In this document: one piece after another, positions 1-64,000 of the stretch
Numbering within the stretch: position 1 is the stretch's first letter
How the letters are laid out: each line of letters opens with the position of its first letter
From: Candidatus Eremiobacterota bacterium
Lineage (GTDB): Bacteria > Vulcanimicrobiota > CADAWZ01 > Ess09-12
Direction: 5' to 3'
Length of the DNA stretch: 64,000 nucleotides
Assembly (NCBI GenBank): GCA_031082125.1
Contig: JAVHLM010000006.1
Span: forward strand, 1 to 64,000
Program-made: the position numbers and the translations under genes
The notes under the pieces: model-generated
Seen by the model: the letters and a program-made list of their open reading frames with translations, nothing else
The model's database searches: none
What the model was told of the DNA's origin: nothing

Positions 1-30
1 CTGCCTGAAAAATATTTTTGGTCGTCAAAA

Positions 31-642
31 TTATTCATGTGCGTAAGTCGTGTTAGTAATTACATCTATCTGAGATAGATCTATCTCTTCAAAAGTCTTC
101 TGTATGGTTTCAATGTTCTTAGCTCTGCAGACCTTAGCATTTTCCTCGGATGGCTCAATTGCAGTTATTTGTTTATAAAGTTTATATTTCATCAACTCTT
201 CACAGAAAGTACCAAAACCTGCACCTACATCAACAAGGCGGTCATATCCTGATGAATACTTCCTGCAGAGCTCTATAACCCTCTTCGCTTTTGGCTTTAT
301 GACATATTTTCTTCTTGCCCCTTCTGTTCTTGAAAAAATATTCTTACTCCAGTACCTGACCGTTTTCGAATTGGTATAATACCGGAGAAGCATTTCATAG
401 TCCGGCCGAGGATTTATGAAAAGAGTCTCACACTCATTGCATTGTGCAAAAGAAAATCCTTTCTTGGCAAATGCTCTTGTGTATGCTTCTGACTCACAAG
501 CCGGACAGGGAACCTCTATAAATCTCTTCTTATTTTTCAAGAGACCGTTTACCTCATGATCATGAATTCTATCGCATTCTTTTATATATTCCGGAGGTCT
601 GATATCCTGTTCTTGCATACAATTATTATTTCTTTTGCTCAA
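31..642 (-). pseudogene. class I SAM methyltransferase, 3' end lost by frameshift
   Basis: The 203-residue product matches the first two thirds of the 326-residue methyltransferase at 26044-27024. Both have an N-terminal Zn-ribbon-like part (here Cys46/Cys49 and Cys68/Cys71, then an FINPRP stretch) followed by the SAM-binding glycine motif VDVGAGFG and the acidic IEPS strand. The reading frame stops at 31-33, just where the paralogue reads DILCSFELLEHLFD. In the next frame the sequence continues as NFDDQKYF, similar to the paralogue's FDIRQF, and runs off the left edge. A single-base frameshift therefore best explains the early stop; sequencing error cannot be excluded. It is the last visible gene of the minus-strand glycan operon, 26 bases after 669. 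Likely role, inferred only: O- or C-methylation of a sugar or its carrier. Confidence 0.6.
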
Positions 643-668
643 AACATCAAAGCAAATGTCTATATATT

Positions 669-2036
669 TTACCGACTCATTATATTATTGAGTATTCTGA
701 CATCTTCTATTCCGCCATCTTGCATATTTTTTCTCAAAACGGTGGTATTTCCATAATTATCATTTGTTGCAAGTCCTATCGCTTCAATACTGCTTAAAAT
801 AACGGTGTCTTCATCAAAAGTGTAGCTCCAGCTTGAAGCGCCGTGATAATCAAGATTTTCATGAATGTAATGCCCATTCAGTGTCTTGAAACAGAAAAAT
901 GGCTGCGGTCCCCAGCATGGCTTGTTTGTTTTGATTGAGAGCGTGCAACCTTCAAACCTGGCATCAAATGTCACAGGTTCCCCCTTTTCCAGCTTCAATG
1001 CTCCTCTCATTGCAGACAATGCCCCGTCATTTTTTACTTTTACCTCAGGATACCTTTTATGAACGTCGTTAACCATCCCATACAATCTGTCAATATAGGG
1101 TCGCATTTCTCTTTCATCGTGACTTGTAAATGCCATTATCGTTCTTTTGCCGGAATCAGCTCTTCTAAATGCCTTTTCCACCTCAAACCCATCGATCATC
1201 CTGAGTCTTGCATTAAGATTGAGACAGCGTGCTATATATCGTTTCATGCTACCTGTCTTTTGATAATCATAAAAGTCTGGATGATACACCTCCCATTCAG
1301 TTGTCGCTCTTCTCCAGTCGCCGTAACGTCCTGCTCCTAGATCTCTCTGCAAGTCGGTTATTTTGTTCTTCTCTTCCTCTACTGCCTGATTACCATAATC
1401 AAAGGGGATCCACTGTTCCAGGAAGAGGTTGATATCAGATCTTTCCACATGAAAACCAGGCCGAAACGCAGCAGGGAACCATCCATGGTCCAATATTCTT
1501 CTGCATAAAATTTGAATATGGTGATTCGTTTGGGAAAAATTATTGGATGATTTCAGCGCTTCCCCTGTAAAGAAAACTGGATGATAATGCCAGTGGATCT
1601 CATCTTCATTGCACTCATATTCGCTCAATTTTTCCAGATAGTAATTAAAAACAGTATGATACCCATGAGCCCTTCTTCTTGGATTGTCAATATAGCCCAC
1701 ATGATCAACGACAAACCAACTGAATATATGCCCTCTTGCAAAATCATCTCTATATCTGTTTCTCCATTCGCCACTGAGGAGCTCATCAAGCATGCGGTCA
1801 ATCATTGACCAATCTTTATTGTAATTGAGCCTGTCCTCTGAGACAAACTCGCTCACCAGTGGAGCGATTCGTTCCGGGACTCCCTCACCGCGTCTCAATC
1901 TCTCTAGATTCGCATTCGAAGGCGGCAATTCTATCCCGAAAGTCCTTTTCACTCTTTCAAAGGTGGCATGTAGTGACTCATACAGAGGCCCTTCGGTATC
2001 AACACAATGAACTATATATAATGTTTTTTCGCCCAT
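669..2036 (-). CDS. polysaccharide deacetylase-like protein
   Basis: A 455-residue soluble protein without signal peptide. The N-terminus YIVHCVDTEGP resembles the first strand and metal-binding Asp of NodB-type carbohydrate esterases. Further on come HWHYHP (about 145-150) and FRPGFHVERSD, both in places where this fold supplies metal and substrate ligands, so a (beta/alpha)-barrel deacetylase-like core over roughly residues 1-330 is likely. The last 120 residues look like a beta-rich accessory domain and are not recognised. It lies 11 bases after the methyltransferase at 2048-3208 in the same operon. Removal of an acyl group from a glycan precursor fits the context, but the call rests on motifs only. 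Confidence 0.5.
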   Translation of the reverse strand: MGEKTLYIVHCVDTEGPLYESLHATFERVKRTFGIELPPSNANLERLRRGEGVPERIAPLVSEFVSEDRLNYNKDWSMIDRMLDELLSGEWRNRYRDDFARGHIFSWFVVDHVGYIDNPRRRAHGYHTVFNYYLEKLSEYECNEDEIHWHYHPVFFTGEALKSSNNFSQTNHHIQILCRRILDHGWFPAAFRPGFHVERSDINLFLEQWIPFDYGNQAVEEEKNKITDLQRDLGAGRYGDWRRATTEWEVYHPDFYDYQKTGSMKRYIARCLNLNARLRMIDGFEVEKAFRRADSGKRTIMAFTSHDEREMRPYIDRLYGMVNDVHKRYPEVKVKNDGALSAMRGALKLEKGEPVTFDARFEGCTLSIKTNKPCWGPQPFFCFKTLNGHYIHENLDYHGASSWSYTFDEDTVILSSIEAIGLATNDNYGNTTVLRKNMQDGGIEDVRILNNIMSR

Positions 2037-2047
2037 GAGAGACTTTC

Positions 2048-3208
2048 TTATTCTGGGGAAGACGACTTAATACACTCAAAAACCCACCAGAGGGGAAAAT
2101 TGCTGGCAAATGCGTTGGCCATAGCGTCCAATGCTGCATTCTTTAGAGGTGATGGCTCAAATATGCGCCTTATTAAAAGACCTGACTTGAAAATGGCATT
2201 ACTTAATTCCTGAAGTCCTGGCACAACAGAAAATTTCTTGCAAAGATATTCTGTTATTATGGTATATGGCATAGATGCATGTCCGAGCCATGGTGAAAGC
2301 CAAAACACGCCATGGGGCTGCATAATTACGCAGATTCCCTCATCCTTTAGACTTCTTGTCAATTCACCAAGCAATTTTTCAGGAGCCATCAATGGCTTGC
2401 CGGCGTCCATAGGATAAAAGTAAAATAGAAATACATCAGACATCCATACCATATCAATTTTCTTTTCGGGGATATTACCAAGCAAACTCTGGGCCGATAC
2501 TTCCATATGAATTGGCTCAAAACGCTCTCCCAGTCTTGTCTTTGCTTTTTGCAGCAGATTTTCATCAGGATCGACACCGATTACACGTGCTCCTCCTTGA
2601 ATAAACTGACCTGATGCCATCCCGCTTCCACACCCGAAATCCAGGATTACCTTATCATTCAAATTATAATCTGCAAGATATTCCTTAATAAAATGATCCT
2701 GTATGTATTTGTATAGAGTGTCTTTCACCAAGCCTGACTCAGCGTCGAATTTTTGTTCATACCACCATTGAGAGGGATCTTTCCTTTGGCGGAGGATGAG
2801 CTCAGCCCCCAACTGCTGGTGAAAGGTCCCGAAATGCTTATTATCAAGTACTGTGGTCTTCCTGGCAAAATATGCTTTATATGAGTCAAGATCTTTAATA
2901 AGAATAAAAGTCCTTAATAAATATTGCCATGCCTCCTGTAAAGAACCGAATTTGATTTTCTCTGAGTTGCTTTTGGAATTATAACACGTGGGATCAGCTA
3001 ATAATCCATCTAGATAGGAGAATCTTGTTCTATCATATGCATACAGCTCTCCTTCATTGTCTATACCGCACAAGGCCAGAAACAGACTGGAACTGATACA
3101 CACATGCCTCCTTACTCTATGATTCGAAGCTATTATATCGCCACCATAGAGTGAAAACGTCACATCAGGACAAATCTGATAATCAAGCATTCCTGAATCA
3201 CTCATCAA
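2048..3208 (-). CDS. class I SAM-dependent methyltransferase
   Basis: A 386-residue protein. A Rossmann methyltransferase domain begins near residue 185 with VILDFGCGSGMASGQF (motif I) and the acidic end of strand 2 in VIGVDPD. The first roughly 110 residues form a separate domain containing SNHRVRRHVCISSSLF, loosely reminiscent of the PqqD-like domains found on peptide- and thioester-handling enzymes; this is only a resemblance. The middle part (WWYEQKFDAESG) is typical of sugar or small-molecule methyltransferases. Spacing to the genes on either side is 11 and 22 bases, so it is cotranscribed. The substrate is unknown; in this neighbourhood it may methylate an acyl or amino decoration of a surface sugar. 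Confidence 0.7.
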   Translation of the reverse strand: MMSDSGMLDYQICPDVTFSLYGGDIIASNHRVRRHVCISSSLFLALCGIDNEGELYAYDRTRFSYLDGLLADPTCYNSKSNSEKIKFGSLQEAWQYLLRTFILIKDLDSYKAYFARKTTVLDNKHFGTFHQQLGAELILRQRKDPSQWWYEQKFDAESGLVKDTLYKYIQDHFIKEYLADYNLNDKVILDFGCGSGMASGQFIQGGARVIGVDPDENLLQKAKTRLGERFEPIHMEVSAQSLLGNIPEKKIDMVWMSDVFLFYFYPMDAGKPLMAPEKLLGELTRSLKDEGICVIMQPHGVFWLSPWLGHASMPYTIITEYLCKKFSVVPGLQELSNAIFKSGLLIRRIFEPSPLKNAALDAMANAFASNFPLWWVFECIKSSSPE

Positions 3209-3230
3209 TGCGCTCTCTGGATATTTCTGG

Positions 3231-4061
3231 TCATAGGCGGTTCTTATTATTTGCTACCTGAAGCAATTCAAAAAAACCGCCTGTCGGGTTTTCAAAGATC
3301 TCTATGTGAAGTTTTCTCCTATTTATTGTTAAGTCCATAATCCCTGTGGAATCTGTCATGATTGCGGTTTGGAGTTTCTTTCTATCTTCTTTTATATTAG
3401 TGGATATGAAAGAAATGCAGGTAATCCCCGCATCATCAAGATACCAACTCTTCCTGTCAATATAATCCGCTTCATAGAGAAGAATGGAGCCTCTCCACTT
3501 ATTAAACAAGTCTCCAAACCCCACTTTGCCCCATCTTGTTCCTTTTCCTGTGATTCCATTCTTAGTGACTTTACATCCCAGAGCACTGCACCAGCAGGAA
3601 AGATTGTTCTCATAATTATTAATCTTATGTAAAAGAATATTTAAAGATACCGGATCCTTTAAGGTATTTGAATAGATAAAATGACTCCCAAACACCTGAT
3701 CGAGACAAACGAGTGGTTCTCCGAAGGATAAAGAGTCTTTCACAATATCTTTTATTGCCTCATCTTCTCTTATTGCCGCGCTTGTCTCTGCTCCCTCAAA
3801 TAAAGGTACAAATGACGAATCTGACGGTATCATAGTATCTCTGTAATGAATCAGTTCTATAGGGATTCCTGTTTCACTCTGGCAAAAAGCCATTGATACA
3901 AATTGATACTGAGAGCTCAAGAACTTTCTCTTTTCAATCTGATCGGGAATCCCTTCTTCCCTGAAAAGTGCACTATATCCGAACTTTTTTAGATACGTAA
4001 TATCTGATTGAAGATCTGAGGAAATGAGGGTTATATGGCTAATACCGAGAATCATACACAA
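3231..4061 (-). CDS. VOC/glyoxalase-superfamily protein
   Basis: A 276-residue protein that opens with ISHITLISSDLQSDITYLKKFGY, the usual first beta-alpha unit of vicinal oxygen chelate modules with its metal-ligand His. It closes with LHIEIFENPTGGFFELLQV, where the terminal Glu-containing strand of a second module is expected. The length fits two VOC modules. The superfamily covers dioxygenases, epimerases, lyases and resistance proteins, so the reaction cannot be named. It lies between the acyl-adenylating enzyme and a methyltransferase in one tightly spaced run. The start at 4061 is followed by another Met at residue 3, which may be the true start. Confidence 0.65.
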   Translation of the reverse strand: MCMILGISHITLISSDLQSDITYLKKFGYSALFREEGIPDQIEKRKFLSSQYQFVSMAFCQSETGIPIELIHYRDTMIPSDSSFVPLFEGAETSAAIREDEAIKDIVKDSLSFGEPLVCLDQVFGSHFIYSNTLKDPVSLNILLHKINNYENNLSCWCSALGCKVTKNGITGKGTRWGKVGFGDLFNKWRGSILLYEADYIDRKSWYLDDAGITCISFISTNIKEDRKKLQTAIMTDSTGIMDLTINRRKLHIEIFENPTGGFFELLQVANNKNRL

Positions 4062-4089
4062 GCATAGGGGTATTCTGATGATTTTCCAT

Positions 4090-5664
4090 TCATTCTCTTG
4101 AGATCCTGGCTTCTGTCCATGCCTTCAGTTTTGATTTTTGAATCTTCCCTGCGGCGTTGTACGGAAATTCCTCTATCTCTAAAATATATGAGGGCTGTTT
4201 CGTTGCACCAAGATGCTCCTTGCACATTTTAATGAGCTCTGTTTTCATATCCTCGAACTTTATACCCGGCTTAATCTTTATTATGGCAGCAATGCCTTCT
4301 CCATATATGTCATGAGGCACACCTATCACAGCACATTCCATAACGCCGGGGTGTGATGTCAATATACGCTCAATTGAAGAAGGACTAATATTTATCCCTC
4401 CCCGTATGATCATATCCTTGAGACGGCCAGTAATATAAAGACAAGCGCTATCTTCCAACCTTCCAATATCACCAGTGGCAAACCAGTCTATTTTTGAAAA
4501 ACCCAAAGGGGCATCCTTGTCCGGGTTGCTGATCTCTTTCATAATATAAGGAGTCTTGACATAAATCTCACCTTCGAGGTCTTGAGTCAACGAATTCCCT
4601 TGAGGATCCCTTATCTGCAACTCAATCCCCGGGAGAACCTTTCCTGCGCTCCCATCAATAATGGGGGTATAGGGAATGTTTGTGGTAATGAAAAAGGTTT
4701 CCGTGAGACCATAGTTTTCATAAAGAGTAACTCCGTATTTCTTTTCAAAATCATGACGGAGTTTTAGTGGGAGAGGTGCTGTCCCCACCAGAGAGAGTCT
4801 GACATTCTCCCGACAGAATCTTTCGCCCTCCTGCCCTCTGTCTGTTCTTAATAATATTGAGAGAATTGTGGGCACAAGCCACAGAGTATTCACATGGTTT
4901 CTTTGAGCAGGACCCCAAAAATCCAGTGCAAGCCTCGCATCAAATGCATGGGATAATACCACACTTGATGTTCCCACATAGGGTAGCATCAATAGATTAT
5001 AGTACCCTCCCAGATAAGTCATTGACAGAATTCCGTAAAAACGATTGTCAGGCCCTATTTTCATTGCACTGTTAAATAGTCTGGCATTATCAATCATATC
5101 AGCTATTTTGTGTACTACCGCTGAAGGATGGGCAGTCGTTCCTGAGGTAAACACAATGGTCATAATATCTTCTGAGGAAACCCCTTCAAAAGGCGAGATA
5201 TCCGGTTCAAGCTCAAGTTTTTCAGTATCCCATACTTCTATCCCGATTGAAAGTTCCTTTAAATTCTTTCTGTCCAGCAGGGCAAGAATCTTTATGCCGT
5301 CAGCAATGATTTTCGATTTATTGACTTGCTGAAAAGTCTCCGGCGAGACCACAAGTATTTTCGCCTTGCTGTAAGAAACCATGAATTCAATCTCTTTGGT
5401 ATTAAAAATCGGATTGATTGGGACGGTAACAAGCCCCGCATACAAACATCCCAAATAAATTGTGGCAAGTGCTGATGAATTATTCAACAATAAAGCGACT
5501 CTGTCACCTCTACCCAGTCCGCGCTTCTTTAAATCCTGGGCTATTGCAAGTGCTGCTCTATGATACTCCTCAAAGGTAATCATTCTTTGAGAGATTGTGT
5601 CTATCAAAAAATCACGCCTGGCGTTTTTTTGCGGTATTTGCAGAAGCCACTCTATCGCATTCAT
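4090..5664 (-). CDS. acyl-adenylating enzyme (AMP-dependent synthetase/ligase, ANL family)
   Basis: The 524-residue length is normal for acyl-CoA or aryl-CoA ligases. Visible core motifs include TIVFTSGTTAHPSAVVHK (A3 loop), ENYGLTET (A5), ATGDIG (A7), the hinge GRLKDMIIRGGINISPSSIE (A8) and the C-terminal catalytic lysine in AAGKIQKSKL (A10). The A3 loop is odd: the usual Gly-x-Pro-Lys-Gly is AHPSA, so the loop Lys is missing, while the A10 Lys remains. The family activates a carboxylic acid as acyl-AMP and transfers it to CoA, a carrier thiol or an amine. No carrier protein is seen nearby. With the aminotransferase and peptidase-like genes upstream it may build an acyl or aminoacyl decoration for a sugar (inference). 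Confidence 0.85.
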   Translation of the reverse strand: MNAIEWLLQIPQKNARRDFLIDTISQRMITFEEYHRAALAIAQDLKKRGLGRGDRVALLLNNSSALATIYLGCLYAGLVTVPINPIFNTKEIEFMVSYSKAKILVVSPETFQQVNKSKIIADGIKILALLDRKNLKELSIGIEVWDTEKLELEPDISPFEGVSSEDIMTIVFTSGTTAHPSAVVHKIADMIDNARLFNSAMKIGPDNRFYGILSMTYLGGYYNLLMLPYVGTSSVVLSHAFDARLALDFWGPAQRNHVNTLWLVPTILSILLRTDRGQEGERFCRENVRLSLVGTAPLPLKLRHDFEKKYGVTLYENYGLTETFFITTNIPYTPIIDGSAGKVLPGIELQIRDPQGNSLTQDLEGEIYVKTPYIMKEISNPDKDAPLGFSKIDWFATGDIGRLEDSACLYITGRLKDMIIRGGINISPSSIERILTSHPGVMECAVIGVPHDIYGEGIAAIIKIKPGIKFEDMKTELIKMCKEHLGATKQPSYILEIEEFPYNAAGKIQKSKLKAWTEARISRE

Positions 5665-5676
5665 AATAGACCTCTC

Positions 5677-6612
5677 CTAAAATACGACAAGCTTACCCTC
5701 TTCAATGATAATCTTTTCATCCAGCAGCACGGTAGGTGCGCATATCACATGATCTAAATGAAATGGAATCTCTATATTTCCGCCTATTGTCTTATTAGAA
5801 CCCATCCCGATATGAATAGTGCCCATGCATCCCTCATCCTCAAGCATGACACCTTTCACTTTTGCATAAGGATTAAGCCCGATACCGAATTCCGCAGGAA
5901 TTCTCGTGGCCGGGATGTTAAGCCTATCATACAAATGAGCCAGCGTATCTGCGTGATTGCCTTCAATACCTATCACTTTGCCATTATTTACCCGCAATTT
6001 CAATGGCTGCTCTAATTTCCCTATCTCGGTACATGGAATACTTCCGTCAATAACGAGAACACCATGACTGCTCTCTTCTATAATAGAAATATTGGTCTCT
6101 GCATCAGGAGGTGAAGCCAAGACACCTGCCTTCCAGCACCAGCCAGGAGCGGCATTTGCAGTCCGGCCGGTGATTTGACATGAAAACTCTGTCCCCTTTG
6201 AAGATGAAATTCTGAGATTATGACCTTTGGTAAGCAACTCTGCAAGAGCAAAGGATAGTTGAGTGAGAGCCCTGAAATCTGCCTTGAGCGCTGGGCTCTC
6301 TAAAACATCAAAAGAATAATCAGGCAGACTCAAAAATCTGGCGCCTGCCTCTGTTGCATTGTATCGGGCCTGTGTATGGGCAATGGATTTACGGGTAAGA
6401 GAGAATATTACATTACTCTTCTCCATTTTTTCCGCTACATTAGAGGGCGGGGACTCGCCGTGCAAAAGCAGAAGCTTTATGGTCATATGGCTTACCTCAG
6501 AGGTGATCTCCCTGGCCACACGAGAAATTGCCTCTCCAATTTCAAAAGTTTCCTTTTCAGTGATGATGAGAACAATATCATCATGTTTTACATCGGCGCA
6601 TGATCTCACCAA
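5677..6612 (-). CDS. M29-type aminopeptidase-like metalloprotein
   Basis: A 311-residue protein resembling the aminopeptidase T / thermophilic metallopeptidase M29 group and its non-peptidase relatives such as the NicX-type ring-cleaving dioxygenases. Supporting stretches are GTEFSCQITGR, GVLVIDGSIPC, NNGKVIGIEGNHAD, IPAEFGIGLNPYAK and the C-terminal DEGCMGTIHIGMGSN followed by FHLDHVI, which together give the Glu/His/Asp ligand pattern of the family. The visible start is TTG at 6612. The homologous-looking frame continues upstream of it (NGCEI), so the true start may lie a little further, near the end of the aminotransferase gene. It is the second gene of a run encoding aminotransferase, this protein and the acyl-adenylating enzyme. 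Function in the cell is unknown. Confidence 0.6.
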   Translation of the reverse strand: MVRSCADVKHDDIVLIITEKETFEIGEAISRVAREITSEVSHMTIKLLLLHGESPPSNVAEKMEKSNVIFSLTRKSIAHTQARYNATEAGARFLSLPDYSFDVLESPALKADFRALTQLSFALAELLTKGHNLRISSSKGTEFSCQITGRTANAAPGWCWKAGVLASPPDAETNISIIEESSHGVLVIDGSIPCTEIGKLEQPLKLRVNNGKVIGIEGNHADTLAHLYDRLNIPATRIPAEFGIGLNPYAKVKGVMLEDEGCMGTIHIGMGSNKTIGGNIEIPFHLDHVICAPTVLLDEKIIIEEGKLVVF

Positions 6613-6659
6613 TATTTCACAGCCATTAAGAGTACCCGAAGAGAGAGGTGGGGAATTCT

Positions 6660-7841
6660 TTATTGTGCTGCTCCTGAATCTTCAGATGTCTTTGAAATCA
6701 ACTCTTTTATCATCCTTATCCCATGAAGAGTTCTCTCCATACTCTCTGTTCCAACGGAGACCCTTATGTGCCTGTCGCAGGATTCCCCGTAACCTAGACC
6801 TGGCACAGTGCTCACATGGTACTCGTCAAGCAAACGGGTACAAAACTCCTCGGAGCGAAGCCTGGATTGCTCAATCGAAACAAAGAAATAAAAAGTAGCC
6901 GACCCTGGCAAATACCTCATTTCTAATGAGTCCATAAAAGAGGCAATCGCACTCCGCTTTTCCACTACATCACGGATCTGAGGTTTGGTTATGCTCAGGA
7001 TATCATCGAAATGCTTTGCCAGATAAAACTCAAGAATCGTGGAGGGACAGGTGATAAGGTGCTGATTAATTTTCAATATATGAGCAATGAGCTCGGGATT
7101 CGAAATTATATACCCGATACGCCACCCTGACATGCCATAATTTTTTGACATGGAATTGCAGATTATGGTGTGTTTCTTCTGAGAATCAAACCATCCGCAG
7201 GAGATAAATTCATCAGGATTAAGCAGAAAATCACTATATGCTTCATCTGCCAGCAAGAAAATATCGCGCATCTTAGCTAATTCGTGGAGATACTCAATTT
7301 CTGCCTCCCATGCCACGTATCCTCTTGGATTATGAGGATTATTTAGCACTATAACCTTTGTTCGGCTCGTGACATATTTCCCCAAATCCATAATTGTCTC
7401 ATGATAAGGAACAAGAACCGGAATCCCGTGGCAGAGCCTTACTTGTTCGGGATAGCTCACCCATGCCGGCTCATGAATGATTACCTCATCGCCGGGATTA
7501 AGAATAGCCATAAAGGCCATGTGAATAGCAATTTTGGACCCCGCAGTCACGATTATTTCTTCGTCTGGATTCACATTGACGCTATATTGGTGAGTATAGT
7601 ACTGGGCGAGCTTTTTCCTCAGCTCCTGCACTCCCCTTGAATGAGAGTAATGATAAAGAGCCGGATAAGGCAGATCATCAAAATGAAACAAAGGGATATC
7701 AAAAAAAGCCTCTCCCAGAGAGAGCACTATTATATCGATACCATTCGCCTTCATTTCATAGACCATGTTATTATATTTAATGGACATCGCCTGAACAATC
7801 CGCTCAATGTGATCTGCAAACTGCGGCATTATTATTTGCAT
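6660..7841 (-). CDS. class I/II PLP-dependent aminotransferase
   Basis: The 393-residue fold-type I aminotransferase has all hallmark segments: LNNPHNPRGYV (substrate/PLP Asn), LADEAYSDF (Asp bound to the pyridine nitrogen), NSMSKNYGMSGWRIGYI (Schiff-base Lys) and the C-terminal HIRVSVGT containing the carboxylate-binding Arg. It transfers an amino group between an amino acid and a 2-oxo acid or aldehyde. Its position at the head of the distal module (with M29-like, AMP-ligase, VOC and methyltransferase genes) suggests it makes or breaks down an amino-acid-derived building block rather than a nucleotide sugar, which is normally aminated by DegT-type enzymes such as those at 11 kb and 19.6 kb. 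A 57-base gap separates it from 7899. Confidence 0.85.
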   Translation of the reverse strand: MQIIMPQFADHIERIVQAMSIKYNNMVYEMKANGIDIIVLSLGEAFFDIPLFHFDDLPYPALYHYSHSRGVQELRKKLAQYYTHQYSVNVNPDEEIIVTAGSKIAIHMAFMAILNPGDEVIIHEPAWVSYPEQVRLCHGIPVLVPYHETIMDLGKYVTSRTKVIVLNNPHNPRGYVAWEAEIEYLHELAKMRDIFLLADEAYSDFLLNPDEFISCGWFDSQKKHTIICNSMSKNYGMSGWRIGYIISNPELIAHILKINQHLITCPSTILEFYLAKHFDDILSITKPQIRDVVEKRSAIASFMDSLEMRYLPGSATFYFFVSIEQSRLRSEEFCTRLLDEYHVSTVPGLGYGESCDRHIRVSVGTESMERTLHGIRMIKELISKTSEDSGAAQ

Positions 7842-7898
7842 GAACCTTTCGTTAGTGTTATCACTTTCAAGTCAATTATTCCTTACGCTTTCCCGAGC

Positions 7899-9077
7899 TT
7901 ACAGGGCTTTTAATTCTTCTATGAATATCTCCCATAACAGTTTTTCTTTCGAACCTCTCTTTTTGATATATGAATTCATATACTCATCATATAAACTGTT
8001 ATTGACTACCAACTCATCCTTTAAATTTCCAATACTAGGACTTTCTATATTAATCTTTTTCTTTGAAAATAATCGTGAAAAATTATTGATCACTCCGGCG
8101 ATAAGACTCTTATCCAATTCATCAGAGGAGATAAGGAGAAATGGCTTTCTATAGGCAACCACATAGTTTATTGCGGTACTTGCATGCACGATACAAAATC
8201 TGGCACTTCTCACCAGTTCAGGGGTCTTTTTCAAGTGTATATCTCTTCCCCCAAAACAGTTTATTCTATCTGTGTAACTGGAGCGGGGACAACCGGCAAT
8301 AACGACTCTTATCTTAAATTCTTTCTCAATTGTATTAAAAAAATTATTAATGCTTGAATAATATCGGTCAGCAGTCACGAAAGGCTTTACTTTGAAAAGT
8401 TTATACTCTTTATGGAATGGCATATCATCATCAATAAACACCGCAATATCTTTTTCTTGAACTTTAGTTGCACTCTCTCTTAATACATCATCATAATCCA
8501 TCTGATGAGCCCATACCTTTTTTGTGCTCTGCCCCACAGGAAACATTTTAAGTATATCTCCAGAGCGCTCGCCGCCCATTAAACTAACTGCTGCAGGACT
8601 CACCCCCAGTTGAGAAAAAGGTATTCTATGAAACACAAAACTTTTCAGGTTATTCCAATTGAGCTTTTTGAACTTTTTCATTAAACCGAGAACCCTACAT
8701 CTCCAATTGTTGGAGACGGATCCTGCGGGTAGCGCATTGGCTACAAAAACAGAATAAGCCAAGTCGCGCAACGAGATTTCCCTATAAATAGGATGGGTCT
8801 TTTGATTATATGGAAGAAAAGAGACTATGAAACTCTCTTTTTCCATTCCTCTCAAGTTCGTGATAAAACCCTCCACATTGTTGAATATTTTATAATACTC
8901 ATACCTCAGGAGGTTGTTCTCCTTTTGATCGCTATGATAATGGGGATAGATTATCGGCATGAAGTCCCATATTTCAACATCATAGCCATAGCGCTTGAAT
9001 ATATCGGTCCCGTATCTTTCCAGCCTGTTCTGGGCGGCATGAGTATATGTAAAAAAGAATATTTTTTTAATGTTCAT
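7899..9077 (-). CDS. glycosyltransferase-like surface carbohydrate protein
   Basis: A 392-residue protein with no exact family recognised. It begins with a hydrophobic strand (KKIFFFTYTHAAQNRLERYG) like the first strand of GT-B glycosyltransferases and surface-carbohydrate biosynthesis proteins. Towards the C-terminus, VRSARFCIVHASTAINYVVAY followed by PFLLISSDEL resembles the GT-B nucleotide-sugar half, where a conserved small-residue loop precedes the donor site. Codon use is strongly AT-biased compared with the NeuB end of the operon. Its start overlaps the stop of the neuA-like gene by 4 bases (ATGA), so the two are translationally coupled. That fits a transferase or export protein dedicated to the CMP-activated sugar (inference). 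Confidence 0.45.
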   Translation of the reverse strand: MNIKKIFFFTYTHAAQNRLERYGTDIFKRYGYDVEIWDFMPIIYPHYHSDQKENNLLRYEYYKIFNNVEGFITNLRGMEKESFIVSFLPYNQKTHPIYREISLRDLAYSVFVANALPAGSVSNNWRCRVLGLMKKFKKLNWNNLKSFVFHRIPFSQLGVSPAAVSLMGGERSGDILKMFPVGQSTKKVWAHQMDYDDVLRESATKVQEKDIAVFIDDDMPFHKEYKLFKVKPFVTADRYYSSINNFFNTIEKEFKIRVVIAGCPRSSYTDRINCFGGRDIHLKKTPELVRSARFCIVHASTAINYVVAYRKPFLLISSDELDKSLIAGVINNFSRLFSKKKINIESPSIGNLKDELVVNNSLYDEYMNSYIKKRGSKEKLLWEIFIEELKAL

Positions 9078-9781
9078 GGACCGGCATGAAGATAGAACTC
9101 TGCCATCATAAAGTCGAGGGTTTCATCAATATCTATTGATTTCTCCTGAGTCATCAAATACACATCAGTGACTCCTTCTACAATGAAAGCCTTGTTTTCT
9201 CTGAGAAACTCAATATTTGCCATATATATGGCGCCATTGATATAATAATATTTTTCGGAATAGTCCTGCCTCCGGATTACTTTTTTCTTTGGCTTTTCAA
9301 GAAACTGCCATCCTCTGGCGGTGAACTTTATACATTCATAGGGGTGTTCCATCATCTCATTGATACTTATCAGGCTTTTTGAATTTTTTCTCGTGAATTC
9401 TTCTATCGCGCCATCAATATCTATGCTATTGCGGAGAGGTGACGTAGGTTGCAGCAATACCAAATTATCACAGATTGCTTCACCACGTTTTTGTTTCCAT
9501 TCAATCACATGGAATACTGCATCCATAATATCAGAAGTATCCAATGCCAGTTCAAGAGGCCTTTTATATGGGATATCTATTCCAAGAGAGCGGGACAACA
9601 GTATTATCTCATCATCATCGGTCGAGATAAATATCTCATTTATATATTTGCTTTGTTGTGCTGCCTCGATAGTATATTGTATAAGCGGTTTTCCCCCGAG
9701 CAGCTTTTTATTCTTGCCAGGGATACCCTTGGAGCCGGCACGAGCGGGGATGAAAGCCAAGTATTTCATTTCATTCATCAC
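9074..9781 (-). CDS. neuA: acylneuraminate cytidylyltransferase (CMP-nonulosonate synthetase)
   Basis: A 235-residue NeuA/LegF/PseF-type enzyme. The diagnostic CTP-binding loop AFIPARAGSKGIPGKNKK lies at about residues 8-25, followed by GGKPLIQYTIEAA and LLQPTSPLRNS, all standard for CMP-sialic acid synthetase family members. It activates a nine-carbon acid sugar with CTP, giving the CMP donor used by surface glycosyltransferases. NeuB, NeuC, NeuD and a LegC-type aminotransferase are encoded upstream in the same direction, though several kb away, so the substrate is probably a legionaminic- or sialic-type acid. The start may be GTG at 9781 or the adjacent ATG at 9778. About 125 bases without a gene precede it. 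Confidence 0.9.
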   Translation of the reverse strand: MMNEMKYLAFIPARAGSKGIPGKNKKLLGGKPLIQYTIEAAQQSKYINEIFISTDDDEIILLSRSLGIDIPYKRPLELALDTSDIMDAVFHVIEWKQKRGEAICDNLVLLQPTSPLRNSIDIDGAIEEFTRKNSKSLISINEMMEHPYECIKFTARGWQFLEKPKKKVIRRQDYSEKYYYINGAIYMANIEFLRENKAFIVEGVTDVYLMTQEKSIDIDETLDFMMAEFYLHAGP

Positions 9782-9907
9782 ATATGAGCAAACATAAATT
9801 CACTAAAATTGTTAGTGGTGGGGCGTGGATGTCAGAAATTCATATCTAGGGTGAGGCGACGTTGTGATAAACTGGGGAATTGTCATAAACTGTTCTAACA
9901 ATTTGCA
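9782..9907 (-). other. intergenic gap within the glycan operon
   Basis: These 126 bases between the GNAT-like gene and neuA hold no reading frame of note. They are AT-rich and could hold an internal promoter for the distal half of the operon, but I see no convincing -35/-10 pair and no terminator hairpin. Confidence 0.3.
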
Positions 9908-11008
9908 TCATATTATTGGCGTTTTATAGTCATCATTGAGTGCGACATCCTGTTCGGCATCAGACTTCGTAGCATAAAATGATTTTAAATCAAATCCTTT
10001 TGGGCAACTTGGCATATCTATAGCAAAATTTATACTTTTCCTCTCTCTGACTTCAATGGGCTGAAACAACATAGGGATATCATAAGAAATATGCTCATCC
10101 AAACCCAAATAGGGAAAAGGGCATAACTCCCTAGCATACTTAGATGAAACGCAAAAGAAATCTACAAGAACAGCATTGTTTTTCTTGCCAAAAGTTATAA
10201 TTGCTATAGCTAAATCTTCTTCAAATCCTCGTGAAGGTAAAATATCAAGAACTCGAACCACATTTAATGAACTATCTTTCACTTGCTCAACACGAAGCAC
10301 AGCTATTCCTGATTTTCCATAAGCATCAAGTGATATAACAAAATACTTTAAGTAAGGATGCCTATAATATCGCCACTCTATAAAGTCCAATCCCCTATAT
10401 GAAAGAGAAGAAAAACGAGATATTGCTTCGGAAAAATATCTGTCCGAAATTATATTTATATCCTCACACACAAAATGATTGACGTCTTTCACGAATGGAA
10501 ACTTTTCATTAACGAAATAGAATTGCTCACTTTTAGGTTTATAGCCAAACAACTCACAAAGCTTTTCCTTATTAATCACATACAGCATTCTCTCGATATT
10601 ATTTATTATTTCCCAGCCAATTTTTGTGCATGCATTGGCGGAAAAAGAATTTGCCCCAAAAAAACAGTTTATATTTGCGTGTGTTTGGAGTGCTCTAAAA
10701 ACATTCCTTCCAAGACCTTTTATATTGGAAATATTTATCCATTCTGTAGTCCAAATCGCTTGGAACTCTTTACCTTCAACAATCACCTTGCTCGGCAAGA
10801 AAGATTGCAATGCCAGGACATTAGAATTTTCTACAGCTATCATGAATAAAGAATTGGCATTTTCTTGCGGCAATTTAAATGGTGATGCTTTTTTCCATTT
10901 AATAAATCTTGCATCAACACCATAATAATTCTTCCCGTAAAGATCAACCAATATCTTATTACATTTATTAGATTCATTCTCTGTTGCAAATCTTATTTCT
11001 ATTGCCAT
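9908..11008 (-). CDS. GNAT-like acyltransferase
   Basis: A 366-residue protein whose N-terminus IEIRFATENESNKCNKILVDLYG is the usual first beta strand and helix of GCN5-related N-acyltransferases. The length would allow two tandem GNAT domains, the second from about residue 190 (GKSGIAVLRVEQV, then VRVLDILPSRGFEEDLAIAIITFGKK, like the acetyl-CoA strand and loop). The frame is open up to a TTG at 11047, but ATG at 11008 sits at the natural beginning of the domain and is preferred. The gene is AT-rich and flanked by small gaps on both sides. It may acylate an amino sugar or amino acid; the acyl donor and acceptor are unknown. Confidence 0.55.
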   Translation of the reverse strand: MAIEIRFATENESNKCNKILVDLYGKNYYGVDARFIKWKKASPFKLPQENANSLFMIAVENSNVLALQSFLPSKVIVEGKEFQAIWTTEWINISNIKGLGRNVFRALQTHANINCFFGANSFSANACTKIGWEIINNIERMLYVINKEKLCELFGYKPKSEQFYFVNEKFPFVKDVNHFVCEDINIISDRYFSEAISRFSSLSYRGLDFIEWRYYRHPYLKYFVISLDAYGKSGIAVLRVEQVKDSSLNVVRVLDILPSRGFEEDLAIAIITFGKKNNAVLVDFFCVSSKYARELCPFPYLGLDEHISYDIPMLFQPIEVRERKSINFAIDMPSCPKGFDLKSFYATKSDAEQDVALNDDYKTPII

Positions 11009-11085
11009 TTTAAGTAACCGCTCATGGGTGACTTTGTTTAACCTCAAGAAATAAAGAAAGGCGGTTTTAAGTTAACAAATCGCAC

Positions 11086-12255
11086 TTATCTGACTTGGTC
11101 TGCTATTGCTAAGATGGACTCCACAATAAAAGCGATACGCTCGTCAGTCATCTTCACCATGACGGGAAGTGCGATAGAGCGCTCAAGCAAATCAGCAGAG
11201 ACAGCCCATTCCTTCTCCCAGGTCTTCTCATAGAACCCATGCTCTTCAAACATATGGCGCCAGTGCCTTGCGAAATGCCAGCAAATGGCATCAGGCAGGT
11301 TTTTAGTGCCAAGGCCTTTCTCTCCCATTTTTCTTGCAAACTCCAATGCCTTTTCCTTTGAGTAAAGGAAAAAGACGATACAGTCGCCAAGTTCGCCCTC
11401 CGCGTCAGTTATCCTGCGGAATCTATAGGGGAGCCCTTTCAAAGCATCTTTAAGCTTTTTCTTGTTTTCCCTCTGTTTCTCCAGTATCATGTCAAGCTTT
11501 GAGAGCTGCACCAATCCTATTGCTCCCTGGAACTCTGACATACGGTAGTTGAATCCTGTTAACAGGGCCTTTTCCGCTGCGCGGCCTACCGTGGTACTGT
11601 ACTCATGGCCATGATCGTGATAGGCTCGAGCCTTTATAAACAGCTCTCTGTCTTTGGTGAGGACCATACCGCCCTCTCCGGTGTGAATCACTTTCCCCGC
11701 GTCAAGGCTGAATGTCCCCATATCCCCTATCGTCCCAAGCATTTCTCCCTTGAAGGATCCCCCGCAGCCCTGGGCATTGTCCTCAAGCACCCTGATTTCA
11801 TGCTTTTTCGCCACTTCCATTATCCTGTCCATCTCGGTAGGAGCTCCCAGCATATGAACAGGGATTACCGCTTTCGTCTTTTTGGTTATGGCTGCTTCCA
11901 TGCAGGCAGGATCAATATTGAGCGTTTCATCTATATCAACAATAACAGGGATCGCCCCCACGTCGAGCACCGTCTCCGCAGTGGCGACAAAGGTGAAGGC
12001 AGGAATTATCACTTCATCACCTCTTTTTATCCCCAACGCCTTAAGGGCAACCTTCAGTGCCGCCGTTCCTGAGGCCACCGCCTGGGCATAGGGCACTTTC
12101 ATCTTTTTGGCAAAGGCTGTTTCGAACTCTCTTACGCGGTACACACCTTTGCGCATTGCATCGAAACCATGGGCAAAGAGAATACCGCCGTTTAACTCAA
12201 ATATTTCGTTTATTGCTGCCTGTTCTTCTTTTCCGAATACTTCAAAGCCTGGCAT
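11086..12255 (-). CDS. DegT/DnrJ/EryC1/StrS sugar aminotransferase
   Basis: A 389-residue fold-type I aminotransferase of the sugar-modifying DegT family. It shows VASGTAALKVALKALG (phosphate-binding Gly-Thr), DEVIIPAFTFVATAE, VLEDNAQGCGG and the PLP-lysine segment AGKVIHTGEGGM. The ATG at 12255 is chosen because a good ribosome site AAGGAG lies 8 bases upstream and the frame before it overlaps the upstream methyltransferase gene; the overlap is then only 14 bases. Members convert 3- or 4-keto nucleotide sugars to amino sugars, or 2-deoxy-scyllo-inosose to an aminocyclitol. It may add a second amino group for the sugar built by this operon. Confidence 0.88.
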   Translation of the reverse strand: MPGFEVFGKEEQAAINEIFELNGGILFAHGFDAMRKGVYRVREFETAFAKKMKVPYAQAVASGTAALKVALKALGIKRGDEVIIPAFTFVATAETVLDVGAIPVIVDIDETLNIDPACMEAAITKKTKAVIPVHMLGAPTEMDRIMEVAKKHEIRVLEDNAQGCGGSFKGEMLGTIGDMGTFSLDAGKVIHTGEGGMVLTKDRELFIKARAYHDHGHEYSTTVGRAAEKALLTGFNYRMSEFQGAIGLVQLSKLDMILEKQRENKKKLKDALKGLPYRFRRITDAEGELGDCIVFFLYSKEKALEFARKMGEKGLGTKNLPDAICWHFARHWRHMFEEHGFYEKTWEKEWAVSADLLERSIALPVMVKMTDERIAFIVESILAIADQVR

Positions 12256-12892
12256 GAGTGGTACTCCTTTTCTTTTTTGATTCTGCAAATATTATTGAAG
12301 CCCGTGCTGTTCTGAGGGAGATCCATTCTCTTACAGTAAAATATGTCTTGATTGCTTTCATCAGCTCATCTTCACTTTTGACATAGCCGATGGGGTGCTC
12401 TGGAATATAGAGAGTGGTCAGAAAATAGTGCGCATTCAACGAAAAAAGCTCTACCATATCAGGCCATTTCTCAATATAAGAAAGCACCTCACTGCAGAGT
12501 ATCAAATCGGCTTTATTTTTTACCTTCTCAATAAAATATTCTTCCAGTGATCTTTTATCTCTGATATCAAGACAGTGAAAATCTATGTCAGGATATCTCT
12601 CCGCAGCTATTGTGAGCGCCGTGGGAGCGATATCAACACCAAAAACTCTATTGTTTCTCTTTTTCATTACATGGGTAAAAGCCCCTTTCCCACATCCAAT
12701 ATCAACGATTGAATCAAAATTGTACCCTTCAAGCACCGCGAGAGAAATTTTTCTTGCAAGATGCCTGCTGTCATCCTGATGCCATGAATCAAAGCATTCT
12801 GATGATTCATTGGAGTACATCTCTTCAAAGTTGCCTATAAATGTCCTGTTTCCGGAGTCAAAGACATATTTATGATATTTCTCTTGTTTCAT
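12242..12892 (-). CDS. class I SAM-dependent methyltransferase (NodS-like)
   Basis: A 216-residue methyltransferase with the whole SAM-binding Rossmann set: DSIVDIGCGKGAFTHVM (motif I), RVFGVDIAPTAL (motif post-I, acidic Asp), FHCLDIRD and LILCSEVLSYIE (motif II region). Size and motif spacing fit small N- or C-methyltransferases such as NodS and deoxysugar methyltransferases. It lies directly upstream of the DegT aminotransferase, overlapping its start, so aminotransfer followed by N-methylation of the same amino sugar is a reasonable guess but is not shown by the sequence. Confidence 0.8.
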   Translation of the reverse strand: MKQEKYHKYVFDSGNRTFIGNFEEMYSNESSECFDSWHQDDSRHLARKISLAVLEGYNFDSIVDIGCGKGAFTHVMKKRNNRVFGVDIAPTALTIAAERYPDIDFHCLDIRDKRSLEEYFIEKVKNKADLILCSEVLSYIEKWPDMVELFSLNAHYFLTTLYIPEHPIGYVKSEDELMKAIKTYFTVREWISLRTARASIIFAESKKKRSTTHARL

Positions 12893-12938
12893 AGAGGGTC
12901 AGCAGGATAACGAAATTTCATTTGGTAGCTGTGATTTC

Positions 12939-14156
12939 TTAATGCTGCACATGCTTTTTCAGCATCGCCTTCGCGTCGGCGTCAGCAGAGAAGGGCACGG
13001 GGTTCTGGTCAAAGGCTGCCTGGAGGGGAAGCATCAACTGTGCCACCTCTTCGATGTTATCTTTTGTGATGCCCCACCTGTCAAGATATTGCGGCACTTC
13101 AATTTTGCCTGAGAGCTCGGAAAGCAGATGTGAGAAGCGCCTGTTCTTTTCCTCGCAGGGCAGCGCACTCCCCGGCTCAATGAGGTCATAAAGCTCTGCA
13201 TAGTCGCGGTAGCCCCGCTCCACGTTATATTCCACCACGGTGGCAAGAAAGACCGCACCAGCCATGCCATGTGGTACCTTGTAATGAACGCCAATAGGAT
13301 AGGAAAGAGCCCCCGATATCCCCGAACCGGAGTTGTAGAGGGCAATCCCTGCGAGGTAGCTTCCCCGCAGAAGGTCTTGCCTCTTCTCCTTGTTCCCTGG
13401 ATCCTCGACAAGGCACGGAAGCGCATGATAGAGGAGCCTGAAGGCCTCCCTGCTGTAGAACCTCGTGAGAGGATTCGCCTTCTTGCACATGAAGCTCTCA
13501 AGGGTATGAGTGAGAGCGTCCATTCCCGATGAGACAGCCACGGCCTTCGGGCAGCTCAGAGTCCACTCCGCGTCAAGCATGGCATAGGTGGCCGACATAT
13601 ATCGCCCGTTGATGCCAAGCTTCTTTTTCTCATGCTTGTCAATGAACACGGCATTGATAGTGGCCTCACTGCCTGTCCCTGCCGTCGAAGGGATGAGAAG
13701 GGTGGGCACCCCGGGATTCATCACTTTGTCAAAGCCCCGGTATTCAATGCCCTTACCCCCGTTGGTGACCAGGACCGCCACGGCCTTGGCCGTGTCGAGG
13801 CAGGAGCCTCCGCCCACCCCGATGAGGAGATCGAGGTCGCCCAGGTTCCGCGCTCTCCCTGCCACTTCATCAAGGTAATCATAATCGGGTTCTTCAGAGC
13901 CCCTGAGCACTTGACAGAAAATTTTTCTTGATTTCTTTTCAAGAAGGTTTCTTATTTCTTCATGATAGCGTGAATGAGCTTCCACACCTTCATCAACCAT
14001 CAAATGAATTGTGCGAAAAGCTTTCTCAGGAAGAAAATCCCCTATTTTCCTTGAGCACCCTATTCCGTGGGTAAGGTTTGTAGCAAGATGAAAATTGAAA
14101 TGCTCTTCCACAGTATTATTGGCCTTCCTTCTTCTTAACATTAAAAATGACATCAT
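12939..14156 (-). CDS. iron-containing alcohol dehydrogenase
   Basis: A 405-residue group III (iron-dependent) alcohol dehydrogenase. It carries the cofactor loop IGVGGGSCLDTAKAVAVL, PSTAGTGSEAT, and the metal-ligand region SSGMDALTHTLESF with later VHYKVPHGMAGAVF, supplying the Asp and His ligands. These enzymes reduce aldehydes or oxidise alcohols with NAD(P); relatives in polysaccharide and phosphonate clusters reduce phosphonoacetaldehyde or glyceraldehyde-like intermediates. The annotated start overlaps the neuC-like gene by 41 bases; a shorter start at residue 6 (ATG at 14141) is possible. Its substrate here is unknown. GC content is visibly higher than in the genes between 1 and 11 kb. 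Confidence 0.88.
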   Translation of the reverse strand: MMSFLMLRRRKANNTVEEHFNFHLATNLTHGIGCSRKIGDFLPEKAFRTIHLMVDEGVEAHSRYHEEIRNLLEKKSRKIFCQVLRGSEEPDYDYLDEVAGRARNLGDLDLLIGVGGGSCLDTAKAVAVLVTNGGKGIEYRGFDKVMNPGVPTLLIPSTAGTGSEATINAVFIDKHEKKKLGINGRYMSATYAMLDAEWTLSCPKAVAVSSGMDALTHTLESFMCKKANPLTRFYSREAFRLLYHALPCLVEDPGNKEKRQDLLRGSYLAGIALYNSGSGISGALSYPIGVHYKVPHGMAGAVFLATVVEYNVERGYRDYAELYDLIEPGSALPCEEKNRRFSHLLSELSGKIEVPQYLDRWGITKDNIEEVAQLMLPLQAAFDQNPVPFSADADAKAMLKKHVQH

Positions 14157-15300
14157 AAAATCTCTTCATGCCTAATTTGCCAAGGTCACAATTGGCAAGC
14201 GCTTCCACTATCTTCAGCACGGCGCCGCCTGAATCATAAGGGTTTGTCACCTCTGCGACTGCTCTTATAAAATCTTCAGAATATAGCTTTAAAAAGGCTT
14301 TTGAAATACCCTCAAGTGAAGGCTCGCAATCTATGATACTTTCGGCCTTTACTCTCCCCAACTGCCTGTCACCTATGTTGACAGTGCCTATATTGAACGA
14401 TGGTGCTTCAATAATGCCACTTGAAGAGTTTCCCACCACCGCATCGACATATTTCATCAGCGACATATATCTATGCTGTCCCAGGGAAGAGAAAGCGGCG
14501 GACACAGAAGGATTAGAAGCGGCAAATTCATCAATCATTTTGTTGATAATCCTGCCATCGTTATCAGCATTCGTTTTGGTAAAGAGAATCATCGTATCTT
14601 GAAGCATCATAAGGGCCTCAAGTAACGTTTTGAAATGCTTCTCGGACGAATCATGTTCAAGGGTCACGGGGTGAAATGTGACAAGAAGATTGTGCTCTTT
14701 GAATCGGATCTCCAAATCTTTCTCCAATTCATCTTTAGCCATGAATTTCATTGCTCTGATGGCATCTATTCCCAGAGCACCGACGCAGAATACAGACTCC
14801 GGGCATTCTCCCATCTGGATTACTTTCTGTCGGTAGGTCTCTGTTGAAGTAAAATGCAGATGACTCATTTTTGTGATGCAATGGCGGAAGCCCTCGTCAA
14901 TAAGCCCGAAGGTTGCCTCACCTCCGTGCAGATGTGCTATCGGCACTCTGGAGACATAGCCCGCTGTTGCAAAAGAAAACGCCTCAAAACGGTCTCCAAG
15001 CACCAGAAGTATGTCGGGACATAGTCTCTGGATCGCCTCGCAATAACTAATCATTCCCAGACCGATAGCCTTTGTGATGCCTACCGGTGAATCGGAACTG
15101 AGAAGCATTTCCACCTTCTCGTTGATGACCACCCCATCCCTTTCTATGTCCCTGTAGGTCAGTCCAAATTCCGGCGAGAGGTGCATGCCAGACACAAGAA
15201 GGGAAAGGCTGAGATCACTATGCTCATTGATCTTGTCAATTAAAGGCTTGAGAATGCCATATTCGGCCCTTGAACCGGTAAAAACGCATATTCTTTTCAT
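14116..15300 (-). CDS. neuC: UDP/GDP-sugar 2-epimerase, hydrolysing (NeuC/LegG type)
   Basis: A 394-residue enzyme with the UDP-GlcNAc 2-epimerase fold. Key stretches are ICVFTGSRAEYG at the N-terminus, LVLGDRFEAFSFATAG, PIAHLHGGE and VGNSSSGIIEAPSF near the C-terminal nucleotide site. Hydrolysing members release UDP (NeuC) or GDP (LegG) and free the 2-epimerised mannosamine-type sugar that NeuB then condenses with phosphoenolpyruvate. Because the operon also holds a PtmE-like CBS-nucleotidyltransferase and a LegC-type aminotransferase, a LegG role acting on GDP-diacetylbacillosamine is plausible. The start overlaps the PIG-L gene stop by 4 bases. Confidence 0.88.
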   Translation of the reverse strand: MKRICVFTGSRAEYGILKPLIDKINEHSDLSLSLLVSGMHLSPEFGLTYRDIERDGVVINEKVEMLLSSDSPVGITKAIGLGMISYCEAIQRLCPDILLVLGDRFEAFSFATAGYVSRVPIAHLHGGEATFGLIDEGFRHCITKMSHLHFTSTETYRQKVIQMGECPESVFCVGALGIDAIRAMKFMAKDELEKDLEIRFKEHNLLVTFHPVTLEHDSSEKHFKTLLEALMMLQDTMILFTKTNADNDGRIINKMIDEFAASNPSVSAAFSSLGQHRYMSLMKYVDAVVGNSSSGIIEAPSFNIGTVNIGDRQLGRVKAESIIDCEPSLEGISKAFLKLYSEDFIRAVAEVTNPYDSGGAVLKIVEALANCDLGKLGMKRFYDVIFNVKKKEGQ

Positions 15301-15965
15301 ACAATCTGCTTGATCAGCATAAAGCCCTCTGCATAACGGCAGAATGCCTGCGCTCCCCTCAGTAATGCCAGAGCTTTCAACACTTCTGAATTCCGGGGAA
15401 AAGGATGCTTCCCTGTTTCACCCTTGTAAATATTCATTATCCTCACTTTCACGTCTAGAAATTCCGTGATATCAACAAAGTAATTGGGACAAAAACAAGT
15501 CCCCCTGGGATCAAGCACATTATCGGTCTCGCTGATTGTCTCCATCATCAGTACAGTTCTTAAAAAGGGACTCCTGAAAGCTTTCACACAGCTCTGGGAC
15601 GCCTGAAAAACAATTCGGTGATCGCTGTGCACATCATTTGCAAAAGGCAGATAGAGCACTTCCGGCTCCAAAGAGTGAAGTATGGAAGTGATTTTTTCAA
15701 CGAGCACCGATAGAGGGACTTGATCGAGACAGGCAGTAGGGATATTCATTTGAAAAGTCTTTGCGAATCCATAATGTTCAGCGACTCTCTTTATCTCCTT
15801 TTGTCTCTTTCGGATAGTATGTTCTTGAAAACCCTTTCCTTTTGTCATTTCCGTAATAATCAGCCAGTAAACTTCATCACCCATGCTCTTGTGGCGGAGC
15901 AACGTGCCTCCACACGCCAAAGTCTCATCATCAGGATGAACGGCGACCACAAGCACCTTTCTCAT
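15297..15965 (-). CDS. PIG-L family N-deacetylase
   Basis: A 222-residue LmbE/PIG-L metal-dependent deacetylase. The signature VVAVHPDDETLACGGTLLRH (zinc-binding His-Pro-Asp-Asp) lies at residues 6-25, and the second ligand region FANDVHSDHRIVFQA follows near residue 110. ATG at 15965 is chosen because it forms an ATGA overlap with the stop of the formyltransferase gene; an upstream alternative exists at 15986. Family members remove acetyl groups from GlcNAc-linked compounds. Direct coupling to an N-formyltransferase suggests that an N-acetyl group on a sugar is removed and then replaced by formyl. Confidence 0.88.
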   Translation of the reverse strand: MRKVLVVAVHPDDETLACGGTLLRHKSMGDEVYWLIITEMTKGKGFQEHTIRKRQKEIKRVAEHYGFAKTFQMNIPTACLDQVPLSVLVEKITSILHSLEPEVLYLPFANDVHSDHRIVFQASQSCVKAFRSPFLRTVLMMETISETDNVLDPRGTCFCPNYFVDITEFLDVKVRIMNIYKGETGKHPFPRNSEVLKALALLRGAQAFCRYAEGFMLIKQIV

Positions 15966-16846
15966 AAAATATATTCCCCTTCGCAAGGGAGGGAAGAAGC
16001 CTCATGCTCAAGCAGCCTCACGGCATCGGTATAACATTTCACAAGAATTGACCGACCCTCTACTTTGATAATTTTTCCGGGTTCAAGAGAGTTATCAGTA
16101 AAGCGCACTTCTGCTGCTTTCCAAACTTTTATTTCCTTGCCTCCATAGATGAGGTGGGCACCTACATAAGGCCGGGTGAGAGCTCTCACAAGATTATAGA
16201 TGGCCCTGCTGGACATTCTGAAATCAATCAGGCCATCGTTTTTACACCTCTTTCTCCAATAGGTTGCTTCAGTGTGCTCCTGGGGTATTCTTTTGAATTC
16301 ATTCTTTTCAAGGTGAGGCAGGAATCCTTCAATCTGCTGCAGAGCAGTGTTCACTACTTTGTGATAGAGGGAACCAGCGTCGTCATCATAGGTGATATCC
16401 ACCCTTTCCTGGCTGAGGATATCACCACTGTCGACGCCTTCATCCATGAAAAAAAATGTCGAGGCTGTTTCTTTAAGACCAAGCACTAGCGCCCATATCA
16501 AAGGGTGCCTGCCCCTATTGCGGGGGAGCTGTGCGGGGTGATAACCGATCACGCCAAAACGGGGAATCTCCAGAATATGTCTCTTGATAAGCTGCGACCA
16601 TCCATAACAGAAAATATAATCAGGTCTTATTGACTCGATCCATTGCCCCGTCTCTTCACTATTGATTGAAGTGGTGAAATGAAAGGGGATTGAATGCTCC
16701 TTGCAAAGCGGCACCAGATCGGCATAGTCCGCATTGAAGACAGAGCGCTCTTTTGTCACAACGCCTGCAATGTCAGCACCCAGACGAATCATCTCTTGAA
16801 GGGTTTTCCTGCTGAACTCAACTGTGCCGATGAAAAGTGTTCTCAC
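15962..16846 (-). CDS. sugar N-formyltransferase-like protein
   Basis: A 294-residue member of the formyltetrahydrofolate-dependent transferase family (Fmt, ArnA N-domain, PurN). It contains the folate/active-site segments GYHPAQLPRNRGRHPLIWA and DEGVDSGDILSQ, followed by a C-terminal subdomain (about 205-294) like that of Fmt. The active-site Asn of the usual N-x-H triplet is Gly here (G-Y-H), while the catalytic His and the Asp are kept, so either the subfamily works differently or another residue replaces the Asn. Position between neuB and a PIG-L deacetylase points to N-formylation of an amino sugar intermediate, not tRNA formylation. It lies 9 bases after neuB. Confidence 0.8.
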   Translation of the reverse strand: MRTLFIGTVEFSRKTLQEMIRLGADIAGVVTKERSVFNADYADLVPLCKEHSIPFHFTTSINSEETGQWIESIRPDYIFCYGWSQLIKRHILEIPRFGVIGYHPAQLPRNRGRHPLIWALVLGLKETASTFFFMDEGVDSGDILSQERVDITYDDDAGSLYHKVVNTALQQIEGFLPHLEKNEFKRIPQEHTEATYWRKRCKNDGLIDFRMSSRAIYNLVRALTRPYVGAHLIYGGKEIKVWKAAEVRFTDNSLEPGKIIKVEGRSILVKCYTDAVRLLEHEASSLPCEGEYIL

Positions 16847-16855
16847 AAAGATTAT

Positions 16856-17857
16856 TTACAATTCAATAAGCTCATCGAGGTCAAAATCCCTCTTTGCATA
16901 CTTTCCAATCACACTGTCCCAGAAATGAGGTGAAATACCGGTCCCCGGCCTCTTCACTGCAAGGTTGGTAGCAGTGAAGCGGTCGCCTTTTCTGATTTTT
17001 TCTGAGGCCACCAGGCTTTTTCTTATTGATTCCATGTTCTTCAGCTCGCCTTTACCTGGCGCCTTAATGCCGTTTCCCATCGCCAGTTCTACGTTCCTTA
17101 TCGATTTCACCAGAAGGGCAAGTTCCCCAGGCTCAAGCGACGCCCTGTGATCGGGTCCCTCCAAGGTTTTATCAAGCGTGAAATGCTTTTCCAGCACCTC
17201 TGCGCCGAGGGCCACGGCGGCAAGAGCCACTTCTATGCCCTCAGTATGATCGGAATAGCCCACTTTCACCTTGAAGGCCTCCCTGAGAGTCTCCATTGCA
17301 AGGAGGTTTACCTCCTCAAAGGGAGCAGGATACTCGGTGGTGCAGTGGAGGATCGTGATGCAATCTCTTGCAGTGCCGGCCTCTGTGAGTACCCCGAGGG
17401 CCTGCTCAATCTCCCCAAGAGTGGCCATCCCCGTCGAGACTATCAGCTTTTTCCCCAGGGCACCGATCTTCCTGAGATAGGGGATATTGGTGATCTCCCC
17501 CGAGGGGATTTTCAAAGTCGCAAGCCCCAGGCCTGCAAGGAGATCTATGCTCTCCAGGTCAAAGGGTGATGAGAGAAATTCTATGCCCTTTCCCCTGCAA
17601 TGCCCGAGGAGCTTTCGGTGGTTCTCCTCGTCAAGCTCGAGCCTCTTGAGCATGGTGAGCTGGGATTCTGCCTCGCCGGTCGTCAATTTCTGATACTCGG
17701 CCTTCCCTGCATGGCGGCAGACTAGGCGCTCCGATCGGAAGGTCTGGAACTTTACGGCATCGGCACCCGCTTCACAAGCGGCATCAATGAGCCTCATCGC
17801 AAGGCCAAGATCGCCGTTGTGGTTCACTCCTGCCTCGGCAATGAGAAATACGCTCAT
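16856..17857 (-). CDS. neuB: N-acylneuraminate synthase (NeuB/LegI type)
   Basis: A 333-residue nonulosonic acid synthase. The TIM-barrel NeuB domain opens with FLIAEAGVNHNGDLGLAMRLIDAA, and continues with DAVKFQTF, LKIPSGEITNIP, STGMATLGEIE and VGYSDHTEG, all typical of enzymes that condense phosphoenolpyruvate with a six-carbon N-acyl-mannosamine. The C-terminal SAF (antifreeze-like) domain occupies about residues 275-333 (SLVASEKIRKGDRFTATNL, RPGTGISP). Length is standard. It overlaps the neuD-like gene by 4 bases. Product type (Neu5Ac, legionaminic or other) cannot be read from the sequence, but the neighbours favour a legionaminic-type diamino sugar. Confidence 0.93.
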   Translation of the reverse strand: MSVFLIAEAGVNHNGDLGLAMRLIDAACEAGADAVKFQTFRSERLVCRHAGKAEYQKLTTGEAESQLTMLKRLELDEENHRKLLGHCRGKGIEFLSSPFDLESIDLLAGLGLATLKIPSGEITNIPYLRKIGALGKKLIVSTGMATLGEIEQALGVLTEAGTARDCITILHCTTEYPAPFEEVNLLAMETLREAFKVKVGYSDHTEGIEVALAAVALGAEVLEKHFTLDKTLEGPDHRASLEPGELALLVKSIRNVELAMGNGIKAPGKGELKNMESIRKSLVASEKIRKGDRFTATNLAVKRPGTGISPHFWDSVIGKYAKRDFDLDELIEL

Positions 17858-18495
17858 GAGCCCTGAGGAAATACCTGCCTCCCCGTCCCCTGCGCCCCGT
17901 CGCCGGTGCCCGATTTCACCATGCTCTGGGCCCTTATAAAGCTGTTCTCTGCGATGACTATCTCATGGCGGGATACGGCGCCGCTCCCGATGAAGGTATT
18001 TTTCCCAACAATCACACCGCCATTTACGATGGCACCAGGGGCGATGTGACAATGATCGCCTATGACGGCGTCATGCTCAACAATGGCGCCTGTATTGACA
18101 ATGCAGTTCTTTCCCACGGAAGCGCCGGCATTCACCAATGCATTGTGCATGACAATAGTCCCCTCCCCGAGGCTCGCATGCCTTGAGACATAGGCGCGGG
18201 GAGAGACTATCACCGCAAAGGAGCCTCCAAGATGCTTCACCATCTCGAAAAGCTCTCTCCGCCTCTTGGGTGACTCAATCTGGCCGAGGGTGACCAGGAA
18301 GAAGCAGTGCTCGCCAGTGTACTGCTTTATCTCCTCATCGGTGCCCAGTACCGGGTAGCCCAGGACTTCCCCGCCTACTTTCTCAGGCTTGTCAATGATC
18401 CCCCTCACGGTGAACTCACCATGAGACTCAATGACGTCAATGCATGACCTGCAGTGCCCGCCGCCGCCGATGAGCAGAAGGGATTTTCCTGTCAT
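17854..18495 (-). CDS. neuD: NeuD/PglD-type sugar O/N-acyltransferase
   Basis: A 213-residue protein with the two-part architecture of NeuD/PglD. An N-terminal Rossmann-like unit (SLLLIGGGGHCRSCIDVIES) is followed from about residue 100 by left-handed beta-helix hexapeptide repeats (VSRHASLGEGTIVMHNALVN, VNTGAIVEHDAVIG, IAPGAIVNGGVIVGKNTFIG). Such enzymes acetylate a 4-amino sugar nucleotide or the nonulosonic acid using acetyl-CoA. It overlaps both neighbours by 4 bases. In a legionaminic pathway it would serve as the LegH-type N-acetyltransferase. The C-terminal tail after GSGAVSRHEIVI is slightly degenerate and rich in Gly. Confidence 0.88.
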   Translation of the reverse strand: MTGKSLLLIGGGGHCRSCIDVIESHGEFTVRGIIDKPEKVGGEVLGYPVLGTDEEIKQYTGEHCFFLVTLGQIESPKRRRELFEMVKHLGGSFAVIVSPRAYVSRHASLGEGTIVMHNALVNAGASVGKNCIVNTGAIVEHDAVIGDHCHIAPGAIVNGGVIVGKNTFIGSGAVSRHEIVIAENSFIRAQSMVKSGTGDGAQGTGRQVFPQGS

Positions 18496-19568
18496 GTCCC
18501 TATCCTCTTAACCAATTTGTGAAGGCCCTCAAGCTGGCCTATGTCAACCCATGATTTCTCTGACACAGGATAGACGCCTATCTTTTCATTTTCTGCAAGG
18601 AGCTGCGTAATGAGATCGGTCATGTCGATAACAGTGCCGTCGGCGATTTTCTCAAGCACCGGGGGCTCCAGCACATACATCCCGGTGTTGACGAAATAGT
18701 CAAAACCTGGCTTTTCCACCAGGGAGGTGAGCTGCCCGTCAATGGATATCTCGCAGATACCGTAAGGGATGGTGATGCGCTTGATTGAGCCCACGATGGT
18801 GATTTGATGGGAGTTTTCCTTGTGAAACTTAAGAATGTCACCGTAGTCGGCATCAATGAGGATATCGCAGTTGCTGAGGAAGAAGGTGCTTCTGAGGGAG
18901 TTTCTCATCAATGAAAGACTCCCTGCTGTCCCCATAGGCTTCTCCTCAAGTATGTAATGAAGCCGGTAGGAGCGCTCTATCGACTCGAAATAGCTCTTGA
19001 TTATCTCTGACTTGTGATGGAGCGAAAGATAGAACTCGTCGCAGCCGAACTCAATGAAACGCTCTATGATAAGCTCCACGATAGGCACATCTCCCACAGG
19101 GATAAGTGCCTTGGGGAGAATTCTTGTATATGGCGAAAGCCGCGAGCCTTCCCCTCCCGCCATCACAACGACTGGGATGGCGCATTGCTCGCCTTTCCTC
19201 AGGGAGAAAGCCCTGTCGGAGATCATCCTCCAACTGATGACCTGCACAATCCTCTCTTCGCCGTCTACGAGGGGGAGGTACTCAATGCCTCTGGTGATCA
19301 TTATGGTTCTTATCTCTTCCTTGTCGGGCTTCTTCTCTATTTTTATTGACGTAGGCGTGCGATACATAGCCTCTCCAAGAGTGGCGTCAAGGGGCCCGCC
19401 GCCGAGGATCCAGCGTCTTACGTCGCCGTCGGTGGCCGTGCCGATGAGGCGCTCCTGCTCGTCAACGATGAAAAGGATCTTTTCCCCCTGGATATCCATT
19501 CTCTGGAGGCCGTCTCTTACGGTGAGCTCAGGGCCCACCTTGATCTGCGCAAGCTTGCTGCTATCCAT
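18492..19568 (-). CDS. CBS-domain sugar-1-phosphate nucleotidyltransferase (PtmE-like)
   Basis: A 358-residue two-part protein. Residues 1-120 hold a pair of CBS domains (KILFIVDEQERLIGTATDGD and YLPLVDGEERIVQVIS). From about 128 a nucleotidyltransferase domain follows with VVMAGGEGSRLSPYTRILPK, the pyrophosphorylase signature, and later SNCDILIDADYGD and VEKPGF. Campylobacter PtmE has this architecture and makes GDP-glucosamine for legionaminic acid synthesis, and the neighbours (LegC type, NeuB, NeuC, NeuD) fit that role. The CBS pair may sense adenine nucleotides. It overlaps the LegC-type gene by 8 bases. Confidence 0.85.
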   Translation of the reverse strand: MDSSKLAQIKVGPELTVRDGLQRMDIQGEKILFIVDEQERLIGTATDGDVRRWILGGGPLDATLGEAMYRTPTSIKIEKKPDKEEIRTIMITRGIEYLPLVDGEERIVQVISWRMISDRAFSLRKGEQCAIPVVVMAGGEGSRLSPYTRILPKALIPVGDVPIVELIIERFIEFGCDEFYLSLHHKSEIIKSYFESIERSYRLHYILEEKPMGTAGSLSLMRNSLRSTFFLSNCDILIDADYGDILKFHKENSHQITIVGSIKRITIPYGICEISIDGQLTSLVEKPGFDYFVNTGMYVLEPPVLEKIADGTVIDMTDLITQLLAENEKIGVYPVSEKSWVDIGQLEGLHKLVKRIGT

Positions 19569-20763
19569 TGGCTTTTCCCATAATCTCTATGAGCGCTGTA
19601 GTGACTTGTGCCACATCATTTTCCGTGAGGCCTGTGCCTGAGGGGAGGCAGAGGAGCTGTTCCCGGAAAAGAAGGGCTTTTTCTATCCGGTAATGCTGAT
19701 TGTCATGGTATGGTTTCTGCAGGTGGTTCAGCTCCCAGAGGGGGCGCGTTTCAATCTTTCTTGCGGCAAGCGCTTTCATCACGGTATCTCTGTCAATACC
19801 GCAGAGATCTTTATCTATAGCCACCGCAGTAAGCCAGAAGTTGGGGTCTGCTGTGTTGGGGGCCCCGATGAAAGAGAGCCCCGTCACTTTGCCAAGCTCT
19901 TTCTTATAGAGGTCTCGGTTTTTCTTCTTCACGGCTTTGAATCGCTCAAGATTCTCACACTGTGCAAGCCCCAGGGCTGCCTGGGTGTTGGTGAGGCGGT
20001 AGTTATAGCCTGTCTCGTGATGAATGAAGCGCACCTCATCGTCCTTTGCCTGGGTAGTGAGATAGCGCGCCCTCCTGGCATGATTCTCATCATTGGTGAG
20101 GATCATGCCGCCACCGCCTGAGGTGACAATCTTGTTCCCGTTAAAAGAGATGACTCCCAGATGGCCTTCCGTGCCGGTATGGACCCTCCCGCGACTTGTG
20201 GTGCGCCATGAGCCGAGACTTTCAGAGGCGTCTTCCACCACTTTCAGGGAAAACTTTTCTGCAATGCTCAGAAGGGCATCCATGTCGCAGGGAGTGCCGA
20301 AGACATGGACCGGCACCAGAGCTTTCAGCATTCTCCCGGAGCTCCTGTTCCTGAGGCCAAGAGCAGTAAGCTCGCATTCCTCTTCGCAGAAGCGCAGGAC
20401 TTTCCCGGCATCAATATTGAGAAAATCGTCGCAGTCCATGAACACCGGCTCCGCGGAGAGGTACCTCACGGCATTGACCGGTGCTATAAAGGTCACCGCG
20501 GGCACTATGACCTCGTCTCCCGCCTCGACGCCGGCAAGCCTCAATGCCACATGAAGCCCTGCGGTGCCGCTTATGCACGCCACCGCATACATGGCGCCCG
20601 TATAGCCTGCAACAGCCTTTTCAAAACGTGTCACAAAGGGGCCTGCCGTCGAGACCCACCCTGTATCGAGGCACTCCTTGAGATAGCTCCACTCATTGCC
20701 GCAGAGGTTGGGCACCGAGAGGGGTATCATCTTCCTGTCAACTGTTGTAGTATCTGCGGTCAT
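19561..20763 (-). CDS. LegC/PerA-type sugar aminotransferase
   Basis: A 400-residue DegT-family aminotransferase. Visible are NLCGNEWSYLKECLDTGWVST at the N-terminus, CISGTAGLHVALRLAG, DEVIVPAVTFIAPVNAVRYL, VVEDASESLGS and the PLP-lysine segment ISFNGNKIVTSGGGGM. This N-terminal pattern is typical of LegC, which forms the 4-amino group of the diacetylbacillosamine-like precursor of legionaminic acid. The frame is open far upstream, but ATG at 20763 has a ribosome site (AAGGA) and only a 26-base overlap with the epimerase gene; ATG at 20730 is an alternative that would abolish the overlap. Confidence 0.88.
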   Translation of the reverse strand: MTADTTTVDRKMIPLSVPNLCGNEWSYLKECLDTGWVSTAGPFVTRFEKAVAGYTGAMYAVACISGTAGLHVALRLAGVEAGDEVIVPAVTFIAPVNAVRYLSAEPVFMDCDDFLNIDAGKVLRFCEEECELTALGLRNRSSGRMLKALVPVHVFGTPCDMDALLSIAEKFSLKVVEDASESLGSWRTTSRGRVHTGTEGHLGVISFNGNKIVTSGGGGMILTNDENHARRARYLTTQAKDDEVRFIHHETGYNYRLTNTQAALGLAQCENLERFKAVKKKNRDLYKKELGKVTGLSFIGAPNTADPNFWLTAVAIDKDLCGIDRDTVMKALAARKIETRPLWELNHLQKPYHDNQHYRIEKALLFREQLLCLPSGTGLTENDVAQVTTALIEIMGKANG

Positions 20764-21724
20764 TCGGATCTTGTATCCTTTTATCCCTGAGAGCTTCATA
20801 GACTTCCATGATCCCCCCGGGGACAGTCTTTGTAATGGTAAAGCCGAGAGTGTCCCTGATCCTTGAGAAATCAACACGGTAGTCCCGGGGGTCCTCGGCC
20901 TTGTGGACATACTTTACCGCGGTGTCAGGGAGCACTTTCAAGATTTCATCGGCAAGCATCTTCTTCTGGTAATTCTCCCCCGTGTCGCCGACGCCGAAGA
21001 CCTGGCGCCTCACTTTTTCACCGTCGCTCACAAGGACCAGGAGGCAGGCGCGGGCAATGTCACTTACATGGCAGTATGGGCGCCAGAACTGCTCGCCGTA
21101 GATGACCAGCTCTCTATTGAGAAAGGCATCTTTCACAAACTCGTTGACGGTGAGGTCAAAGCGCATCCGGTGGGACAGACCGTACACCGTGGCGAAACGG
21201 AGCGACGTGGGGATGAAATCAGCACGGGCCGGCGCCCCGAGAATATACTCTTCAAACTTCACTTTGAGCTCGGCGTAAAGAGAGACGGGCCTCAGAGGAG
21301 AGTCCTCATGAACGAAGCCCTCGCCTTCCATCTTGCCATAGTTGCTGCAGGTGGAGGCGAAGAGAAAGCGCTTCACGTGATCTTTTGAAAGGCAGAGGTC
21401 AAAAAGCCTTCTAGAGGCCTCCCAGTTGGTCTCCCTCGCAAGATCAGGATTTTTCGCACAAGCGGGATCGCCTACAATCGCCGCGAGATGGACCACGGCG
21501 CCGCAGTCCTCAAGAGCTATTTCGAGATCAGCTTCGTTTCTGATGTCACCCTTAACGAGCGAAAAGGCGGGGTGCCCCTGCAGGGTGTCGAGAGACCCGC
21601 CTCCGAACGTGAGGATATCGAGGCCCCTCACTAAATAGCCCCTTTCGACAAGCAGGCGCGAAAGCGTCGAGCCGATATAGCCGGCGGCGCCTGTGACAAG
21701 AACGGTCTTTGTGGGTTCTGACAT
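20738..21724 (-). CDS. extended SDR: NAD-dependent sugar epimerase/dehydratase
   Basis: A 328-residue nucleotide-sugar SDR. The NAD-binding GAAGYIGSTLSRLL is at residues 12-25, GDIRNEADLEIAL and VVHLAAIVGDP follow, and the active site appears as STCSNYG with the YAELK Tyr/Lys pair. The substrate half contains LRFATVYGLSHRMRFD and YGEQFWRPYCHVSDIARA. It is the first gene of the minus-strand glycan operon. It does not look like LegB, the 4,6-dehydratase of the legionaminic route, whose N-terminus differs, so its exact reaction (4-epimerisation, reduction or dehydration) is open. The upstream region (21725-22071) is where the operon promoter should be. Confidence 0.85.
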   Translation of the reverse strand: MSEPTKTVLVTGAAGYIGSTLSRLLVERGYLVRGLDILTFGGGSLDTLQGHPAFSLVKGDIRNEADLEIALEDCGAVVHLAAIVGDPACAKNPDLARETNWEASRRLFDLCLSKDHVKRFLFASTCSNYGKMEGEGFVHEDSPLRPVSLYAELKVKFEEYILGAPARADFIPTSLRFATVYGLSHRMRFDLTVNEFVKDAFLNRELVIYGEQFWRPYCHVSDIARACLLVLVSDGEKVRRQVFGVGDTGENYQKKMLADEILKVLPDTAVKYVHKAEDPRDYRVDFSRIRDTLGFTITKTVPGGIMEVYEALRDKRIQDPNDRRYYNS

Positions 21725-22071
21725 ACTATTGATTCGTTATGGAAAAGCCTGCTCTTTGATAATTGGCTACAGAGGACAGGGAGGCAGATAATTCCGCCTT
21801 GACCACCCTGGCGGAAAAAGAAAAAGCTCCGCCATAGATGCGCCGCATGAGGCCATCATGGTGCAGCTGGTCTCTTCTGTTATCTCTATATCTCTTCATT
21901 CAAAGAGGGAAACCTGTAGAGAATTCGATTTCGGAGTCTGTATTCCTCTAATATCGCTCATTCTGTTATAGAAACACGACAAACTAACCCCAGGTGCGCC
22001 AGGATCTCTGCTTAGATTTGCCATGGACTTCTTGACGCTCCTGGGGTTGCCCGAGGGAGAAGAGAAAATCG
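21725..22071. other. divergent intergenic region with inverted repeats
   Basis: No gene is seen in this region between the glycan operon and the small antitoxin gene. It holds a short hairpin (CCGCC/GGCGG arms, about 21800-21821) and a long imperfect inverted repeat at 21986-22000 and 22034-22048. The glycan operon promoter must lie here but I cannot point to a convincing -35/-10 pair on the minus strand. Confidence 0.4.
21986..22048. repeat. inverted repeat, 15-base arms
   Basis: Arms 21986-22000 and 22034-22048 are reverse complements with two mismatches (core AACCCCAGG / CCTGGGGTT), separated by 33 bases. No U-tract follows on either strand, so it is not an ordinary terminator. It could be an operator, a transcript structure or the end of a small mobile element. 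Confidence 0.5.
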
Positions 22072-22100
22072 TTTACAGGGGTCACGCGATATGGTACTAT
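22072..22100 (+). promoter_or_regulatory. sigma-70-like promoter for the Phd-type gene
   Basis: TTTACA at 22072-22077 (five of six to consensus) and TACTAT at 22095-22100 (four of six) are 17 bases apart. The start codon at 22136 follows at a suitable distance with its own ribosome site. Confidence 0.5.
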
Positions 22101-22135
22101 ATATACAGAAGTCACCAAAGCTGGAGGCCTTTGTT

Positions 22136-22420
22136 ATGGCGGAAAAAATGATAAAAACAGGCAAGGTGAGGGCTCATCTGGGCAGGATCATGGAAGATGT
22201 GCACTACAAAGGGGACAGCATTATCATAGAAAGAGGAAAAAGGCAGATTGCCGCCATTATCTCAATCGAAGAATACAGGCTGCTGCAAAGGCAGAGGGAA
22301 GAGGACTTCTCGGTAATCTCCGGGCTATGTGACCGGAATGCCGATCTTCCACCCGAAGAAATCGAAAAGGATGTCCACGAGGCGGTGAAAGACGTAAGAA
22401 GAGCCCGTCACCGCACCTGA
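22136..22420 (+). CDS. Phd/YefM-type antitoxin, apparently orphan
   Basis: A 94-residue protein of the Phd/YefM fold: MIKTGKVRAHLGRIMEDVHYKGDSIIIERGKRQIAAIISIEEYRLLQ reads as the conserved N-terminal DNA-binding half. The charged C-terminal tail (EEIEKDVHEAVKDVRRARHR) is the part that usually wraps the toxin. ATG at 22136 is preferred over the upstream frame start because GGAGG lies 8 bases before it. No toxin gene (Doc, RelE or PIN) follows; the next 70 bases lack a start with a ribosome site and the next gene is on the other strand. It may be a solitary regulator or the survivor of a broken pair. Confidence 0.75.
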   Translation: MAEKMIKTGKVRAHLGRIMEDVHYKGDSIIIERGKRQIAAIISIEEYRLLQRQREEDFSVISGLCDRNADLPPEEIEKDVHEAVKDVRRARHRT

Positions 22421-22493
22421 GGCGCCTCATCTCCTGCACAGGCACTCTTTTCCTGCGAATCGGGCCTTATGGCGGCATTATGGAAGCAAAGGG

Positions 22494-22655
22494 CTATATT
22501 TTTTCGACAGCTTTCTCGATGATTGCCGTCACGGTGGTTCCCTGCTTCTCGGCCTGGGTTTTCAGCTTGTCGAGCATCTTCTGAGAGAGCCTCAGCGTAA
22601 ATGGTTTCTTGTTCTCGCGCTCACCCGCTCTGACCTGCACACCGGGCACCGGCAT
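22494..22655 (-). CDS. small ribbon-helix-helix-like protein
   Basis: A 53-residue protein ending in KPFTLRLSQKMLDKLKTQAEKQGTTVTAIIEKAVEKI; this is a short beta strand followed by two amphipathic helices, the ribbon-helix-helix pattern of CopG/BrnA-like DNA-binding antitoxins. ATG at 22655 is very close to the AAGGAGG site, so GTG at 22649 (7 bases after it) may be the real start. It follows the DUF2442-like reading frame on the same strand with about 20 bases between them. DNA binding as an autoregulator is inferred from fold pattern only. Confidence 0.6.
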   Translation of the reverse strand: MPVPGVQVRAGERENKKPFTLRLSQKMLDKLKTQAEKQGTTVTAIIEKAVEKI

Positions 22656-22674
22656 CCCTCCTTGTGGCCGTTCA

Positions 22675-22951
22675 TCACGACGCTCCCTTCCAGGCCTCAA
22701 CGACTCTCTTCAAAGGTACCGCTCCCTCATAAAGAGAATCAGGGCAGAAGTCAATGTCATGCTCCGGCCACCTCAGGGCGCCGTGATCTATGGTGACCCG
22801 GCTGAATGCCTCAATATTCTTGATGGGCTCCATCGATTCTCCCCAGAGCTCAGGCTCGAAGTCAAAAACATTGACTGAGCCCATCGTTAAAGGTGAGAAG
22901 CAGCAGATACTCTGAAATATGCTTCACATCAATGATTTTATGCTCGTGCAT
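22675..22951 (-). pseudogene. DUF2442 family gene with one-base frameshift
   Basis: From ATG at 22951 (with an AGGAAGG/CCAGGA ribosome site) the frame reads MHEHKIIDVKHISEYLLLL then TFNDG and soon stops. One frame over, the sequence goes on as SVNVFDFEPELWGESMEPIK and ends at 22675 with DFCPDSLYEGAVPLKRVVEAW. Joined, the two give a normal DUF2442 protein (about 90 residues: LLTFNDG-x-VxVFD, then FxPELWG and the WP...DICPDSLY pattern). The shift is in the CCC run at 22880-22882, where one base less restores the frame. DUF2442 proteins are small, of unknown function, and often paired with DUF4160 or RHH partners. A sequencing slip cannot be excluded. Confidence 0.65.
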
Positions 22952-23009
22952 TCCTGGCCTTCCTCATATCCTCACTGCTGGCTTTATGAGCGATAAAGGG
23001 AAAGTGGGG

Positions 23010-23585
23010 TTACTGTCTAAAAACCTCTCTCATATCAATGGCAAGATCGCTGAACAGGCCTGGTCTCACGGTGTCATCGCGGGAGTATATCTCAGGCTTT
23101 CCATATTCCTTGTTTTCCTGAAGCTTGAATATCATCAACGTCATGTCGGCCTGGCTTACGATCCAGTATTCCTTCACTCCATGCTTTTCATAGAGGGAAA
23201 GCTTCTTGATGTAATCATAAGAGGCGGTCTGGGGAGAGGATATCTCGATGATCAGGTCCGGGCTTCCGAGGCAGCCTTTCTCATCGAGTTTTGCTCTATC
23301 GCAGACGACTGCGATATCGGGCTGCACCACCGTAGTGATATCGCCGTCTTTTTCTCCCTCTCCGGCAAGCCTCACGTCAAAAGGGGCGCAATAGACTTCG
23401 CAGAGCTTTCCCTCGAAATAATTGTAGAATTTGCTTGCAAGGGCAAGCAGAATCTTCTGGTGCATTCTCGAAGGTGCTGGCGTCATGGCGTAGAGCGTTC
23501 CTTCAAGCACCTCGAACCTCCCCTCATCGGGGCAGCTCAGATAATCACCATAGGTAAAAGGCTTTCTGCTCCCTGCCTTATCCAT
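23010..23585 (-). CDS. Uma2-family (DUF820) PD-(D/E)XK nuclease-like protein
   Basis: A 191-residue Uma2-type protein. Typical features are the opening FTYGDYLSCPDEGRFEVLEG, HQKILLALASKFYNYF, then VQPDIAVVCDRAKL (active-site Asp), GSPDLIIEISSPQTASYDYIKKLSLYEKHGVKEYWIV (Glu-x-Ser strand and Lys) as in restriction-endonuclease-like folds. The family is very common in cyanobacteria and in MAGs of poorly studied phyla, and its biological role is unsettled. ATG at 23585 is chosen, with GAGG 10 bases upstream. Translation continues in frame after the stop for another 23 codons, a possible trace of an older, longer 3' end. Confidence 0.85.
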   Translation of the reverse strand: MDKAGSRKPFTYGDYLSCPDEGRFEVLEGTLYAMTPAPSRMHQKILLALASKFYNYFEGKLCEVYCAPFDVRLAGEGEKDGDITTVVQPDIAVVCDRAKLDEKGCLGSPDLIIEISSPQTASYDYIKKLSLYEKHGVKEYWIVSQADMTLMIFKLQENKEYGKPEIYSRDDTVRPGLFSDLAIDMREVFRQ

Positions 23586-23825
23586 GCTTAGCGGCCTCAC
23601 TTTTTCACAAAGCTGAGTAATTCCCAGTTCTATTATATCATTTTGACTTCGCGGTGAACAGATTCCGCCCTCATAATTTTCAAAGTAAGTTTACAGCCAT
23701 CTGAAGCCTTATTCTGAAATCGGGATTTCACTGTCGAAGAAGTGCATGAAGGGAGGATATTGTCACTCATCTTCTCGAATATTCCCTCGCTCATTTACAA
23801 ATTTTATGTGACAGGTGGCGCTATA
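23586..23825. other. divergent intergenic region, Uma2 / aldolase
   Basis: About 240 bases between divergent genes. It must hold promoters for both; nothing clear enough to mark as a -35/-10 pair was seen. The plus-strand frame of the aldolase is open to 23742 but the extra 28 residues do not look like the family. Confidence 0.3.
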
Positions 23826-24593
23826 GTGATTCATCTCAAAAACAAACTTGCAGCACGAGAATACTCTCCCGGGTCCTGGATTACCCTCGCCCATACTTCC
23901 ATAGCAGAGATTATGGCCAGAGCCGGGTTTGAATGGCTCACTGTAGATATGGAACATTCAGCGATATCACTTCCAGAAGCACAGCAGCTCATCCAGGTAA
24001 TCGGGCTCTGCGGCGCCGTTCCCCTCGTAAGGGTGGGAGAAAACAACTCCCTTCTCATCAAGAGGGTTATGGATGCCGGCGCCGGGGGCATTATTGTCCC
24101 CATGGTAAACTCGAAGGAAGATGCAAAGAGGGCTGTTGCTTCTGTGCATTATCCTCCTTCAGGGAAAAGGGGTGTGGGGCTTGCAAGGGCGCAGGGTTAT
24201 GGTCTTGACTTTCCTGCCTATAAAGCATGGGTTGACAGGGAAAGCATTATTATTGTACAGATTGAGCATATTGATGCAATTAAAAACCTGGAAGAGATTC
24301 TTGCGACACCGGGTGTTGATGGATCTATTATCGGTCCCTACGATCTTTCTGGTTCCCTCGGATATCCCGGAGAATTTGAGAGGGTTGAGGTAAAAGAGGC
24401 ACTGCATACTTATGAGCATATATGCACCTTGATGAAAAAGCCCATGGGATTCCATATAGTGCAGCCCGATGCTTCAAAAGTCGCTCACTATAGAGAAAAA
24501 AACTACTCTTTTATTGCCGTGGGTCTTGATACCCTTTATCTTGCGGAGAAATGCCGGGAAGTTCTTGCCAGGAGCGCGCCATCGCATGAATGA
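23826..24593 (+). CDS. HpcH/HpaI-type class II aldolase
   Basis: A 255-residue metal-dependent pyruvate aldolase. Family landmarks are present in order: WLTVDMEHSAISLPEAQ, PLVRVGENNSLLIKRVMDAGAGGIIVP, YPPSGKRGVGLARAQGYG, IIVQIEHIDAIKNLEEI and IIGPYDLSGSLG. GTG at 23826 is preferred as start because AGGTGG precedes it by 6-7 bases and the domain begins there. The enzymes join pyruvate to an aldehyde to give 4-hydroxy-2-oxo acids, or cleave them. Its neighbours, an acyltransferase and a KdsB-like cytidylyltransferase, suggest that here it builds a 2-keto-3-deoxy acid sugar that is then activated with CMP (inference). Confidence 0.85.
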   Translation: MIHLKNKLAAREYSPGSWITLAHTSIAEIMARAGFEWLTVDMEHSAISLPEAQQLIQVIGLCGAVPLVRVGENNSLLIKRVMDAGAGGIIVPMVNSKEDAKRAVASVHYPPSGKRGVGLARAQGYGLDFPAYKAWVDRESIIIVQIEHIDAIKNLEEILATPGVDGSIIGPYDLSGSLGYPGEFERVEVKEALHTYEHICTLMKKPMGFHIVQPDASKVAHYREKNYSFIAVGLDTLYLAEKCREVLARSAPSHE

Positions 24594-25248
24594 AGATAGA
24601 CCAGCTCCCTCAGAGCATCGATCTCTGAAAATAGCCGATTATATTTCTTATGCTTATCTCACCTTTCAGCGTGTGCTCTCCCTTTTTTTCTCTACCGCGG
24701 TACTGAGGCTCACCGCGGCTATTTTTGGCATTACCATAGGAAAAGGCACGAAATGCTGGGGTTCCGTTCAGCTTTTAAGATGGCCTGGCTCAGAGATCAC
24801 CATTGGCAAGAATGTGACCATTGTCTCTTCTTCGCCAAGAGCTACTGCATCATCAATCTATGCACCCACACGGTTCAAAACGCACTCTCGGTCCGCAAGG
24901 ATCATCATTGAAGACAGGGTCGGGCTCAACGGCACTTCCCTTTGTGCCCGCTCAAAATCCATCACAATTGGAGAAGGAACCATGATAGCTCCCAACGTGA
25001 CAATCATGGATTCGGATTTTCATGCCCTGTGGCCGCCGGAAAAGAGACTGACTGCTCCCTCAATGGAAGAGGACCGGGATGTGCTTATCGGCCGGAATGT
25101 GTGGATTGGAACGCAATGCATAATTCTGAAAGGAGCAGTCATTGGTGAGAACTCCGTTATTGCAGCGGGAAGCGTCGTAAGAGGCGAGATCCCCCGGGGC
25201 GTGCTCGCCGGCGGAGTGCCTGCAAAAGTAATTCGGACATTGCCGTAA
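24586..25248 (+). CDS. LbH-family acyltransferase (WcaF/maltose O-acetyltransferase type)
   Basis: A 220-residue protein. The first 60 residues contain a hydrophobic stretch (VLSLFFSTAVLRLTAAIFG), possibly membrane-associated. From there on left-handed beta-helix hexapeptides appear (ITIGKNVTIVS, GLNGTSLCARSKSITIGEGTMIAPNVTIMDSDFHA) and the C-terminal IGRNVWIGTQCIILKGAVIGENSVIAAGSVV with GGVPAKVIR, a standard end for sugar O-acetyltransferases. ATG at 24586 overlaps the aldolase stop by 8 bases. Probably transfers an acyl group from acyl-CoA to a hydroxyl of the sugar made by this cassette. Confidence 0.85.
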   Translation: MNEDRPAPSEHRSLKIADYISYAYLTFQRVLSLFFSTAVLRLTAAIFGITIGKGTKCWGSVQLLRWPGSEITIGKNVTIVSSSPRATASSIYAPTRFKTHSRSARIIIEDRVGLNGTSLCARSKSITIGEGTMIAPNVTIMDSDFHALWPPEKRLTAPSMEEDRDVLIGRNVWIGTQCIILKGAVIGENSVIAAGSVVRGEIPRGVLAGGVPAKVIRTLP

Positions 25249-25259
25249 AGGAGGATTGC

Positions 25260-26030
25260 ATGAATATTATTGGAATTATCCCCGCACGAATGGCTTCAAG
25301 CCGCTTTCCCGGGAAACCGCTTGAAAAGATACTTGGGATGCCCATGATAGGCCATGTCTATTTCAGAAGCGCTATGTGCCCCTCGCTCAAAGAAGTCTAT
25401 GTCGCCGGCTGCGACAGGGAAGTTGAAGAATATATGGCCTCTATCGGTGGGAAATACATCCTCACAAAGGATACTCACGAAAGAGCTTCTGACAGAACTG
25501 CCGAAGCGATGCTCTCGATAGAAAAGAAGACCGGTAAGAGAGTGGATATCCTGGTGATGATACAAGGTGATGAGCCTATGCTTCATCCCGAAATGATAGA
25601 AGAAGCTCTCAAACCAATGATTGATGATAACACCACCAATGTGGTGAACCTCATGGCGCCTCTCAAGACAAGAGAAGAACACAACGATCCCAACGAAGTA
25701 AAAGTAGTAACGGATCTTCACGAGAATGCCCTTTACTTTTCTCGGGAGCCCATTCCATCGTGGAGAAAAGGCGCCTCCTCTGTGCCCATGATGAAACAAG
25801 TGTGCATTATCCCTTTCAGAAGGGACTTTCTCATTACCTTCAACAGCCTTACTTCGACACCGCTTGAAAAGGTAGAATCTGTTGACATGCTGAGGGTTCT
25901 TGAGCATGGCTACCAGGTGAAAATGGTGCTCTCAACCTTTGATACCTACAGCGTTGATACTCCTGAAGACCTCAGGAAAGTGGAGCAGTTAATAGGTAGC
26001 GACAGTCTAATAAAATCATACTGCACATGA
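25260..26030 (+). CDS. KdsB-like CMP-sugar acid cytidylyltransferase
   Basis: A 256-residue protein close to CMP-KDO synthetase (KdsB). The CTP-binding loop IIPARMASSRFPGKPLEKI is at residues 5-23, GHVYFRSAMC and VYVAGCDREVEEYM follow, then RASDRTAEAM and the metal/ribose segment VMIQGDEPMLHPEMIEEAL. LSTFDTYSVDTPEDLRKVEQ near the C-terminus matches the usual end of KdsB. A good site (AAGGAGG) lies 5 bases before the start. No KdsA, KdsC or KdsD is nearby, so its substrate may be a KDO-like acid produced by the aldolase two genes upstream. Confidence 0.85.
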   Translation: MNIIGIIPARMASSRFPGKPLEKILGMPMIGHVYFRSAMCPSLKEVYVAGCDREVEEYMASIGGKYILTKDTHERASDRTAEAMLSIEKKTGKRVDILVMIQGDEPMLHPEMIEEALKPMIDDNTTNVVNLMAPLKTREEHNDPNEVKVVTDLHENALYFSREPIPSWRKGASSVPMMKQVCIIPFRRDFLITFNSLTSTPLEKVESVDMLRVLEHGYQVKMVLSTFDTYSVDTPEDLRKVEQLIGSDSLIKSYCT

Positions 26031-26043
26031 TGGAGAAGAAGCA

Positions 26044-27024
26044 ATGAAAGAAAATGATATAAGAAAGCGGGAGACCTTCGATAGATACCTTGAGCTTGTC
26101 AAAAAGGATTGTGCGGTCTATTTTGATAAGTCAGCGTTCATCACGGTCGCCTGCCCTGCCTGCGGAAGCATCTCCCAGAGGGAAGAATTTGAAAAAAGCG
26201 GCTTCATGTATGTCACCTGTAATGATTGTGCCACTCTTTTTGTGAACCCGCGGCCGCCCCAAAAGATGCTCTCGCGCTTTTATACTGAGTCGCCATCAAC
26301 CTCTTACTGGATAAACGAGTTTTTCAAGCCTGTCGCCGAAGCGCGAAGGGAAAAGATTTTCAAGCCAAGGGCGGCACATATCGGAAAGTACATTGAAAAG
26401 GGCCGTGCTAAAATAATTGGAGATATTGGTGCCGGATTCGGCATCTTCCTTGAGGAACTGAGAAAGATTATACCGGACCTCACCTGTGTCGCCATTGAGC
26501 CATCTCAGGAAATGGCACAGATTTGCAGAGATAAGGGATTAATCGCACAAGAATCTTCAATAGAGGCTTTAGATGGATTTGTGAACCATTTCGATATTCT
26601 TTGCTCTTTTGAACTGCTTGAGCATCTTTTCGATATCAGGCAATTCATGGAGAAAGCCCGTAATCTTCTCTGCAAAGGCGGTCTCTTATACCTCACCACG
26701 CTCAATGCAATGGGATTTGATATTCTCACCCTCCGGGAGAAGTCAAAAAGTGTTTCACCACCCCATCATCTGAATTTTCTGAATCCACGTTCAATAACAC
26801 TGCTTGCGGAAAAGACCGGCTTTACGGTTGAAGCGCTCTCCACGCCGGGCGAACTTGACTGGAGCATTGTAGAAGGGATGTACTATGAAGATAATATTGC
26901 CATAGGACATTTCTGGGAGTATATGGCCGCCCATCGTGAGGAGGAATGCAAGAAAGAATTCCAGGAGTGGCTCAAGCGCCACAAGTTGAGCTCCCACATG
27001 AGAGTGCTGCTGAGAAAGCGATGA
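26044..27024 (+). CDS. class I SAM methyltransferase with N-terminal Zn-ribbon
   Basis: A 326-residue protein. The first 70 residues hold two Cys pairs (Cys37/Cys40 in ACPAC and Cys59/Cys62 in CNDC) followed by LFVNPRP, a Zn-ribbon-like arrangement often seen before Methyltransf_11/23-type domains in glycan clusters. The catalytic domain shows IGDIGAGFGIFLEEL, VAIEPSQEMAQICR, DILCSFELLEHLFDIRQFM and LYLTTLNAMGFDI. It is a clear paralogue of the broken gene at 31-642. It ends the plus-strand cassette and converges on the O-antigen ligase-like gene, with only 19 bases between the two stops. Confidence 0.82.
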   Translation: MKENDIRKRETFDRYLELVKKDCAVYFDKSAFITVACPACGSISQREEFEKSGFMYVTCNDCATLFVNPRPPQKMLSRFYTESPSTSYWINEFFKPVAEARREKIFKPRAAHIGKYIEKGRAKIIGDIGAGFGIFLEELRKIIPDLTCVAIEPSQEMAQICRDKGLIAQESSIEALDGFVNHFDILCSFELLEHLFDIRQFMEKARNLLCKGGLLYLTTLNAMGFDILTLREKSKSVSPPHHLNFLNPRSITLLAEKTGFTVEALSTPGELDWSIVEGMYYEDNIAIGHFWEYMAAHREEECKKEFQEWLKRHKLSSHMRVLLRKR

Positions 27025-27043
27025 CTCTCCTTCCGTCTTTCTG

Positions 27044-29101
27044 TCACTGCTTATTATCAGGAGCTATCTTTTTCATCAATGCTTGAGAAAGCTCATGCTC
27101 CGGATAAATCTCCAGCGCTTTCTCCAGATTTTCCCGGGCGCTGACGGAATCTCCCATTCTCATATTGACAACAGCGATATTGTAGTATATGTCATAAGCT
27201 CTGGGATAGATATCCAGGCCCTTGTGAAAGCACTCCTTTGCCTTGTCATAATCACCAAGCGTGCCATAAAGCTTGCCGAGTTCACCGTAGTAGTTATAAT
27301 TATAAGGACTCCGCTCAAGAGCTTTCCTGTAATAGTCCTCCGCTGCGAGCGAGTAACCTACATCGCCTTGCCCAACAAGCATCGCATAGAAATTCGCCAG
27401 ATGGGCACATGCCGAGGGATCCCATGGATCACGCTGTATTGCAGATTTATACGATTGTATTATCTCCATCTTCAACTTCTCATCAAGCATTCCTTTCTCA
27501 TAGAGCTGCTCAAGAGCTTTCCCTCTGTAGAGATAATAGGAGCTTTCACCTGGATTATAAAGGAGGGCCTTACGATAAAATTCCTGCGCGATATCGGGGC
27601 GCTTCACCTTCTCGCAATGCTTTGCAACACATACAAAATAGCTTGCCATTGCGATTCGCACAGACTGAATAAACAATACAATTGAGAATATGGCGATGAT
27701 TATTACCACGACCCCATGAAAGAGCTTTCTTTTCCCTGTATTATCTGTGCCCCGGTTTTTTTTACCTTTTACCGGTGACACCGAAAGCTCTTTTGTATAT
27801 TCAATACCGATGAGAGCAATGAAAAAATACCAGTAGAGTGCTGTAGATACTGTGGGGAAAAGGAAAAATATATGCACAAGATACCCGGCACCGCATGAGA
27901 GAATTGCAATCCATTTAAGCCTTATTTCCGAGTCGGTCTCTCTTATCTTTCGAGCCAGGCAATATATGAACGCCGCCGCTATGGCGAAAAATGATATGAA
28001 ACCAAGTATTCCCGTTGATGAAGCCGCCTCTAGAAATTCATTATGGCAGGAACCCATGAAAAGCTCCCGTGACCTCATCGCAAGGGATTCACTCCCCCTG
28101 TAACGCAGGTAGGCATAAGAAAAAGTTCCCGGGCCCGAGCCAAGAAGAAGATGGTCCCTGAAGATCTGACCTGCCATTCTCCAGAGATGCTCTCTTCCCC
28201 CCGTGTAACCGAGAGGCCATTGAATGTATTTTCTCAGAACCCTCTTGCTGAAGGAAAACTCATTCCCTTTCTTCCGTTCATATACCAGGCAGCCCATGGC
28301 CATAAATAATAAAAGCAGAACAATAACCGCAAGCTGCTTTTTAAATCTGCCCAGTTCCTTCCATAATATGAGAAAAAATAGCATATGGGAAACTAGGCAG
28401 GCAAGCCACGCTCCCCGGGAATAGGTAAGATAGAGCGCCGCAACGCAGATGAGCCATATGGCAAGATATGCGTATTTTTCAACTTCTGCCGGCCGATGAT
28501 CAGGCATTCGCGAAGACTGCCGGAAATACTCCCTCAGATAGAGAAAAAGCGGAATGGGGACCATAGTTGCAAGATAGCCGCCAAGATAGGTGGGGTTCCC
28601 GAGGGTACTCATGCCGCGCGATGTCACTAATTCAAGGCTTTCCCACTCCAACGGGAAAATCTCAATCCCCCCATGTTGAAATAATGCATAGATGGCGACA
28701 AGAAATCCGCTGATACTTATGGTCTTGAAGTACGTTACTGAATCTTTGTTTACAAGAAATTGCACCCATATAAGAAACAAAAGTGTGTATAAGAGATATT
28801 CCGAGACTTTTCCTCCGCTTACACTCCAGTTGCCTGTCAATGCCGATGACAAAAGAAGCGTAATAAAATATGCCGTCACCGGGATGATCAAAAGAAGCGG
28901 CCATGTCCTTTTCTTTTCACCGGAGAAAAAGCCATGCACCGCAACAGGCACCATAACAGAAACAAAGAGCTTCAGGAGAAGCTCTTTCGAGACAAGAAAA
29001 GTATTATGGAAACAGGGAATAAAGATAAGTGGAACGCCGGCAAGAAGCGCTATGGTAGTGAAATATATGTATTTCTCATGATCAATCTTTATCCGGGTCA
29101 T
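27044..29101 (-). CDS. O-antigen ligase-like membrane protein with C-terminal TPRs
   Basis: A 685-residue protein. Residues 1-470 carry about 11-12 hydrophobic segments. The Wzy_C region is around 160-400, with the loop TLGNPTYLGGYLATMVPIPLF and the periplasmic GSGPGTFSYAYLRYRGSE, where ligases and polymerases have conserved Arg/His residues (also SCHNEFLEAASSTG). After the last segment, from about 480, TPR-like helical repeats follow (AQEFYRKALLYNPGESSYYL, AAEDYYRKALERSPYNYNYY, AKECFHKGLDIYPRAYDIYY, ARENLEKALEIYPEHELSQ). It may transfer or polymerise the glycan made by the large operon, or glycosylate proteins. Convergent with 26044-27024; 48 bases after the ankyrin lipoprotein gene. Confidence 0.85.
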   Translation of the reverse strand: MTRIKIDHEKYIYFTTIALLAGVPLIFIPCFHNTFLVSKELLLKLFVSVMVPVAVHGFFSGEKKRTWPLLLIIPVTAYFITLLLSSALTGNWSVSGGKVSEYLLYTLLFLIWVQFLVNKDSVTYFKTISISGFLVAIYALFQHGGIEIFPLEWESLELVTSRGMSTLGNPTYLGGYLATMVPIPLFLYLREYFRQSSRMPDHRPAEVEKYAYLAIWLICVAALYLTYSRGAWLACLVSHMLFFLILWKELGRFKKQLAVIVLLLLFMAMGCLVYERKKGNEFSFSKRVLRKYIQWPLGYTGGREHLWRMAGQIFRDHLLLGSGPGTFSYAYLRYRGSESLAMRSRELFMGSCHNEFLEAASSTGILGFISFFAIAAAFIYCLARKIRETDSEIRLKWIAILSCGAGYLVHIFFLFPTVSTALYWYFFIALIGIEYTKELSVSPVKGKKNRGTDNTGKRKLFHGVVVIIIAIFSIVLFIQSVRIAMASYFVCVAKHCEKVKRPDIAQEFYRKALLYNPGESSYYLYRGKALEQLYEKGMLDEKLKMEIIQSYKSAIQRDPWDPSACAHLANFYAMLVGQGDVGYSLAAEDYYRKALERSPYNYNYYGELGKLYGTLGDYDKAKECFHKGLDIYPRAYDIYYNIAVVNMRMGDSVSARENLEKALEIYPEHELSQALMKKIAPDNKQ

Positions 29102-29149
29102 TCACCACTCTGTTTTTATCTCTCCATGAGAGCACTGCAAAGCCAATGC

Positions 29150-30049
29150 TCATTTGTTGCTTTTCCCGCCGTGGGCGCGAATAAGTTTTGATACTTCTTT
29201 GAATTCAGGGTTTTTCTCTGAGTAATCAAGGGGTGTCTTTTTCCCATTGTCAAGAGCATTCACCGGCGCTCCCCTGGCGATAAGATAATCGGCGCAGTCC
29301 TTCTTACCCCATATAGCCGCACCATGAAGGGGTGTCTGCCCTTCCTTGTCCTTGTGATCGAGGGCCGCACCTTTCTCTCCTAGCAGCTTCACTATCTCCA
29401 GATTGCCTTTCTGAATGGCAAAATATATCGCTGTCTTCCCTGCTTTATTAGCTGCATTGACATCCGCTTCTTTCTCCAAAAGAAAAGAAACCATATCTTT
29501 GCGCTCCCAGCCTGCTGCGGACATCAGCGGGGTATGGCCTTCCTTATCGCGAACATCTACGTTTGCTCCTTTTTCCACAAGTAACTCGGCGACATCCTTT
29601 CTCCCCTTCATGGCCGCCTGAAAAAGAGGAGTCCACCCCATATTGTCTTTCGTATCCACCACAGCGCCTTTATTAATAAGAAATTCAACGGTATCCCTGA
29701 AACCAAACGAAGCCGCCACAATAAGAGGGGTCTCATCAAGCTTGTTTTTAGAGTTCACATCGCTGCCCAGGTTGACAAGGGTCTCTATCACCTCTTCGGT
29801 GACTACCTTTGAGCCATCGGTGGTAAATCGGGCAATGAGCGCTTCAAAAAGGGGAGTCCCCTGATAGCGGCTTTCCTTGTCCTGCTCCTTGAGGATTTCT
29901 GGATTCTTCTTCACAAAGTCCTTTATCGCCTTGATATCACCGGCACGAACTGCTCCGAATATATTGGGGTATTTCTTTGATTCATTACAAGAACTCATCA
30001 GAAAAGCGATAATTAAAACCATAGACATCGTGACTATATTTCTTTTCAT
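29150..30049 (-). CDS. ankyrin-repeat lipoprotein
   Basis: A 299-residue protein. The signal peptide MVLIIAFLMSSC ends in a lipobox with Cys21, so it is probably lipid-anchored outside the inner membrane. About seven or eight ankyrin repeats fill residues 30-290 (GTPLFEALI, DETPLIVAASFGFRDTVEFLI, GWTPLFQAAMKGRKDVAELLV, GHTPLMSAAGWERKDMVSFLL, GKTAIYFAIQKGNLEIVKLLG, GQTPLHGAAIWGKKDCADYLI). Such proteins bind partner proteins; the partner here is unknown. It lies 48 bases upstream of the O-antigen ligase gene on the same strand, so the two are probably cotranscribed. Confidence 0.88.
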   Translation of the reverse strand: MKRNIVTMSMVLIIAFLMSSCNESKKYPNIFGAVRAGDIKAIKDFVKKNPEILKEQDKESRYQGTPLFEALIARFTTDGSKVVTEEVIETLVNLGSDVNSKNKLDETPLIVAASFGFRDTVEFLINKGAVVDTKDNMGWTPLFQAAMKGRKDVAELLVEKGANVDVRDKEGHTPLMSAAGWERKDMVSFLLEKEADVNAANKAGKTAIYFAIQKGNLEIVKLLGEKGAALDHKDKEGQTPLHGAAIWGKKDCADYLIARGAPVNALDNGKKTPLDYSEKNPEFKEVSKLIRAHGGKSNK

Positions 30050-30154
30050 AGTGACCGCCTCTTTCTCTGAAAAGTGCTCTTATTGTTCTCCCTGATGACA
30101 AGCCATTCCTCTTTTCCCGAGAAATAATTTTGGCGCTGTCCTCTTCAATGAGGC

Positions 30155-30190
30155 TTGCAAAAGCAAAACGCAGGGGCGAAAGCCCCTGCG
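30155..30190 (-). terminator. rho-independent terminator after the TIG-repeat gene
   Basis: A perfect 9-bp stem (30169-30177 with 30182-30190, GC-rich, 4-base loop) is followed on the minus strand by a T-rich stretch TTTTGCTTTTGC. It sits 34 bases past the stop of the 30224 gene and separates it from the ankyrin lipoprotein gene. Confidence 0.85.
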
Positions 30191-30223
30191 CCCTGCTTTT
30201 ACGCAGATACTGCGTGCTTCAGA

Positions 30224-32884
30224 TTAACGATACTGGTTGAAGTACACTCTCGTGTTCTCCATGAAGAGTATCACAATCTGAGGTGTGCCGTTCATCGCGC
30301 ATGCCGGTACGACAGCAGTGTTGAGAAGACCGGAGTTTGCGTCAAGATATGACGTTCCCGTTCCGCTCCAAGTCGCGGTCGACGGAGTGTAGGTGTTCAT
30401 CTTGACATGGTTCACTGCGCCTGTGGCAGCACTTGATGTCTGGATGAAGCCGACTACTGCAAGAGTTCCAGCAGGATTCATCGAGAGTGAGGGCACGAAA
30501 CAGCCCTGGCCACCGTTGACTGCGTCATCGATGCGTGTTGCGGTTCCCCACGTGCCGGTGCTGCCGGCGGCGCGGACATTCGCCCATACTCTGCATACGC
30601 CGCCTATGGCATCATTCTCATTGAACACGGCAAGAATCCGCCCATCGGATGTCCATGCGCACTGAGGCGTTGTGTCCGCAAGCCATGCCACATTGGCATC
30701 AACTGCTGCTGCGGCGCCCCATGCGGTGCTCGCCTGATCAAAACGAGCAACAAAGGCCTGAGGTGTTCCAGTTACCCACGATGCAGCCCCATTACCGGTA
30801 AGATCGTCAACTGCCAGTGCGGGCAATGCAGGAACTATTCCAATGTTTCCCGTGTTGGAAACATTTGTGGGAGATGCGGTCAGGGCTGGCGTGAAGCGTG
30901 CCGCTGCCCACGGGGTTGTTGCATCATAGGCGTAACGCCTTGCAAATACATTCAGCTGGCCGGGAACGGCAACCGTATCCTGAAGGAATACTACAAGACC
31001 GTTGTTATTGTTGTCAAATCCGACCTGCGGCCTTGCTGCACCAGCAACAGGAATAGCCACACTCACATCACCCATATAGAGAGGTGTAGCATCCCATGCC
31101 TGGAGCGTATTGTTCCAGAAGCGCGCGGTTATATTTGCATCTCCTGATGCTACTGTATCCCGGAAAACACACATCGCATTGCTGTTAGCCGAGAATGCAA
31201 TGTCCGGGTTGTGAGTACCAGCACCTGCCGCTGTCACTGAGAGCGCCGTGGCATTGGGAGTCCAGGTATCAGTCGCCGGTGCATAAGCTGACCAGTATAT
31301 CTGGTTGGTATTCGCGTGATGATATGCCGCCATGATGACGCCACTCGCATTCACGTCTGCTGTAAGATCTGTTATTGCTCCCACGCCAGGCACGGTCTGT
31401 GAACCCACCTGCTGAGCTGTCGTGGCCCATGCGGTGGTCGCGCTGGTGTAGCGCCTGGTCCAATAAACCACTGTTGCTCCGCCTGATGTTGAGTTTTCGC
31501 GCCAGAAAGTCACGCAGTCATTGGCATTTGCAGTTCTGGGATCATATACTACAAAGAATGCCCCAGCCTGGCCGCCAAGGTTGCCGTCCATCGTGAGGGC
31601 GCCTCTCCACGAAGCCGCGGCGCCGCCACCCGACACTACCACTGAGATGGTGGTTGTCTGGTTGCCGCTTGTGGTAAGGGTGAGTGTATAGGTCCCGGCT
31701 GTTGCGATTGCGGGAATACCGATGGCCACCGAAGTATTCGCCCATGTTGAAATGGTGCAGGTGGTGCTCGGCGTGCTGTTGATTGTCACAGTGCCCGCAG
31801 TGGTACCGAAGTTGGTGCCGGTGAGGGTTGCTGTGGTAGCTGTATTCGTTGTAAGTGCGAGCGAAGTCGGGCTCGTGATGCTGGGATCAGTGGCGGGGTT
31901 GTAAATTGTCGTTGAGTAAGCATTCGATGCCGTTGCGCCCGTCGGGGTCACCACCACGTTCACCGTTGCGCCTGCTGTGAGGCCGGTGGCGGGAGTGGTG
32001 CACACGATTGAAGTGGCTGCCCATGTGTTGGTGCCGCCAGTCGTTGTGCAGGCGAGGTTATTGATGGTCACCGCTCCGGCTGTGCCGAAGTTGGTGCCGG
32101 TGATGGTGATCTGGTTGCCGGGAACCACTGGCCTCGGGTTCACTGCAGTGATGTTCGCCGTGGTGGGTGAGCTGCCGCCTACTGTGTAGCTGGTGCCGGA
32201 GCTCACGCCGTTCTGGTTAGAGAACACGGAGATCTGGATAGCGCCTGCTGCTATGGTTGAAGGAATGTTGCAGATAATCGAGGTGGTACCATATGAGGTG
32301 ATGGTGGTCTGGTTGGTGCTGCCGAACTTCACGTAGCCGGCTGTGCCGAAGCCAGTACCGGTGATGGTGATGGCCTGGCCCGCTGACTGGTTGGCAGGAA
32401 GAATGCTGCTGATGCTCGGGGTTACGCCCGAGGTGGTGGGGGTGACGGTGGTGCTCACACCTGACTGGGTGCTTGAGCCGTAGCTTGAGCCGTCAATAAC
32501 CTTTACCACGCTGATGGTGTAGGTCTGGCCGTTCACCACTGTGCTAGGTATGTAGAATACGATCTGGGTGTCGCTCCAGCTCACGATGTAAGGATCGCTG
32601 ACCGACACATTCTGGCCGCCGGCCGTATTTGAGGTAAGCAGCACGTAGCTGGCATAGGTCGCCTTGTAGGCGCTGCCGAAGCTGGTGCCGCCGAGGGTGC
32701 ATACTGCACCGGGGGCCACTGAGCCCTGAATCGAGCAGCTCGTGATGGTCGGTGAGGTCACCGTAGTGCCGCCGCCTCCCCAGTAGTATCCTGAGTCTGA
32801 TGTGCCGCCGCCGCCGCACCCGTTAAGTGCGAATACCAGCACTGCGAGCGTCATCAGTACTGCGAAAGTTTTCATTTTTTGCAT
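30224..32884 (-). CDS. large lipoprotein with four IPT/TIG domains and a propeller-like C-terminus
   Basis: An 886-residue protein starting at ATG 32884 after an AAGGAGG site. The signal peptide ends in LNGC, with Cys23 as lipidation site, followed by a Gly/Ser-rich linker. Four IPT/TIG-type immunoglobulin-like repeats span about 40-400; each begins like ITSCSI, ISSILPANQSAGQAITITGTGFG, ITAVNPRPVVPGNQITITGTNFG or ITSPTSLALTTNTATTATLT. The remaining roughly 480 residues show repeating Trp- and Asp/Asn-rich strand segments (VVYDPRTANANDCVTFW, PQVGFDNNNNGLVVFLQD, PQCAWTSDGRILAVFNEND, PSLSMNPAGTLAVVGFIQ), which suggest a beta-propeller. Probably a cell-surface binding or adhesion protein. Thr/Ser/Ala-rich, almost Cys-free after the anchor. 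It has its own terminator. Confidence 0.85.
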   Translation of the reverse strand: MQKMKTFAVLMTLAVLVFALNGCGGGGTSDSGYYWGGGGTTVTSPTITSCSIQGSVAPGAVCTLGGTSFGSAYKATYASYVLLTSNTAGGQNVSVSDPYIVSWSDTQIVFYIPSTVVNGQTYTISVVKVIDGSSYGSSTQSGVSTTVTPTTSGVTPSISSILPANQSAGQAITITGTGFGTAGYVKFGSTNQTTITSYGTTSIICNIPSTIAAGAIQISVFSNQNGVSSGTSYTVGGSSPTTANITAVNPRPVVPGNQITITGTNFGTAGAVTINNLACTTTGGTNTWAATSIVCTTPATGLTAGATVNVVVTPTGATASNAYSTTIYNPATDPSITSPTSLALTTNTATTATLTGTNFGTTAGTVTINSTPSTTCTISTWANTSVAIGIPAIATAGTYTLTLTTSGNQTTTISVVVSGGGAAASWRGALTMDGNLGGQAGAFFVVYDPRTANANDCVTFWRENSTSGGATVVYWTRRYTSATTAWATTAQQVGSQTVPGVGAITDLTADVNASGVIMAAYHHANTNQIYWSAYAPATDTWTPNATALSVTAAGAGTHNPDIAFSANSNAMCVFRDTVASGDANITARFWNNTLQAWDATPLYMGDVSVAIPVAGAARPQVGFDNNNNGLVVFLQDTVAVPGQLNVFARRYAYDATTPWAAARFTPALTASPTNVSNTGNIGIVPALPALAVDDLTGNGAASWVTGTPQAFVARFDQASTAWGAAAAVDANVAWLADTTPQCAWTSDGRILAVFNENDAIGGVCRVWANVRAAGSTGTWGTATRIDDAVNGGQGCFVPSLSMNPAGTLAVVGFIQTSSAATGAVNHVKMNTYTPSTATWSGTGTSYLDANSGLLNTAVVPACAMNGTPQIVILFMENTRVYFNQYR

Positions 32885-32965
32885 TGAGTGTCTATCCTCC
32901 TTGGATATTAAAAATAATTGCACATTATATGTGCGTCCCCCAGAAAACATTTTCCCTGTAAAGGG

Positions 32966-32979
32966 GCTGACTTGTCAGC
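32966..32979. promoter_or_regulatory. 14-bp palindrome upstream of the TIG-repeat gene
   Basis: GCTGAC-TT-GTCAGC is a perfect inverted repeat about 80 bases before the start at 32884. Its size and place fit an operator for a dimeric regulator; no regulator gene is near, so this is a guess from symmetry. Confidence 0.3.
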
Positions 32980-33840
32980 GCGCTATGGAGGGCGGATCGG
33001 GTCGTGCAGCTCGGAACCCATTTCTCCCTGGAGGGATCTCCTTTTTTCAGGAGCCCTGCCGGCCGCCTCTTTCCCACCGTCCTTCGAGCACTGCCCTTCA
33101 GGTCTTCCGACATCCTTTGTTTCTCGGAAGTCCTTCCGGGAGCCTCTCGCCCGGTGCTCCAGAGCGCCCCGTTTCATCATCAGTTACCACCCCCTCCCTT
33201 CCTATTTTGCCCTGGTGCGTATACCAGGTTAAGTTCGGGTGTATAAACCAGGAAGCGCATTTTCGCGTTAAGCGTCTTTCTATTCCTTTTTGTTGTCATG
33301 GTGCCGGGTGGCGTGCACACGATTGTCTTTGTTTAGTCTCCTGCGGCGCCCCACACCCCGCTGCCGCATGTAGTGACAGGGCAGAACCTGCCACAAAGTA
33401 AATTTAATTCTCCTTTGTCCTGCAATACTCCTGCTTGTAGAATTTTTTCCCCTGCTCCCTGTGGGAGCGGCCTTTCTGCCCGTTTAAGAAAAGTATAATT
33501 CGAGGGCGCGGAAAAATCTCCTTCTTGGCATATACTCAACAGGATTTTTTTTATTCCTCATTCTTCTCAATATGGCGCCTTTTTCCTGTATTGAATCTTT
33601 CATGGCACAAATTGTGGCATGAAGTTTACAAATTGGTAACATGGGAAAGGGCCATGGGACCATGGGTTTCAGGCATTGGTTTTTGGGAGAAGGAGATAAG
33701 AGCTTCTTTTTAGAAATTTTTTTTCACATGCCATGATCTATCTATAAAGAGAAACATGGACCGATAAGGGGGAGCCGGGGAAGAAGGCTCATGATCCTCT
33801 TTTCATGACCTCTCGCTGAGCATTCTCAAAATATGCCGTG
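32980..33840. other. gene-free stretch
   Basis: About 860 bases without a supportable gene. The short open frames have no ribosome sites or recognisable products. Notable items: an inverted repeat CCTGGT/ACCAGG at 33211-33228 followed by a third ACCAGG at 33247-33252, and a strongly AT-rich patch around 33530-33745. It looks like decayed or regulatory DNA at the left border of the repeat-rich region. Confidence 0.4.
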
Positions 33841-33841
33841 C

Positions 33842-33939
33842 CAGGGAAGAGCACATAATCCACAATCGATATCGATATGGTCTTCTTCAGTTGAGTGAAA
33901 TGAGCGCTTTGGCCGGGCTGGCTCCCATGAGGCCTCATA
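33842..33939 (-). pseudogene. fragment of Rpn-type nuclease gene
   Basis: About 98 bases nearly identical to an internal part of the gene at 35889-36785 (region 36403-36500) and even closer to the copy at 41541-41637. On the minus strand it encodes FTQLKKTISISIVDYVLFPG. No start, stop or flanking gene parts remain, so it is a relic. Confidence 0.7.
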
Positions 33940-34035
33940 TGCATAGATTATAACAATTATGGCAGAAGCGCCAGATCCCTATTCAGTGGGGCTGAGAAAC
34001 AGCGCGTCATCAGGGCCTGTCACGGCTGCCAATCC

Positions 34036-35211
34036 TTATATAAGCGCTCCCAGGAACCTGCCCAGGCTCATTATCCTTACCGGCCCTTCCATCACATCAA
34101 TATTTTGCTCATCGACAACCTGGTAAAGGTAAGGGATCGCCAGTCTCGTGCCAAAATAAAGAAGGTGGCGCGAGGCTTTCTCTTTTGTGCTCTTTACCTC
34201 TACAGCGATCCATGGCGTGCCATCAAAGGCGACAAGAAAATCCACTTCCCTTCCGTCGGCATCCCGTAGATGGTGGAGCGTCACCTTATAGCCTTCACTG
34301 TCTTGAAGGTAATGGCAAAACTTGAGCAGATGCGATGCCACCAGATTTTCAACGCGTGCAGGCTCCCCCGGGACTTCAGACCAGTCCCACAGGTAGAGCT
34401 TCGCCTCTTTTTTCAAGGACCGTGCAGTGCTGCGGGCAAAGGGGTAAATACGGTACATATGATAGAGATGCTCAAGCACCTCGAGCCATTGTGCCGCTGT
34501 CTTGTGTGCCACCTGGAGATCTTCGCGGAGCGAGTTGACTGAGAGAAGAGAGCCTACCCTGGCAGGGAGCATATCTACAAGAAGCTGCAAAGAAGAGAGA
34601 TTACGCACATCCTGGAGATCACGCACCTCTTCCCTTACCAGTCTCTCTAACCTGCCGAGCTGCCACCTCCTGAGCACCCGCAGGCTGCCCTTCAGCAGTG
34701 GCTAGGGGAAGCCGCCGAAACGCTTGATATTTTCGAGAGTCTTTAGAGAATCTGGTTCTTCACCATTGAAGTCAAGAGTCTTGCCGGGGGTGACTGCAGG
34801 CTTCTTTTCAAGAAGCTCAGAGTATGAAAAAGGATGGAGGCGGTACAGGTGATATCTTCCCATGAGAGAATCGCCGCCCCTGCGGTAAAGGTCAAGCATT
34901 GCGCTTCCTGTCACAATGACGCGAAAACGCTCCCGGTAGCTGTCGTAAACACCCTTGACGAAATTCTTCCATCCCCTGTATTTATGGATCTCGTCAAATA
35001 TAAGAAGAGCCGCATCTGAATGAAAACGAAGGGCCATGAGGTCATTGCGGTCATCCCTGTTGTCCCAGCTCAGATACTGATAGCGCCCGGAAAGCTGCTG
35101 TGCCGCAGAGAGCGCAAGAGTCGTCTTCCCCACCTGACGAGGCCCTGCGATAAACACCATCTTCTCTGAAGTATCTTCAATAATATTTTCAACAAGATAC
35201 CTCTTCCTCAT
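34036..35211 (-). pseudogene. AAA ATPase with DUF4143 domain, split by one in-frame TAG
   Basis: Two reading frames, 34702-35211 and 34036-34701, lie in the same phase and join across a single TAG at 34702-34704. Replacing TAG by a sense codon gives FGGFP-x-PLLKGSLRVLRRWQ, where relatives have Glu, so GAG to TAG is the simplest change. The N-terminal part has the Walker A VFIAGPRQVGKTTLAL and Walker B LLIFDEIHKY plus VTGSAMLDLYRRGGDSLMGRY; the C-terminal DUF4143 part ends with the nuclease-like DGREVDFLVAFDGTPWIAVEVK. The full product would be 391 residues, normal for this family. ATG at 35211 is preferred over the earlier TTG because the promoter overlaps that stretch. Confidence 0.85.
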
Positions 35212-35218
35212 GGGATTT

Positions 35219-35247
35219 ATTATACTATAATTTTTTATCTTAGTCAA
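35219..35247 (-). promoter_or_regulatory. near-consensus sigma-70 promoter, leaderless
   Basis: On the minus strand TTGACT (35242-35247) and a perfect TATAAT (35219-35224) are exactly 17 bases apart. The ATG at 35211 begins 7 bases after the -10 box, so the transcript should start at or next to the start codon. Confidence 0.8.
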
Positions 35248-35294
35248 AATTTATTGTATTATTTTTGGACTTTGGTAGAAAATTATCGTGAATT

Positions 35295-35411
35295 TCATTC
35301 ACGGTCCTCTTGCGTATCACGAAAGATTTCAGGGAAGAAAAACTTCAGAAAATCCTTGAAGTAATTCTGCAGAATGAGCTTCCAGCCTTCATCACCTCTC
35401 GAGCGCCCCAT
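35295..35411 (-). pseudogene. 5' remnant of an Rpn-like transposase/nuclease gene
   Basis: From ATG at 35411, 7 bases after a perfect GGAGG, 38 codons read GDEGWKLILQNYFKDFLKFF then FPEIFRDTQEDRE and stop. This matches the N-terminal part of the 340-residue protein at 39574-40596 (DTGWKQLLEHYLPRFLEFFF). The rest of the gene is gone. The remnant still has a good ribosome site, so a 38-residue peptide could be made. Confidence 0.7.
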
Positions 35412-35610
35412 GGTGCCACCTCCTTATTATAACACTGCGTTTACCGCGGGACAAGCCTGTATGTCCTTTTTTAAGTATAGGGCAATGGTTTTGCCTGGAG
35501 ATGGCTGAAAGGTAAAAAATGATGGGGAAATTGTAAAATTTTTGTGAGTTGAATGCGGTTCATATTGAAGTGAACACGCTGCTTGTCAGGCGCATTAGAG
35601 GATAGTATCC

Positions 35611-35682
35611 TATAATACTCGCTGAAATTTAGAGGTGGAAATGCCATTCTCGCAAAGGAGCAACCCTATCCCACTGCTATAA
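35611..35682 (+). pseudogene. promoter and 13-codon stub of an interrupted gene
   Basis: TATAAT at 35611-35616 is followed by GAGGTGG and ATG at 35641, which opens a 13-codon frame (MPFSQRSNPIPLL) ending at 35682, one base before the 140-bp repeat begins. The layout looks like a gene start cut off when the repeat was inserted or by recombination at its edge. Confidence 0.4.
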
Positions 35683-35683
35683 A

Positions 35684-35824
35684 GCCTGGGGAGCCTGCCG
35701 GCCTGTGGATAACCCTCTTGTGGCCCGGTCAGATCAGGAGGTTATCGACAGGCCTTGGACAGGCCTCGCCGTTGAGGAGTGGTTCAGGGCCTGCCCACAG
35801 GCTCCCCAGGCCCAACGGCAATGC
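35684..35824. repeat. 140-bp repeat, copy A
   Basis: Nearly identical to 38834-38973 (few substitutions and one indel). It has nested inverted repeats: the ends pair (GCCTGGGGAGCCTG with CAGGCTCCCCAGGC) and inside are CCTGTGGATAACC and GGTTATCGACAGG. The inner part holds TGTGGATAA (35704-35712), a perfect DnaA-box 9-mer on the minus strand, and a one-mismatch partner TTATCGACA (35742-35750). Confidence 0.8.
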
Positions 35825-35888
35825 CTTTATGAAAACAAGATTTTATACGATTCCGGCGAAGAAGAGAGGGGATCACTAGTGCCTGGCT

Positions 35889-36785
35889 TCATTCAATATC
35901 GTCGATACCTATCCCTGTGACCTCCGCAATAAGAGCCGGGTCAACGCCATGGGCCTTCAGCTTTTTTGCGTGCTCAAGAGCTGCTTCTTGCCTGCCCTCC
36001 TGCCTGCCCTCCTGCCGGCCCTCCTGTCTGCCCTCCTGCCTGCCTTCCTGCCTGCTGTCTTCACGGGCAAGCGCAAGCTTTGTGGCCTCAATCAGCTCCG
36101 CTTTCTCACGAAAATGCAGCATATTCAGCACCTTGCGGTCCGCAAGCGACTTCCTGTATTCATTCACTGCCATCTCTATCCCCTCCTCCGCCTTCAGCCC
36201 TGCCGGGATCTCTACTTCAATATTAGCATATTTCACGCTGAATTTCAAAAGGTGGAGCCAGCGATCAAGAGAGCTGGAAAGACTTTCCGCTTCCTCACCG
36301 TGAAACTTCGGAAGCTCCAGAAAGTGAAGCTCCTTCAAGTCGTTGAGAAAATAGTCATCGTCCCACTCTCGGTTGCTGAACCTGCTGTGGGCTCTTGTAT
36401 AGCCGGGAAAGAGCACATAAACCACAATCGATATCGATATGGTCTTCTTCAGTTGAGTGAAATCCACGCCCCGGCCGAGCTGGCTCCCATGAAGCCTCGC
36501 ATGATAGAACGACACTCTTGGAATGAACATTTCATCATCATCAACCTGCATCTCAATGTTATAGAGCCGGCCCCTGCTGTCTTTCGCAGCGATATCGAGG
36601 ATTCCCAGCCTGTCTTTGAGCTTTTCTCCGTAACGGAAAGGATTCAGGACCTCCGCCCTTCTGATGCGGTCCTCATCGGAAAAGCCCAGCACACTGTTCA
36701 GAAAAGCCATCAGTATGAAAGTATTGGTGTCTCTTCCAAATACGGATTTGAACAGGATGTCATTGGTCAAGGGTATGGGCTCCAC
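35889..36785 (-). CDS. Rpn-family recombination-promoting nuclease / putative transposase
   Basis: A 298-residue protein, the most complete member of this family in the window. The N-terminus LTNDILFKSVFGRD is the standard opening of PD-(D/E)XK family transposase-like proteins (PF12784 type). Active-site residues are visible as Asp64 in GILDIAAKD and Glu78-x-Gln80 in YNIEMQ. It continues with FYHARLHGSQLGRG, KTISISIVVYVLFPG, a helical region and, near residue 245, five tandem Glu-Gly-Arg-Gln repeats before EAALEHAKKLKAHGVDP. Such proteins cut DNA and promote recA-independent recombination. Partial copies lie at 33842, 38385 and 41131, which suggests that the gene or its surroundings recombine often. 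Confidence 0.88.
   Translation of the reverse strand: MEPIPLTNDILFKSVFGRDTNTFILMAFLNSVLGFSDEDRIRRAEVLNPFRYGEKLKDRLGILDIAAKDSRGRLYNIEMQVDDDEMFIPRVSFYHARLHGSQLGRGVDFTQLKKTISISIVVYVLFPGYTRAHSRFSNREWDDDYFLNDLKELHFLELPKFHGEEAESLSSSLDRWLHLLKFSVKYANIEVEIPAGLKAEEGIEMAVNEYRKSLADRKVLNMLHFREKAELIEATKLALAREDSRQEGRQEGRQEGRQEGRQEGRQEAALEHAKKLKAHGVDPALIAEVTGIGIDDIE
35990..36055. repeat. 12-bp tandem repeat inside the Rpn gene (5 units)
   Basis: A GC-rich 12-bp unit (CTGCCCTCCTGC type on the plus strand) is repeated about five times and encodes Glu-Gly-Arg-Gln on the minus strand. The homologous copies have three units each (38481-38522 and 41231-41272), so the array changes length in frame. Confidence 0.85.
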
Positions 36786-37095
36786 CGGTCACCTCTCTGG
36801 CATAATTCTTCAGGACTATCATAGCAGTCCGATGTTGCCCTCATGTGAATATCTATGGCATGATCCTGTGACAATTGTAAACAATTGCTGCAGATGCTCT
36901 AGAGCCGTTCTCAGGGGAATGCTGAGAAACAATGCAGCATATCTGCAGAATGCCGACTTGCGGTTTGATGAGCCTGGGGATCCTGCCGGATCCCCAGGCC
37001 CAACGGCAATGCTCTTTACAAAACAGAATTTTCACGCTGTTCCGGCGAGGGGGAGAGAGCTTTATGGGAAGGGACCCGCAGAAAGTGAGAGATCC
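36786..37095. other. repeat-derived spacer
   Basis: No gene. 36908-36970 is the same left flank that precedes repeat copy C (38768-38832). 36971-37010 is a shortened copy B of the 140-bp repeat in which the whole centre, including the DnaA-box pair, is missing and only the end hairpin remains. Confidence 0.65.
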
Positions 37096-37102
37096 ACCCT
37101 TA

Positions 37103-37131
37103 AGCTTTCGAGGTGGCCGTCATGGGGAGGT
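37103..37131 (+). pseudogene. short fragment of the HNH gene
   Basis: CTTTCGAGGTGGCCGTCATG and the next bases encode AFEVAVMGRS, matching AFEVAVTGRS of the 819-residue HNH protein (around 43709-43740). The homology stops after this segment; it is a relic fused to other remnants. Confidence 0.5.
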
Positions 37132-37182
37132 CTGCTACAAAAGCAGCCATGGCAAATTCAAAAACTCGGAATGGCGTGGTGA

Positions 37183-37393
37183 TGAGGCTTCCGGCGCCGC
37201 CATCCAGGAATGTGCGATTGAACTCTGTCTCAAGCGGCTCAGGCAAGGCCAGGAGCCAGTCTATGAAAATTTGGAGTCGGTGATCCTTTTTCCTATGCCG
37301 ACACGCCTCGCAAGATCATAAAGTTCCCCATCAACAAACTCATAATGGTTCTCTTGCGTATCACGAAAGATTTCAGGGAAGAAAAACTAGTGA
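37183..37393 (-). pseudogene. internally deleted remnant of an Rpn-like gene
   Basis: On the minus strand one frame reads FFFPEIFRDTQENHYEFVDG then ELYDLARRVGIGKRI, matching the N-terminal third of the 340-residue protein at 39574-40596. After a frame change it continues with IFIDWLLALPEPLETEFNRT, matching the later part (YIFIDWLITLPKSLDKIFHE). The catalytic middle is deleted. Its 5' part shares FFFPEIFRDTQE with the 35295 remnant, so both come from one former family member distinct from the intact gene. Confidence 0.7.
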
Positions 37394-37409
37394 GCACGAA
37401 TCATTATGC

Positions 37410-37808
37410 TCAGAGAGAGCTCTGGAGATAGTTTCTTGCTGACTCCACAAAACGTGACGCTGCTTCAAGAATCTCATGCGCTTTTTGAGAGGTTATTTCT
37501 TCAGTAATCTTATAATCTGAGACTTGCCTCAAACGGAAGGCCTCATGGAAATCCCGCGAGAGTTCCTTCGGCAATATATTCTTTGTGATAAAACCGGTAT
37601 CAAAAATGCTGATAATCCCTGTATGCTTTGACGGAATATTGCCACTTTCCTGTAATAGTGCCAATGCTGCATAAAACATGGCGTAATATGCCCTGTTGAT
37701 AATGCCTTGAGGAGTTCTCTCGCCTTTTTGAAGGTAAAAACCGTCTTCCAGTGCTTCTTGAGCCTGCTTCAAACGATGCTTTACAATGATGACATCTTCA
37801 TCCGTCAT
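37410..37808 (-). CDS. HEPN-domain protein (putative toxin of an MNT-HEPN pair)
   Basis: A 132-residue HEPN protein of the UPF0332 type. Its core reads RLKQAQEALEDGFYLQ, GIINRAYYAMFYAALALLQESG, KHTGIISIFDTGFI and LPKELSRDFHEAFRLRQVSDY, the usual helices of the family with the conserved Tyr-Tyr and the Arg...Asp-Tyr near the end. ATG at 37808 gives a 4-base ATGA overlap with the nucleotidyltransferase gene. Pairs of this kind act as toxin-antitoxin or nucleotide-modifying modules in which the nucleotidyltransferase may AMPylate the HEPN partner; this is known for related pairs, not shown here. The classic R-x4-6-H RNase motif is not obvious. Confidence 0.8.
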   Translation of the reverse strand: MTDEDVIIVKHRLKQAQEALEDGFYLQKGERTPQGIINRAYYAMFYAALALLQESGNIPSKHTGIISIFDTGFITKNILPKELSRDFHEAFRLRQVSDYKITEEITSQKAHEILEAASRFVESARNYLQSSL

Positions 37809-38140
37809 ACCGCAATCCCTTCCGATGCAACGGCACGGAAGAGCAATGTGTTTTGCGTGACGCTGCTGTTCCATTCATTTCGAGTAAACACGATGGGAAC
37901 AACCACAATTCCCTCTTCATATCCAGCTTCCCAGGCACATTGGCCTACAAAATCTTGCAGCGCAGGAGAATTGTTATCTTCTGCAATTACTACTACATCC
38001 ATATCAGAGAGCGGGTCACTATCGCCTCTTGCTCTTGAGCCAAAAAGCACCACAGTGTATTCTCCAAGCCCTACTGATAAGAGCTTTTTGAATTTTGTAA
38101 TTACCTGCAACTGAATATTAGGAGTCTTCGTGTCACTCAT
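37805..38140 (-). CDS. MNT-type minimal nucleotidyltransferase
   Basis: A 111-residue minimal nucleotidyltransferase. The active site is clear: VVLFGSRARGDSDPLSDMDVVVIAED, with the Gly-Ser motif and the two metal-binding Asp residues (SDMDV). It precedes and overlaps the HEPN gene by 4 bases, the usual gene order of MNT-HEPN modules. It may transfer AMP to its partner and so neutralise it. The module sits within the repeat-rich region and may be a passenger acquired with it. Confidence 0.87.
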   Translation of the reverse strand: MSDTKTPNIQLQVITKFKKLLSVGLGEYTVVLFGSRARGDSDPLSDMDVVVIAEDNNSPALQDFVGQCAWEAGYEEGIVVVPIVFTRNEWNSSVTQNTLLFRAVASEGIAV

Positions 38141-38384
38141 TATCTCTCACACTCTTCATCGGCTCTCCAACTTGCCTTGAAGCCAGGATATACCCGCCCT
38201 CATTTTCCTGTAAGCATTAAGAACCATCGCAATCCGGTTTTTTACAGGCAAGAGGATTCCCTTTCTATTGTAACATAACATTGTCTGTTTTCAAAATACA
38301 GAACCAATGCTCATAAATGGCAGAAAGCTTTCTCAATGATTGATATGGCGATAGAGAGAGGGGACCACTATTGCCGGACTTCAT

Positions 38385-38770
38385 TCAATTTCGTCGATAC
38401 CTATCCCTGTGACCTCCGCAATAAGAGCCGGGTCAACGCCCCGGGCCTTCAGCTTTTTTGCGTGCTCAAGAGCCGCTTCCTGCCTGCCCTCCTGCCTGCC
38501 CTCCTGCCGGCCCTCCTGCCTGCTGTCTTCACGGGCAAGCGCAAGCTTTGTGGCCTCAATCAGCTCCGCTTTCTCACGAAAATGCAGCATATTCAGCACC
38601 TTGCGGTCCGCAAGCGACTTCCTGTATTCATTCACTGCCATCTCTATCCCCTCCTCCGCCTTCAGCCCTGCCGGGATCTCTACTTCAATATTAGCATATT
38701 TCACGCTGAATTTCAAAAGGTGGAGCCAGCGATCAAGAGAGCTGGAAAGACTTTCCGCTTCTTCAGCCAT
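38385..38770 (-). pseudogene. 3' fragment copy of the Rpn-type gene (3 EGRQ units)
   Basis: About 385 bases almost identical to 35889-36300. It encodes the C-terminal 125 residues (ESLSSSLDRWLHLLKFSVKY to EVTGIGIDEIE), with three instead of five Glu-Gly-Arg-Gln units. The catalytic N-terminal half is absent. The break point is at the codons for GEEAESLSSS, directly joined to the left flank of repeat copy C. Confidence 0.85.
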
Positions 38771-38833
38771 TCTCAGGGGAATGCTGAGAAACGATGCAGC
38801 ATATCTGCAGAATGCCGACTTGCGTGCTGATGA

Positions 38834-38973
38834 GCCTGGGGAGCCTGCCGGCCTGTGGATAACCCTCCTGCGGCCCGGTCAGTTCAGAGGTTATCGACAG
38901 GCATTGGACAGGCCTCGCCGTTGAGGAGTGGTCCAGGGCCTGCCCACAGGCTCCCCAGGCCCAACGGCAATGC
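38834..38973. repeat. 140-bp repeat, copy C
   Basis: Second full copy of the element at 35684-35824, with the perfect DnaA-type 9-mer TGTGGATAA at 38844-38852 and TTATCGACA at 38891-38899 facing it. Its left flank equals that of the short copy B, while its right flank leads into the deleted HNH gene copy. Confidence 0.8.
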
Positions 38974-39485
38974 TCTTTAACAATACGGAATTTTCAGGCT
39001 CCTCCGACGATGGGGAAAGAACTGTGTGGGAAGGGACCCGTGTTCAGCAGGTATGGCTCTCCTATGCCCAGGAGGTACCGGTGGCCGTCACGGGGAGATC
39101 CGTCAAGAGGGTCCCCGCCTCAGCTTCAAATGCCACGGAACCCAATGGGGATATGGGTTTGGATGCCGCAGTCCAGGTTTTCACACACGAAACATCCATG
39201 GAAGGAGGTTCATATTCTCCGTGGGGGGAGACCCCCGCCGTCATCTGGAAGGTCACCGGGGGCCGGGAGCACTACCAGTGCCAGGCTCCTGGCTGCTGCT
39301 GCCGGCGCAACCTCCACGAGCACTGCATAGTCTTCCGCTCTCATGGGGGGAGCAACAAGCTTCACAATATGCTCACCCTCTGCATAGCCCATCACCTGAG
39401 GTGCGTCCACGAGGGGCACCTCGTCATCAGGGGCAGGGCGCCCCATAAACTCACCTTCATCTTTGCTCCCGGCAGGAGGGCTTAA
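38928..39485 (+). pseudogene. deleted copy of the HNH endonuclease gene
   Basis: From about 39026 the frame follows the 3' third of the HNH gene at 41942-44401 but with two in-frame deletions: one after YAQEVPVA (about 90 bases lost) and one between WKVT-GREH and YQCQAPGC (about 300 bases lost). The HNH core remains (YQCQAPGCCCRRNLHEHCIV, then HGGSNKLHN and LCIAHHLRCVH), yet the second His of the HH pair, expected to be the catalytic base, is Cys. The first 36 codons are repeat DNA read through. It is therefore probably non-functional, although the frame stays open for 185 codons. Confidence 0.75.
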
Positions 39486-39573
39486 GACCCGGCCTCGATC
39501 ACAAGCGCGGGAGCAATCCCATGGGCTCCTGATTTCTCCCTGGATGGATCGGCAGGCGTGAAAAGGCGCAAGG

Positions 39574-40596
39574 CTACTCTATCTTGAGGCTGTCCAATTC
39601 TTTATCGGAAAGGGCCGTGGCTTTTTGGATGGTTTCCCTGTCAAAGCCGAGCTCCTTCAATTTGAGCGCAACTTCGGCTTTCCCCTCGGCTTTCCCCTCA
39701 GCTTTCCCCTCAGCTTTCCCTTCTACTCTTCCTTTTTCGATTCCGATACGCTCTGCAGTGGTGATATAGGGCATGTTCATTGCCTCCTCAAAATTTCTTA
39801 TCCTCTCATGAAATATTTTATCCAGACTTTTAGGAAGAGTGATCAGCCAGTCTATGAAGATATAGAGATTCAGTATATCCTTCTTCTCATACCCCTTATG
39901 ATACAGGCTTTTCACAAGCCGGATTTTCCAGGCGAGCCTCCGTTTCTCATCGCTCCCAGCCCTCATAATTCGAAGATGGGTTAAAACTACCGTTGCAAAA
40001 GGATTCGTGCTTTCCTCCAGCTCTTTTATGCGGCGCCGGTAATCAAGCACCTTGACCGAGGGGAAGCGGAATATAGAGCAACATCCCCAGCGATTACGCT
40101 CATAAATCTCCGGCCTCCAGGCAGCGTTTTCATCAGTGAGCACCGCGAGAGTGACCACCTCCCTGTCATAGCGGTCAAAAATCCGGTAGTGGTAAACATA
40201 GAGGCGCTTTGCAAAATCAGCCTCCTCGTGGCCCTGAACCTCGATATGGATAAGAAGCCACTGCTCGGTGCCATCCTTAAGAAAGACTTTTATCAGCTTA
40301 TCGGCGTAGCGGCGTCCCAAGGCCGCACCCCTCGCCACGGCCTGAAATTCTTTGTCAAGAAAAGTGTAGCGGGAGAAATCTATCTCTCCATGGATATGGG
40401 GGAAGAAAAACTCCAGGAACCGCGGGAGGTAGTGCTCAAGCAACTGCTTCCAGCCGGTATCCTTTGAAAGGCGCCCTGCCGCTGAGGCTTTCCCCGCATC
40501 CTTTTTCCCTTTAACATTATAGCATATAGAGCCGGAAAGATGAAGATCCTTTTTCACGGCGTGAGCCTCCTTCGCCATGTCTGTCAGGATAAGCAT
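39574..40596 (-). CDS. Rpn-like PD-(D/E)XK nuclease/putative transposase with EGKA repeats
   Basis: A 340-residue protein of the group often annotated as cytosolic protein or Rpn/YhgA-like transposase. The core begins GWKQLLEHYLPRFLEFFFPH (about 49-67). The active site appears as Asp99 (ADKLIKVF) and Glu119-x-Gln121 in LLIHIEVQGHEEADFAKRLY, followed by VYHYRIFDRY. NLYIFIDWLITLPKSLDKIF is the conserved later helix. Near the C-terminus four Glu-Gly-Lys-Ala units form a tandem repeat (12-bp units, 39674-39722), analogous to the EGRQ array of the other family. The first 45 residues are atypical, and the start (40596 or Met7 at 40578) is uncertain. Two decayed relatives lie at 35295 and 37183. Confidence 0.82.
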   Translation of the reverse strand: MLILTDMAKEAHAVKKDLHLSGSICYNVKGKKDAGKASAAGRLSKDTGWKQLLEHYLPRFLEFFFPHIHGEIDFSRYTFLDKEFQAVARGAALGRRYADKLIKVFLKDGTEQWLLIHIEVQGHEEADFAKRLYVYHYRIFDRYDREVVTLAVLTDENAAWRPEIYERNRWGCCSIFRFPSVKVLDYRRRIKELEESTNPFATVVLTHLRIMRAGSDEKRRLAWKIRLVKSLYHKGYEKKDILNLYIFIDWLITLPKSLDKIFHERIRNFEEAMNMPYITTAERIGIEKGRVEGKAEGKAEGKAEGKAEVALKLKELGFDRETIQKATALSDKELDSLKIE

Positions 40597-40779
40597 ACCT
40601 CAACGGCATTGCAGGGGTGTTTCCAGCGTGTTGCTTTCCTTCGGGTATCTGTTACTTTATTGTGAACACTGAAGGGATGTGGTGAGAGGGTCCGGGGAAC
40701 CTGACGGGAAAGCTTTCTAGAAAAAAGGGGAGGTCATGCTATACCGGCGATGGGGAGAGGACCGGCGGCCGAGAGTTTA

Positions 40780-40788
40780 TGGTATAAT
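40780..40788 (+). promoter_or_regulatory. extended -10 promoter element
   Basis: TGGTATAAT is a perfect extended -10 (TGnTATAAT) about 85 bases before the small gene at 40873. A -35 match is not evident, as is usual for extended -10 promoters. Confidence 0.5.
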
Positions 40789-40872
40789 TATATTATAAAA
40801 ATCAGGCATGCGCTCTTTTCCATGGCTGAAGAAGGTGCAATAAGGCTTGCCTGGTCATTAAGGAAGTGAGCC

Positions 40873-41085
40873 ATGATGAAGCGTGACTTTAAAAGCGACA
40901 GCGAGCTGAAAACTATCGGGATAGAAGTCCTGAATCAAGCTTTGGGGCCCTCTGCAGCCCTCAGATTTCTCACTCTCCTTCAGCGGGAGCCCACTGATTA
41001 TATTGAAATCTCTCAGCGGCTCTATAAGGCCCACACCCTCGATGAAATCTTCGACTGCGGAAAGAAAGAGTGGCTGGAATCATGA
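40873..41085 (+). CDS. small conserved-looking hypothetical protein
   Basis: A 70-residue protein, MKRDFKSDSELKTIGIEVL then NQALGPSAALRFLTLLQREPTDYIEISQRLYKAHTLDEIF. The layout (ELxxxGxxxLxxxLGxxxAxRFLxLxQRExxDYxxxxxxLYxxxxxxEI) recalls a family of short proteins often found in toxin-antitoxin-rich regions, but I cannot name it. The frame begins at the ATG at 40873; no strong ribosome site is seen (AGGAAGTGAGCC precedes it by a few bases). No partner toxin gene is adjacent. The gene stands alone between the Rpn-like gene and an Rpn fragment. Confidence 0.55.
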   Translation: MMKRDFKSDSELKTIGIEVLNQALGPSAALRFLTLLQREPTDYIEISQRLYKAHTLDEIFDCGKKEWLES

Positions 41086-41130
41086 GCAACAGAGCATCGG
41101 CCGGCGGTGATCTGCTGCTGCGGCCTGGCT

Positions 41131-41640
41131 TCATTCAATTTCGTCGATATCTATCCCTGTGACCTCCGCAATAAGAGCCGGGTCAACACCTCGAGCCTTG
41201 AGCTTTTTTGCGTGCTCAAGAGCCGCCTCCTGCCTGCCCTCCTGCCTGCCCTCCTGCCTGCCCTCCTGCCTGCTGTCTTCACGGGCAAGCGCTAGCTTTG
41301 TGGCCTCAATCAGCTCCGCTTTCTCACGAAAATGCAGCATATTCAGCACCTTGCGGTCCGCAAGCGACTTCCTGTATTCATTCACTGCCATCTCTATCCC
41401 CTCCTCCGCCTTCAGCCCTGCCGGGATCTCTACTTCAATATTAGCATATTTCACGCTGAATTTCAAAAGGTGGAGCCAGCGATCAAGAGAGCTGGAAAGA
41501 CTTTCGGTTGCTGAACCTGCTGTGGGCTCTTGTATAGCCGGGGAAGAGCACATAATCCACAATCGATATCGATATGGTCTTCTTCAGTTGAGTGAAATGA
41601 GCGCTTTGGCCGGGCTGGCTCCCATGAAGCCTCGCATGAT
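41131..41640 (-). pseudogene. 3' fragment copy of the Rpn-type gene with internal deletion
   Basis: 41131-41504 corresponds to the C-terminal part of the gene at 35889-36785 (three EGRQ units). It is joined at about 41505 to 41510-41640, which matches a more upstream part of that gene (GSQLGRG...KTISISIVVYVLFPG region) after loss of roughly 70-80 bases and a frame change. An open frame of 143 codons results, but the active-site half is missing. It is more like the 33842 fragment than like the intact gene. Confidence 0.8.
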
Positions 41641-41854
41641 GGTTTTTATGGGGCCTGAAAATTATTTTATATTCCCTGTCCCTTTCCCCTGCTTCTTCCC
41701 ATGCCCTGCCGCTGGATGCATTTTTTCTTCGCTGGAGAGACTTTCAGGGGCTTTGAGCAGAAAAAACGCAAAACAGGGCTCTTCGTCCCTCTGCGGGCCA
41801 TGTGGTGATGGCTTTCAAACCCAATCACTGCAGGCATTTCCGCCGTCATATATT

Positions 41855-41883
41855 TTGACTTTATCTGTATCCTGGTATATAAT
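41855..41883 (+). promoter_or_regulatory. strong sigma-70 promoter for the HNH gene
   Basis: TTGACT (41855-41860) and a perfect TATAAT (41878-41883) are 17 bases apart. An AAAGGAG ribosome site and GTG start at 41942 follow. Confidence 0.85.
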
Positions 41884-41941
41884 AAGATAAGGGATACATG
41901 AGTATCCAATTCAACAAAAAAAATATGAAAGGAGAATTATT

Positions 41942-44401
41942 GTGAATACACCGGCGGGATCTCTTCTCAGGGAGGCCCCACACCGGGAGGCTGCTCAGGC
42001 CGCCCAGGCCGCTGAGGCATCTGCCGAGGCGATCCGCGAGTATCCCGGCTACGAGGCCGTCATGGAGGGCGGGCAGGTTTTCAAAGCTGCCCCCGGCCTC
42101 CCGCTGGTCACGTACGGCGCCGACGAGGTGCTCTCACGGGCTGACAGCCGGCATATCTTCAGGGATCTCACCGGGGAGGTCCTGGACTGGAACCTCTGGT
42201 GCCTCTCTTCCGCCGGGGTCAGGCTCGATCTTCTCATCGGGGAGGCACTTCTTTCTCTACACGGGAAGCTCGAGAAGCTCGGCTATGTGCGTGTCGGCGA
42301 CTTTGCACGCGAGGAGCTGGGCCTCTCATCCAGGAGCGGTTATGAGCTGATGAGGAATGCGAAGGCCCTTCAGAAGCTCCCCCTCATCAGGGAGGCTCTT
42401 GAACAGGGGCTTCTGCGCAAAAGCGCGCTGCGGCATTTTTTCCAGGTCGTCACTCCTGAGACACAGCCTGAGTGGCTCTTAAAAGCCATGCATTCCACCA
42501 TAAGACAAATTGAAGAGGAGGTGAAGTGTTTTAAAGCCGGTGCCGGGGAGGCCGGCACCTGGGACGTTTCGGGGAAAACCGAGGGCAGTCCCTCGGAGAG
42601 CAACGGCGTTGCCGCATTCTTCTCCGGTGATGACGACGAAGAGGAGGAAAAGAGCCTCGCCGTAAGCGCGCGGGCTCCTTTTTCTGTTGCCGCGAAATGG
42701 GACCGGGCGCTGGAAGTGTTCCGCAGGATCGAGGAGGCAGAGCTCCCTTCGGATAGTTTCCTCGAGGCCCTTCTTGCGGAGTTCGCCGCTTCGGCGCCGC
42801 TCGAAGGTCTCGGGGATCCTGGCACAACGGTGCGGTCTCCGGAGGATTCCGATTCCGGGACAGGGAAACCGGGGGCGCCTGAAGCTGCGGGAGCTGCTCT
42901 CTGCCGCCTGCAGGGGAATGGCTCCCAGGGAGCCTGCGCCACCCACGGCGAGGGGGCACACTCTCGGAATAGCCTTGATGCTTCCGACACAAGGGAGAAC
43001 GGAGCCGATCCCGCCATCGAGGAGAAGACCCTTCTCCTTGGCGCCCTGGCGGGTGCCATCGGCTCCCTCGATGACGAGGCCTCCTTCGGCGAGCGGGACA
43101 AGGAGCTTGCCCGCCAGGTCCACAAGGATCTCGAAGAGGTGTCGCACCTCTGGGCATTTCTCCCCTGGAAGCCCGTCACGGTGGATCTTCCTTCTGAATT
43201 CCAGGCTCCCGCAGGCTATTGCTCCGATGCCGATACCGCCGTCGGGACCCCGGACGGGACCCAGGTGCATCCTCCCGCCGATCCCTTCGAGACGGTCGCC
43301 CGCCTGAGGTCGATGGCTTCCCTGCGCCACTCCCTCTCCTTCTACCAGGGAAGGCTCCTGCGGACTCTCAACAATTTCGGACTCTATAAGGACATGCTCT
43401 TCCTCTCCCTGGGCCATTACACCAGGGAGCGCCTCGGGATGTCCCGCAGCACGGCATATTCCTTAATCTCATTAGAAAGGAGCTATTTGGAGTATCCGGA
43501 TATGCTCGACCTCGTCAAGGTGGGGAAGCTCACGCCCGAGCAGGCGCGGCATCTTGCCAAGGTCTTCAATGAGGGGACCCGCGTCCAGGGGGCGTGGCTC
43601 TCCTATGCGCAGGAGGTTCCTGTCGCCACCCTCATGGCTTCGGTCGAGGGATTTCTGCGCTTCGCGAAGAGGGCTGTCCACAAAAAATGGGATATCGCTC
43701 CCGAGGCTTTCGAAGTGGCCGTCACGGGAAGGTCCGTCAAGAGGGTCCCCGCCCCTGCTTCGAATGGCACAGAACCCAATGGGGATATGGGTTTGGATGC
43801 CGCAGTCCAGATGTTCGCACACGAACTTGGGGTCCTCCCCTCACAGGACGGGACTTTCCCCGTTGCCTGGAAGGTCACCCAGGGCAGGGAGCATTCTGAG
43901 CTCCCTGAGATTCTCTCGATCCTCTCGGGAGAGACCCCGAAAGAAGGGACCTTCGGATCAAATCCCTCAGACCGGGGCGCCATCATCCGCTTCTTCATAA
44001 AAAAAGATCTTGTCCCCCTCTGGAACCATGCGGTGCGGATCTGGGCCGCCGGCAGGCCAGAAACGGCCGTCGATGCCAGTCAGCAGCTTGCCCTCTTCAT
44101 CGAGGCCCTTCTTGACACTTTCCTCTCCACCTGGGACCTCCCGGAAAAACGGGACATCCACCACCGCACCCTTGCCCGTGATAATTACCAGTGCCAGGCC
44201 CCCGGCTGCCGGTGCCGGCGGAATCTCCATTCCCATCACATCATCTTCCGCTCACACGGGGGAAGTGACAAGCTTCACAACAGAATCACCCTCTGCATGG
44301 CCCATCACCTGAGGTGCGTCCACGAGGGCTACCTCGTCATCAGGGGCAGGGCGCCCCATAAACTCACCTTCATCTTCCCTCGAGGCAGGAAAGGTGTGTG
44401 A
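41942..44401 (+). CDS. large HNH endonuclease-domain protein with duplicated N-terminal module
   Basis: An 819-residue protein starting at GTG 41942, 7 bases after AAAGGAG. The C-terminal HNH domain (about 735-805) has two Cys pairs (YQCQAPGCRCRRNLHSHHII and LCMAHHLRCVH) and the expected His-His, Asn and His residues. Two helical modules precede it: one near 95-185 (LLIGEALLSLHGKLEKLGYV, FAREELGLSSRSGYELMRNA) and one near 455-545 (LRSMASLRHSLSFYQGRLLR, YTRERLGMSRSTAYSLISLE); they resemble each other and the DUF222-like regions found before HNH domains. A low-complexity, acidic and Pro/Ala-rich linker separates them. The role is unknown (mobile-element nuclease, defence or homing-like). A deleted copy lies at 38928-39485. 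Confidence 0.82.
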   Translation: MNTPAGSLLREAPHREAAQAAQAAEASAEAIREYPGYEAVMEGGQVFKAAPGLPLVTYGADEVLSRADSRHIFRDLTGEVLDWNLWCLSSAGVRLDLLIGEALLSLHGKLEKLGYVRVGDFAREELGLSSRSGYELMRNAKALQKLPLIREALEQGLLRKSALRHFFQVVTPETQPEWLLKAMHSTIRQIEEEVKCFKAGAGEAGTWDVSGKTEGSPSESNGVAAFFSGDDDEEEEKSLAVSARAPFSVAAKWDRALEVFRRIEEAELPSDSFLEALLAEFAASAPLEGLGDPGTTVRSPEDSDSGTGKPGAPEAAGAALCRLQGNGSQGACATHGEGAHSRNSLDASDTRENGADPAIEEKTLLLGALAGAIGSLDDEASFGERDKELARQVHKDLEEVSHLWAFLPWKPVTVDLPSEFQAPAGYCSDADTAVGTPDGTQVHPPADPFETVARLRSMASLRHSLSFYQGRLLRTLNNFGLYKDMLFLSLGHYTRERLGMSRSTAYSLISLERSYLEYPDMLDLVKVGKLTPEQARHLAKVFNEGTRVQGAWLSYAQEVPVATLMASVEGFLRFAKRAVHKKWDIAPEAFEVAVTGRSVKRVPAPASNGTEPNGDMGLDAAVQMFAHELGVLPSQDGTFPVAWKVTQGREHSELPEILSILSGETPKEGTFGSNPSDRGAIIRFFIKKDLVPLWNHAVRIWAAGRPETAVDASQQLALFIEALLDTFLSTWDLPEKRDIHHRTLARDNYQCQAPGCRCRRNLHSHHIIFRSHGGSDKLHNRITLCMAHHLRCVHEGYLVIRGRAPHKLTFIFPRGRKGV

Positions 44402-44503
44402 GGCCAGGGGACATTCTCCTCTTCAGCAAACAATTGATTTTGTCTCTATGGGTGTGCCGGAACGCAGGCAAAATCTGTTTGCCGGGAGAATTCCCCTGGC
44501 CTC
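44400..44503. repeat. long inverted repeat after the HNH gene
   Basis: Arms 44400-44419 and 44484-44503 are complementary over about 18 of 20 bases (GAGGCCAGGGGA / TCCCCTGGCCTC core). The loop contains a smaller hairpin (GGCAAA / TTTGCC near 44467-44483). The left arm overlaps the stop codon. It could terminate the HNH transcript, form an RNA structure, or be the end of a mobile unit. Confidence 0.6.
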
Positions 44504-44624
44504 TCTCTACAGCGCCTGCCTGGTGTGATGCAAGTGGCAACAAGATGAACAAGGAGTATCAATGAGGAAAATATTCTTCGATTGCAGCGGACTTTGGTGC
44601 TGCCTGCAAATTTCGAACGCAATC

Positions 44625-46493
44625 TTAATGGGGGCCTTCCATGTACCCTTCATACCAGACCTGGAAGGCCAGCAGGGTCAGCACCTTGTTGGCCAGGTCC
44701 CTCTTCCCATGGTAAAACTCTTCAATGAGGCCCTTCACATAAGCGCCGTCAAAGAGGCCGTGGAGGGCGAGGCGCTTCGCGCTCAGGATGTCCTTCACAT
44801 AGGACTCCATATCCTCGAGGAGCCAGAGGTTGATGGGGAGCACGAAGCCCTCCTTCTTCCTGAAGACGAGATCGGCGGGAAGATATTTCAAAGCGGCCTT
44901 CTTCAGGATATATTTCACCTCGCCCGACTTCCTCTTGAGCATCCCGCTGATGCAGAAGGCCAGGGAGATAAACTCATGGTCAAGGTACGCCGTTCTCACC
45001 TCAAGCGAGTGGGCCATCGAGAGGCGGTCCACGAAGGCGAGGACCTGGTCCGGGAGAAATGAATAAAACTCAGCCTCAAGGATCCTGTTCAAGGGGTCTT
45101 TCGAGCCCAGGGAGGAGAAATAGTTTCTCAGGTGCTCTGAGGTAGGGGCCCCCATAAAACGCCTGTTGACGGCCCCTGAATAAAGGCGCTCCTTCTCTTC
45201 ATCGGAGAAAACGAGGAGCTTGGCCCTCCAGCGCCATTCCTCGGGCTCGTAGAGGCTCTCCAGGTAAGGCATCTGGTTCTCGAAGGGGGTAAAGTCCCTG
45301 AAGCGCTCTTCTCCGGTCTTTCCCCAGAGCCCCAGGTTGTGGAGGGGATAGGCGAGCCTGTGGGAGAGGTAGCTCCCGAAAAGCTCGTCGGCGCCGTCGC
45401 CCGAGAGGGCCACCTTCACATGCTTCGCGATCAGGCGCGCCAGGAAATACGTGGAGACCACGCCGGCGAAGGGCTCGTCAAAATGGGAGATGATGCGGGG
45501 AAACTCCTCGCAGAAGTCGCTCATGTCGATGCACTCTTCGTGGTGCTCCGTCCCGTACTGCTCCGATATCCTCCTCGCGAAGAGCTGATCCTCGAATTTT
45601 CCCGTATTGGCCTTCCCCTCGGGGTACGTAAGGGTGAAGGTCTTTATCCTGCCCGGCGACTCCGTGGCGGCGATGGCCGTGGAAAGCGACGAATCCAGGC
45701 CGCCGGAGAGGAAAAACCCTATGGGCACGTCGCTGATCAGCCTCCTTTTCACGGCTTTCTCCAGGACCTTGATAAGCTCGCCCGCCAGGGCCTCTTCAGG
45801 CATATCATCGGCCCCGGGGAGGTACTGAAAGTCAATCTCCCAGTACCGCTCAAGCGCTATCCTGTTCTCTTCACCATGGAACACCAGGTAATGGGCCGGC
45901 GGGAGCATGAAGATATTCCTGAATATGGTGAGAGGGCAGGGCGTGTGCTTGTAGCCCAGGTAGTGGTGAAGGGCCCTGTATTCCAGCTCCCTCCTGTATT
46001 CAGGCACTTCAAGCAGGCACTTGATCTCCGAGGCGAAGTAAAGGGCATTTCCAAGATGCAGGTAGTAGAGGGGCTTTTTCCCCGGCCTGTCCCTCACCAG
46101 CATGCCTTTTTTCTCTCTTTCATCCCAGAGGGCGATGGCGAACATGCCCTGGAGGTCATCCACGAACTTCAGGCCCTTCTCCTCGTAGAGGTGCACCAGC
46201 ACCTCGGTGTCGCTCCTGGTCCTGAATCGGTGGCCCCGGGCGAGGAGCTTTTCCTTGAGCTCAGGAAAATTGTAGATCTCGCCGTTCTGGGCGACAAAAA
46301 CGGTGCCCTCCTCGTTTCCAAGGGGCTGGCGGCCGCTCTCCAGGTCGATGATGGAAAGGCGCCTCGCGCCCAGCGTCGCGCCGTCGCGGAGCACGTAGTA
46401 CTCGTCATCGGGGCCGCGGTGGGCGATCCTGCCGAGCATCCGCCTGATGAGGTCCTCGCGGCGGGCGCCGAAGACTCCGCTTATGCCGCACAT
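44625..46493 (-). CDS. asnB: asparagine synthase-type amidotransferase
   Basis: A 622-residue glutamine-dependent AsnB family enzyme. Met is removed to expose Cys2 (MCGISGVFG), the class II glutaminase nucleophile; RRLSIIDLESGRQPLGNEEG and NGEIYNF are standard. The synthetase half holds the ATP-pyrophosphatase motif GFFLSGGLDSSLSTAIAAT and LSGDGADELFGSY. It converts a carboxylate to an amide, aspartate in the classical case. In clusters with radical SAM genes such enzymes often amidate a sugar acid, lipid or peptide instead. It is the last gene of the four-gene minus-strand run, 32 bases after the first radical SAM gene, with GGAG 8 bases before its start. Confidence 0.92.
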   Translation of the reverse strand: MCGISGVFGARREDLIRRMLGRIAHRGPDDEYYVLRDGATLGARRLSIIDLESGRQPLGNEEGTVFVAQNGEIYNFPELKEKLLARGHRFRTRSDTEVLVHLYEEKGLKFVDDLQGMFAIALWDEREKKGMLVRDRPGKKPLYYLHLGNALYFASEIKCLLEVPEYRRELEYRALHHYLGYKHTPCPLTIFRNIFMLPPAHYLVFHGEENRIALERYWEIDFQYLPGADDMPEEALAGELIKVLEKAVKRRLISDVPIGFFLSGGLDSSLSTAIAATESPGRIKTFTLTYPEGKANTGKFEDQLFARRISEQYGTEHHEECIDMSDFCEEFPRIISHFDEPFAGVVSTYFLARLIAKHVKVALSGDGADELFGSYLSHRLAYPLHNLGLWGKTGEERFRDFTPFENQMPYLESLYEPEEWRWRAKLLVFSDEEKERLYSGAVNRRFMGAPTSEHLRNYFSSLGSKDPLNRILEAEFYSFLPDQVLAFVDRLSMAHSLEVRTAYLDHEFISLAFCISGMLKRKSGEVKYILKKAALKYLPADLVFRKKEGFVLPINLWLLEDMESYVKDILSAKRLALHGLFDGAYVKGLIEEFYHGKRDLANKVLTLLAFQVWYEGYMEGPH

Positions 46494-46525
46494 AGGGCTC
46501 GCTCCTTCCTTAGGTATTCACAGGG

Positions 46526-47524
46526 CTATTCATCGGGGGTAAGGCGCTCACGGCGGCGCTCCTCGGCATGCTCCACTACCTTCCAGTAATTGTGCTTCCA
46601 TGAGCGGTACTTCCAGTCGGGGCACTCGCGGCAGAGGGCCAGGTGGTGGCCCCGCCTCGAGAGATGCAGGTCACGGTAGTGCTTGAAGCCTTCGCCATGC
46701 CAGATCTCCCTGATGGGCTTCTGATGGACGTTCCCCATGTCGGTGACGGCCGCGATATCGAAGCCGCAGACCATCACCTTCCCCCGGGAGTCTATATTGA
46801 GGCGCTCGAAAAGGAAGGGGCAGGGGACCCTCTCCTCGGGAGGAAGATAGGGCGTCTCATCGGCCGAGTACGAGGGATCGTTTATCCCCCATGTGAGGTA
46901 CTTCCGCTTCTGGAAGGTATCGACGAGGGGCTCCCAGAAGGCCGCCACCTTCTCTATGTCGATGCCTTTCTGGTTCACGCCGCTCGCGATTATCTTCGTC
47001 GGGCTCTTCATCTCATTGCGGAGCGCCACGAAGCGCTTCACATTCGCGATGAGCCTCTCCCATGAGAGGCCCGGCCTCACGCGGCCGTAATTCTCCTCAT
47101 CGGCGGCGTCAACGGAGAACTCCACCATGTCCACGCCGGCCGAGAGAATTCTCGCGGTTGACTCCTCGTCAAAGCGGGAGCCGTTGGTGATGATGCCCAC
47201 CTTCGCCCCGGCCTTCTTCGCGTACTCAAAAAGCTCCACGGCCTGGGGGTGGAGCATGGGCTCGCCGCCCCCCGAGATTCTCACCCAGGCGCCGTAAGAG
47301 CCGCACTCATCGGCTATTCTCCTGAAAGTCTCTTCCGCCATGAGGGGGCGGTCCTCGTAGTCATGGCGGATCGCCGAGTTGGTGTAGGGGCAGTTGGGGC
47401 ACCGGGCATTGCATACATAGACAAAGGAGAGGACGCTCATCATGGGAAAGTCCATGGCCTCGAGCCTTATGCCGTACTCCTCCTGGGTATGCTCTATCTC
47501 ATTATTCTCTCTCTCCATATCCAT
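46526..47524 (-). CDS. radical SAM/SPASM protein (second of a pair)
   Basis: A 332-residue radical SAM enzyme. The cluster motif is CNARCPNCPY (Cys-x3-Cys-x2-Cys) near residue 40, followed by RISGGGEPMLHPQ and IITNGSRFDEE, the GGE and SAM-ribose segments. The C-terminal SPASM-like part shows CPFLFERLNIDSRGKVMVCG and CRECPDW for auxiliary iron-sulfur clusters. ATG at 47524 has AAAGGAG 7 bases upstream and clears the preceding gene; the longer frame is not needed. Members modify peptides, sugars or other small molecules by radical chemistry. It lies 13 bases after its paralogue and 32 before asnB. Confidence 0.88.
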   Translation of the reverse strand: MDMERENNEIEHTQEEYGIRLEAMDFPMMSVLSFVYVCNARCPNCPYTNSAIRHDYEDRPLMAEETFRRIADECGSYGAWVRISGGGEPMLHPQAVELFEYAKKAGAKVGIITNGSRFDEESTARILSAGVDMVEFSVDAADEENYGRVRPGLSWERLIANVKRFVALRNEMKSPTKIIASGVNQKGIDIEKVAAFWEPLVDTFQKRKYLTWGINDPSYSADETPYLPPEERVPCPFLFERLNIDSRGKVMVCGFDIAAVTDMGNVHQKPIREIWHGEGFKHYRDLHLSRRGHHLALCRECPDWKYRSWKHNYWKVVEHAEERRRERLTPDE

Positions 47525-47537
47525 GATCGCGCTCCTT

Positions 47538-48503
47538 TCACTGTGCCGGGGAAAGAGCCGCGCCGGTGCCCTGGCGGTAGTAGTCGGCCCGGGCGGACTG
47601 CCAGTCGCGGCAGTTCCGGCAGATGCCGGGAAGCTCGGAAAAAAGCCCGGCTTCATGCTTTTCACGCAGGTCCTTCAGCGTGGTGTTCCATATCTGCTTC
47701 ATGCTCGAGAGGGTGACGTCGCCGGCGATAAAGGCGGCGTCAAGATCGACGGCGCAGGTCACCACTTTTCCCGCGTCGGTGACGGACATGGTGCGCATTG
47801 CCCAGTAGCAGGGCCAGCGCTCCTCGGGGCCCATCACCAGGTTGGAAGCCTCAATCAAGCCGCCCCAGCTCACCTTGGGCCTTATCTTCACCTGGGCTCC
47901 CCTTGCAGTCCAGTAGCTTATGAAATCATCTTTTTCATGGCAGTTTGAATCCATCTCCACGAACTGCACAAAGACCCCGGGTTTTTCGCTTGCCCGCTCC
48001 CTCTTTGCCTCAATGAGGCGCTCCACGTTTCTCACGGCTCGGTTGAAGTCTCCCCCCACGCGAAGCTTCCCGTAGGTCTCCGCCGTTGCGGCATCGATGC
48101 CCACGTAGATGGCGTCAAGCCCTGATTCAATAAGGCGGTAAGGGTCGTCGCCCTCGAGGATGTTCAGGTTGGAGTTCAGGACCACGTCGGTGAGGCCCTT
48201 CCGCTTCGCATAGGCGAGCATATCGAATATCGAGGGCTTCCGGCGCCGCAGGATGAGGGCCTCGCCGAAAAAGACCATCCAGACCCTCACCGTGGGGTCC
48301 TCCAGGGCGATCTCGTCAATAAGCTTCGTGAAGAGATCCCAGGCCATGACGCCGCGCTTCCTTTTCATGGTGCGGTGGACGCACATGGAGCAGCGGAGGT
48401 TGCAGTGGCTTGTCGTGTCAAGGAGCACCACGGAGGGGAACTCCCCTGCGTCGTCAAGCCTCCCCTGGGCCGCCTGCTCTTCAAAGAGCTCTTTCTCAGC
48501 CAT
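47538..48503 (-). CDS. radical SAM/SPASM protein (first of a pair)
   Basis: A 321-residue paralogue of the next gene. It has LLDTTSHCNLRCSMCVHRTMK (Cys-x3-Cys-x2-Cys), MVFFGEALILRRRKPS in the position of the Gly-Gly-Glu motif, VLNSNLNILEG, and a C-terminal SPASM-like part with WPCYWAMRTMSVTDAGKVVTC and ICRNCRDW. The usual GGEP is replaced by FFGEA, a change seen in some SPASM subfamilies. It overlaps the formyltransferase gene by 8 bases, indicating coupling. Substrate unknown; no peptide precursor gene was found within the operon or in the short gaps around it. Confidence 0.88.
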   Translation of the reverse strand: MAEKELFEEQAAQGRLDDAGEFPSVVLLDTTSHCNLRCSMCVHRTMKRKRGVMAWDLFTKLIDEIALEDPTVRVWMVFFGEALILRRRKPSIFDMLAYAKRKGLTDVVLNSNLNILEGDDPYRLIESGLDAIYVGIDAATAETYGKLRVGGDFNRAVRNVERLIEAKRERASEKPGVFVQFVEMDSNCHEKDDFISYWTARGAQVKIRPKVSWGGLIEASNLVMGPEERWPCYWAMRTMSVTDAGKVVTCAVDLDAAFIAGDVTLSSMKQIWNTTLKDLREKHEAGLFSELPGICRNCRDWQSARADYYRQGTGAALSPAQ

Positions 48504-49389
48504 CTTTTTGTTCCTTTGCCGTCTTCTCTCTTTGATCCAGAGGTTCCCCGGGGGTGAAAAGGATCCTGCCGTCCCTCCCGGGGGCCACGAAGCACTCCCC
48601 GCCTTCAGGGAGCACCTCTTCGCCCGACAGGAGGGCCGCCCCTTTCACATGATATTTTTTTCCTTCCAGGACCACGTAAGGGCCGGGATAGGGAGTGGAA
48701 GCCCTGATGCGGTTCCGGATGTCCCTGAAAGGCCATTCCAGGCAAAGCTCGCCGTCCTGTTCCGTCCTCTTGGGAAATGACGTGGCCTGCGCCTCGTCCT
48801 GGAGCGGAAACTCCTCTCTTTTTCTGGTGAACACCGCCTCGAGGACTCCCTTCACCACTTCCTCAGAGAGGGAGGCAAGCCTTTCCCTGAGGCTTCCTTC
48901 AGTATCACCGGGGAGAATGGCCAGGGATCTCTGGAGGATTATTCTCCCGCGGTCCACATGCTCATCTTCAATAAAATGGGCCGTCACCCCTGTGTGCTCC
49001 TCGCCGCGAGCCAGGGCCCAGAAGGTTGGCGTGGCGCCGCGGTAGCGGGGAAGAAGCGACGGGTGGATGTTCACCACGCCCCGGGAGGGAATCTGTATCA
49101 CCTCTCTGGGCACTATCCTGTTATATGATGCCACGATGATGAGGTGGGGCGAAAAGGAAGACGCAAGGCCCAGGCCTTTTTCGCTTCTGAGGTCCACGCC
49201 TTCATAGACAGGGATTGCCCGCCGGGAGGCTTCTTCCCGGAGAGGGGGACAGTCATAGTAAGGGAAGGGGCTCTCAGCCCTCCTGCTGGTAAAGAGGGCC
49301 GCCACCTCGCATGAAGCGCTTTCGGCCAGGGCTTTAAGGGCGCTGTTGCCGAATCCCGTCATTGCGAAGAGAAGCACTTTTTTTCTCAT
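48496..49389 (-). CDS. formyltransferase family protein
   Basis: A 297-residue protein with the formyltetrahydrofolate-dependent transferase core: VLLFAMTGFGNSALKALAES at the N-terminus, GVVNIHPSLLPRYRGATPTFWA with a complete N-x-H pair, and EDEHVDRGRIILQ with the Asp. The C-terminal Fmt-like domain is recognisable (FRDIRNRIRASTPYPGPYVVLEGKKYHVKGA). Compared with tRNA formyltransferase it has a shorter linker. It is the first gene of the run followed by two radical SAM genes and asnB. Together they could formylate, radically rearrange and amidate one precursor such as an amino sugar. This is independent of the formyltransferase at 15962. Confidence 0.85.
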   Translation of the reverse strand: MRKKVLLFAMTGFGNSALKALAESASCEVAALFTSRRAESPFPYYDCPPLREEASRRAIPVYEGVDLRSEKGLGLASSFSPHLIIVASYNRIVPREVIQIPSRGVVNIHPSLLPRYRGATPTFWALARGEEHTGVTAHFIEDEHVDRGRIILQRSLAILPGDTEGSLRERLASLSEEVVKGVLEAVFTRKREEFPLQDEAQATSFPKRTEQDGELCLEWPFRDIRNRIRASTPYPGPYVVLEGKKYHVKGAALLSGEEVLPEGGECFVAPGRDGRILFTPGEPLDQREKTAKEQKDG

Positions 49390-49470
49390 TGCCGTCCCCG
49401 GTGAGTCCCGCCATCAAAAAAGCTTCATCAATTTCGCGAGGGGCGGCGGCGATCCCTTTTTGGGGGCACA

Positions 49471-49827
49471 TTACTCCCGGGAGCCCGGAGAGGGGCAAAA
49501 CCTTACCTGCAGGGTAACCGCATCAATGACTTCAAGCTCCACTTCTCTTCCTGCCTGCAGTCCATATTCCTTGAGGAAGCCGGGCAGAGTGATGCCGAGG
49601 GAATTCCCGATCTTTACGATTTTCCTCTTTTCAGGCAGGAGGCGCCTCATGTCCCTCAGCCGGTTGTGCTGCCTGAGCTGATCCAAGGTGAGGACCGTAT
49701 GGCCGCATTGCGGACAGCGGCAGCCTTCAAAGGCGATTCCTTCGTGCTCTATAAGGGCGCTCATCATGGGAATCCTGCATTCAATGCATCTTACTTCCTT
49801 TGCCTTGTTCTCCCCTTCACCGCCCAT
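49471..49827 (-). CDS. Zn-ribbon plus SpoVT/AbrB-like protein (putative antitoxin)
   Basis: A 118-residue protein. Residues 14-40 form a YgiT-like zinc finger (RCIECRIPM and CRCPQCGHTVL with paired Cys residues). From about residue 68 a SpoVT/AbrB/MazE-type beta segment follows (RKIVKIGNSLGITLPGFLKEYGLQAGREVELEV). Zinc-finger antitoxins of this sort usually end in an HTH, so the AbrB ending is unusual. ATG at 49827 has GAGGTGA 8 bases upstream and overlaps the preceding gene by 37 bases. The order toxin then antitoxin and the overlap suggest a coupled toxin-antitoxin operon with an autoregulating DNA-binding protein. Confidence 0.7.
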   Translation of the reverse strand: MGGEGENKAKEVRCIECRIPMMSALIEHEGIAFEGCRCPQCGHTVLTLDQLRQHNRLRDMRRLLPEKRKIVKIGNSLGITLPGFLKEYGLQAGREVELEVIDAVTLQVRFCPSPGSRE

Positions 49828-50102
49828 AACGTTTTCACCTCTCCCTGCGCAAATTCCTCATCGTAGAGAAGCACGAGCTCTACCGTCCTCTGGTGTTTTC
49901 CAAAATAACAGGAGAGAAAAATCTTGCGATAAGGCCTGCCTGGAAACTCCCTGCACTTTTCAGGATTGATCCATCCGCGTCTTACCGTCTCTTCAATCTC
50001 TTCGCAGCTCACATGCCACTCCTCCCCCCTGCAGAGGGCATGATAATCAACGGTGATGACGAGGTCCTTTCTTTGTCTCAAAAATTTTTCTATGTACCGC
50101 AC
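49791..50102 (-). CDS. DUF4258-like putative toxin
   Basis: A 103-residue protein: YIEKFLRQRKDLVITVDYHA then EEWHVSCEEIEETVRRGWIN and RPYRKIFLSCYFGKHQRTVE followed by LVLLYDEEF. The pattern of a His after the first strand, a helix (CEEIEETVRRG) and a C-terminal beta hairpin recalls DUF4258, a small family frequently encoded beside YgiT-type zinc-finger antitoxins. The frame is open to 50135, but the -10 box lies in that stretch; GTG at 50102 with GGAG 6 bases before it is the better start. Activity as an RNase or other toxin is unproved. Confidence 0.55.
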   Translation of the reverse strand: MRYIEKFLRQRKDLVITVDYHALCRGEEWHVSCEEIEETVRRGWINPEKCREFPGRPYRKIFLSCYFGKHQRTVELVLLYDEEFAQGEVKTLWAVKGRTRQRK

Positions 50103-50120
50103 ATGGTACTCCGTAATAAC

Positions 50121-50132
50121 ATTATTATAACA
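50121..50132 (-). promoter_or_regulatory. extended -10 promoter of the putative toxin-antitoxin operon
   Basis: The minus strand reads TGTTATAAT (TATAAT at 50124-50129), a perfect TGnTATAAT extended -10. No -35 match is seen. The transcript start would lie about 15 bases before GTG at 50102. Confidence 0.6.
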
Positions 50133-50135
50133 CAA

Positions 50136-50564
50136 AATATAACAGAAGGGAAGATCTATGTAAACAGGCTTCCCCTTGCCCTGAGGCGGCTCAGGGAAGC
50201 CTGGTGACCTATCCCCACAGCTCTATTCTAGCAGCAGAGACGGGAAAAGTCGTTGCCGCGCCGTAAAAAGATTGTTACCAGAGGGGGAAAAAATGTAAAT
50301 TTTTTGTGGGAGCGGCTGAAAGCGCTTTTTTAGGGGAATATAGTATTCAGCAAGGCGACTAAGGAATAGGTATCATAAGGTGTTCGGCGATTTGGAGTGT
50401 CAGGGGGACGGGGTGCCGGAAGGGGGGGGCAGGAGAGAAAAATTTTTCCAGGGGCAGGAAATTTCTCTTCCATGTCCAAGTAACTCTTGGCTTTTTATTC
50501 CCAAAAAAGCCTCCGCCAGGTCTTTACATCTCTCACCGGCAATGAGTATATTATAGATGAAGGC
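50136..50564. other. intergenic region with a strong hairpin
   Basis: No convincing gene. A long hairpin lies at 50165-50203 (CAGGCTT and CCCTGAG paired with CTCAGGG and AAGCCTG, loop GCGG, a 7-base bulge), without a T-tract on either strand. Around 50284-50310 there is an AT-rich motif (GGGGAAA, TGTAAAT, TTTTTGTG) shared with 35523-35547. The glycosyltransferase promoter should lie in the second half but is not clear. Confidence 0.4.
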
Positions 50565-51953
50565 ATGAGGAAAGGCAGGATCAGGCACATGAAGGAAAAG
50601 GAGCGGGAAGCCCGGCAGCTTAAGAACTGGACCCTCGGGATTCTCACGGTCACCCTGTTCATCGTGGCCCTCATCTCCTATACCCTTGTCACCAGGAAGC
50701 TCACCTGCTTCCAGGCGACGCTGGTCTTTCTCACTTACTACGGCATGCTCACCATGGCTTTCTGCCTGTTCCTCCGCCATTATGAGCCCCTTCGGAACGA
50801 TTTCTACCGGCCCTTTGTCTCCATCATCGTGCCGGCCAAGAACGAGGAGCAGGTCATCGAGGCGACGGTGCGGTCCCTGGCAGGCCTCAACTACCGCAAG
50901 GGGAACAGGCCTCATTTCGAGATTATCGTCGTCGATGACTCGTCGCGGGACGGGACATCGCTCATCCTGGAAAGGCTGAGAAACGAATTCCCCATGCTCA
51001 TGCCCCTCAGGCGCGACGGCGGCGCGCCGGGAAAATCGGCGGTGCTGAACTTCGGCCTGTCCCACTCGAAAGGCGAGGTCATCGCCATCTTTGACGCCGA
51101 CTCCCGCGTGGAGCCCGATTTTCTGAAGAAAACTGTGCCCTACCTCTTTGAGCCCCACGTGGCGGGCGTCCAGGGGAGGGTCCGGATCACCAACGCCTCG
51201 GAGAACATCCTCACGCTGCTCCAGGAAGACGAGTTCGCCACCTATGCCCACATGTTCCAGATTTCCAAGGATATTTTCGGCGGCGTCATGATCCTCGCGG
51301 GGAACGGGCAGGTGACGAAGCGCTCGGCCCTTGAGGATGCCGGGGGATGGAACGAGAAGTCCGCCACCGACGACATGGACCTCACGATGAAGTTCCTCCT
51401 CGAGGGGAAGATGGTGCGCTACTGCCGCGATGCCGTGGTGTGGCAGGAAGGGATAAGCCATCCCCGGCCCTTCCTTCGCCAGCGCATCAGGTGGGCCGAG
51501 GGGATGCTCAAATGCCTCTACGACTATATGTTTCCCGTCTTTGCGAGCAAAAAGATATCTTTTATCAAGAAATGTGACAGCCTTATCGGGCTTTTCCGCA
51601 TAGTAGCGCCCCTTCTTGTCTGGATGTGCTACCTCGAGACAGCCCTTGTGTATCTCTGCGGGTGGATCTTTACGACGACGCTCCCCGATCCCCTCATCAA
51701 CTCGCTCCCCTGGGTATTCGCCATAGTGATGGGAGGGGGCATGCTCAAGTTTGTGGACCGCCCGAACCTTTCCATGCTCATCAGGGTGCCCATCTACTGG
51801 GGCTACAACTTCTTCTGGATGCTTGCCGTGCCGGTGGGATTCCTTAACTGCATCAAGAACATGCACACCGTGCAGTGGGACAAGACGGAGCACCGCGGCG
51901 CCGCCGTCGCTTCGGCCGTTTCCGCCCCTCCCTCGGCAGCGGCCGGCGAATAG
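50565..51953 (+). CDS. processive GT2 glycosyltransferase (cellulose synthase-like)
   Basis: A membrane-bound glycosyltransferase of about 462 residues. Two transmembrane segments near the N-terminus (ILTVTLFIVALISYTLV, ATLVFLTYYGMLTMAFCLFL) are followed by a GT2 domain with EIIVVDDSSRDGT, IAIFDADSRVEPD, WNEKSATDDMDLTMKF and RQRIRWAEG, i.e. the D, DxD, D and Q-x-x-R-W motifs of processive synthases. Three or four transmembrane segments close the protein. The start is uncertain: the frame opens at TTG 50487, while ATGs at 50565 and 50589 precede the first membrane segment and none has a strong ribosome site. It probably polymerises a beta-linked sugar. The next gene begins 9 bases later. Confidence 0.85.
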   Translation: MRKGRIRHMKEKEREARQLKNWTLGILTVTLFIVALISYTLVTRKLTCFQATLVFLTYYGMLTMAFCLFLRHYEPLRNDFYRPFVSIIVPAKNEEQVIEATVRSLAGLNYRKGNRPHFEIIVVDDSSRDGTSLILERLRNEFPMLMPLRRDGGAPGKSAVLNFGLSHSKGEVIAIFDADSRVEPDFLKKTVPYLFEPHVAGVQGRVRITNASENILTLLQEDEFATYAHMFQISKDIFGGVMILAGNGQVTKRSALEDAGGWNEKSATDDMDLTMKFLLEGKMVRYCRDAVVWQEGISHPRPFLRQRIRWAEGMLKCLYDYMFPVFASKKISFIKKCDSLIGLFRIVAPLLVWMCYLETALVYLCGWIFTTTLPDPLINSLPWVFAIVMGGGMLKFVDRPNLSMLIRVPIYWGYNFFWMLAVPVGFLNCIKNMHTVQWDKTEHRGAAVASAVSAPPSAAAGE

Positions 51954-51962
51954 CGGGCTGTC

Positions 51963-53942
51963 ATGTTCCCAAAAAGAGCGATCATCTGGGCCCTGGGGCT
52001 CTTTCTCGTGCTGTTTTCCCTCTATGCCTTCTTTCTCTGCCCCACGGTAGCCGCCGGCGACAGCGCCGAGCTTGCCACGGCGGCATACACCCTCGGCGTG
52101 GCCCACCCGCCCGGCTACCCTCTCTTCACCATGCTGGGGAAGCTCTTCACCTTCATCCCCCTCCACCAGGTGGCCTGGCGCGTCAATCTCATGTCGGCCT
52201 TTTTCCAGGCCCTCGCCTCCGTGGCCGTCTTTCTGACACTCATTGCCCTCACCGGGAACCTCCCCGCCTCCCTTACGGGGGCTCTCGCCCTTTCATTCTC
52301 CCGGATATACTGGCACTATGCCGAGGTGGCCGAGGTCTTCCCCCTCAACAACTTCTTCTCGGCCCTGCTTATCCTCATACTTGTGCTCTTCCGAAAAGAG
52401 GTGAGCACCTGGCCTAAAAAAGGGAAGCCCCCAAGGGGAGCGCCGCCGAAGAAAAGCGGTGAAAGTGAGGGGAGGAGCCCCTATGCTCTTTTCTATGGAG
52501 CGGCTTTCCTCTATGGCCTCTCTTTCACCAACCACCACACCATGGTGCTCATGGCGCCCGCGGTCATTTATTACATAGCGTCCATCTGGCGAGGCGCGGG
52601 CCTCACGGCGCGGAAGCTCGTCATCGCCGTCGCCCTTTTTGCCGTGGCTTTCGTCCCCTATGCCTACCTTCCCCTCGCCGCCAGAGGGCGGCCTGTCATC
52701 AACTGGGACGATCCCGTGACGCTCTCGGGCTTCATGAACCTGCTGCTGCGCAAGGATTACGGCACTCTCTCGCTCCTTCCGAAGGAGTCCAAGGACTACC
52801 GCCCCACGCCGCGGATCATGCAGATCCCCGTGTATGTGAAGTCCCTGGCCCGGGATTTCGCCTTCGCGGGATTTCTTCTCGGGTGCCTGGGCCTCTGGGC
52901 TCTCAGGAAGGAAAGGGACCTTTTCATCTTCCTGCTCTGTGCCTTCTTCTTTACCGGTTTCTTCTTCGTGCTCGTGGCAAATATGCCGCTCAGCAGTGCT
53001 ATTTTAAGGGGAGTCCTCGAGCGCTTTTACATGATGAGCGAGGTGGTTTTTGCCCTCTTTATCGGCTTCGGGGCCTGCCATGCCCTGGCCCGGGTGAATT
53101 CCCGCCCCGGGGGAGCGCCATGGGCAGCGCCGGTCCTCGTCATCATCACGGTGGTGCCCCTTTTTGCCCTCAATAGGGGCGAAGCTGACTTCAGGAAGAA
53201 TCTCGTGACCCTCCACTTCGGCAGAGACCTGCTCGCAGGAGTAAAAGAGGGGGGCGTCCTCTTCTGTAAGGGCGACGTGGCCGACATGGCCACCGACTAT
53301 GTGCAGCTCGTCGAGGGCGCCAGGGGAGACGTGAAGGTCTTCCACCAGGAAAAGATGACTTATGCCTGGTACTGCGCCCAGATGAAGGAGCGGCACCCTG
53401 AAGTCATCATCCCGGGCGAGCGCTACGAAGGCGTAAAAGTAAAAAACATCGACCTCATAAGGGAAAACAAAGACAGGTTTCCCCTGTACTTTTACGGCGT
53501 CAAGGAACAGAGCTACGAGAAGGAATACCGCGAGCTCCCCTCGGGCCTCTCCATCACCATGGCCCCCCGGGAAGAGCCGCCTGCCATGGACGCCCTTATC
53601 AGGGAAAACGAGGCGCTCATGGAAAGATTCCAGCAGAACCTCAAGGGGCCGGCGTATCCTGAGCACTCCTTTGAGCGCCAGGTCCTGCAGGCTTACGGCT
53701 GCCCTTATTTCCACATTGCCTTCCTCTACGAGCAGGCACAGGACTATGCCAAGGCCCGGGAGTTCTATGAAAAGGCCATCCAGATGGCGCCCCTCTATGA
53801 GCCCCCCTATAAAAACCTGGGCCTTCTCTGCCTCAACAAGCAGAACGACAGGGAAAAGGCGAAAGAGTGCTTCAGGCAGTACCTCAGGCTCAAACCGGAG
53901 GACCCCGAGAGGGAGGCGATAATGAAAGTGATCACAGAATAA
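51963..53942 (+). CDS. DUF2723 (PMT-like) membrane glycosyltransferase with TPRs
   Basis: A 659-residue protein. The first 400 residues hold about ten hydrophobic segments and the DUF2723 hallmark GDSAELATAAYTLGVAHPPG immediately after the first membrane segment, where GT-C enzymes place their catalytic acidic residue. From about 550 TPR-like helices follow (PYFHIAFLYEQAQDYAKARE, FYEKAIQMAPLYEPPYKNLG, AKECFRQYLRLKPEDPERE). DUF2723 proteins are thought to use polyprenyl-linked sugars. With the processive GT2 gene 9 bases upstream it may assemble an exported glycan or glycosylate proteins outside the membrane. Confidence 0.87.
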   Translation: MFPKRAIIWALGLFLVLFSLYAFFLCPTVAAGDSAELATAAYTLGVAHPPGYPLFTMLGKLFTFIPLHQVAWRVNLMSAFFQALASVAVFLTLIALTGNLPASLTGALALSFSRIYWHYAEVAEVFPLNNFFSALLILILVLFRKEVSTWPKKGKPPRGAPPKKSGESEGRSPYALFYGAAFLYGLSFTNHHTMVLMAPAVIYYIASIWRGAGLTARKLVIAVALFAVAFVPYAYLPLAARGRPVINWDDPVTLSGFMNLLLRKDYGTLSLLPKESKDYRPTPRIMQIPVYVKSLARDFAFAGFLLGCLGLWALRKERDLFIFLLCAFFFTGFFFVLVANMPLSSAILRGVLERFYMMSEVVFALFIGFGACHALARVNSRPGGAPWAAPVLVIITVVPLFALNRGEADFRKNLVTLHFGRDLLAGVKEGGVLFCKGDVADMATDYVQLVEGARGDVKVFHQEKMTYAWYCAQMKERHPEVIIPGERYEGVKVKNIDLIRENKDRFPLYFYGVKEQSYEKEYRELPSGLSITMAPREEPPAMDALIRENEALMERFQQNLKGPAYPEHSFERQVLQAYGCPYFHIAFLYEQAQDYAKAREFYEKAIQMAPLYEPPYKNLGLLCLNKQNDREKAKECFRQYLRLKPEDPEREAIMKVITE

Positions 53943-53975
53943 GGGGGGAAGGGAGCCCACCCCGGCCCGATGAAT

Positions 53976-53993
53976 TGTTACAATACCGTAACA
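53976..53993. promoter_or_regulatory. inverted repeat TGTTAC-N6-GTAACA
   Basis: A perfect 6-bp inverted repeat lies 31 bases before the -35 box of the Gln-rich protein gene. Its size fits a dimeric regulator site; alternatively it is a weak transcript end of the DUF2723 gene. Confidence 0.4.
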
Positions 53994-54024
53994 TATTATT
54001 AACAATTATTTTACAAGGAATCAC

Positions 54025-54053
54025 TTTACAATATCGCTGCGGAGAATGATAAT
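54025..54053 (+). promoter_or_regulatory. sigma-70-like promoter for the Gln-rich protein
   Basis: TTTACA (54025-54030) and GATAAT (54048-54053), each five of six to consensus, have a 17-base spacer. The ribosome site GGAGGAGG and ATG at 54077 follow at once, so the leader is short. Confidence 0.65.
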
Positions 54054-54076
54054 AGTAATGGAAGGAGGAGGATAGC

Positions 54077-54826
54077 ATGAACGTAAACACACACAATAAC
54101 ATGGCCATGATGTCCTCGATGGTAGGCATCCCCCAGCAGACAGGCCAGACCAAGCAGGTAAACAAGGATCTGGACGAGGGGAAGCAGATTACCGAGACAG
54201 ACAAGCCCGATGACTCTCAGGAACTCACCAAGGACAAGGCAAACGTCAATTCCCAGGGCAACCAGATGGAGAGCGTCTCGCGGCAGCAGTCGCGCTCAGT
54301 GGCGCGCCGCTACGTTGCCGAGGATTACAAGACCGAGCAGCAGGCCAAAGGCACCGAGAATGAGCAGGTGCAGGACTCGCAGCTCAACCAGCAGTCAGGG
54401 ACGCAGCCCAAAGGCAGGCTCTTCCTCGACACTTCTTCACAGATCCAGCACAGCTTCCAGAAAATGCAGGAGCAGCAGCTGCAGCAGCAGTCTGCCAACA
54501 ACCAGGCAAAGATGCGTCCCGACGTGCAGCGCAAGATCTTCGCGGAGAACCTCCGCAAGTGGGTCGATGTAGAATACAAGCAGTTTGTCAAGCAGAACGA
54601 TCCCCTCTACACGAGAAGGAACCTCCGCGAGATCCTCCAGGCCCTCGGCGACCAGGATACCCAGACAAAGAAGACCAAGTCGAGCAGCACCGACAGCCTC
54701 GGCAAGAACAGCGTGCAGTACAGCCGCTACAACAAGTACAACATCACCCAGGCCTCAAAGGCAATGCGGATTTTCGAGGAGATCCCCTCAAACATCGACA
54801 ACGTGGACTATGATCTCGTGGCTTGA
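54077..54826 (+). CDS. Gln-rich, largely disordered protein of unknown function
   Basis: A 249-residue protein with no recognised domain and no signal peptide or membrane segment. Residues 1-150 are Gln/Ser/Thr/Lys/Asp-rich and should be disordered (IPQQTGQTKQVNKDLDEGKQ, QKMQEQQLQQQSANNQAKMR). A helical, more conserved-looking part lies at about 150-205 (RKIFAENLRKWVDVEYKQFV, YTRRNLREILQALGD). It has its own promoter, a very strong ribosome site and a terminator, so it is monocistronic and probably well expressed. Cys is absent. It might be a structural, scaffolding or secreted protein (for example a flagellar or type III substrate), but nothing shows that directly. Confidence 0.75.
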   Translation: MNVNTHNNMAMMSSMVGIPQQTGQTKQVNKDLDEGKQITETDKPDDSQELTKDKANVNSQGNQMESVSRQQSRSVARRYVAEDYKTEQQAKGTENEQVQDSQLNQQSGTQPKGRLFLDTSSQIQHSFQKMQEQQLQQQSANNQAKMRPDVQRKIFAENLRKWVDVEYKQFVKQNDPLYTRRNLREILQALGDQDTQTKKTKSSSTDSLGKNSVQYSRYNKYNITQASKAMRIFEEIPSNIDNVDYDLVA

Positions 54827-54852
54827 GGCCACCGCGGTATATGGCGCGAAAG

Positions 54853-54880
54853 AAAAGCCCCGGAAGGGGCTTTTTTGTTT
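54853..54880 (+). terminator. rho-independent terminator
   Basis: A perfect 9-bp stem (54853-54861 with 54866-54874, AAAAGCCCC / GGGGCTTTT, loop GGAA) runs directly into TTTTTTGTTT. It lies 27 bases after the stop of the Gln-rich protein gene. Confidence 0.92.
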
Positions 54881-54958
54881 CCTCCCGTTTCGAGAAGGGA
54901 AGAGGCCTTGGGGGAGAGAATAGCATAGGGGGTATTTTCTGTCTAATCGGAGGTGGCC

Positions 54959-56293
54959 ATGGAAGATCTGCTTGTCGGCAACGGCACCGTTGTCACCATG
55001 AAATCCCCCCAGGAACTCATTGAAAACGGGGCGGTGCTCATCAAGGGAACCATCATCGAGGAATGCGGTCCCATGGCGGACCTCAAGGCCCGCCACCCGG
55101 GAGCACGGTTCATTGACGCCGGCGGCAGGCTTATCATGCCCGGCATGACCAACACCCACATGCACCTTTACAGCACCTTCGCGAGGGGAATGGCCCTCAA
55201 GGATGCCTCGCCCTCCACCTTTGTGGAAATACTCGAGCGCCTCTGGTGGCGCCTGGACAAGACCCTCACCATCGAGGACATATACTACAGCGCCCTTGTG
55301 CCCCTCATAGACTGCATAAAAAAGGGCACCACCACCATTATAGACCATCATGCGAGCCCCCATGCCATAGACGGCTCACTGGACGAGCTTGAAAAAGCCC
55401 TCCGCGAGACGGGCATCCGCGGGTCCCTCTGCTATGAGCTCTCGGACAGGGACGGTATGGAAATCCGCGACAGGGGCATTGCCGAAAACGTGCGCTTTGT
55501 CAAGAAATGCGCCTCTGCCGGCAATCCCATGGTCACGGGCATGTTCGGCATCCATGCCGCCTTTACCGTTTCCGACGAGACCCTCAAGAAAGCCCGCGAG
55601 GCCGAGGCGCCCCTCGGATGCGGCTTCCATGTCCACACGGCAGAGGACAAGGCTGACGTCGATTACAATGTGAAGCACCATGGGCTCCGCGTCGTGGAGC
55701 GCTTTAAAAAGCACGGTATCCTGGGCCCGAAGAGCCTCTGCATTCACTGTGTCCATATCAATGAGCATGAAATGGACCTCCTCAAAGAGACGGACACGGC
55801 ATCGGTCCACAACCCCCAGTCCAACATGGGGAACGCCGTGGGCTGCGCACCCGTCCTGGAAATGCTGAAAAAGGGCATCCTTATGGGGATGGGCACCGAC
55901 GGCTATACATGCGACATGTTCGAGGCATTCAAGGTCGCCAATCTGCTCCACAAAATCATCAAGGGCGACCCCCGGGTCGCCTGGGAAGAGCCGGTGAAAA
56001 TGAGCTTCCAGAATAATCAGGCCATTCTTTCCAGGTATTTCCCGCGTCCTCTCGGCGTTATTGAGAAGGGAGCTTTTGCCGACATCATTCTCGTAGACTA
56101 CCAGCCACCCACGCCCCTCACCGCAGCGAATATCTTCGGCCATATCCTTTTTGGAATAAGCTCCGGTTCCGTTCACACGACGATTATCAATGGAAAGATA
56201 GTGATGGAGGGGAGAAAGCTCCTCCATATCGATGAAGAGCTCATTGCCGCAAGGTCAAGAGAGCTTGCGGCAAAGCTCTGGGAGCGATTCTGA
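54959..56293 (+). CDS. ssnA: SsnA-type amidohydrolase/aminohydrolase
   Basis: A 444-residue amidohydrolase-superfamily protein. Metal and substrate residues are clear: MPGMTNTHMHLYSTFARGMAL (His-x-His), CGFHVHTAEDKADVDYN, SLCIHCVHINEHE and MGTDGYTCDMFEAFKVAN (Asp ligand). LERLWWRLDKTLTIEDIYY is characteristic of SsnA relatives in purine-catabolism loci and of related Cys/SAH-type deaminases. ATG at 54959 is preferred with GGAGG 6 bases upstream. It is cytosolic and probably deaminates or hydrolyses a purine-like or other heterocyclic compound; the true substrate of SsnA is not established. The PilZ gene follows 17 bases later. Confidence 0.8.
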   Translation: MEDLLVGNGTVVTMKSPQELIENGAVLIKGTIIEECGPMADLKARHPGARFIDAGGRLIMPGMTNTHMHLYSTFARGMALKDASPSTFVEILERLWWRLDKTLTIEDIYYSALVPLIDCIKKGTTTIIDHHASPHAIDGSLDELEKALRETGIRGSLCYELSDRDGMEIRDRGIAENVRFVKKCASAGNPMVTGMFGIHAAFTVSDETLKKAREAEAPLGCGFHVHTAEDKADVDYNVKHHGLRVVERFKKHGILGPKSLCIHCVHINEHEMDLLKETDTASVHNPQSNMGNAVGCAPVLEMLKKGILMGMGTDGYTCDMFEAFKVANLLHKIIKGDPRVAWEEPVKMSFQNNQAILSRYFPRPLGVIEKGAFADIILVDYQPPTPLTAANIFGHILFGISSGSVHTTIINGKIVMEGRKLLHIDEELIAARSRELAAKLWERF

Positions 56294-56310
56294 CAGCAGG
56301 GCGGGGACTC

Positions 56311-57075
56311 ATGAACGATATGTTTGTCTCGCCTCAGAGCGAGAGCGCGATGAATTACGACGACCGCAGAGCGTTCCAGCGCAGGGATATCCGCGTCAAT
56401 AAGGTGTTCTCCGCCGAGGTGGATCTCAAGGGCGAGCTCCACAAGATGAAGCTCTACGTGGCCGATGTGAGCGAAGGCGGCTTCAAGATCACCTCAGACT
56501 TCCCCTTTGAGCGGAACGTCCCCTTCAAAGGCACCTTGATGTTCCAGGAGCCTTTCCACTTCACGGCCGAGATCAGCTGGGTGAAGGATATCGGCGGCGG
56601 CATGATGGCCCAGGGTATCCGCTTCCTCGAAATGGACGAGCACAACAGGACAATCCTGACAAACTTCATCGACTATTACACGTCGCGCGAGAAGAGCAAG
56701 GTCTACCGCCTCAACAAGATTATCCCCATGCGCATCCAGTACGGCACGGTGAACCCCGAGCCTTTTTATGTGCTCACCATTGAGATAAGCCTTATGGGGA
56801 TGCGGATCGTCCATGAGGAGCGCCTCCCGGAAACAGAGAAAATCAACTTCAAGATATACCTGGATCCCCACTCCAAGGCCCTTGAGGTCACGGCGATGGT
56901 GCACTCGCAGAAAGAGGAGGGCGACCTGGGGCAGAGCTTCGTGATCTCCCTTGATTTCGTCGAGATGGATGCCGAGTCCAAGGAGTTCCTCACCACCTTT
57001 ATCGACAATGCCATCTCGGGCCTTATCTCAAAGAAGGTGAGCCGCCCCGTCGTGATGTTTGACGAGGATTCTTAA
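56311..57075 (+). CDS. PilZ-domain protein, probably tandem PilZ
   Basis: A 254-residue cytosolic protein. The first PilZ domain (about 18-125) has the c-di-GMP-binding pair: the N-terminal Arg motif DDRRAFQRRDIRVN and the DVSEGGFKIT turn (D-x-S-x-x-G). The second half (about 130-245) has the same strand order (VYRLNKIIPMRIQ, IEISLMGMRIV) but lacks the Arg motif and the Gly-rich turn is altered, so it is a degenerate copy. c-di-GMP control of motility or exopolysaccharide synthesis is the usual role; the GT2 gene at 50.5 kb is a possible but unproven target. Its 3' end overlaps the end of smpB by 53 bases on the opposite strand. Confidence 0.87.
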   Translation: MNDMFVSPQSESAMNYDDRRAFQRRDIRVNKVFSAEVDLKGELHKMKLYVADVSEGGFKITSDFPFERNVPFKGTLMFQEPFHFTAEISWVKDIGGGMMAQGIRFLEMDEHNRTILTNFIDYYTSREKSKVYRLNKIIPMRIQYGTVNPEPFYVLTIEISLMGMRIVHEERLPETEKINFKIYLDPHSKALEVTAMVHSQKEEGDLGQSFVISLDFVEMDAESKEFLTTFIDNAISGLISKKVSRPVVMFDEDS

Positions 57076-57511
57076 CTGCCCGGTCCATCTCGCGGCGCGC
57101 CTCTTTTTTCACCAGCGCCTCCCGCTTGTCATAGAGCTTCTTTCCCCTCGCGATGCCCAGCTCCACCTTGGCTTTCCCTCTCTTGAAATACATCCTTATG
57201 GGCACAAGGGTGAAGCCCTTCTCGGCAACCTTGGCATGGAGGCGCTTTATCTCGTCGCGGTGGAGAAGGAGCTTCCTGGTGCGCAGGGGCTCATGGTTAT
57301 AGATATTCCCCTCCTCATAGGGGGAAATGTGGGCCGACACGAGCCAGCACTCGCCGCTCCTCACTATGGCATAGGACTCGGTAAGGCTCGCCTTCCCGCG
57401 GCGCAGCGATTTTACCTCGGTGCCGGTGAGCACGATGCCCGCCTCCAGCTTCTCGTCGATAAAATACTCGTGGTATGCTTTCCTGTTGATGGTGATAACC
57501 TTTTCGCTCAT
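57023..57511 (-). CDS. smpB: SsrA-binding protein SmpB
   Basis: A 162-residue SmpB with normal length and sequence: ITINRKAYHEYFIDEKLEAG, GIVLTGTEVKSLRRGKASLTE, YAIVRSGECWLVSAHISPYE, NHEPLRTRKLLLHRDEIKRL, and the basic tail GKKLYDKREALVKKEARREM. It carries tmRNA to stalled ribosomes for trans-translation. No tmRNA gene was recognised in the window. The start overlaps the coaE fusion gene by 4 bases (ATGA); the stop lies within the convergent PilZ gene. Confidence 0.97.
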   Translation of the reverse strand: MSEKVITINRKAYHEYFIDEKLEAGIVLTGTEVKSLRRGKASLTESYAIVRSGECWLVSAHISPYEEGNIYNHEPLRTRKLLLHRDEIKRLHAKVAEKGFTLVPIRMYFKRGKAKVELGIARGKKLYDKREALVKKEARREMDRAVKNPRQTSRRGGSPSLR

Positions 57512-58494
57512 GACGCCTCCCGCTCGGCAAAGGTCCCCCTGGCCTGCACCAGCAGGCTGCCCGCTGACGAGAGCACCTTGGCGCTCATCAGGTGATATTT
57601 TCCCTCCAGCCCCTCGTAGGCTGCCTTTACGGTGAGCGTGTCCCCCGTGAGGGCGGGTCTCCTGAAGCGAAGCTCCATCTTTACCGTGACGACGCGGTGC
57701 CCCTTATCGATAAGATAACGCGCCATGGCCTCGTCGAGCATGGTGGTGATAATGCCCCCATGGAGGAGCCCCTTGTACCCCTGGTGCTCCCTCCTCGTGG
57801 TGAAGGTCCCGGAGAGCCCCTTCTCATCGTGGGAGAAAGAGAGGCGCAGGCTCACAGGGTTATCGGCGCCGCAGGCAAAGCAGTAATGGTCATCACGGAG
57901 CGTCAGGGCAAGGCGCTCCTTCATCTCGTCCCAGAGCTTTCTCACCATGCGGCGGGTCGTGTCAGGAGTGCCGCCGTTATCAATGACTGCGTCGGCATGG
58001 AGCTTTTTTTCTTCAAGGGAGAGCTGGCATTTCACGCGCCGGAGAGCTTCTTCGGCGCCGAGGCCGTCGCGGGCAACAAGGCGGCGCACCTGCTCCTCCT
58101 CAGAGAGGGCCACGAGCCAGAGCCTGTCCACGAGGGAGCGCTGGCCTGCCTCTATCAGAAGGGGCGCCATCAGCACGACCACCTCGCTCTTGATGAAGGA
58201 GAGGCGCTCCTTGAGCTCCCCGATGATGGCGGGATGGGTGATACCGTCGAGGCGCTCCCGCATCGCGGGATCAGAAAAGACCTGCCTTCCCAGGGCTGAC
58301 CTGTCAATGCGGCCCTCCCCGTCCAGGATGCCCGTGCCCCACTCTGCTATGATTTTCTCGCAGAGGGGCCTTCCGGGCTCTATGAGGTCCCGGTATACCT
58401 TGTCGGCATCGACGACGGGCGCGCCCCATTCCTCAAGCCATGATGCCACGAGGCTCTTGCCGCTTGCAATACCTCCGGTAATGCCGAGTATCAT
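57508..58494 (-). CDS. coaE: dephospho-CoA kinase fused to a hotdog-fold thioesterase
   Basis: A 328-residue two-domain protein. Residues 1-195 are a complete CoaE: P-loop LGITGGIASGKSLVASWL, VVDADKVYRDLIEPG, LDGITHPAIIGELKERL, PLLIEAGQRSLVDRLWLVAL and ADAVIDNGGT. From about 205 a PaaI/THEM4-like hotdog domain follows, with CFACGADNPVSLRLSFSHDE, GYKGLLHGGIITTMLDEAMA (the His-Gly-Gly with acidic residue of thioesterases) and VKMELRFRRPALTGDTLTVK. CoaE phosphorylates dephospho-CoA in the last step of CoA synthesis; the second domain should hydrolyse acyl-CoA. The two are in one frame without a stop. AAGGAG lies 9 bases before the start. Confidence 0.93.
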   Translation of the reverse strand: MILGITGGIASGKSLVASWLEEWGAPVVDADKVYRDLIEPGRPLCEKIIAEWGTGILDGEGRIDRSALGRQVFSDPAMRERLDGITHPAIIGELKERLSFIKSEVVVLMAPLLIEAGQRSLVDRLWLVALSEEEQVRRLVARDGLGAEEALRRVKCQLSLEEKKLHADAVIDNGGTPDTTRRMVRKLWDEMKERLALTLRDDHYCFACGADNPVSLRLSFSHDEKGLSGTFTTRREHQGYKGLLHGGIITTMLDEAMARYLIDKGHRVVTVKMELRFRRPALTGDTLTVKAAYEGLEGKYHLMSAKVLSSAGSLLVQARGTFAEREAS

Positions 58495-58541
58495 AGAGGG
58501 AAGCTCCTTTCTTTCCCTCTATCGTTCCCCACAAGGCGTGG

Positions 58542-61385
58542 TCACTCCTTTTTCTCCCCGGCAAGAGTTTCAATGATGCGGCCGCAGGCTGCGGGATCGG
58601 GGCCCACTATCCGGTCGAGGACCATGAGGCACTCCTCCCTCACGCAGTGCTTCACGCCGAATTCGCCAAGAAACTCCATGATGCAGTCGAAGCGCTCCTC
58701 GTCGTGGATCCGTGAAAATCGCGCAATGGCGGAGCTTATTTTTTCCGTCAGGGGAGCCGAGCAGGCACCGAGAACCTGGCTCGCCAGGTTGGGCGGCAGC
58801 GACAGAAGCACGATGGCAAGGCGCTCCAGGGGCGGCCGGAGCATCTGCGATACCGTGGGGGCTTCCCGGGCAGAGGCTTCTTCGTCCCGGCCAAGGTAAT
58901 ACTGCGACATACCGGCCTCAACTACGGCCCCCGTTATCTCGTCGGTCCCCCGGAGAAGGTAGAGGGTGACGGGGGTAAAGGGGGCGACGCACTCACTCCG
59001 CGAGATGAGGGCGACTTTTTTCACCCTCTCCCTGAGGGCATGGAAAAGGCCCCCCCTGAGATCGTCGCTCACAAGGAGCAAGGGGTGAAGCCCGAGGCCG
59101 TGGCAGTGGTCTATGGCATTGCCGAGCTCCCTCACTATGAGGGCCCCTTTCACGGGACTCTTCCTGAGGGCCTCCTCAAGCTCCGGAGCGAGCTCTATCA
59201 CGGCGATCTCGTCACGGCTGTTGGCAAAACGCCCAAGGATGGAGTGCCGATTCGCCCTGCGGTACTCCAGGACCACCAGCTCGTGATCCGTTGAGCCCAC
59301 GTCCACGATGGTCTCCAGAACCGGCTTCAGGTCACGGATCGACATCCTCTCCTCGAGGAGCCTCTGGAGGAGGAGATGGAGGCCCCGCGGCGATATCCTC
59401 TTCATCGCCTCCTCAACGAGGACCTTGTGCTTCTTCCTGACGATCTCGAGCATTCCCGCCACGTCTTCGAGCGTGAGCAGCTCAGCGGCGCGGACAGAGG
59501 CCACTTCGGTGAGGTGGGCGGCGACGACGCAGAGGTCATCGAAGAGCATGAGGCCAAGCTTCTCGCACTCGTTGCGCCGCCCGGCGTCCACCCAGATGCC
59601 GGGGAGCCCGAAGACGGGGTCCTCCACGTGGAGGCAGCCGAGAAGGGAGAGCTTGTCACGGGGGCCCACGGCGAGAAGCCTGCGGGGCTCCGTGCGCCCG
59701 CAGGCCACGGTGCGCTCCCTCACTTTTATCACGTAGCCTCCCGGATCGAGCTGGAAGTTGTCCCTGAAGCGCACGCCGGGAAGGACGATGCCTAATTCGA
59801 GGCCCAGGTGCTTCCTGATGGCCTTGACGCGCTCAAGGAGCTTCGCTCCCTGGTTCGGGTCCAGGAGGTGGATGAGCTCCCGGCCCACCTCCACGGTGAG
59901 CATGTCCACATCAAAAAGCTTTTCCCATGGGTTCTGGCGGCTCATGTCGGTGCATCCCGCAGGGACGGTCCCCGGTGCTACAGTGACACTCCCATCGTGA
60001 AAGGAGCGGTCATTGCTGCCGGGGAGCGGAGCTTTCCCCACCAGTTTATGGGCGACGGCCACCCATTTCCTCATCACCAGGCCCGCGAGGGCGGCAAAAG
60101 CGTTCCGCCACAGGGTTTCCCTGAAATTCTTGAGGCTCGCGATGAGTGAGCCCATGATCTCGGCGCACCGGCAAGGATTTGAAAGGAACAGGCTCTTGAG
60201 GTGCTCAGGTGCCTCTCCCTGCGGAACTTCCCCGTATCCGGCAAGGGAGAGAAACTTCCCCGCATATTCACCGCCGTGCTCACAGGGAAGCGAAGGGGGG
60301 GCGATGGCAAGAAGAATGGCCCTCACTCCGCAGGCGGGGGGCATATAACGGACCGATTCCATGAAAAAATCAAAGGGGACGCAGTTCAGCATCGCACTTA
60401 TGGCTTCGGCGGTCATCAATTCCCTGGGATTGCTGTCCCTGTATTCATTGACAAGAACCGCCCTGGTGCCCCGGCGGCCCGCAATCTCCATGAGGGCCCT
60501 GTCCACCCCGCTCTCAGATTCTCCCCTTAAGTGGAATAATCTCACCACCCTCTCATGACCTGCCATGAGCGCCCAGTGAAGGGCTTTCCTGCCGTGGCTG
60601 TCCTTCACCGAGAGATCGGCGCCGGCGAGAATAAGGCGCTCAATCAATTCGGTATTCCCGCGGGCGGCGGCGTAGTGAAGGGGAGTCGCGCCGTAATCGT
60701 TATCCTGCGCGTTCACATCGACAGCGAGCTTCAGAAGGGCCTCCACTGCCCCGGGGGCGCCGAAGGCCGCCCCAAGGTGGAGGGGAGTTCTCCCTCTGAG
60801 GTCCTTCATGGAGAGAAATGTTCTGTACTCTTCTTCGGAAGCCGCAAAGCGCCCATAGTGGTCGGCCATGAGCGTCACAAGGCGCCCATGGCTTCCCAGG
60901 GCGGCGAAATGGAGGGCCGTAAGGCCTTTCCTGTCAGAGGCCTTCACCGAGGCTCCCTCCTCCAGAAGGAGAACCGCCAGCTCATAGTGGCCCTTGAGGG
61001 AGGCCCAGTGAAGGGGCGTCATGCCTTCCCTGTCGGCGGCGTCACCATGAGCCCCCCTCAGGAGGAGAAAGCGCGAGACGGGGAGAGCACCCCCGAAGGC
61101 CGCGCAATGAAGAAGGGTCGATCCCCGCATGTTCACGGCGTCAACGCTTGCGCCACTGCTGATACAGCGCTCCAGGGCTTTCAGGTTCTTTTTTTCAACG
61201 GCTTCGAAGGCATCGCATGGGGGCGGCACGCCATTCCCTCCCTTTCCTGAAATAAATGAGATTTTCTCAATACACCCGGGTACGGAAAAGAGTTTCTGTG
61301 TTGAGTAAAGGGACGTGGCAGGCAGGGGAAGAGACGAAAAGGCATGGGAAACTGAGCGGTGATAAGCATATATCATCCCCGGCAC
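58542..61385 (-). CDS. ankyrin-repeat protein fused to an FlhA/SctV cytosolic domain and a FliG_N-like end
   Basis: A 947-residue soluble protein with a new-looking domain order. About 57-290: seven ankyrin repeats (RGSTLLHCAAFGG, GMTPLHWASLKGHYELAVLL, GLTALHFAALGSHGRLVTLM, ATPLHYAAARGNTELIERLI). About 290-480: unrecognised helical region. About 483-828: the complete cytosolic domain of the flagellar/type III export gate FlhA (FHIPEP family), seen in VEVGRELIHLLDP, LLERVKAIRKHLGLELGIVL, RFRDNFQLDPGGY, EDPVFGLPGIWVD, VVAAHLTEVASVRAAELL and EERMSIRDLKPVLETIVDVG. About 845-930: LERLAIVLLSLPPNLASQVL onwards resembles the N-terminal domain of the motor protein FliG. The membrane part of FlhA is absent. 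GTG at 61385 is chosen (GGAGGG 6 bases upstream; the earlier ATG overlaps the -10 box). It lies 47 bases before coaE. Confidence 0.85.
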   Translation of the reverse strand: MPGMIYAYHRSVSHAFSSLPLPATSLYSTQKLFSVPGCIEKISFISGKGGNGVPPPCDAFEAVEKKNLKALERCISSGASVDAVNMRGSTLLHCAAFGGALPVSRFLLLRGAHGDAADREGMTPLHWASLKGHYELAVLLLEEGASVKASDRKGLTALHFAALGSHGRLVTLMADHYGRFAASEEEYRTFLSMKDLRGRTPLHLGAAFGAPGAVEALLKLAVDVNAQDNDYGATPLHYAAARGNTELIERLILAGADLSVKDSHGRKALHWALMAGHERVVRLFHLRGESESGVDRALMEIAGRRGTRAVLVNEYRDSNPRELMTAEAISAMLNCVPFDFFMESVRYMPPACGVRAILLAIAPPSLPCEHGGEYAGKFLSLAGYGEVPQGEAPEHLKSLFLSNPCRCAEIMGSLIASLKNFRETLWRNAFAALAGLVMRKWVAVAHKLVGKAPLPGSNDRSFHDGSVTVAPGTVPAGCTDMSRQNPWEKLFDVDMLTVEVGRELIHLLDPNQGAKLLERVKAIRKHLGLELGIVLPGVRFRDNFQLDPGGYVIKVRERTVACGRTEPRRLLAVGPRDKLSLLGCLHVEDPVFGLPGIWVDAGRRNECEKLGLMLFDDLCVVAAHLTEVASVRAAELLTLEDVAGMLEIVRKKHKVLVEEAMKRISPRGLHLLLQRLLEERMSIRDLKPVLETIVDVGSTDHELVVLEYRRANRHSILGRFANSRDEIAVIELAPELEEALRKSPVKGALIVRELGNAIDHCHGLGLHPLLLVSDDLRGGLFHALRERVKKVALISRSECVAPFTPVTLYLLRGTDEITGAVVEAGMSQYYLGRDEEASAREAPTVSQMLRPPLERLAIVLLSLPPNLASQVLGACSAPLTEKISSAIARFSRIHDEERFDCIMEFLGEFGVKHCVREECLMVLDRIVGPDPAACGRIIETLAGEKKE

Positions 61386-61404
61386 ACACTTCCCTCCACT
61401 GTAC

Positions 61405-61410
61405 ATTATA
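61405..61410 (-). promoter_or_regulatory. -10 box of the ankyrin/FlhA_C gene
   Basis: A perfect TATAAT on the minus strand, followed 7 bases later by the GGAGGG ribosome site. The -35 region is weak (a TTTTACA stretch lies a few bases too far upstream). This position makes the ATG at 61406 an unlikely start. Confidence 0.5.
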
Positions 61411-61464
61411 GCGTGGAGTTATGAACAGGATGTTTCTCTTTTGTAAAATTTTCAAGAGCCGGAG

Positions 61465-61492
61465 AAAAAAAAGAGGCACCCCGGGGTGCCTC
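61465..61492 (-). terminator. rho-independent terminator of rpsA
   Basis: A perfect 20-bp palindrome (61473-61492, GAGGCACCCC/GGGGTGCCTC) is followed on the minus strand by eight T residues. It lies 23 bases past the rpsA stop codon. Confidence 0.92.
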
Positions 61493-61514
61493 CTCTGTTT
61501 TCTTTGAAAGAACG

Positions 61515-63011
61515 TCAGGCCTTGGGCTCCTCTTCCTCGAGCTTTCCTGTCATGGCGTCCTTGATGATCTGATCGACCGATGTGCCGTTCACCGTGCCGT
61601 CTACGGGCACGTCGCTCAGCATGGCGTCAAGCTCCGGGTCATTGGCCACGGAGACCACGGTCTGGGTGACCGCAGGCTTTACGTCTTCTGCGGGCGCGGG
61701 CGGCGCCTCGGCTGCGGGAGCTGCAGCAGGAGGCAGCTCGAGGGTAAGGGGGGTCTTATCCTTCTTGGGGGAGATGATATCCTGGAGATTCTTCGCTTCC
61801 ATCTTGCTCTTCAGGATCTCTCCCACGTTGAATGAGGTGCCCTTGTGGGAATAGCCCGAATACTCGTCTTTCGAGGCATCGGCTTCGGCCTGCCTGATCG
61901 AGAGGATCATGCGCCGCTCTGAAGGCTTCACGTCAAGCACCTTGGCGGCGATCTTCTGGCCTACCTTCAGGATCTCGTCAGGCCTTGACACCTTCTCCTC
62001 GGAGATCTCTGAAATGGGCACAAGCCCTTCCACGCCTTCAAGGACCTCGACGAAGACATAATTTTTCGCGATCTTGCTCACGGGGCCCTCTATCTTGTCC
62101 CCTATTCTGAACTTTTCACCGAGGGCAAGCCAGGGATCGGCCTTGGCCTGGCGGAGGGACAGGGAGATGCGCTCCTTCTTGGGATCTATCTTCAGCACAA
62201 GAACTTCCACCGTATCGCCAACCCTTACCACCTCTGAGGGGTGCTTCACACGGCGCCATGAAAGCTCGGACACATGGATGAGGCCGTCAACGCCGCCAAG
62301 GTTCACAAAGGCGCCGAAGTCGGTGAGACGCGCCACCTTCCCGGTGCGTATCTCTCCCTCATAGAGGCTCTTGAGAGTAGCCTCACGGGAATTATCGCGC
62401 TCCTCCTCGAGGACCTTTTTTCTCGAGAGGACCACTTTTCTGCGCGAACGGTCTATTTCAAGCACCTTGAGGCGCAGGGCCTCCCCTACGAAATCGGAGA
62501 GGTCGCGGATGGGGCGCATGTCCACATGGGAGGCCGGCACGAAGCCGCGCAGGCCGATATCCACGATAAGGCCGCCCTTTACCTGCTCGATGCAGGTGGC
62601 GGTGAGCACCTCACCCTTGTCAAGGGCATCGATTACTTTTTTCCATGCGATCTCCAGGTCGGCCCTCTTCTTGGAGAGGATGAGCTCGCCTTCCTGGTCC
62701 CTCACCTTGATCACGACGACATCAACTTCGTCGCCGGGGGAGAGGCTTACGCTGTTTCCCGTGGGATCGCCCTGCACCAGCTCGTGAGAGGGGATCTTCC
62801 CTTCGGTCTTGTAGCCCACATCCACATAAACCCCGTCGGGGTCAACCTTTACCACTTTCCCCTTCATGTAATAGCCTGGTGCGATGGTCTTGAATGACTG
62901 CTCGTACGACTCAAAGTCGCTCATGGAGACTGGCTTCTCCTCGGTAAGAGTGGCAACGGAAGCATCCTGCTCCGGGGCTGCCGCTTCATTGGTCTTTTCA
63001 ACGTTATCCAT
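61515..63011 (-). CDS. rpsA: 30S ribosomal protein S1
   Basis: A 498-residue S1 with four S1/OB-fold RNA-binding repeats at about 50-120 (MKGKVVKVDPDGVYVDVGYK), 135-205 (LTATCIEQVKGGLIVDIGLR), 220-290 (RTGKVARLTDFGAFVNLGGV, DGLIHVSELSWRRVKHP) and 305-380 (IEGPVSKIAKNYVFVEVLEG), each with the typical LSxRQ/LSRKK ending. Four repeats instead of six is common outside Proteobacteria. The last 110 residues are Ala/Pro-rich and disordered, ending in a short acidic helix. ATG at 63011 is chosen (AAAGGAG 11 bases upstream); the frame continues upstream without homology. It delivers mRNA to the 30S subunit. It has a strong terminator and lies 100 bases after polA. Confidence 0.95.
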   Translation of the reverse strand: MDNVEKTNEAAAPEQDASVATLTEEKPVSMSDFESYEQSFKTIAPGYYMKGKVVKVDPDGVYVDVGYKTEGKIPSHELVQGDPTGNSVSLSPGDEVDVVVIKVRDQEGELILSKKRADLEIAWKKVIDALDKGEVLTATCIEQVKGGLIVDIGLRGFVPASHVDMRPIRDLSDFVGEALRLKVLEIDRSRRKVVLSRKKVLEEERDNSREATLKSLYEGEIRTGKVARLTDFGAFVNLGGVDGLIHVSELSWRRVKHPSEVVRVGDTVEVLVLKIDPKKERISLSLRQAKADPWLALGEKFRIGDKIEGPVSKIAKNYVFVEVLEGVEGLVPISEISEEKVSRPDEILKVGQKIAAKVLDVKPSERRMILSIRQAEADASKDEYSGYSHKGTSFNVGEILKSKMEAKNLQDIISPKKDKTPLTLELPPAAAPAAEAPPAPAEDVKPAVTQTVVSVANDPELDAMLSDVPVDGTVNGTSVDQIIKDAMTGKLEEEEPKA

Positions 63012-63111
63012 AATTCCAGAGACTCCTTTCAAGCCCCCTGGGGGGCGCGCTGTAGTATGTGATACTCTGCCTGCCGGTGGCAGGCGCCTGACAGATAATG
63101 GTCTTGAGAGG

Positions 63112-64000
63112 CTACGGGGTACTCTCCACCTCCTTTTTCGCCGGGCTTGCATGAGCCTCAAAAGGTTCAAGCTCCGACCAGTTTTTCCCTCTTTTCACGT
63201 GGACCTCCATGGGCACGGAAAGAGCTACAATCCCTTCCATGAGTGCCTTCACCGCCGAGGCAAGCTCAATATGGCGGATTTCCTCCACTTCGAAGAGAAG
63301 CTCGTCATGGATCTGCAGCACCATGGCGCCCGGGAGGTCTTGTAAGGCATCATCAACAGCTATCATGGCCCGCTTGATGATATCAGCCGCCGAGCCCTGG
63401 ACGGGCGTATTTATCGCGATACGCTCGGCGGCCTTCTTCACGTGCATGTTCCTGCTCCGGATATCGGGGATCCACCGCTTCCGGCCGAAAAGGGTGGCAA
63501 CATACCCCCGCTCCTCGGCCTCCCTTATGGTGCGCTCAATAAAGAGCCTTACCGCCGGGAAGCGCTCCATGTAGCGTGAAATATAGTCGCCTGCCTCTTT
63601 GCGGCTCACGGCTATCCTCTGGGCCAGGCCATGGCCCGACATGCCGTAGAGGATGCCGAAGTTTATCTCCTTTGCCTTCCGGCGCAGCGACGGGTCCACA
63701 TCGCCTGCGGCGGCGCCGAAAAGCTCCGAGGCAGTCATGGCATGGATATCGCCGCCTTCACGGAAGACCTTGATCATGCGCTCGTCGCCTGAGAGGTGGG
63801 CCATGACACGGAGCTCTATCTGGGAGTAATCGACGCTCACCAACAGGTGCCCCTCGAGCTCGGGCCTGAAGGCTTTCCTTATCAGGTGGCCCAGGGCTGT
63901 CCTCACGGGTATGTTCTGGAGATTGGGCTCAGAGCTGGAAAGCCTTCCCGTGGCCGTTCCCCGCGCGTTGAAGGTGGTATGAATCCTTCCCGTGAGGGGG
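63112..64000 (-). CDS. polA: DNA polymerase I, C-terminal part (cut by window edge)
   Basis: The last roughly 296 codons of a family A DNA polymerase; the 5' part lies beyond base 64000. The polymerase motifs are intact: the segment TGRIHTTFNARGTATGRLSS (complement of the last 60 bases), motif A SVDYSQIELRVMAHLSGDE, motif B RRKAKEINFGILYGMSGHGL and motif C VLQIHDELLFEV, plus INTPVQGSAADIIKRAM. The short open frame from 63906 is only part of it. It fills gaps during repair and Okazaki fragment processing. Presence of a 5' or 3' nuclease domain cannot be judged from this piece. Confidence 0.97.
   Translation of the reverse strand, partial: PLTGRIHTTFNARGTATGRLSSSEPNLQNIPVRTALGHLIRKAFRPELEGHLLVSVDYSQIELRVMAHLSGDERMIKVFREGGDIHAMTASELFGAAAGDVDPSLRRKAKEINFGILYGMSGHGLAQRIAVSRKEAGDYISRYMERFPAVRLFIERTIREAEERGYVATLFGRKRWIPDIRSRNMHVKKAAERIAINTPVQGSAADIIKRAMIAVDDALQDLPGAMVLQIHDELLFEVEEIRHIELASAVKALMEGIVALSVPMEVHVKRGKNWSELEPFEAHASPAKKEVESTP

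What the first reader, a model, noticed from the sequence alone, without database searches (positions are those of the whole stretch)
58542..61385. Soluble ankyrin / FlhA-cytosolic-domain / FliG_N-like fusion protein
Seen: seven ankyrin repeats, then a full-length FHIPEP cytosolic domain with its most conserved stretches (RDNFQLDP, PVFGLPGIW, AHLTEVASVRAAELL, EERMSIRDLKP), then a segment like FliG_N (LAIVLLSLPPNLASQVL). No membrane segment is present, although FlhA/SctV normally has about eight. Known: the FlhA cytosolic domain forms a nonameric ring that docks chaperone-substrate complexes and selects export order. Inference: a free ring-forming or docking decoy with ankyrin target binding could regulate type III export, or be a repurposed scaffold outside any secretion system. 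It stands beside coaE, smpB, rpsA and polA, not in a flagellar operon. This is my best candidate for an undescribed system.
Basis: partly seen in the sequence, partly recalled or inferred. Interest (0 to 1): 0.88.

Follow-up and report, generated by a model that had tools for sequence, protein, structure and literature searches.

The report
Soluble export-gate domain with ankyrin repeats
This uncultured bacterium makes a free-floating protein that joins the substrate-docking part of the flagellar protein-export gate to ankyrin repeats and a piece of the flagellar ring protein FliG, and it is one of a large, apparently undescribed family of such rearranged export-gate proteins in a bacterial lineage whose flagellar export machine often has no filament and no motor.

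Summary
Window 58542-61406 (-) encodes a soluble protein: about seven ankyrin repeats, a linker, a full FlhA cytosolic domain (E 6e-58; predicted fold matches flagellar FlhA structures, TM 0.82-0.85) and a FliG_N-like end (26.8 bits against 10.3 for the best of 999 shuffles). No transmembrane segment.

It is not alone. The same genome has ten FHIPEP loci, six of them soluble, including FlhB_C-FlhA_C and TPR-FlhA_C fusions. Related large-genome Eremiobacterota (class Xenobia/UBP9 side) carry many more, several also joined to FliG_N. Trees show that soluble copies arose repeatedly from the resident FlhA. The residues of the chaperone-docking dimple are mostly kept; paralogue pairs show purifying selection.

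The resident FlhA belongs to a flagellar-type export machine with no flagellin, FliS or MotB in this 97.6% complete genome. A flagellin-bearing second flagellum occurs in only seven relatives, each with a second full-length FlhA.

Best explanation: a cargo/partner adaptor or alternative docking platform for this filament-less export machine. Domains, ancestry and constraint are shown; the function is inferred. The fusion itself is a singleton in 149 genomes. I found no publication describing it.

The parts
58542..61406 (-). Whole gene, open frame of 954 aa; likely true start GTG at 61229 (about 895 aa)
   Evidence: ORF; coding score, start region; start choice is inference
60516..61211 (-). 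Ankyrin repeats, residues about 66-297
   Evidence: Pfam Ank_2/Ank_4 E 2e-36 to 2e-35
59937..60515 (-). Linker, residues 298-490, predicted mainly helical at low confidence; no family match
59925..59927 (-). Trp494, aligned with Trp354 of the FlhA linker that packs into the neighbouring subunit (absent from the resident FlhA, so possibly coincidence)
   Evidence: role of Trp354 from PMC8166844
58989..59936 (-). FlhA cytosolic domain (FHIPEP profile 321-652), residues 491-806
59592..59621 (-). DPVFGLPGIW, residues 596-605, the chaperone-docking dimple motif (Asp456/Phe459/Trp465 equivalents); the Thr490 equivalent is Ala
58668..58832 (-). FliG_N-like segment, residues 859-913, with the lineage's SLPP signature
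61469..61496 (-). Strong intrinsic terminator after rpsA, just upstream of this gene

Best explanation
The protein is a soluble adaptor, or an alternative docking platform, for a flagellum-derived but filament-less type III export machine. Proposed working: the ankyrin repeats bind a particular partner or cargo; the FlhA cytosolic domain provides the chaperone/substrate-docking surface and may join, or compete for, the FlhA ring; the FliG_N-like end tethers the protein to the FliF/C-ring side of the machine. Shown: domain content, absence of membrane segments, descent of the FlhA_C part from the resident-type FlhA, resemblance of the FliG part to the lineage's own FliG, conserved docking residues, and constraint on related soluble copies. 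Inferred: that it touches the export machine at all, which partner the ankyrins bind, the tethering role of the FliG part, and whether it promotes or limits export.
For: (1) Three modules used across the family (FlhA_C, FliG_N, FlhB_C) are cytoplasmic parts of one machine. FliG_N is found with FlhA_C in one protein in relatives: L077, L085, L088, L089, L076, L127 and L128; FlhB_C with FlhA_C in L012, L086 and L093. (2) The tree places the window domain inside the resident-type FlhA clade (98/94) and soluble copies of other genomes next to their own FlhA (L087 with L041, 100/99; the G007 set with L038, 90/86). (3) The dimple is kept: D456, P457, F459, G460, L461, I464 and W465 are identical between E. 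coli FlhA and the window protein. Among 24 soluble or rearranged domains 456 is acidic in 23, 459 is Tyr or Phe in 21 and W465 is invariant. This dimple binds FliT, FliS and FlgN complexes (PMC8166844, PMC5932034). (4) dN/dS of 0.04-0.35 in five same-genus pairs of soluble copies. (5) The resident machine is near complete on the same contig.
Against: No conserved operon ties the soluble genes to export genes or cargo: this one stands between rpsA and coaE. This exact fusion was found in no other genome. No chaperone or cargo is identified, and FliS, a known dimple ligand, is missing from this genome. T490 is Ala. The window domain sits on a long branch (1.39). A test for a shared export-signal-like motif was negative.
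Confidence: 0.45

Rival explanations
1. Decoy or switch: the soluble FlhA_C titrates chaperone-substrate complexes, or caps the FlhA ring, and so limits or times export; ankyrin binding to a signal protein releases it.
For: Docking dimple kept without a membrane channel. A Trp sits exactly where Trp354 of the FlhA linker occludes the dimple (PMC8166844). No channel-forming part is present.
Against: FliG_N, FlhB_C and TPR parts in relatives suggest targeting rather than mere titration. Six different soluble copies in one genome would be an odd way to make decoys.
Confidence: 0.25
2. Repurposed scaffold: FlhA_C and FliG_N serve as oligomerising protein-binding modules in a task unrelated to secretion.
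For: Genes lie among housekeeping genes (rpsA, coaE, smpB here; rph for the conserved soluble family). Many partner modules are ankyrin or TPR repeats. Soluble copies evolve faster than FlhA. The rph-linked family has mostly lost the Gly460 and Pro442 equivalents.
Against: Repeated fresh derivation from the resident FlhA, reuse of FliG and FlhB parts, and retention of the dimple. In 36 of 38 genomes FlhB-family matches are also present.
Confidence: 0.22
3. Transient evolutionary debris: a recent chance fusion of an ankyrin gene with a duplicated flhA fragment, with no selected function.
For: Singleton fusion in 149 genomes; long branch.
Against: 954 codons open with good coding score, dimple motif intact despite about 40% identity to the nearest FlhA, the same type of fusion recurrent, and purifying selection in comparable genes.
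Confidence: 0.08

Closest known systems
FlhA, cytosolic domain (flagellar export gate)
   Same: Full cytosolic fold, the dimple motif DPxFGLxxIW, the linker's VD..xEVG lead-in, 39-47% identical over the aligned part to the lineage's FlhA-type proteins
   Different: No transmembrane channel; ankyrin repeats in its place; C-terminal FliG_N-like segment; gene outside flagellar operons
SctV/CdsV/YscV (injectisome export gate)
   Same: Same fold family; Foldseek hits follow those of FlhA
   Different: Lower similarity than flagellar FlhA; the dimple is reported not conserved in SctV (PMC5932034) but is conserved here
FliG N-terminal domain
   Same: About 55 residues with the KAAILLxSLPPxxSAQxx-type signature of the lineage's FliG
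   Different: Only the first part of FliG_N; no FliG motor domain
Filament-less flagellar remnants such as in Buchnera or Lysobacter
   Same: Flagellar export/basal-body genes kept without a working flagellum (Lysobacter case: abstract of PMC9927559; Buchnera recalled, not tested)
   Different: Those are not known to me to have multiplied soluble FlhA_C proteins
Non-flagellar T3SS (Abby and Rocha, PMC3459982)
   Same: Export apparatus used without flagellin
   Different: Here FliF, FliG and rod proteins of flagellar type are kept; no secretin search was made

Membership tests
FHIPEP family (PF00771) | Significant match to the cytosolic part of the profile | tested here: met
   Positions 321-652, E 6e-58, far over the cut-off
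FHIPEP family (PF00771) | N-terminal transmembrane export channel (profile 1-320) | tested here: not met
   No match to 1-320, no transmembrane segment
FlhA proper (flagellar export gate) | Closest to FlhA rather than SctV | tested here: met
   Within the resident-type FlhA clade 98/94 (no SctV in that tree); PDB fold hits led by FlhA, SctV weaker
FlhA proper (flagellar export gate) | Encoded with flagellar export genes | tested here: not met
   Neighbours polA, rpsA, coaE, smpB; the flagellar-type operon lies about 170 kb away on the same contig
FlhA proper (flagellar export gate) | Chaperone-docking dimple Asp456/Phe459/Thr490 | tested here: inconclusive
   Asp and Phe present, Thr490 is Ala; binding not testable
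FlhA proper (flagellar export gate) | Nonameric ring | not testable with these tools
   No multimer prediction available
FliG | FliG_N match | tested here: met
   Under Pfam cut-off, over it; lineage profile E 1e-6
FliG | FliG_M and FliG_C motor domains | tested here: not met
   No FliG_C; FliG_M only as a weak overlapping hit of the same segment
Conserved rph-linked soluble FlhA_C family (C31 type) | Conserved N-terminal domain of about 100 aa and place beside rph | tested here: not met
   Window protein lacks the domain and falls in another clade

The most novel reading that the evidence does not exclude
Xenobia have turned a flagellum without filament or motor into a general secretion machine and have multiplied its export-gate docking domain into a set of soluble, modular receptors (ankyrin, TPR, FliG_N, FlhB_C versions, and membrane-anchored zinc-finger ones), each bringing its own cargo or signal to the machine. 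That would be a secretion strategy with interchangeable gate receptors, not described before.
Probability: 0.33. Interest if true: 0.92.

Novelty: new variant of a known kind. Interest (0 to 1): 0.78.

Why it matters
How type III machines choose and order cargo is a long-standing question, and FlhA_C is its central docking platform. A lineage that repeatedly copies this platform off the membrane and recombines it with binding and ring-anchoring modules gives many natural experiments on which parts of FlhA_C are needed for docking. It also points to a widespread flagellar-type export machine that builds no flagellin filament in an uncultured lineage, whose role is unknown.

Tried and rejected
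Shared export-signal-like N-terminal motif (D.V.LS) in neighbouring effector-like proteins: not enriched at N termini, 2 in 23,554 against 3 in 54,609 residues. FliF C-terminal, FliG-binding motif in the window linker: looks similar by eye around residues 408-433 but is not found by a FliF_C profile, although L089, L077 (second gene) and L132 have it above every shuffle (one search included them in the profile). Conserved operon partner: none for the soluble genes except rph (and in several families a divergent HTH_17 gene) beside the C31-type family. An orthologue of the fusion in G145 turned out to be a zinc-finger/FlhA_C protein with hydrophobic segments and no FliG_N. Transmembrane remnant in the linker: none. 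Paper searches for Xenobia/Eremiobacterota with flagella or secretion, and passages read in one, gave nothing on soluble FlhA_C. The structure search with the C31-type model listed only FlhA/SctV hits and nothing for its N-terminal domain.

Full report
OBSERVATION. The gene at 58542-61406 (-) is real and intact: 954 codons open from the first ATG, good coding score. Its parts are ankyrin repeats (about 66-297), a linker (298-490), a complete FlhA cytosolic domain (491-806, E 6e-58) and a FliG_N-like stretch (859-913). The Pfam FliG_N score is slightly under the curated cut-off (21.8 against 25 bits), but a profile made only of canonical FliGs of the phylum gives 26.8 bits, E 1e-6 for 4000 sequences, against 10.3 for the best of 999 shuffles. 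The signature SLPP is shared with the genome's own FliG (LSAKQKAAILLVSLPPDVSAQIFKEF), so the segment most likely came from that lineage's FliG. No transmembrane segment was found. The true start is probably GTG 61229 (inference).

FOLD. AlphaFold2 on the full protein, with 13 soluble homologues as alignment, is confident over most of the FHIPEP part (pLDDT about 75-90) and poor elsewhere. Foldseek against the PDB puts flagellar FlhA cytosolic domains first (6ch1, 7ctn, 6ai0; TM by target 0.80-0.85), ahead of injectisome SctV.

THE GENOME. The genome (7.43 Mb, 97.6% complete) holds ten FHIPEP loci. Four are membrane-bound: FlhA in a flagellar-type operon, and three divergent ones on C38 and C1. 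Six are soluble: this one; a 458-aa protein beside rph (C31); a 388-aa free domain (C56); an FlhB_C-FlhA_C fusion (C41); a TPR protein with at least two FlhA_C copies (C9); and an FlhA_C-TPR protein (C2).

THE LINEAGE. I therefore place the genome in Eremiobacterota, on the Xenobia/UBP9 side (inference from its relatives; the genome itself is unnamed). Across relatives soluble or rearranged FlhA_C proteins abound. FliG_N occurs with FlhA_C in seven examined relatives' loci, up to E 2e-15, several in the same FlhA_C then FliG_N order as here (L085, L088, L089, L127, L128). TPR, FlhB_C and zinc-finger versions also occur. The window's own fusion has no full-length match in the other genomes among 149 of the phylum.

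ANCESTRY. A careful tree of 40 domains puts the window domain within the resident-type FlhA clade (98/94), grouped with the genome's C38 membrane-bound FlhA-like protein and two rearranged G018 proteins (96/78; 97/88). Soluble copies in G007 group with the FlhA of G007 (90/86), and the G013 copy with the FlhA of its genus (100/99). The C31-type family is a separate group (100/100 with L084). Starred branches force at least four changes for the soluble label (quick tree of 67 rows). So soluble copies were most likely made several times. Long branches limit the exact placement of the window row.

FUNCTIONAL SITES. In E. coli numbering the window protein keeps Asp456, Pro457, Phe459, Gly460, Leu461, Ile464 and Trp465, with Thr490 replaced by Ala. 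Asp456, Phe459 and Thr490 belong to the dimple that docks FlgN, FliS and FliT complexes (PMC8166844), and FliT Tyr106 bonds to Asp456 (PMC5932034). Over 24 soluble or rearranged domains 456 is acidic in 23, 459 is Tyr or Phe in 21 and W465 is invariant, while the median column is 54% conserved by residue class. A Trp stands exactly where Trp354 of the FlhA linker lies, but the resident FlhA lacks it, so this may be coincidence.

SELECTION. The window gene has no orthologue to compare. Five pairs of soluble copies from one genus give dN/dS of 0.04-0.35; FlhA itself gives 0.03 (synonymous sites near saturation, so rough).

THE MACHINE. On the window's contig, about 170 kb away, lie flgB, flgC, fliE, fliF, fliG, fliH, fliI, fliJ, a rod/hook-type gene, fliM, fliN, fliO, fliP, fliQ, fliR, flhB and flhA (names by NCBIfam for those tested, others read from sequence). 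The genome has no Flagellin_N, FliS or MotB_plug match. Among Xenobia-type relatives flagellin occurs in seven genomes (G006, G012, G013, G015, G016, G026, G032). The same seven have a strong MotB match and a second full-length FlhA; the five of these placed in the trees group with E. coli FlhA (four of them). One flagellin-negative genome, G018, also has two full-length FlhAs. No soluble copy in the trees groups with the second, E. coli-like FlhA. So the soluble family descends from a conserved flagellar-type machine that, in this genome, lacks filament and motor genes; true flagella, where present, appear to be separate.

MECHANISM. The most economical reading is an adaptor or alternative docking platform for that machine: ankyrins hold a partner, FlhA_C offers the docking surface, FliG_N-like tethers to the FliF side. 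The tether idea is helped by FliF-tail-like segments in three relatives but these are not detectable in the window. A decoy/switch is the next best; a scaffold outside secretion cannot be excluded, since gene neighbourhoods are not informative and FliS is absent.

NOVELTY. FHIPEP is a known family; a soluble, repeatedly derived, domain-shuffled FlhA_C set is not described in any paper I could find, in a library that lacks most subscription journals. I file it as a new variant of a known kind.

Noticed in passing
G000:C6:231000-249000 (L017, L140) and relatives: Near-complete flagellar-type export machine without flagellin, FliS or MotB in the window's genome; in seven relatives a second FlhA, MotB and flagellin occur together.
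   Followed up: partly
L012:7093-8376, L086:17833-19611, L093:5533-6840: Soluble fusions of the FlhB cytosolic domain (Bac_export_2 about 241-335) with a shortened FlhA_C.
   Followed up: partly
L010:8913-10289 and orthologues L057-L074, L097-L111: Soluble FlhA_C family conserved in many Xenobia-type genomes, in many of them beside rph, with an unannotated N-terminal domain of about 100 aa; several families have a divergent HTH_17 gene beside it.
   Followed up: partly
L089 residues 476-499, L077 second gene residues 51-70, L132 residues 634-653: Segments like the FliG-binding C-terminal tail of FliF inside FlhA_C/FliG_N fusion proteins, above every shuffle.
   Followed up: partly
57511-58494 (-): CoaE (dephospho-CoA kinase) fused to a 4HBT hotdog thioesterase domain.
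   Followed up: no
41942-44398 (+), L011:2050-4566, L125:9808-12204: Similar proteins of about 800 aa recurring in the genome, one with an HNH endonuclease match; two copies lie near FHIPEP or FliG_N genes.
   Followed up: no
L009:5002-5892, L014:6679-8235, L125:4098-5516, L076:8847-10361: Enzyme-like proteins (C92 peptidase, nucleotidase-like by reading, metallopeptidase-like, PAD-like at a weak score) with disordered-looking N termini, near FHIPEP or FliG_N paralogues; possible export substrates, no enrichment shown.
   Followed up: partly
54077-54823 (+): Gln/Ser-rich 249-aa protein without family match, N terminus without an obvious signal peptide.
   Followed up: no
L125:7710-9590: Another protein of the window's genome with two FliG_N-like stretches and no FHIPEP domain.
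   Followed up: partly
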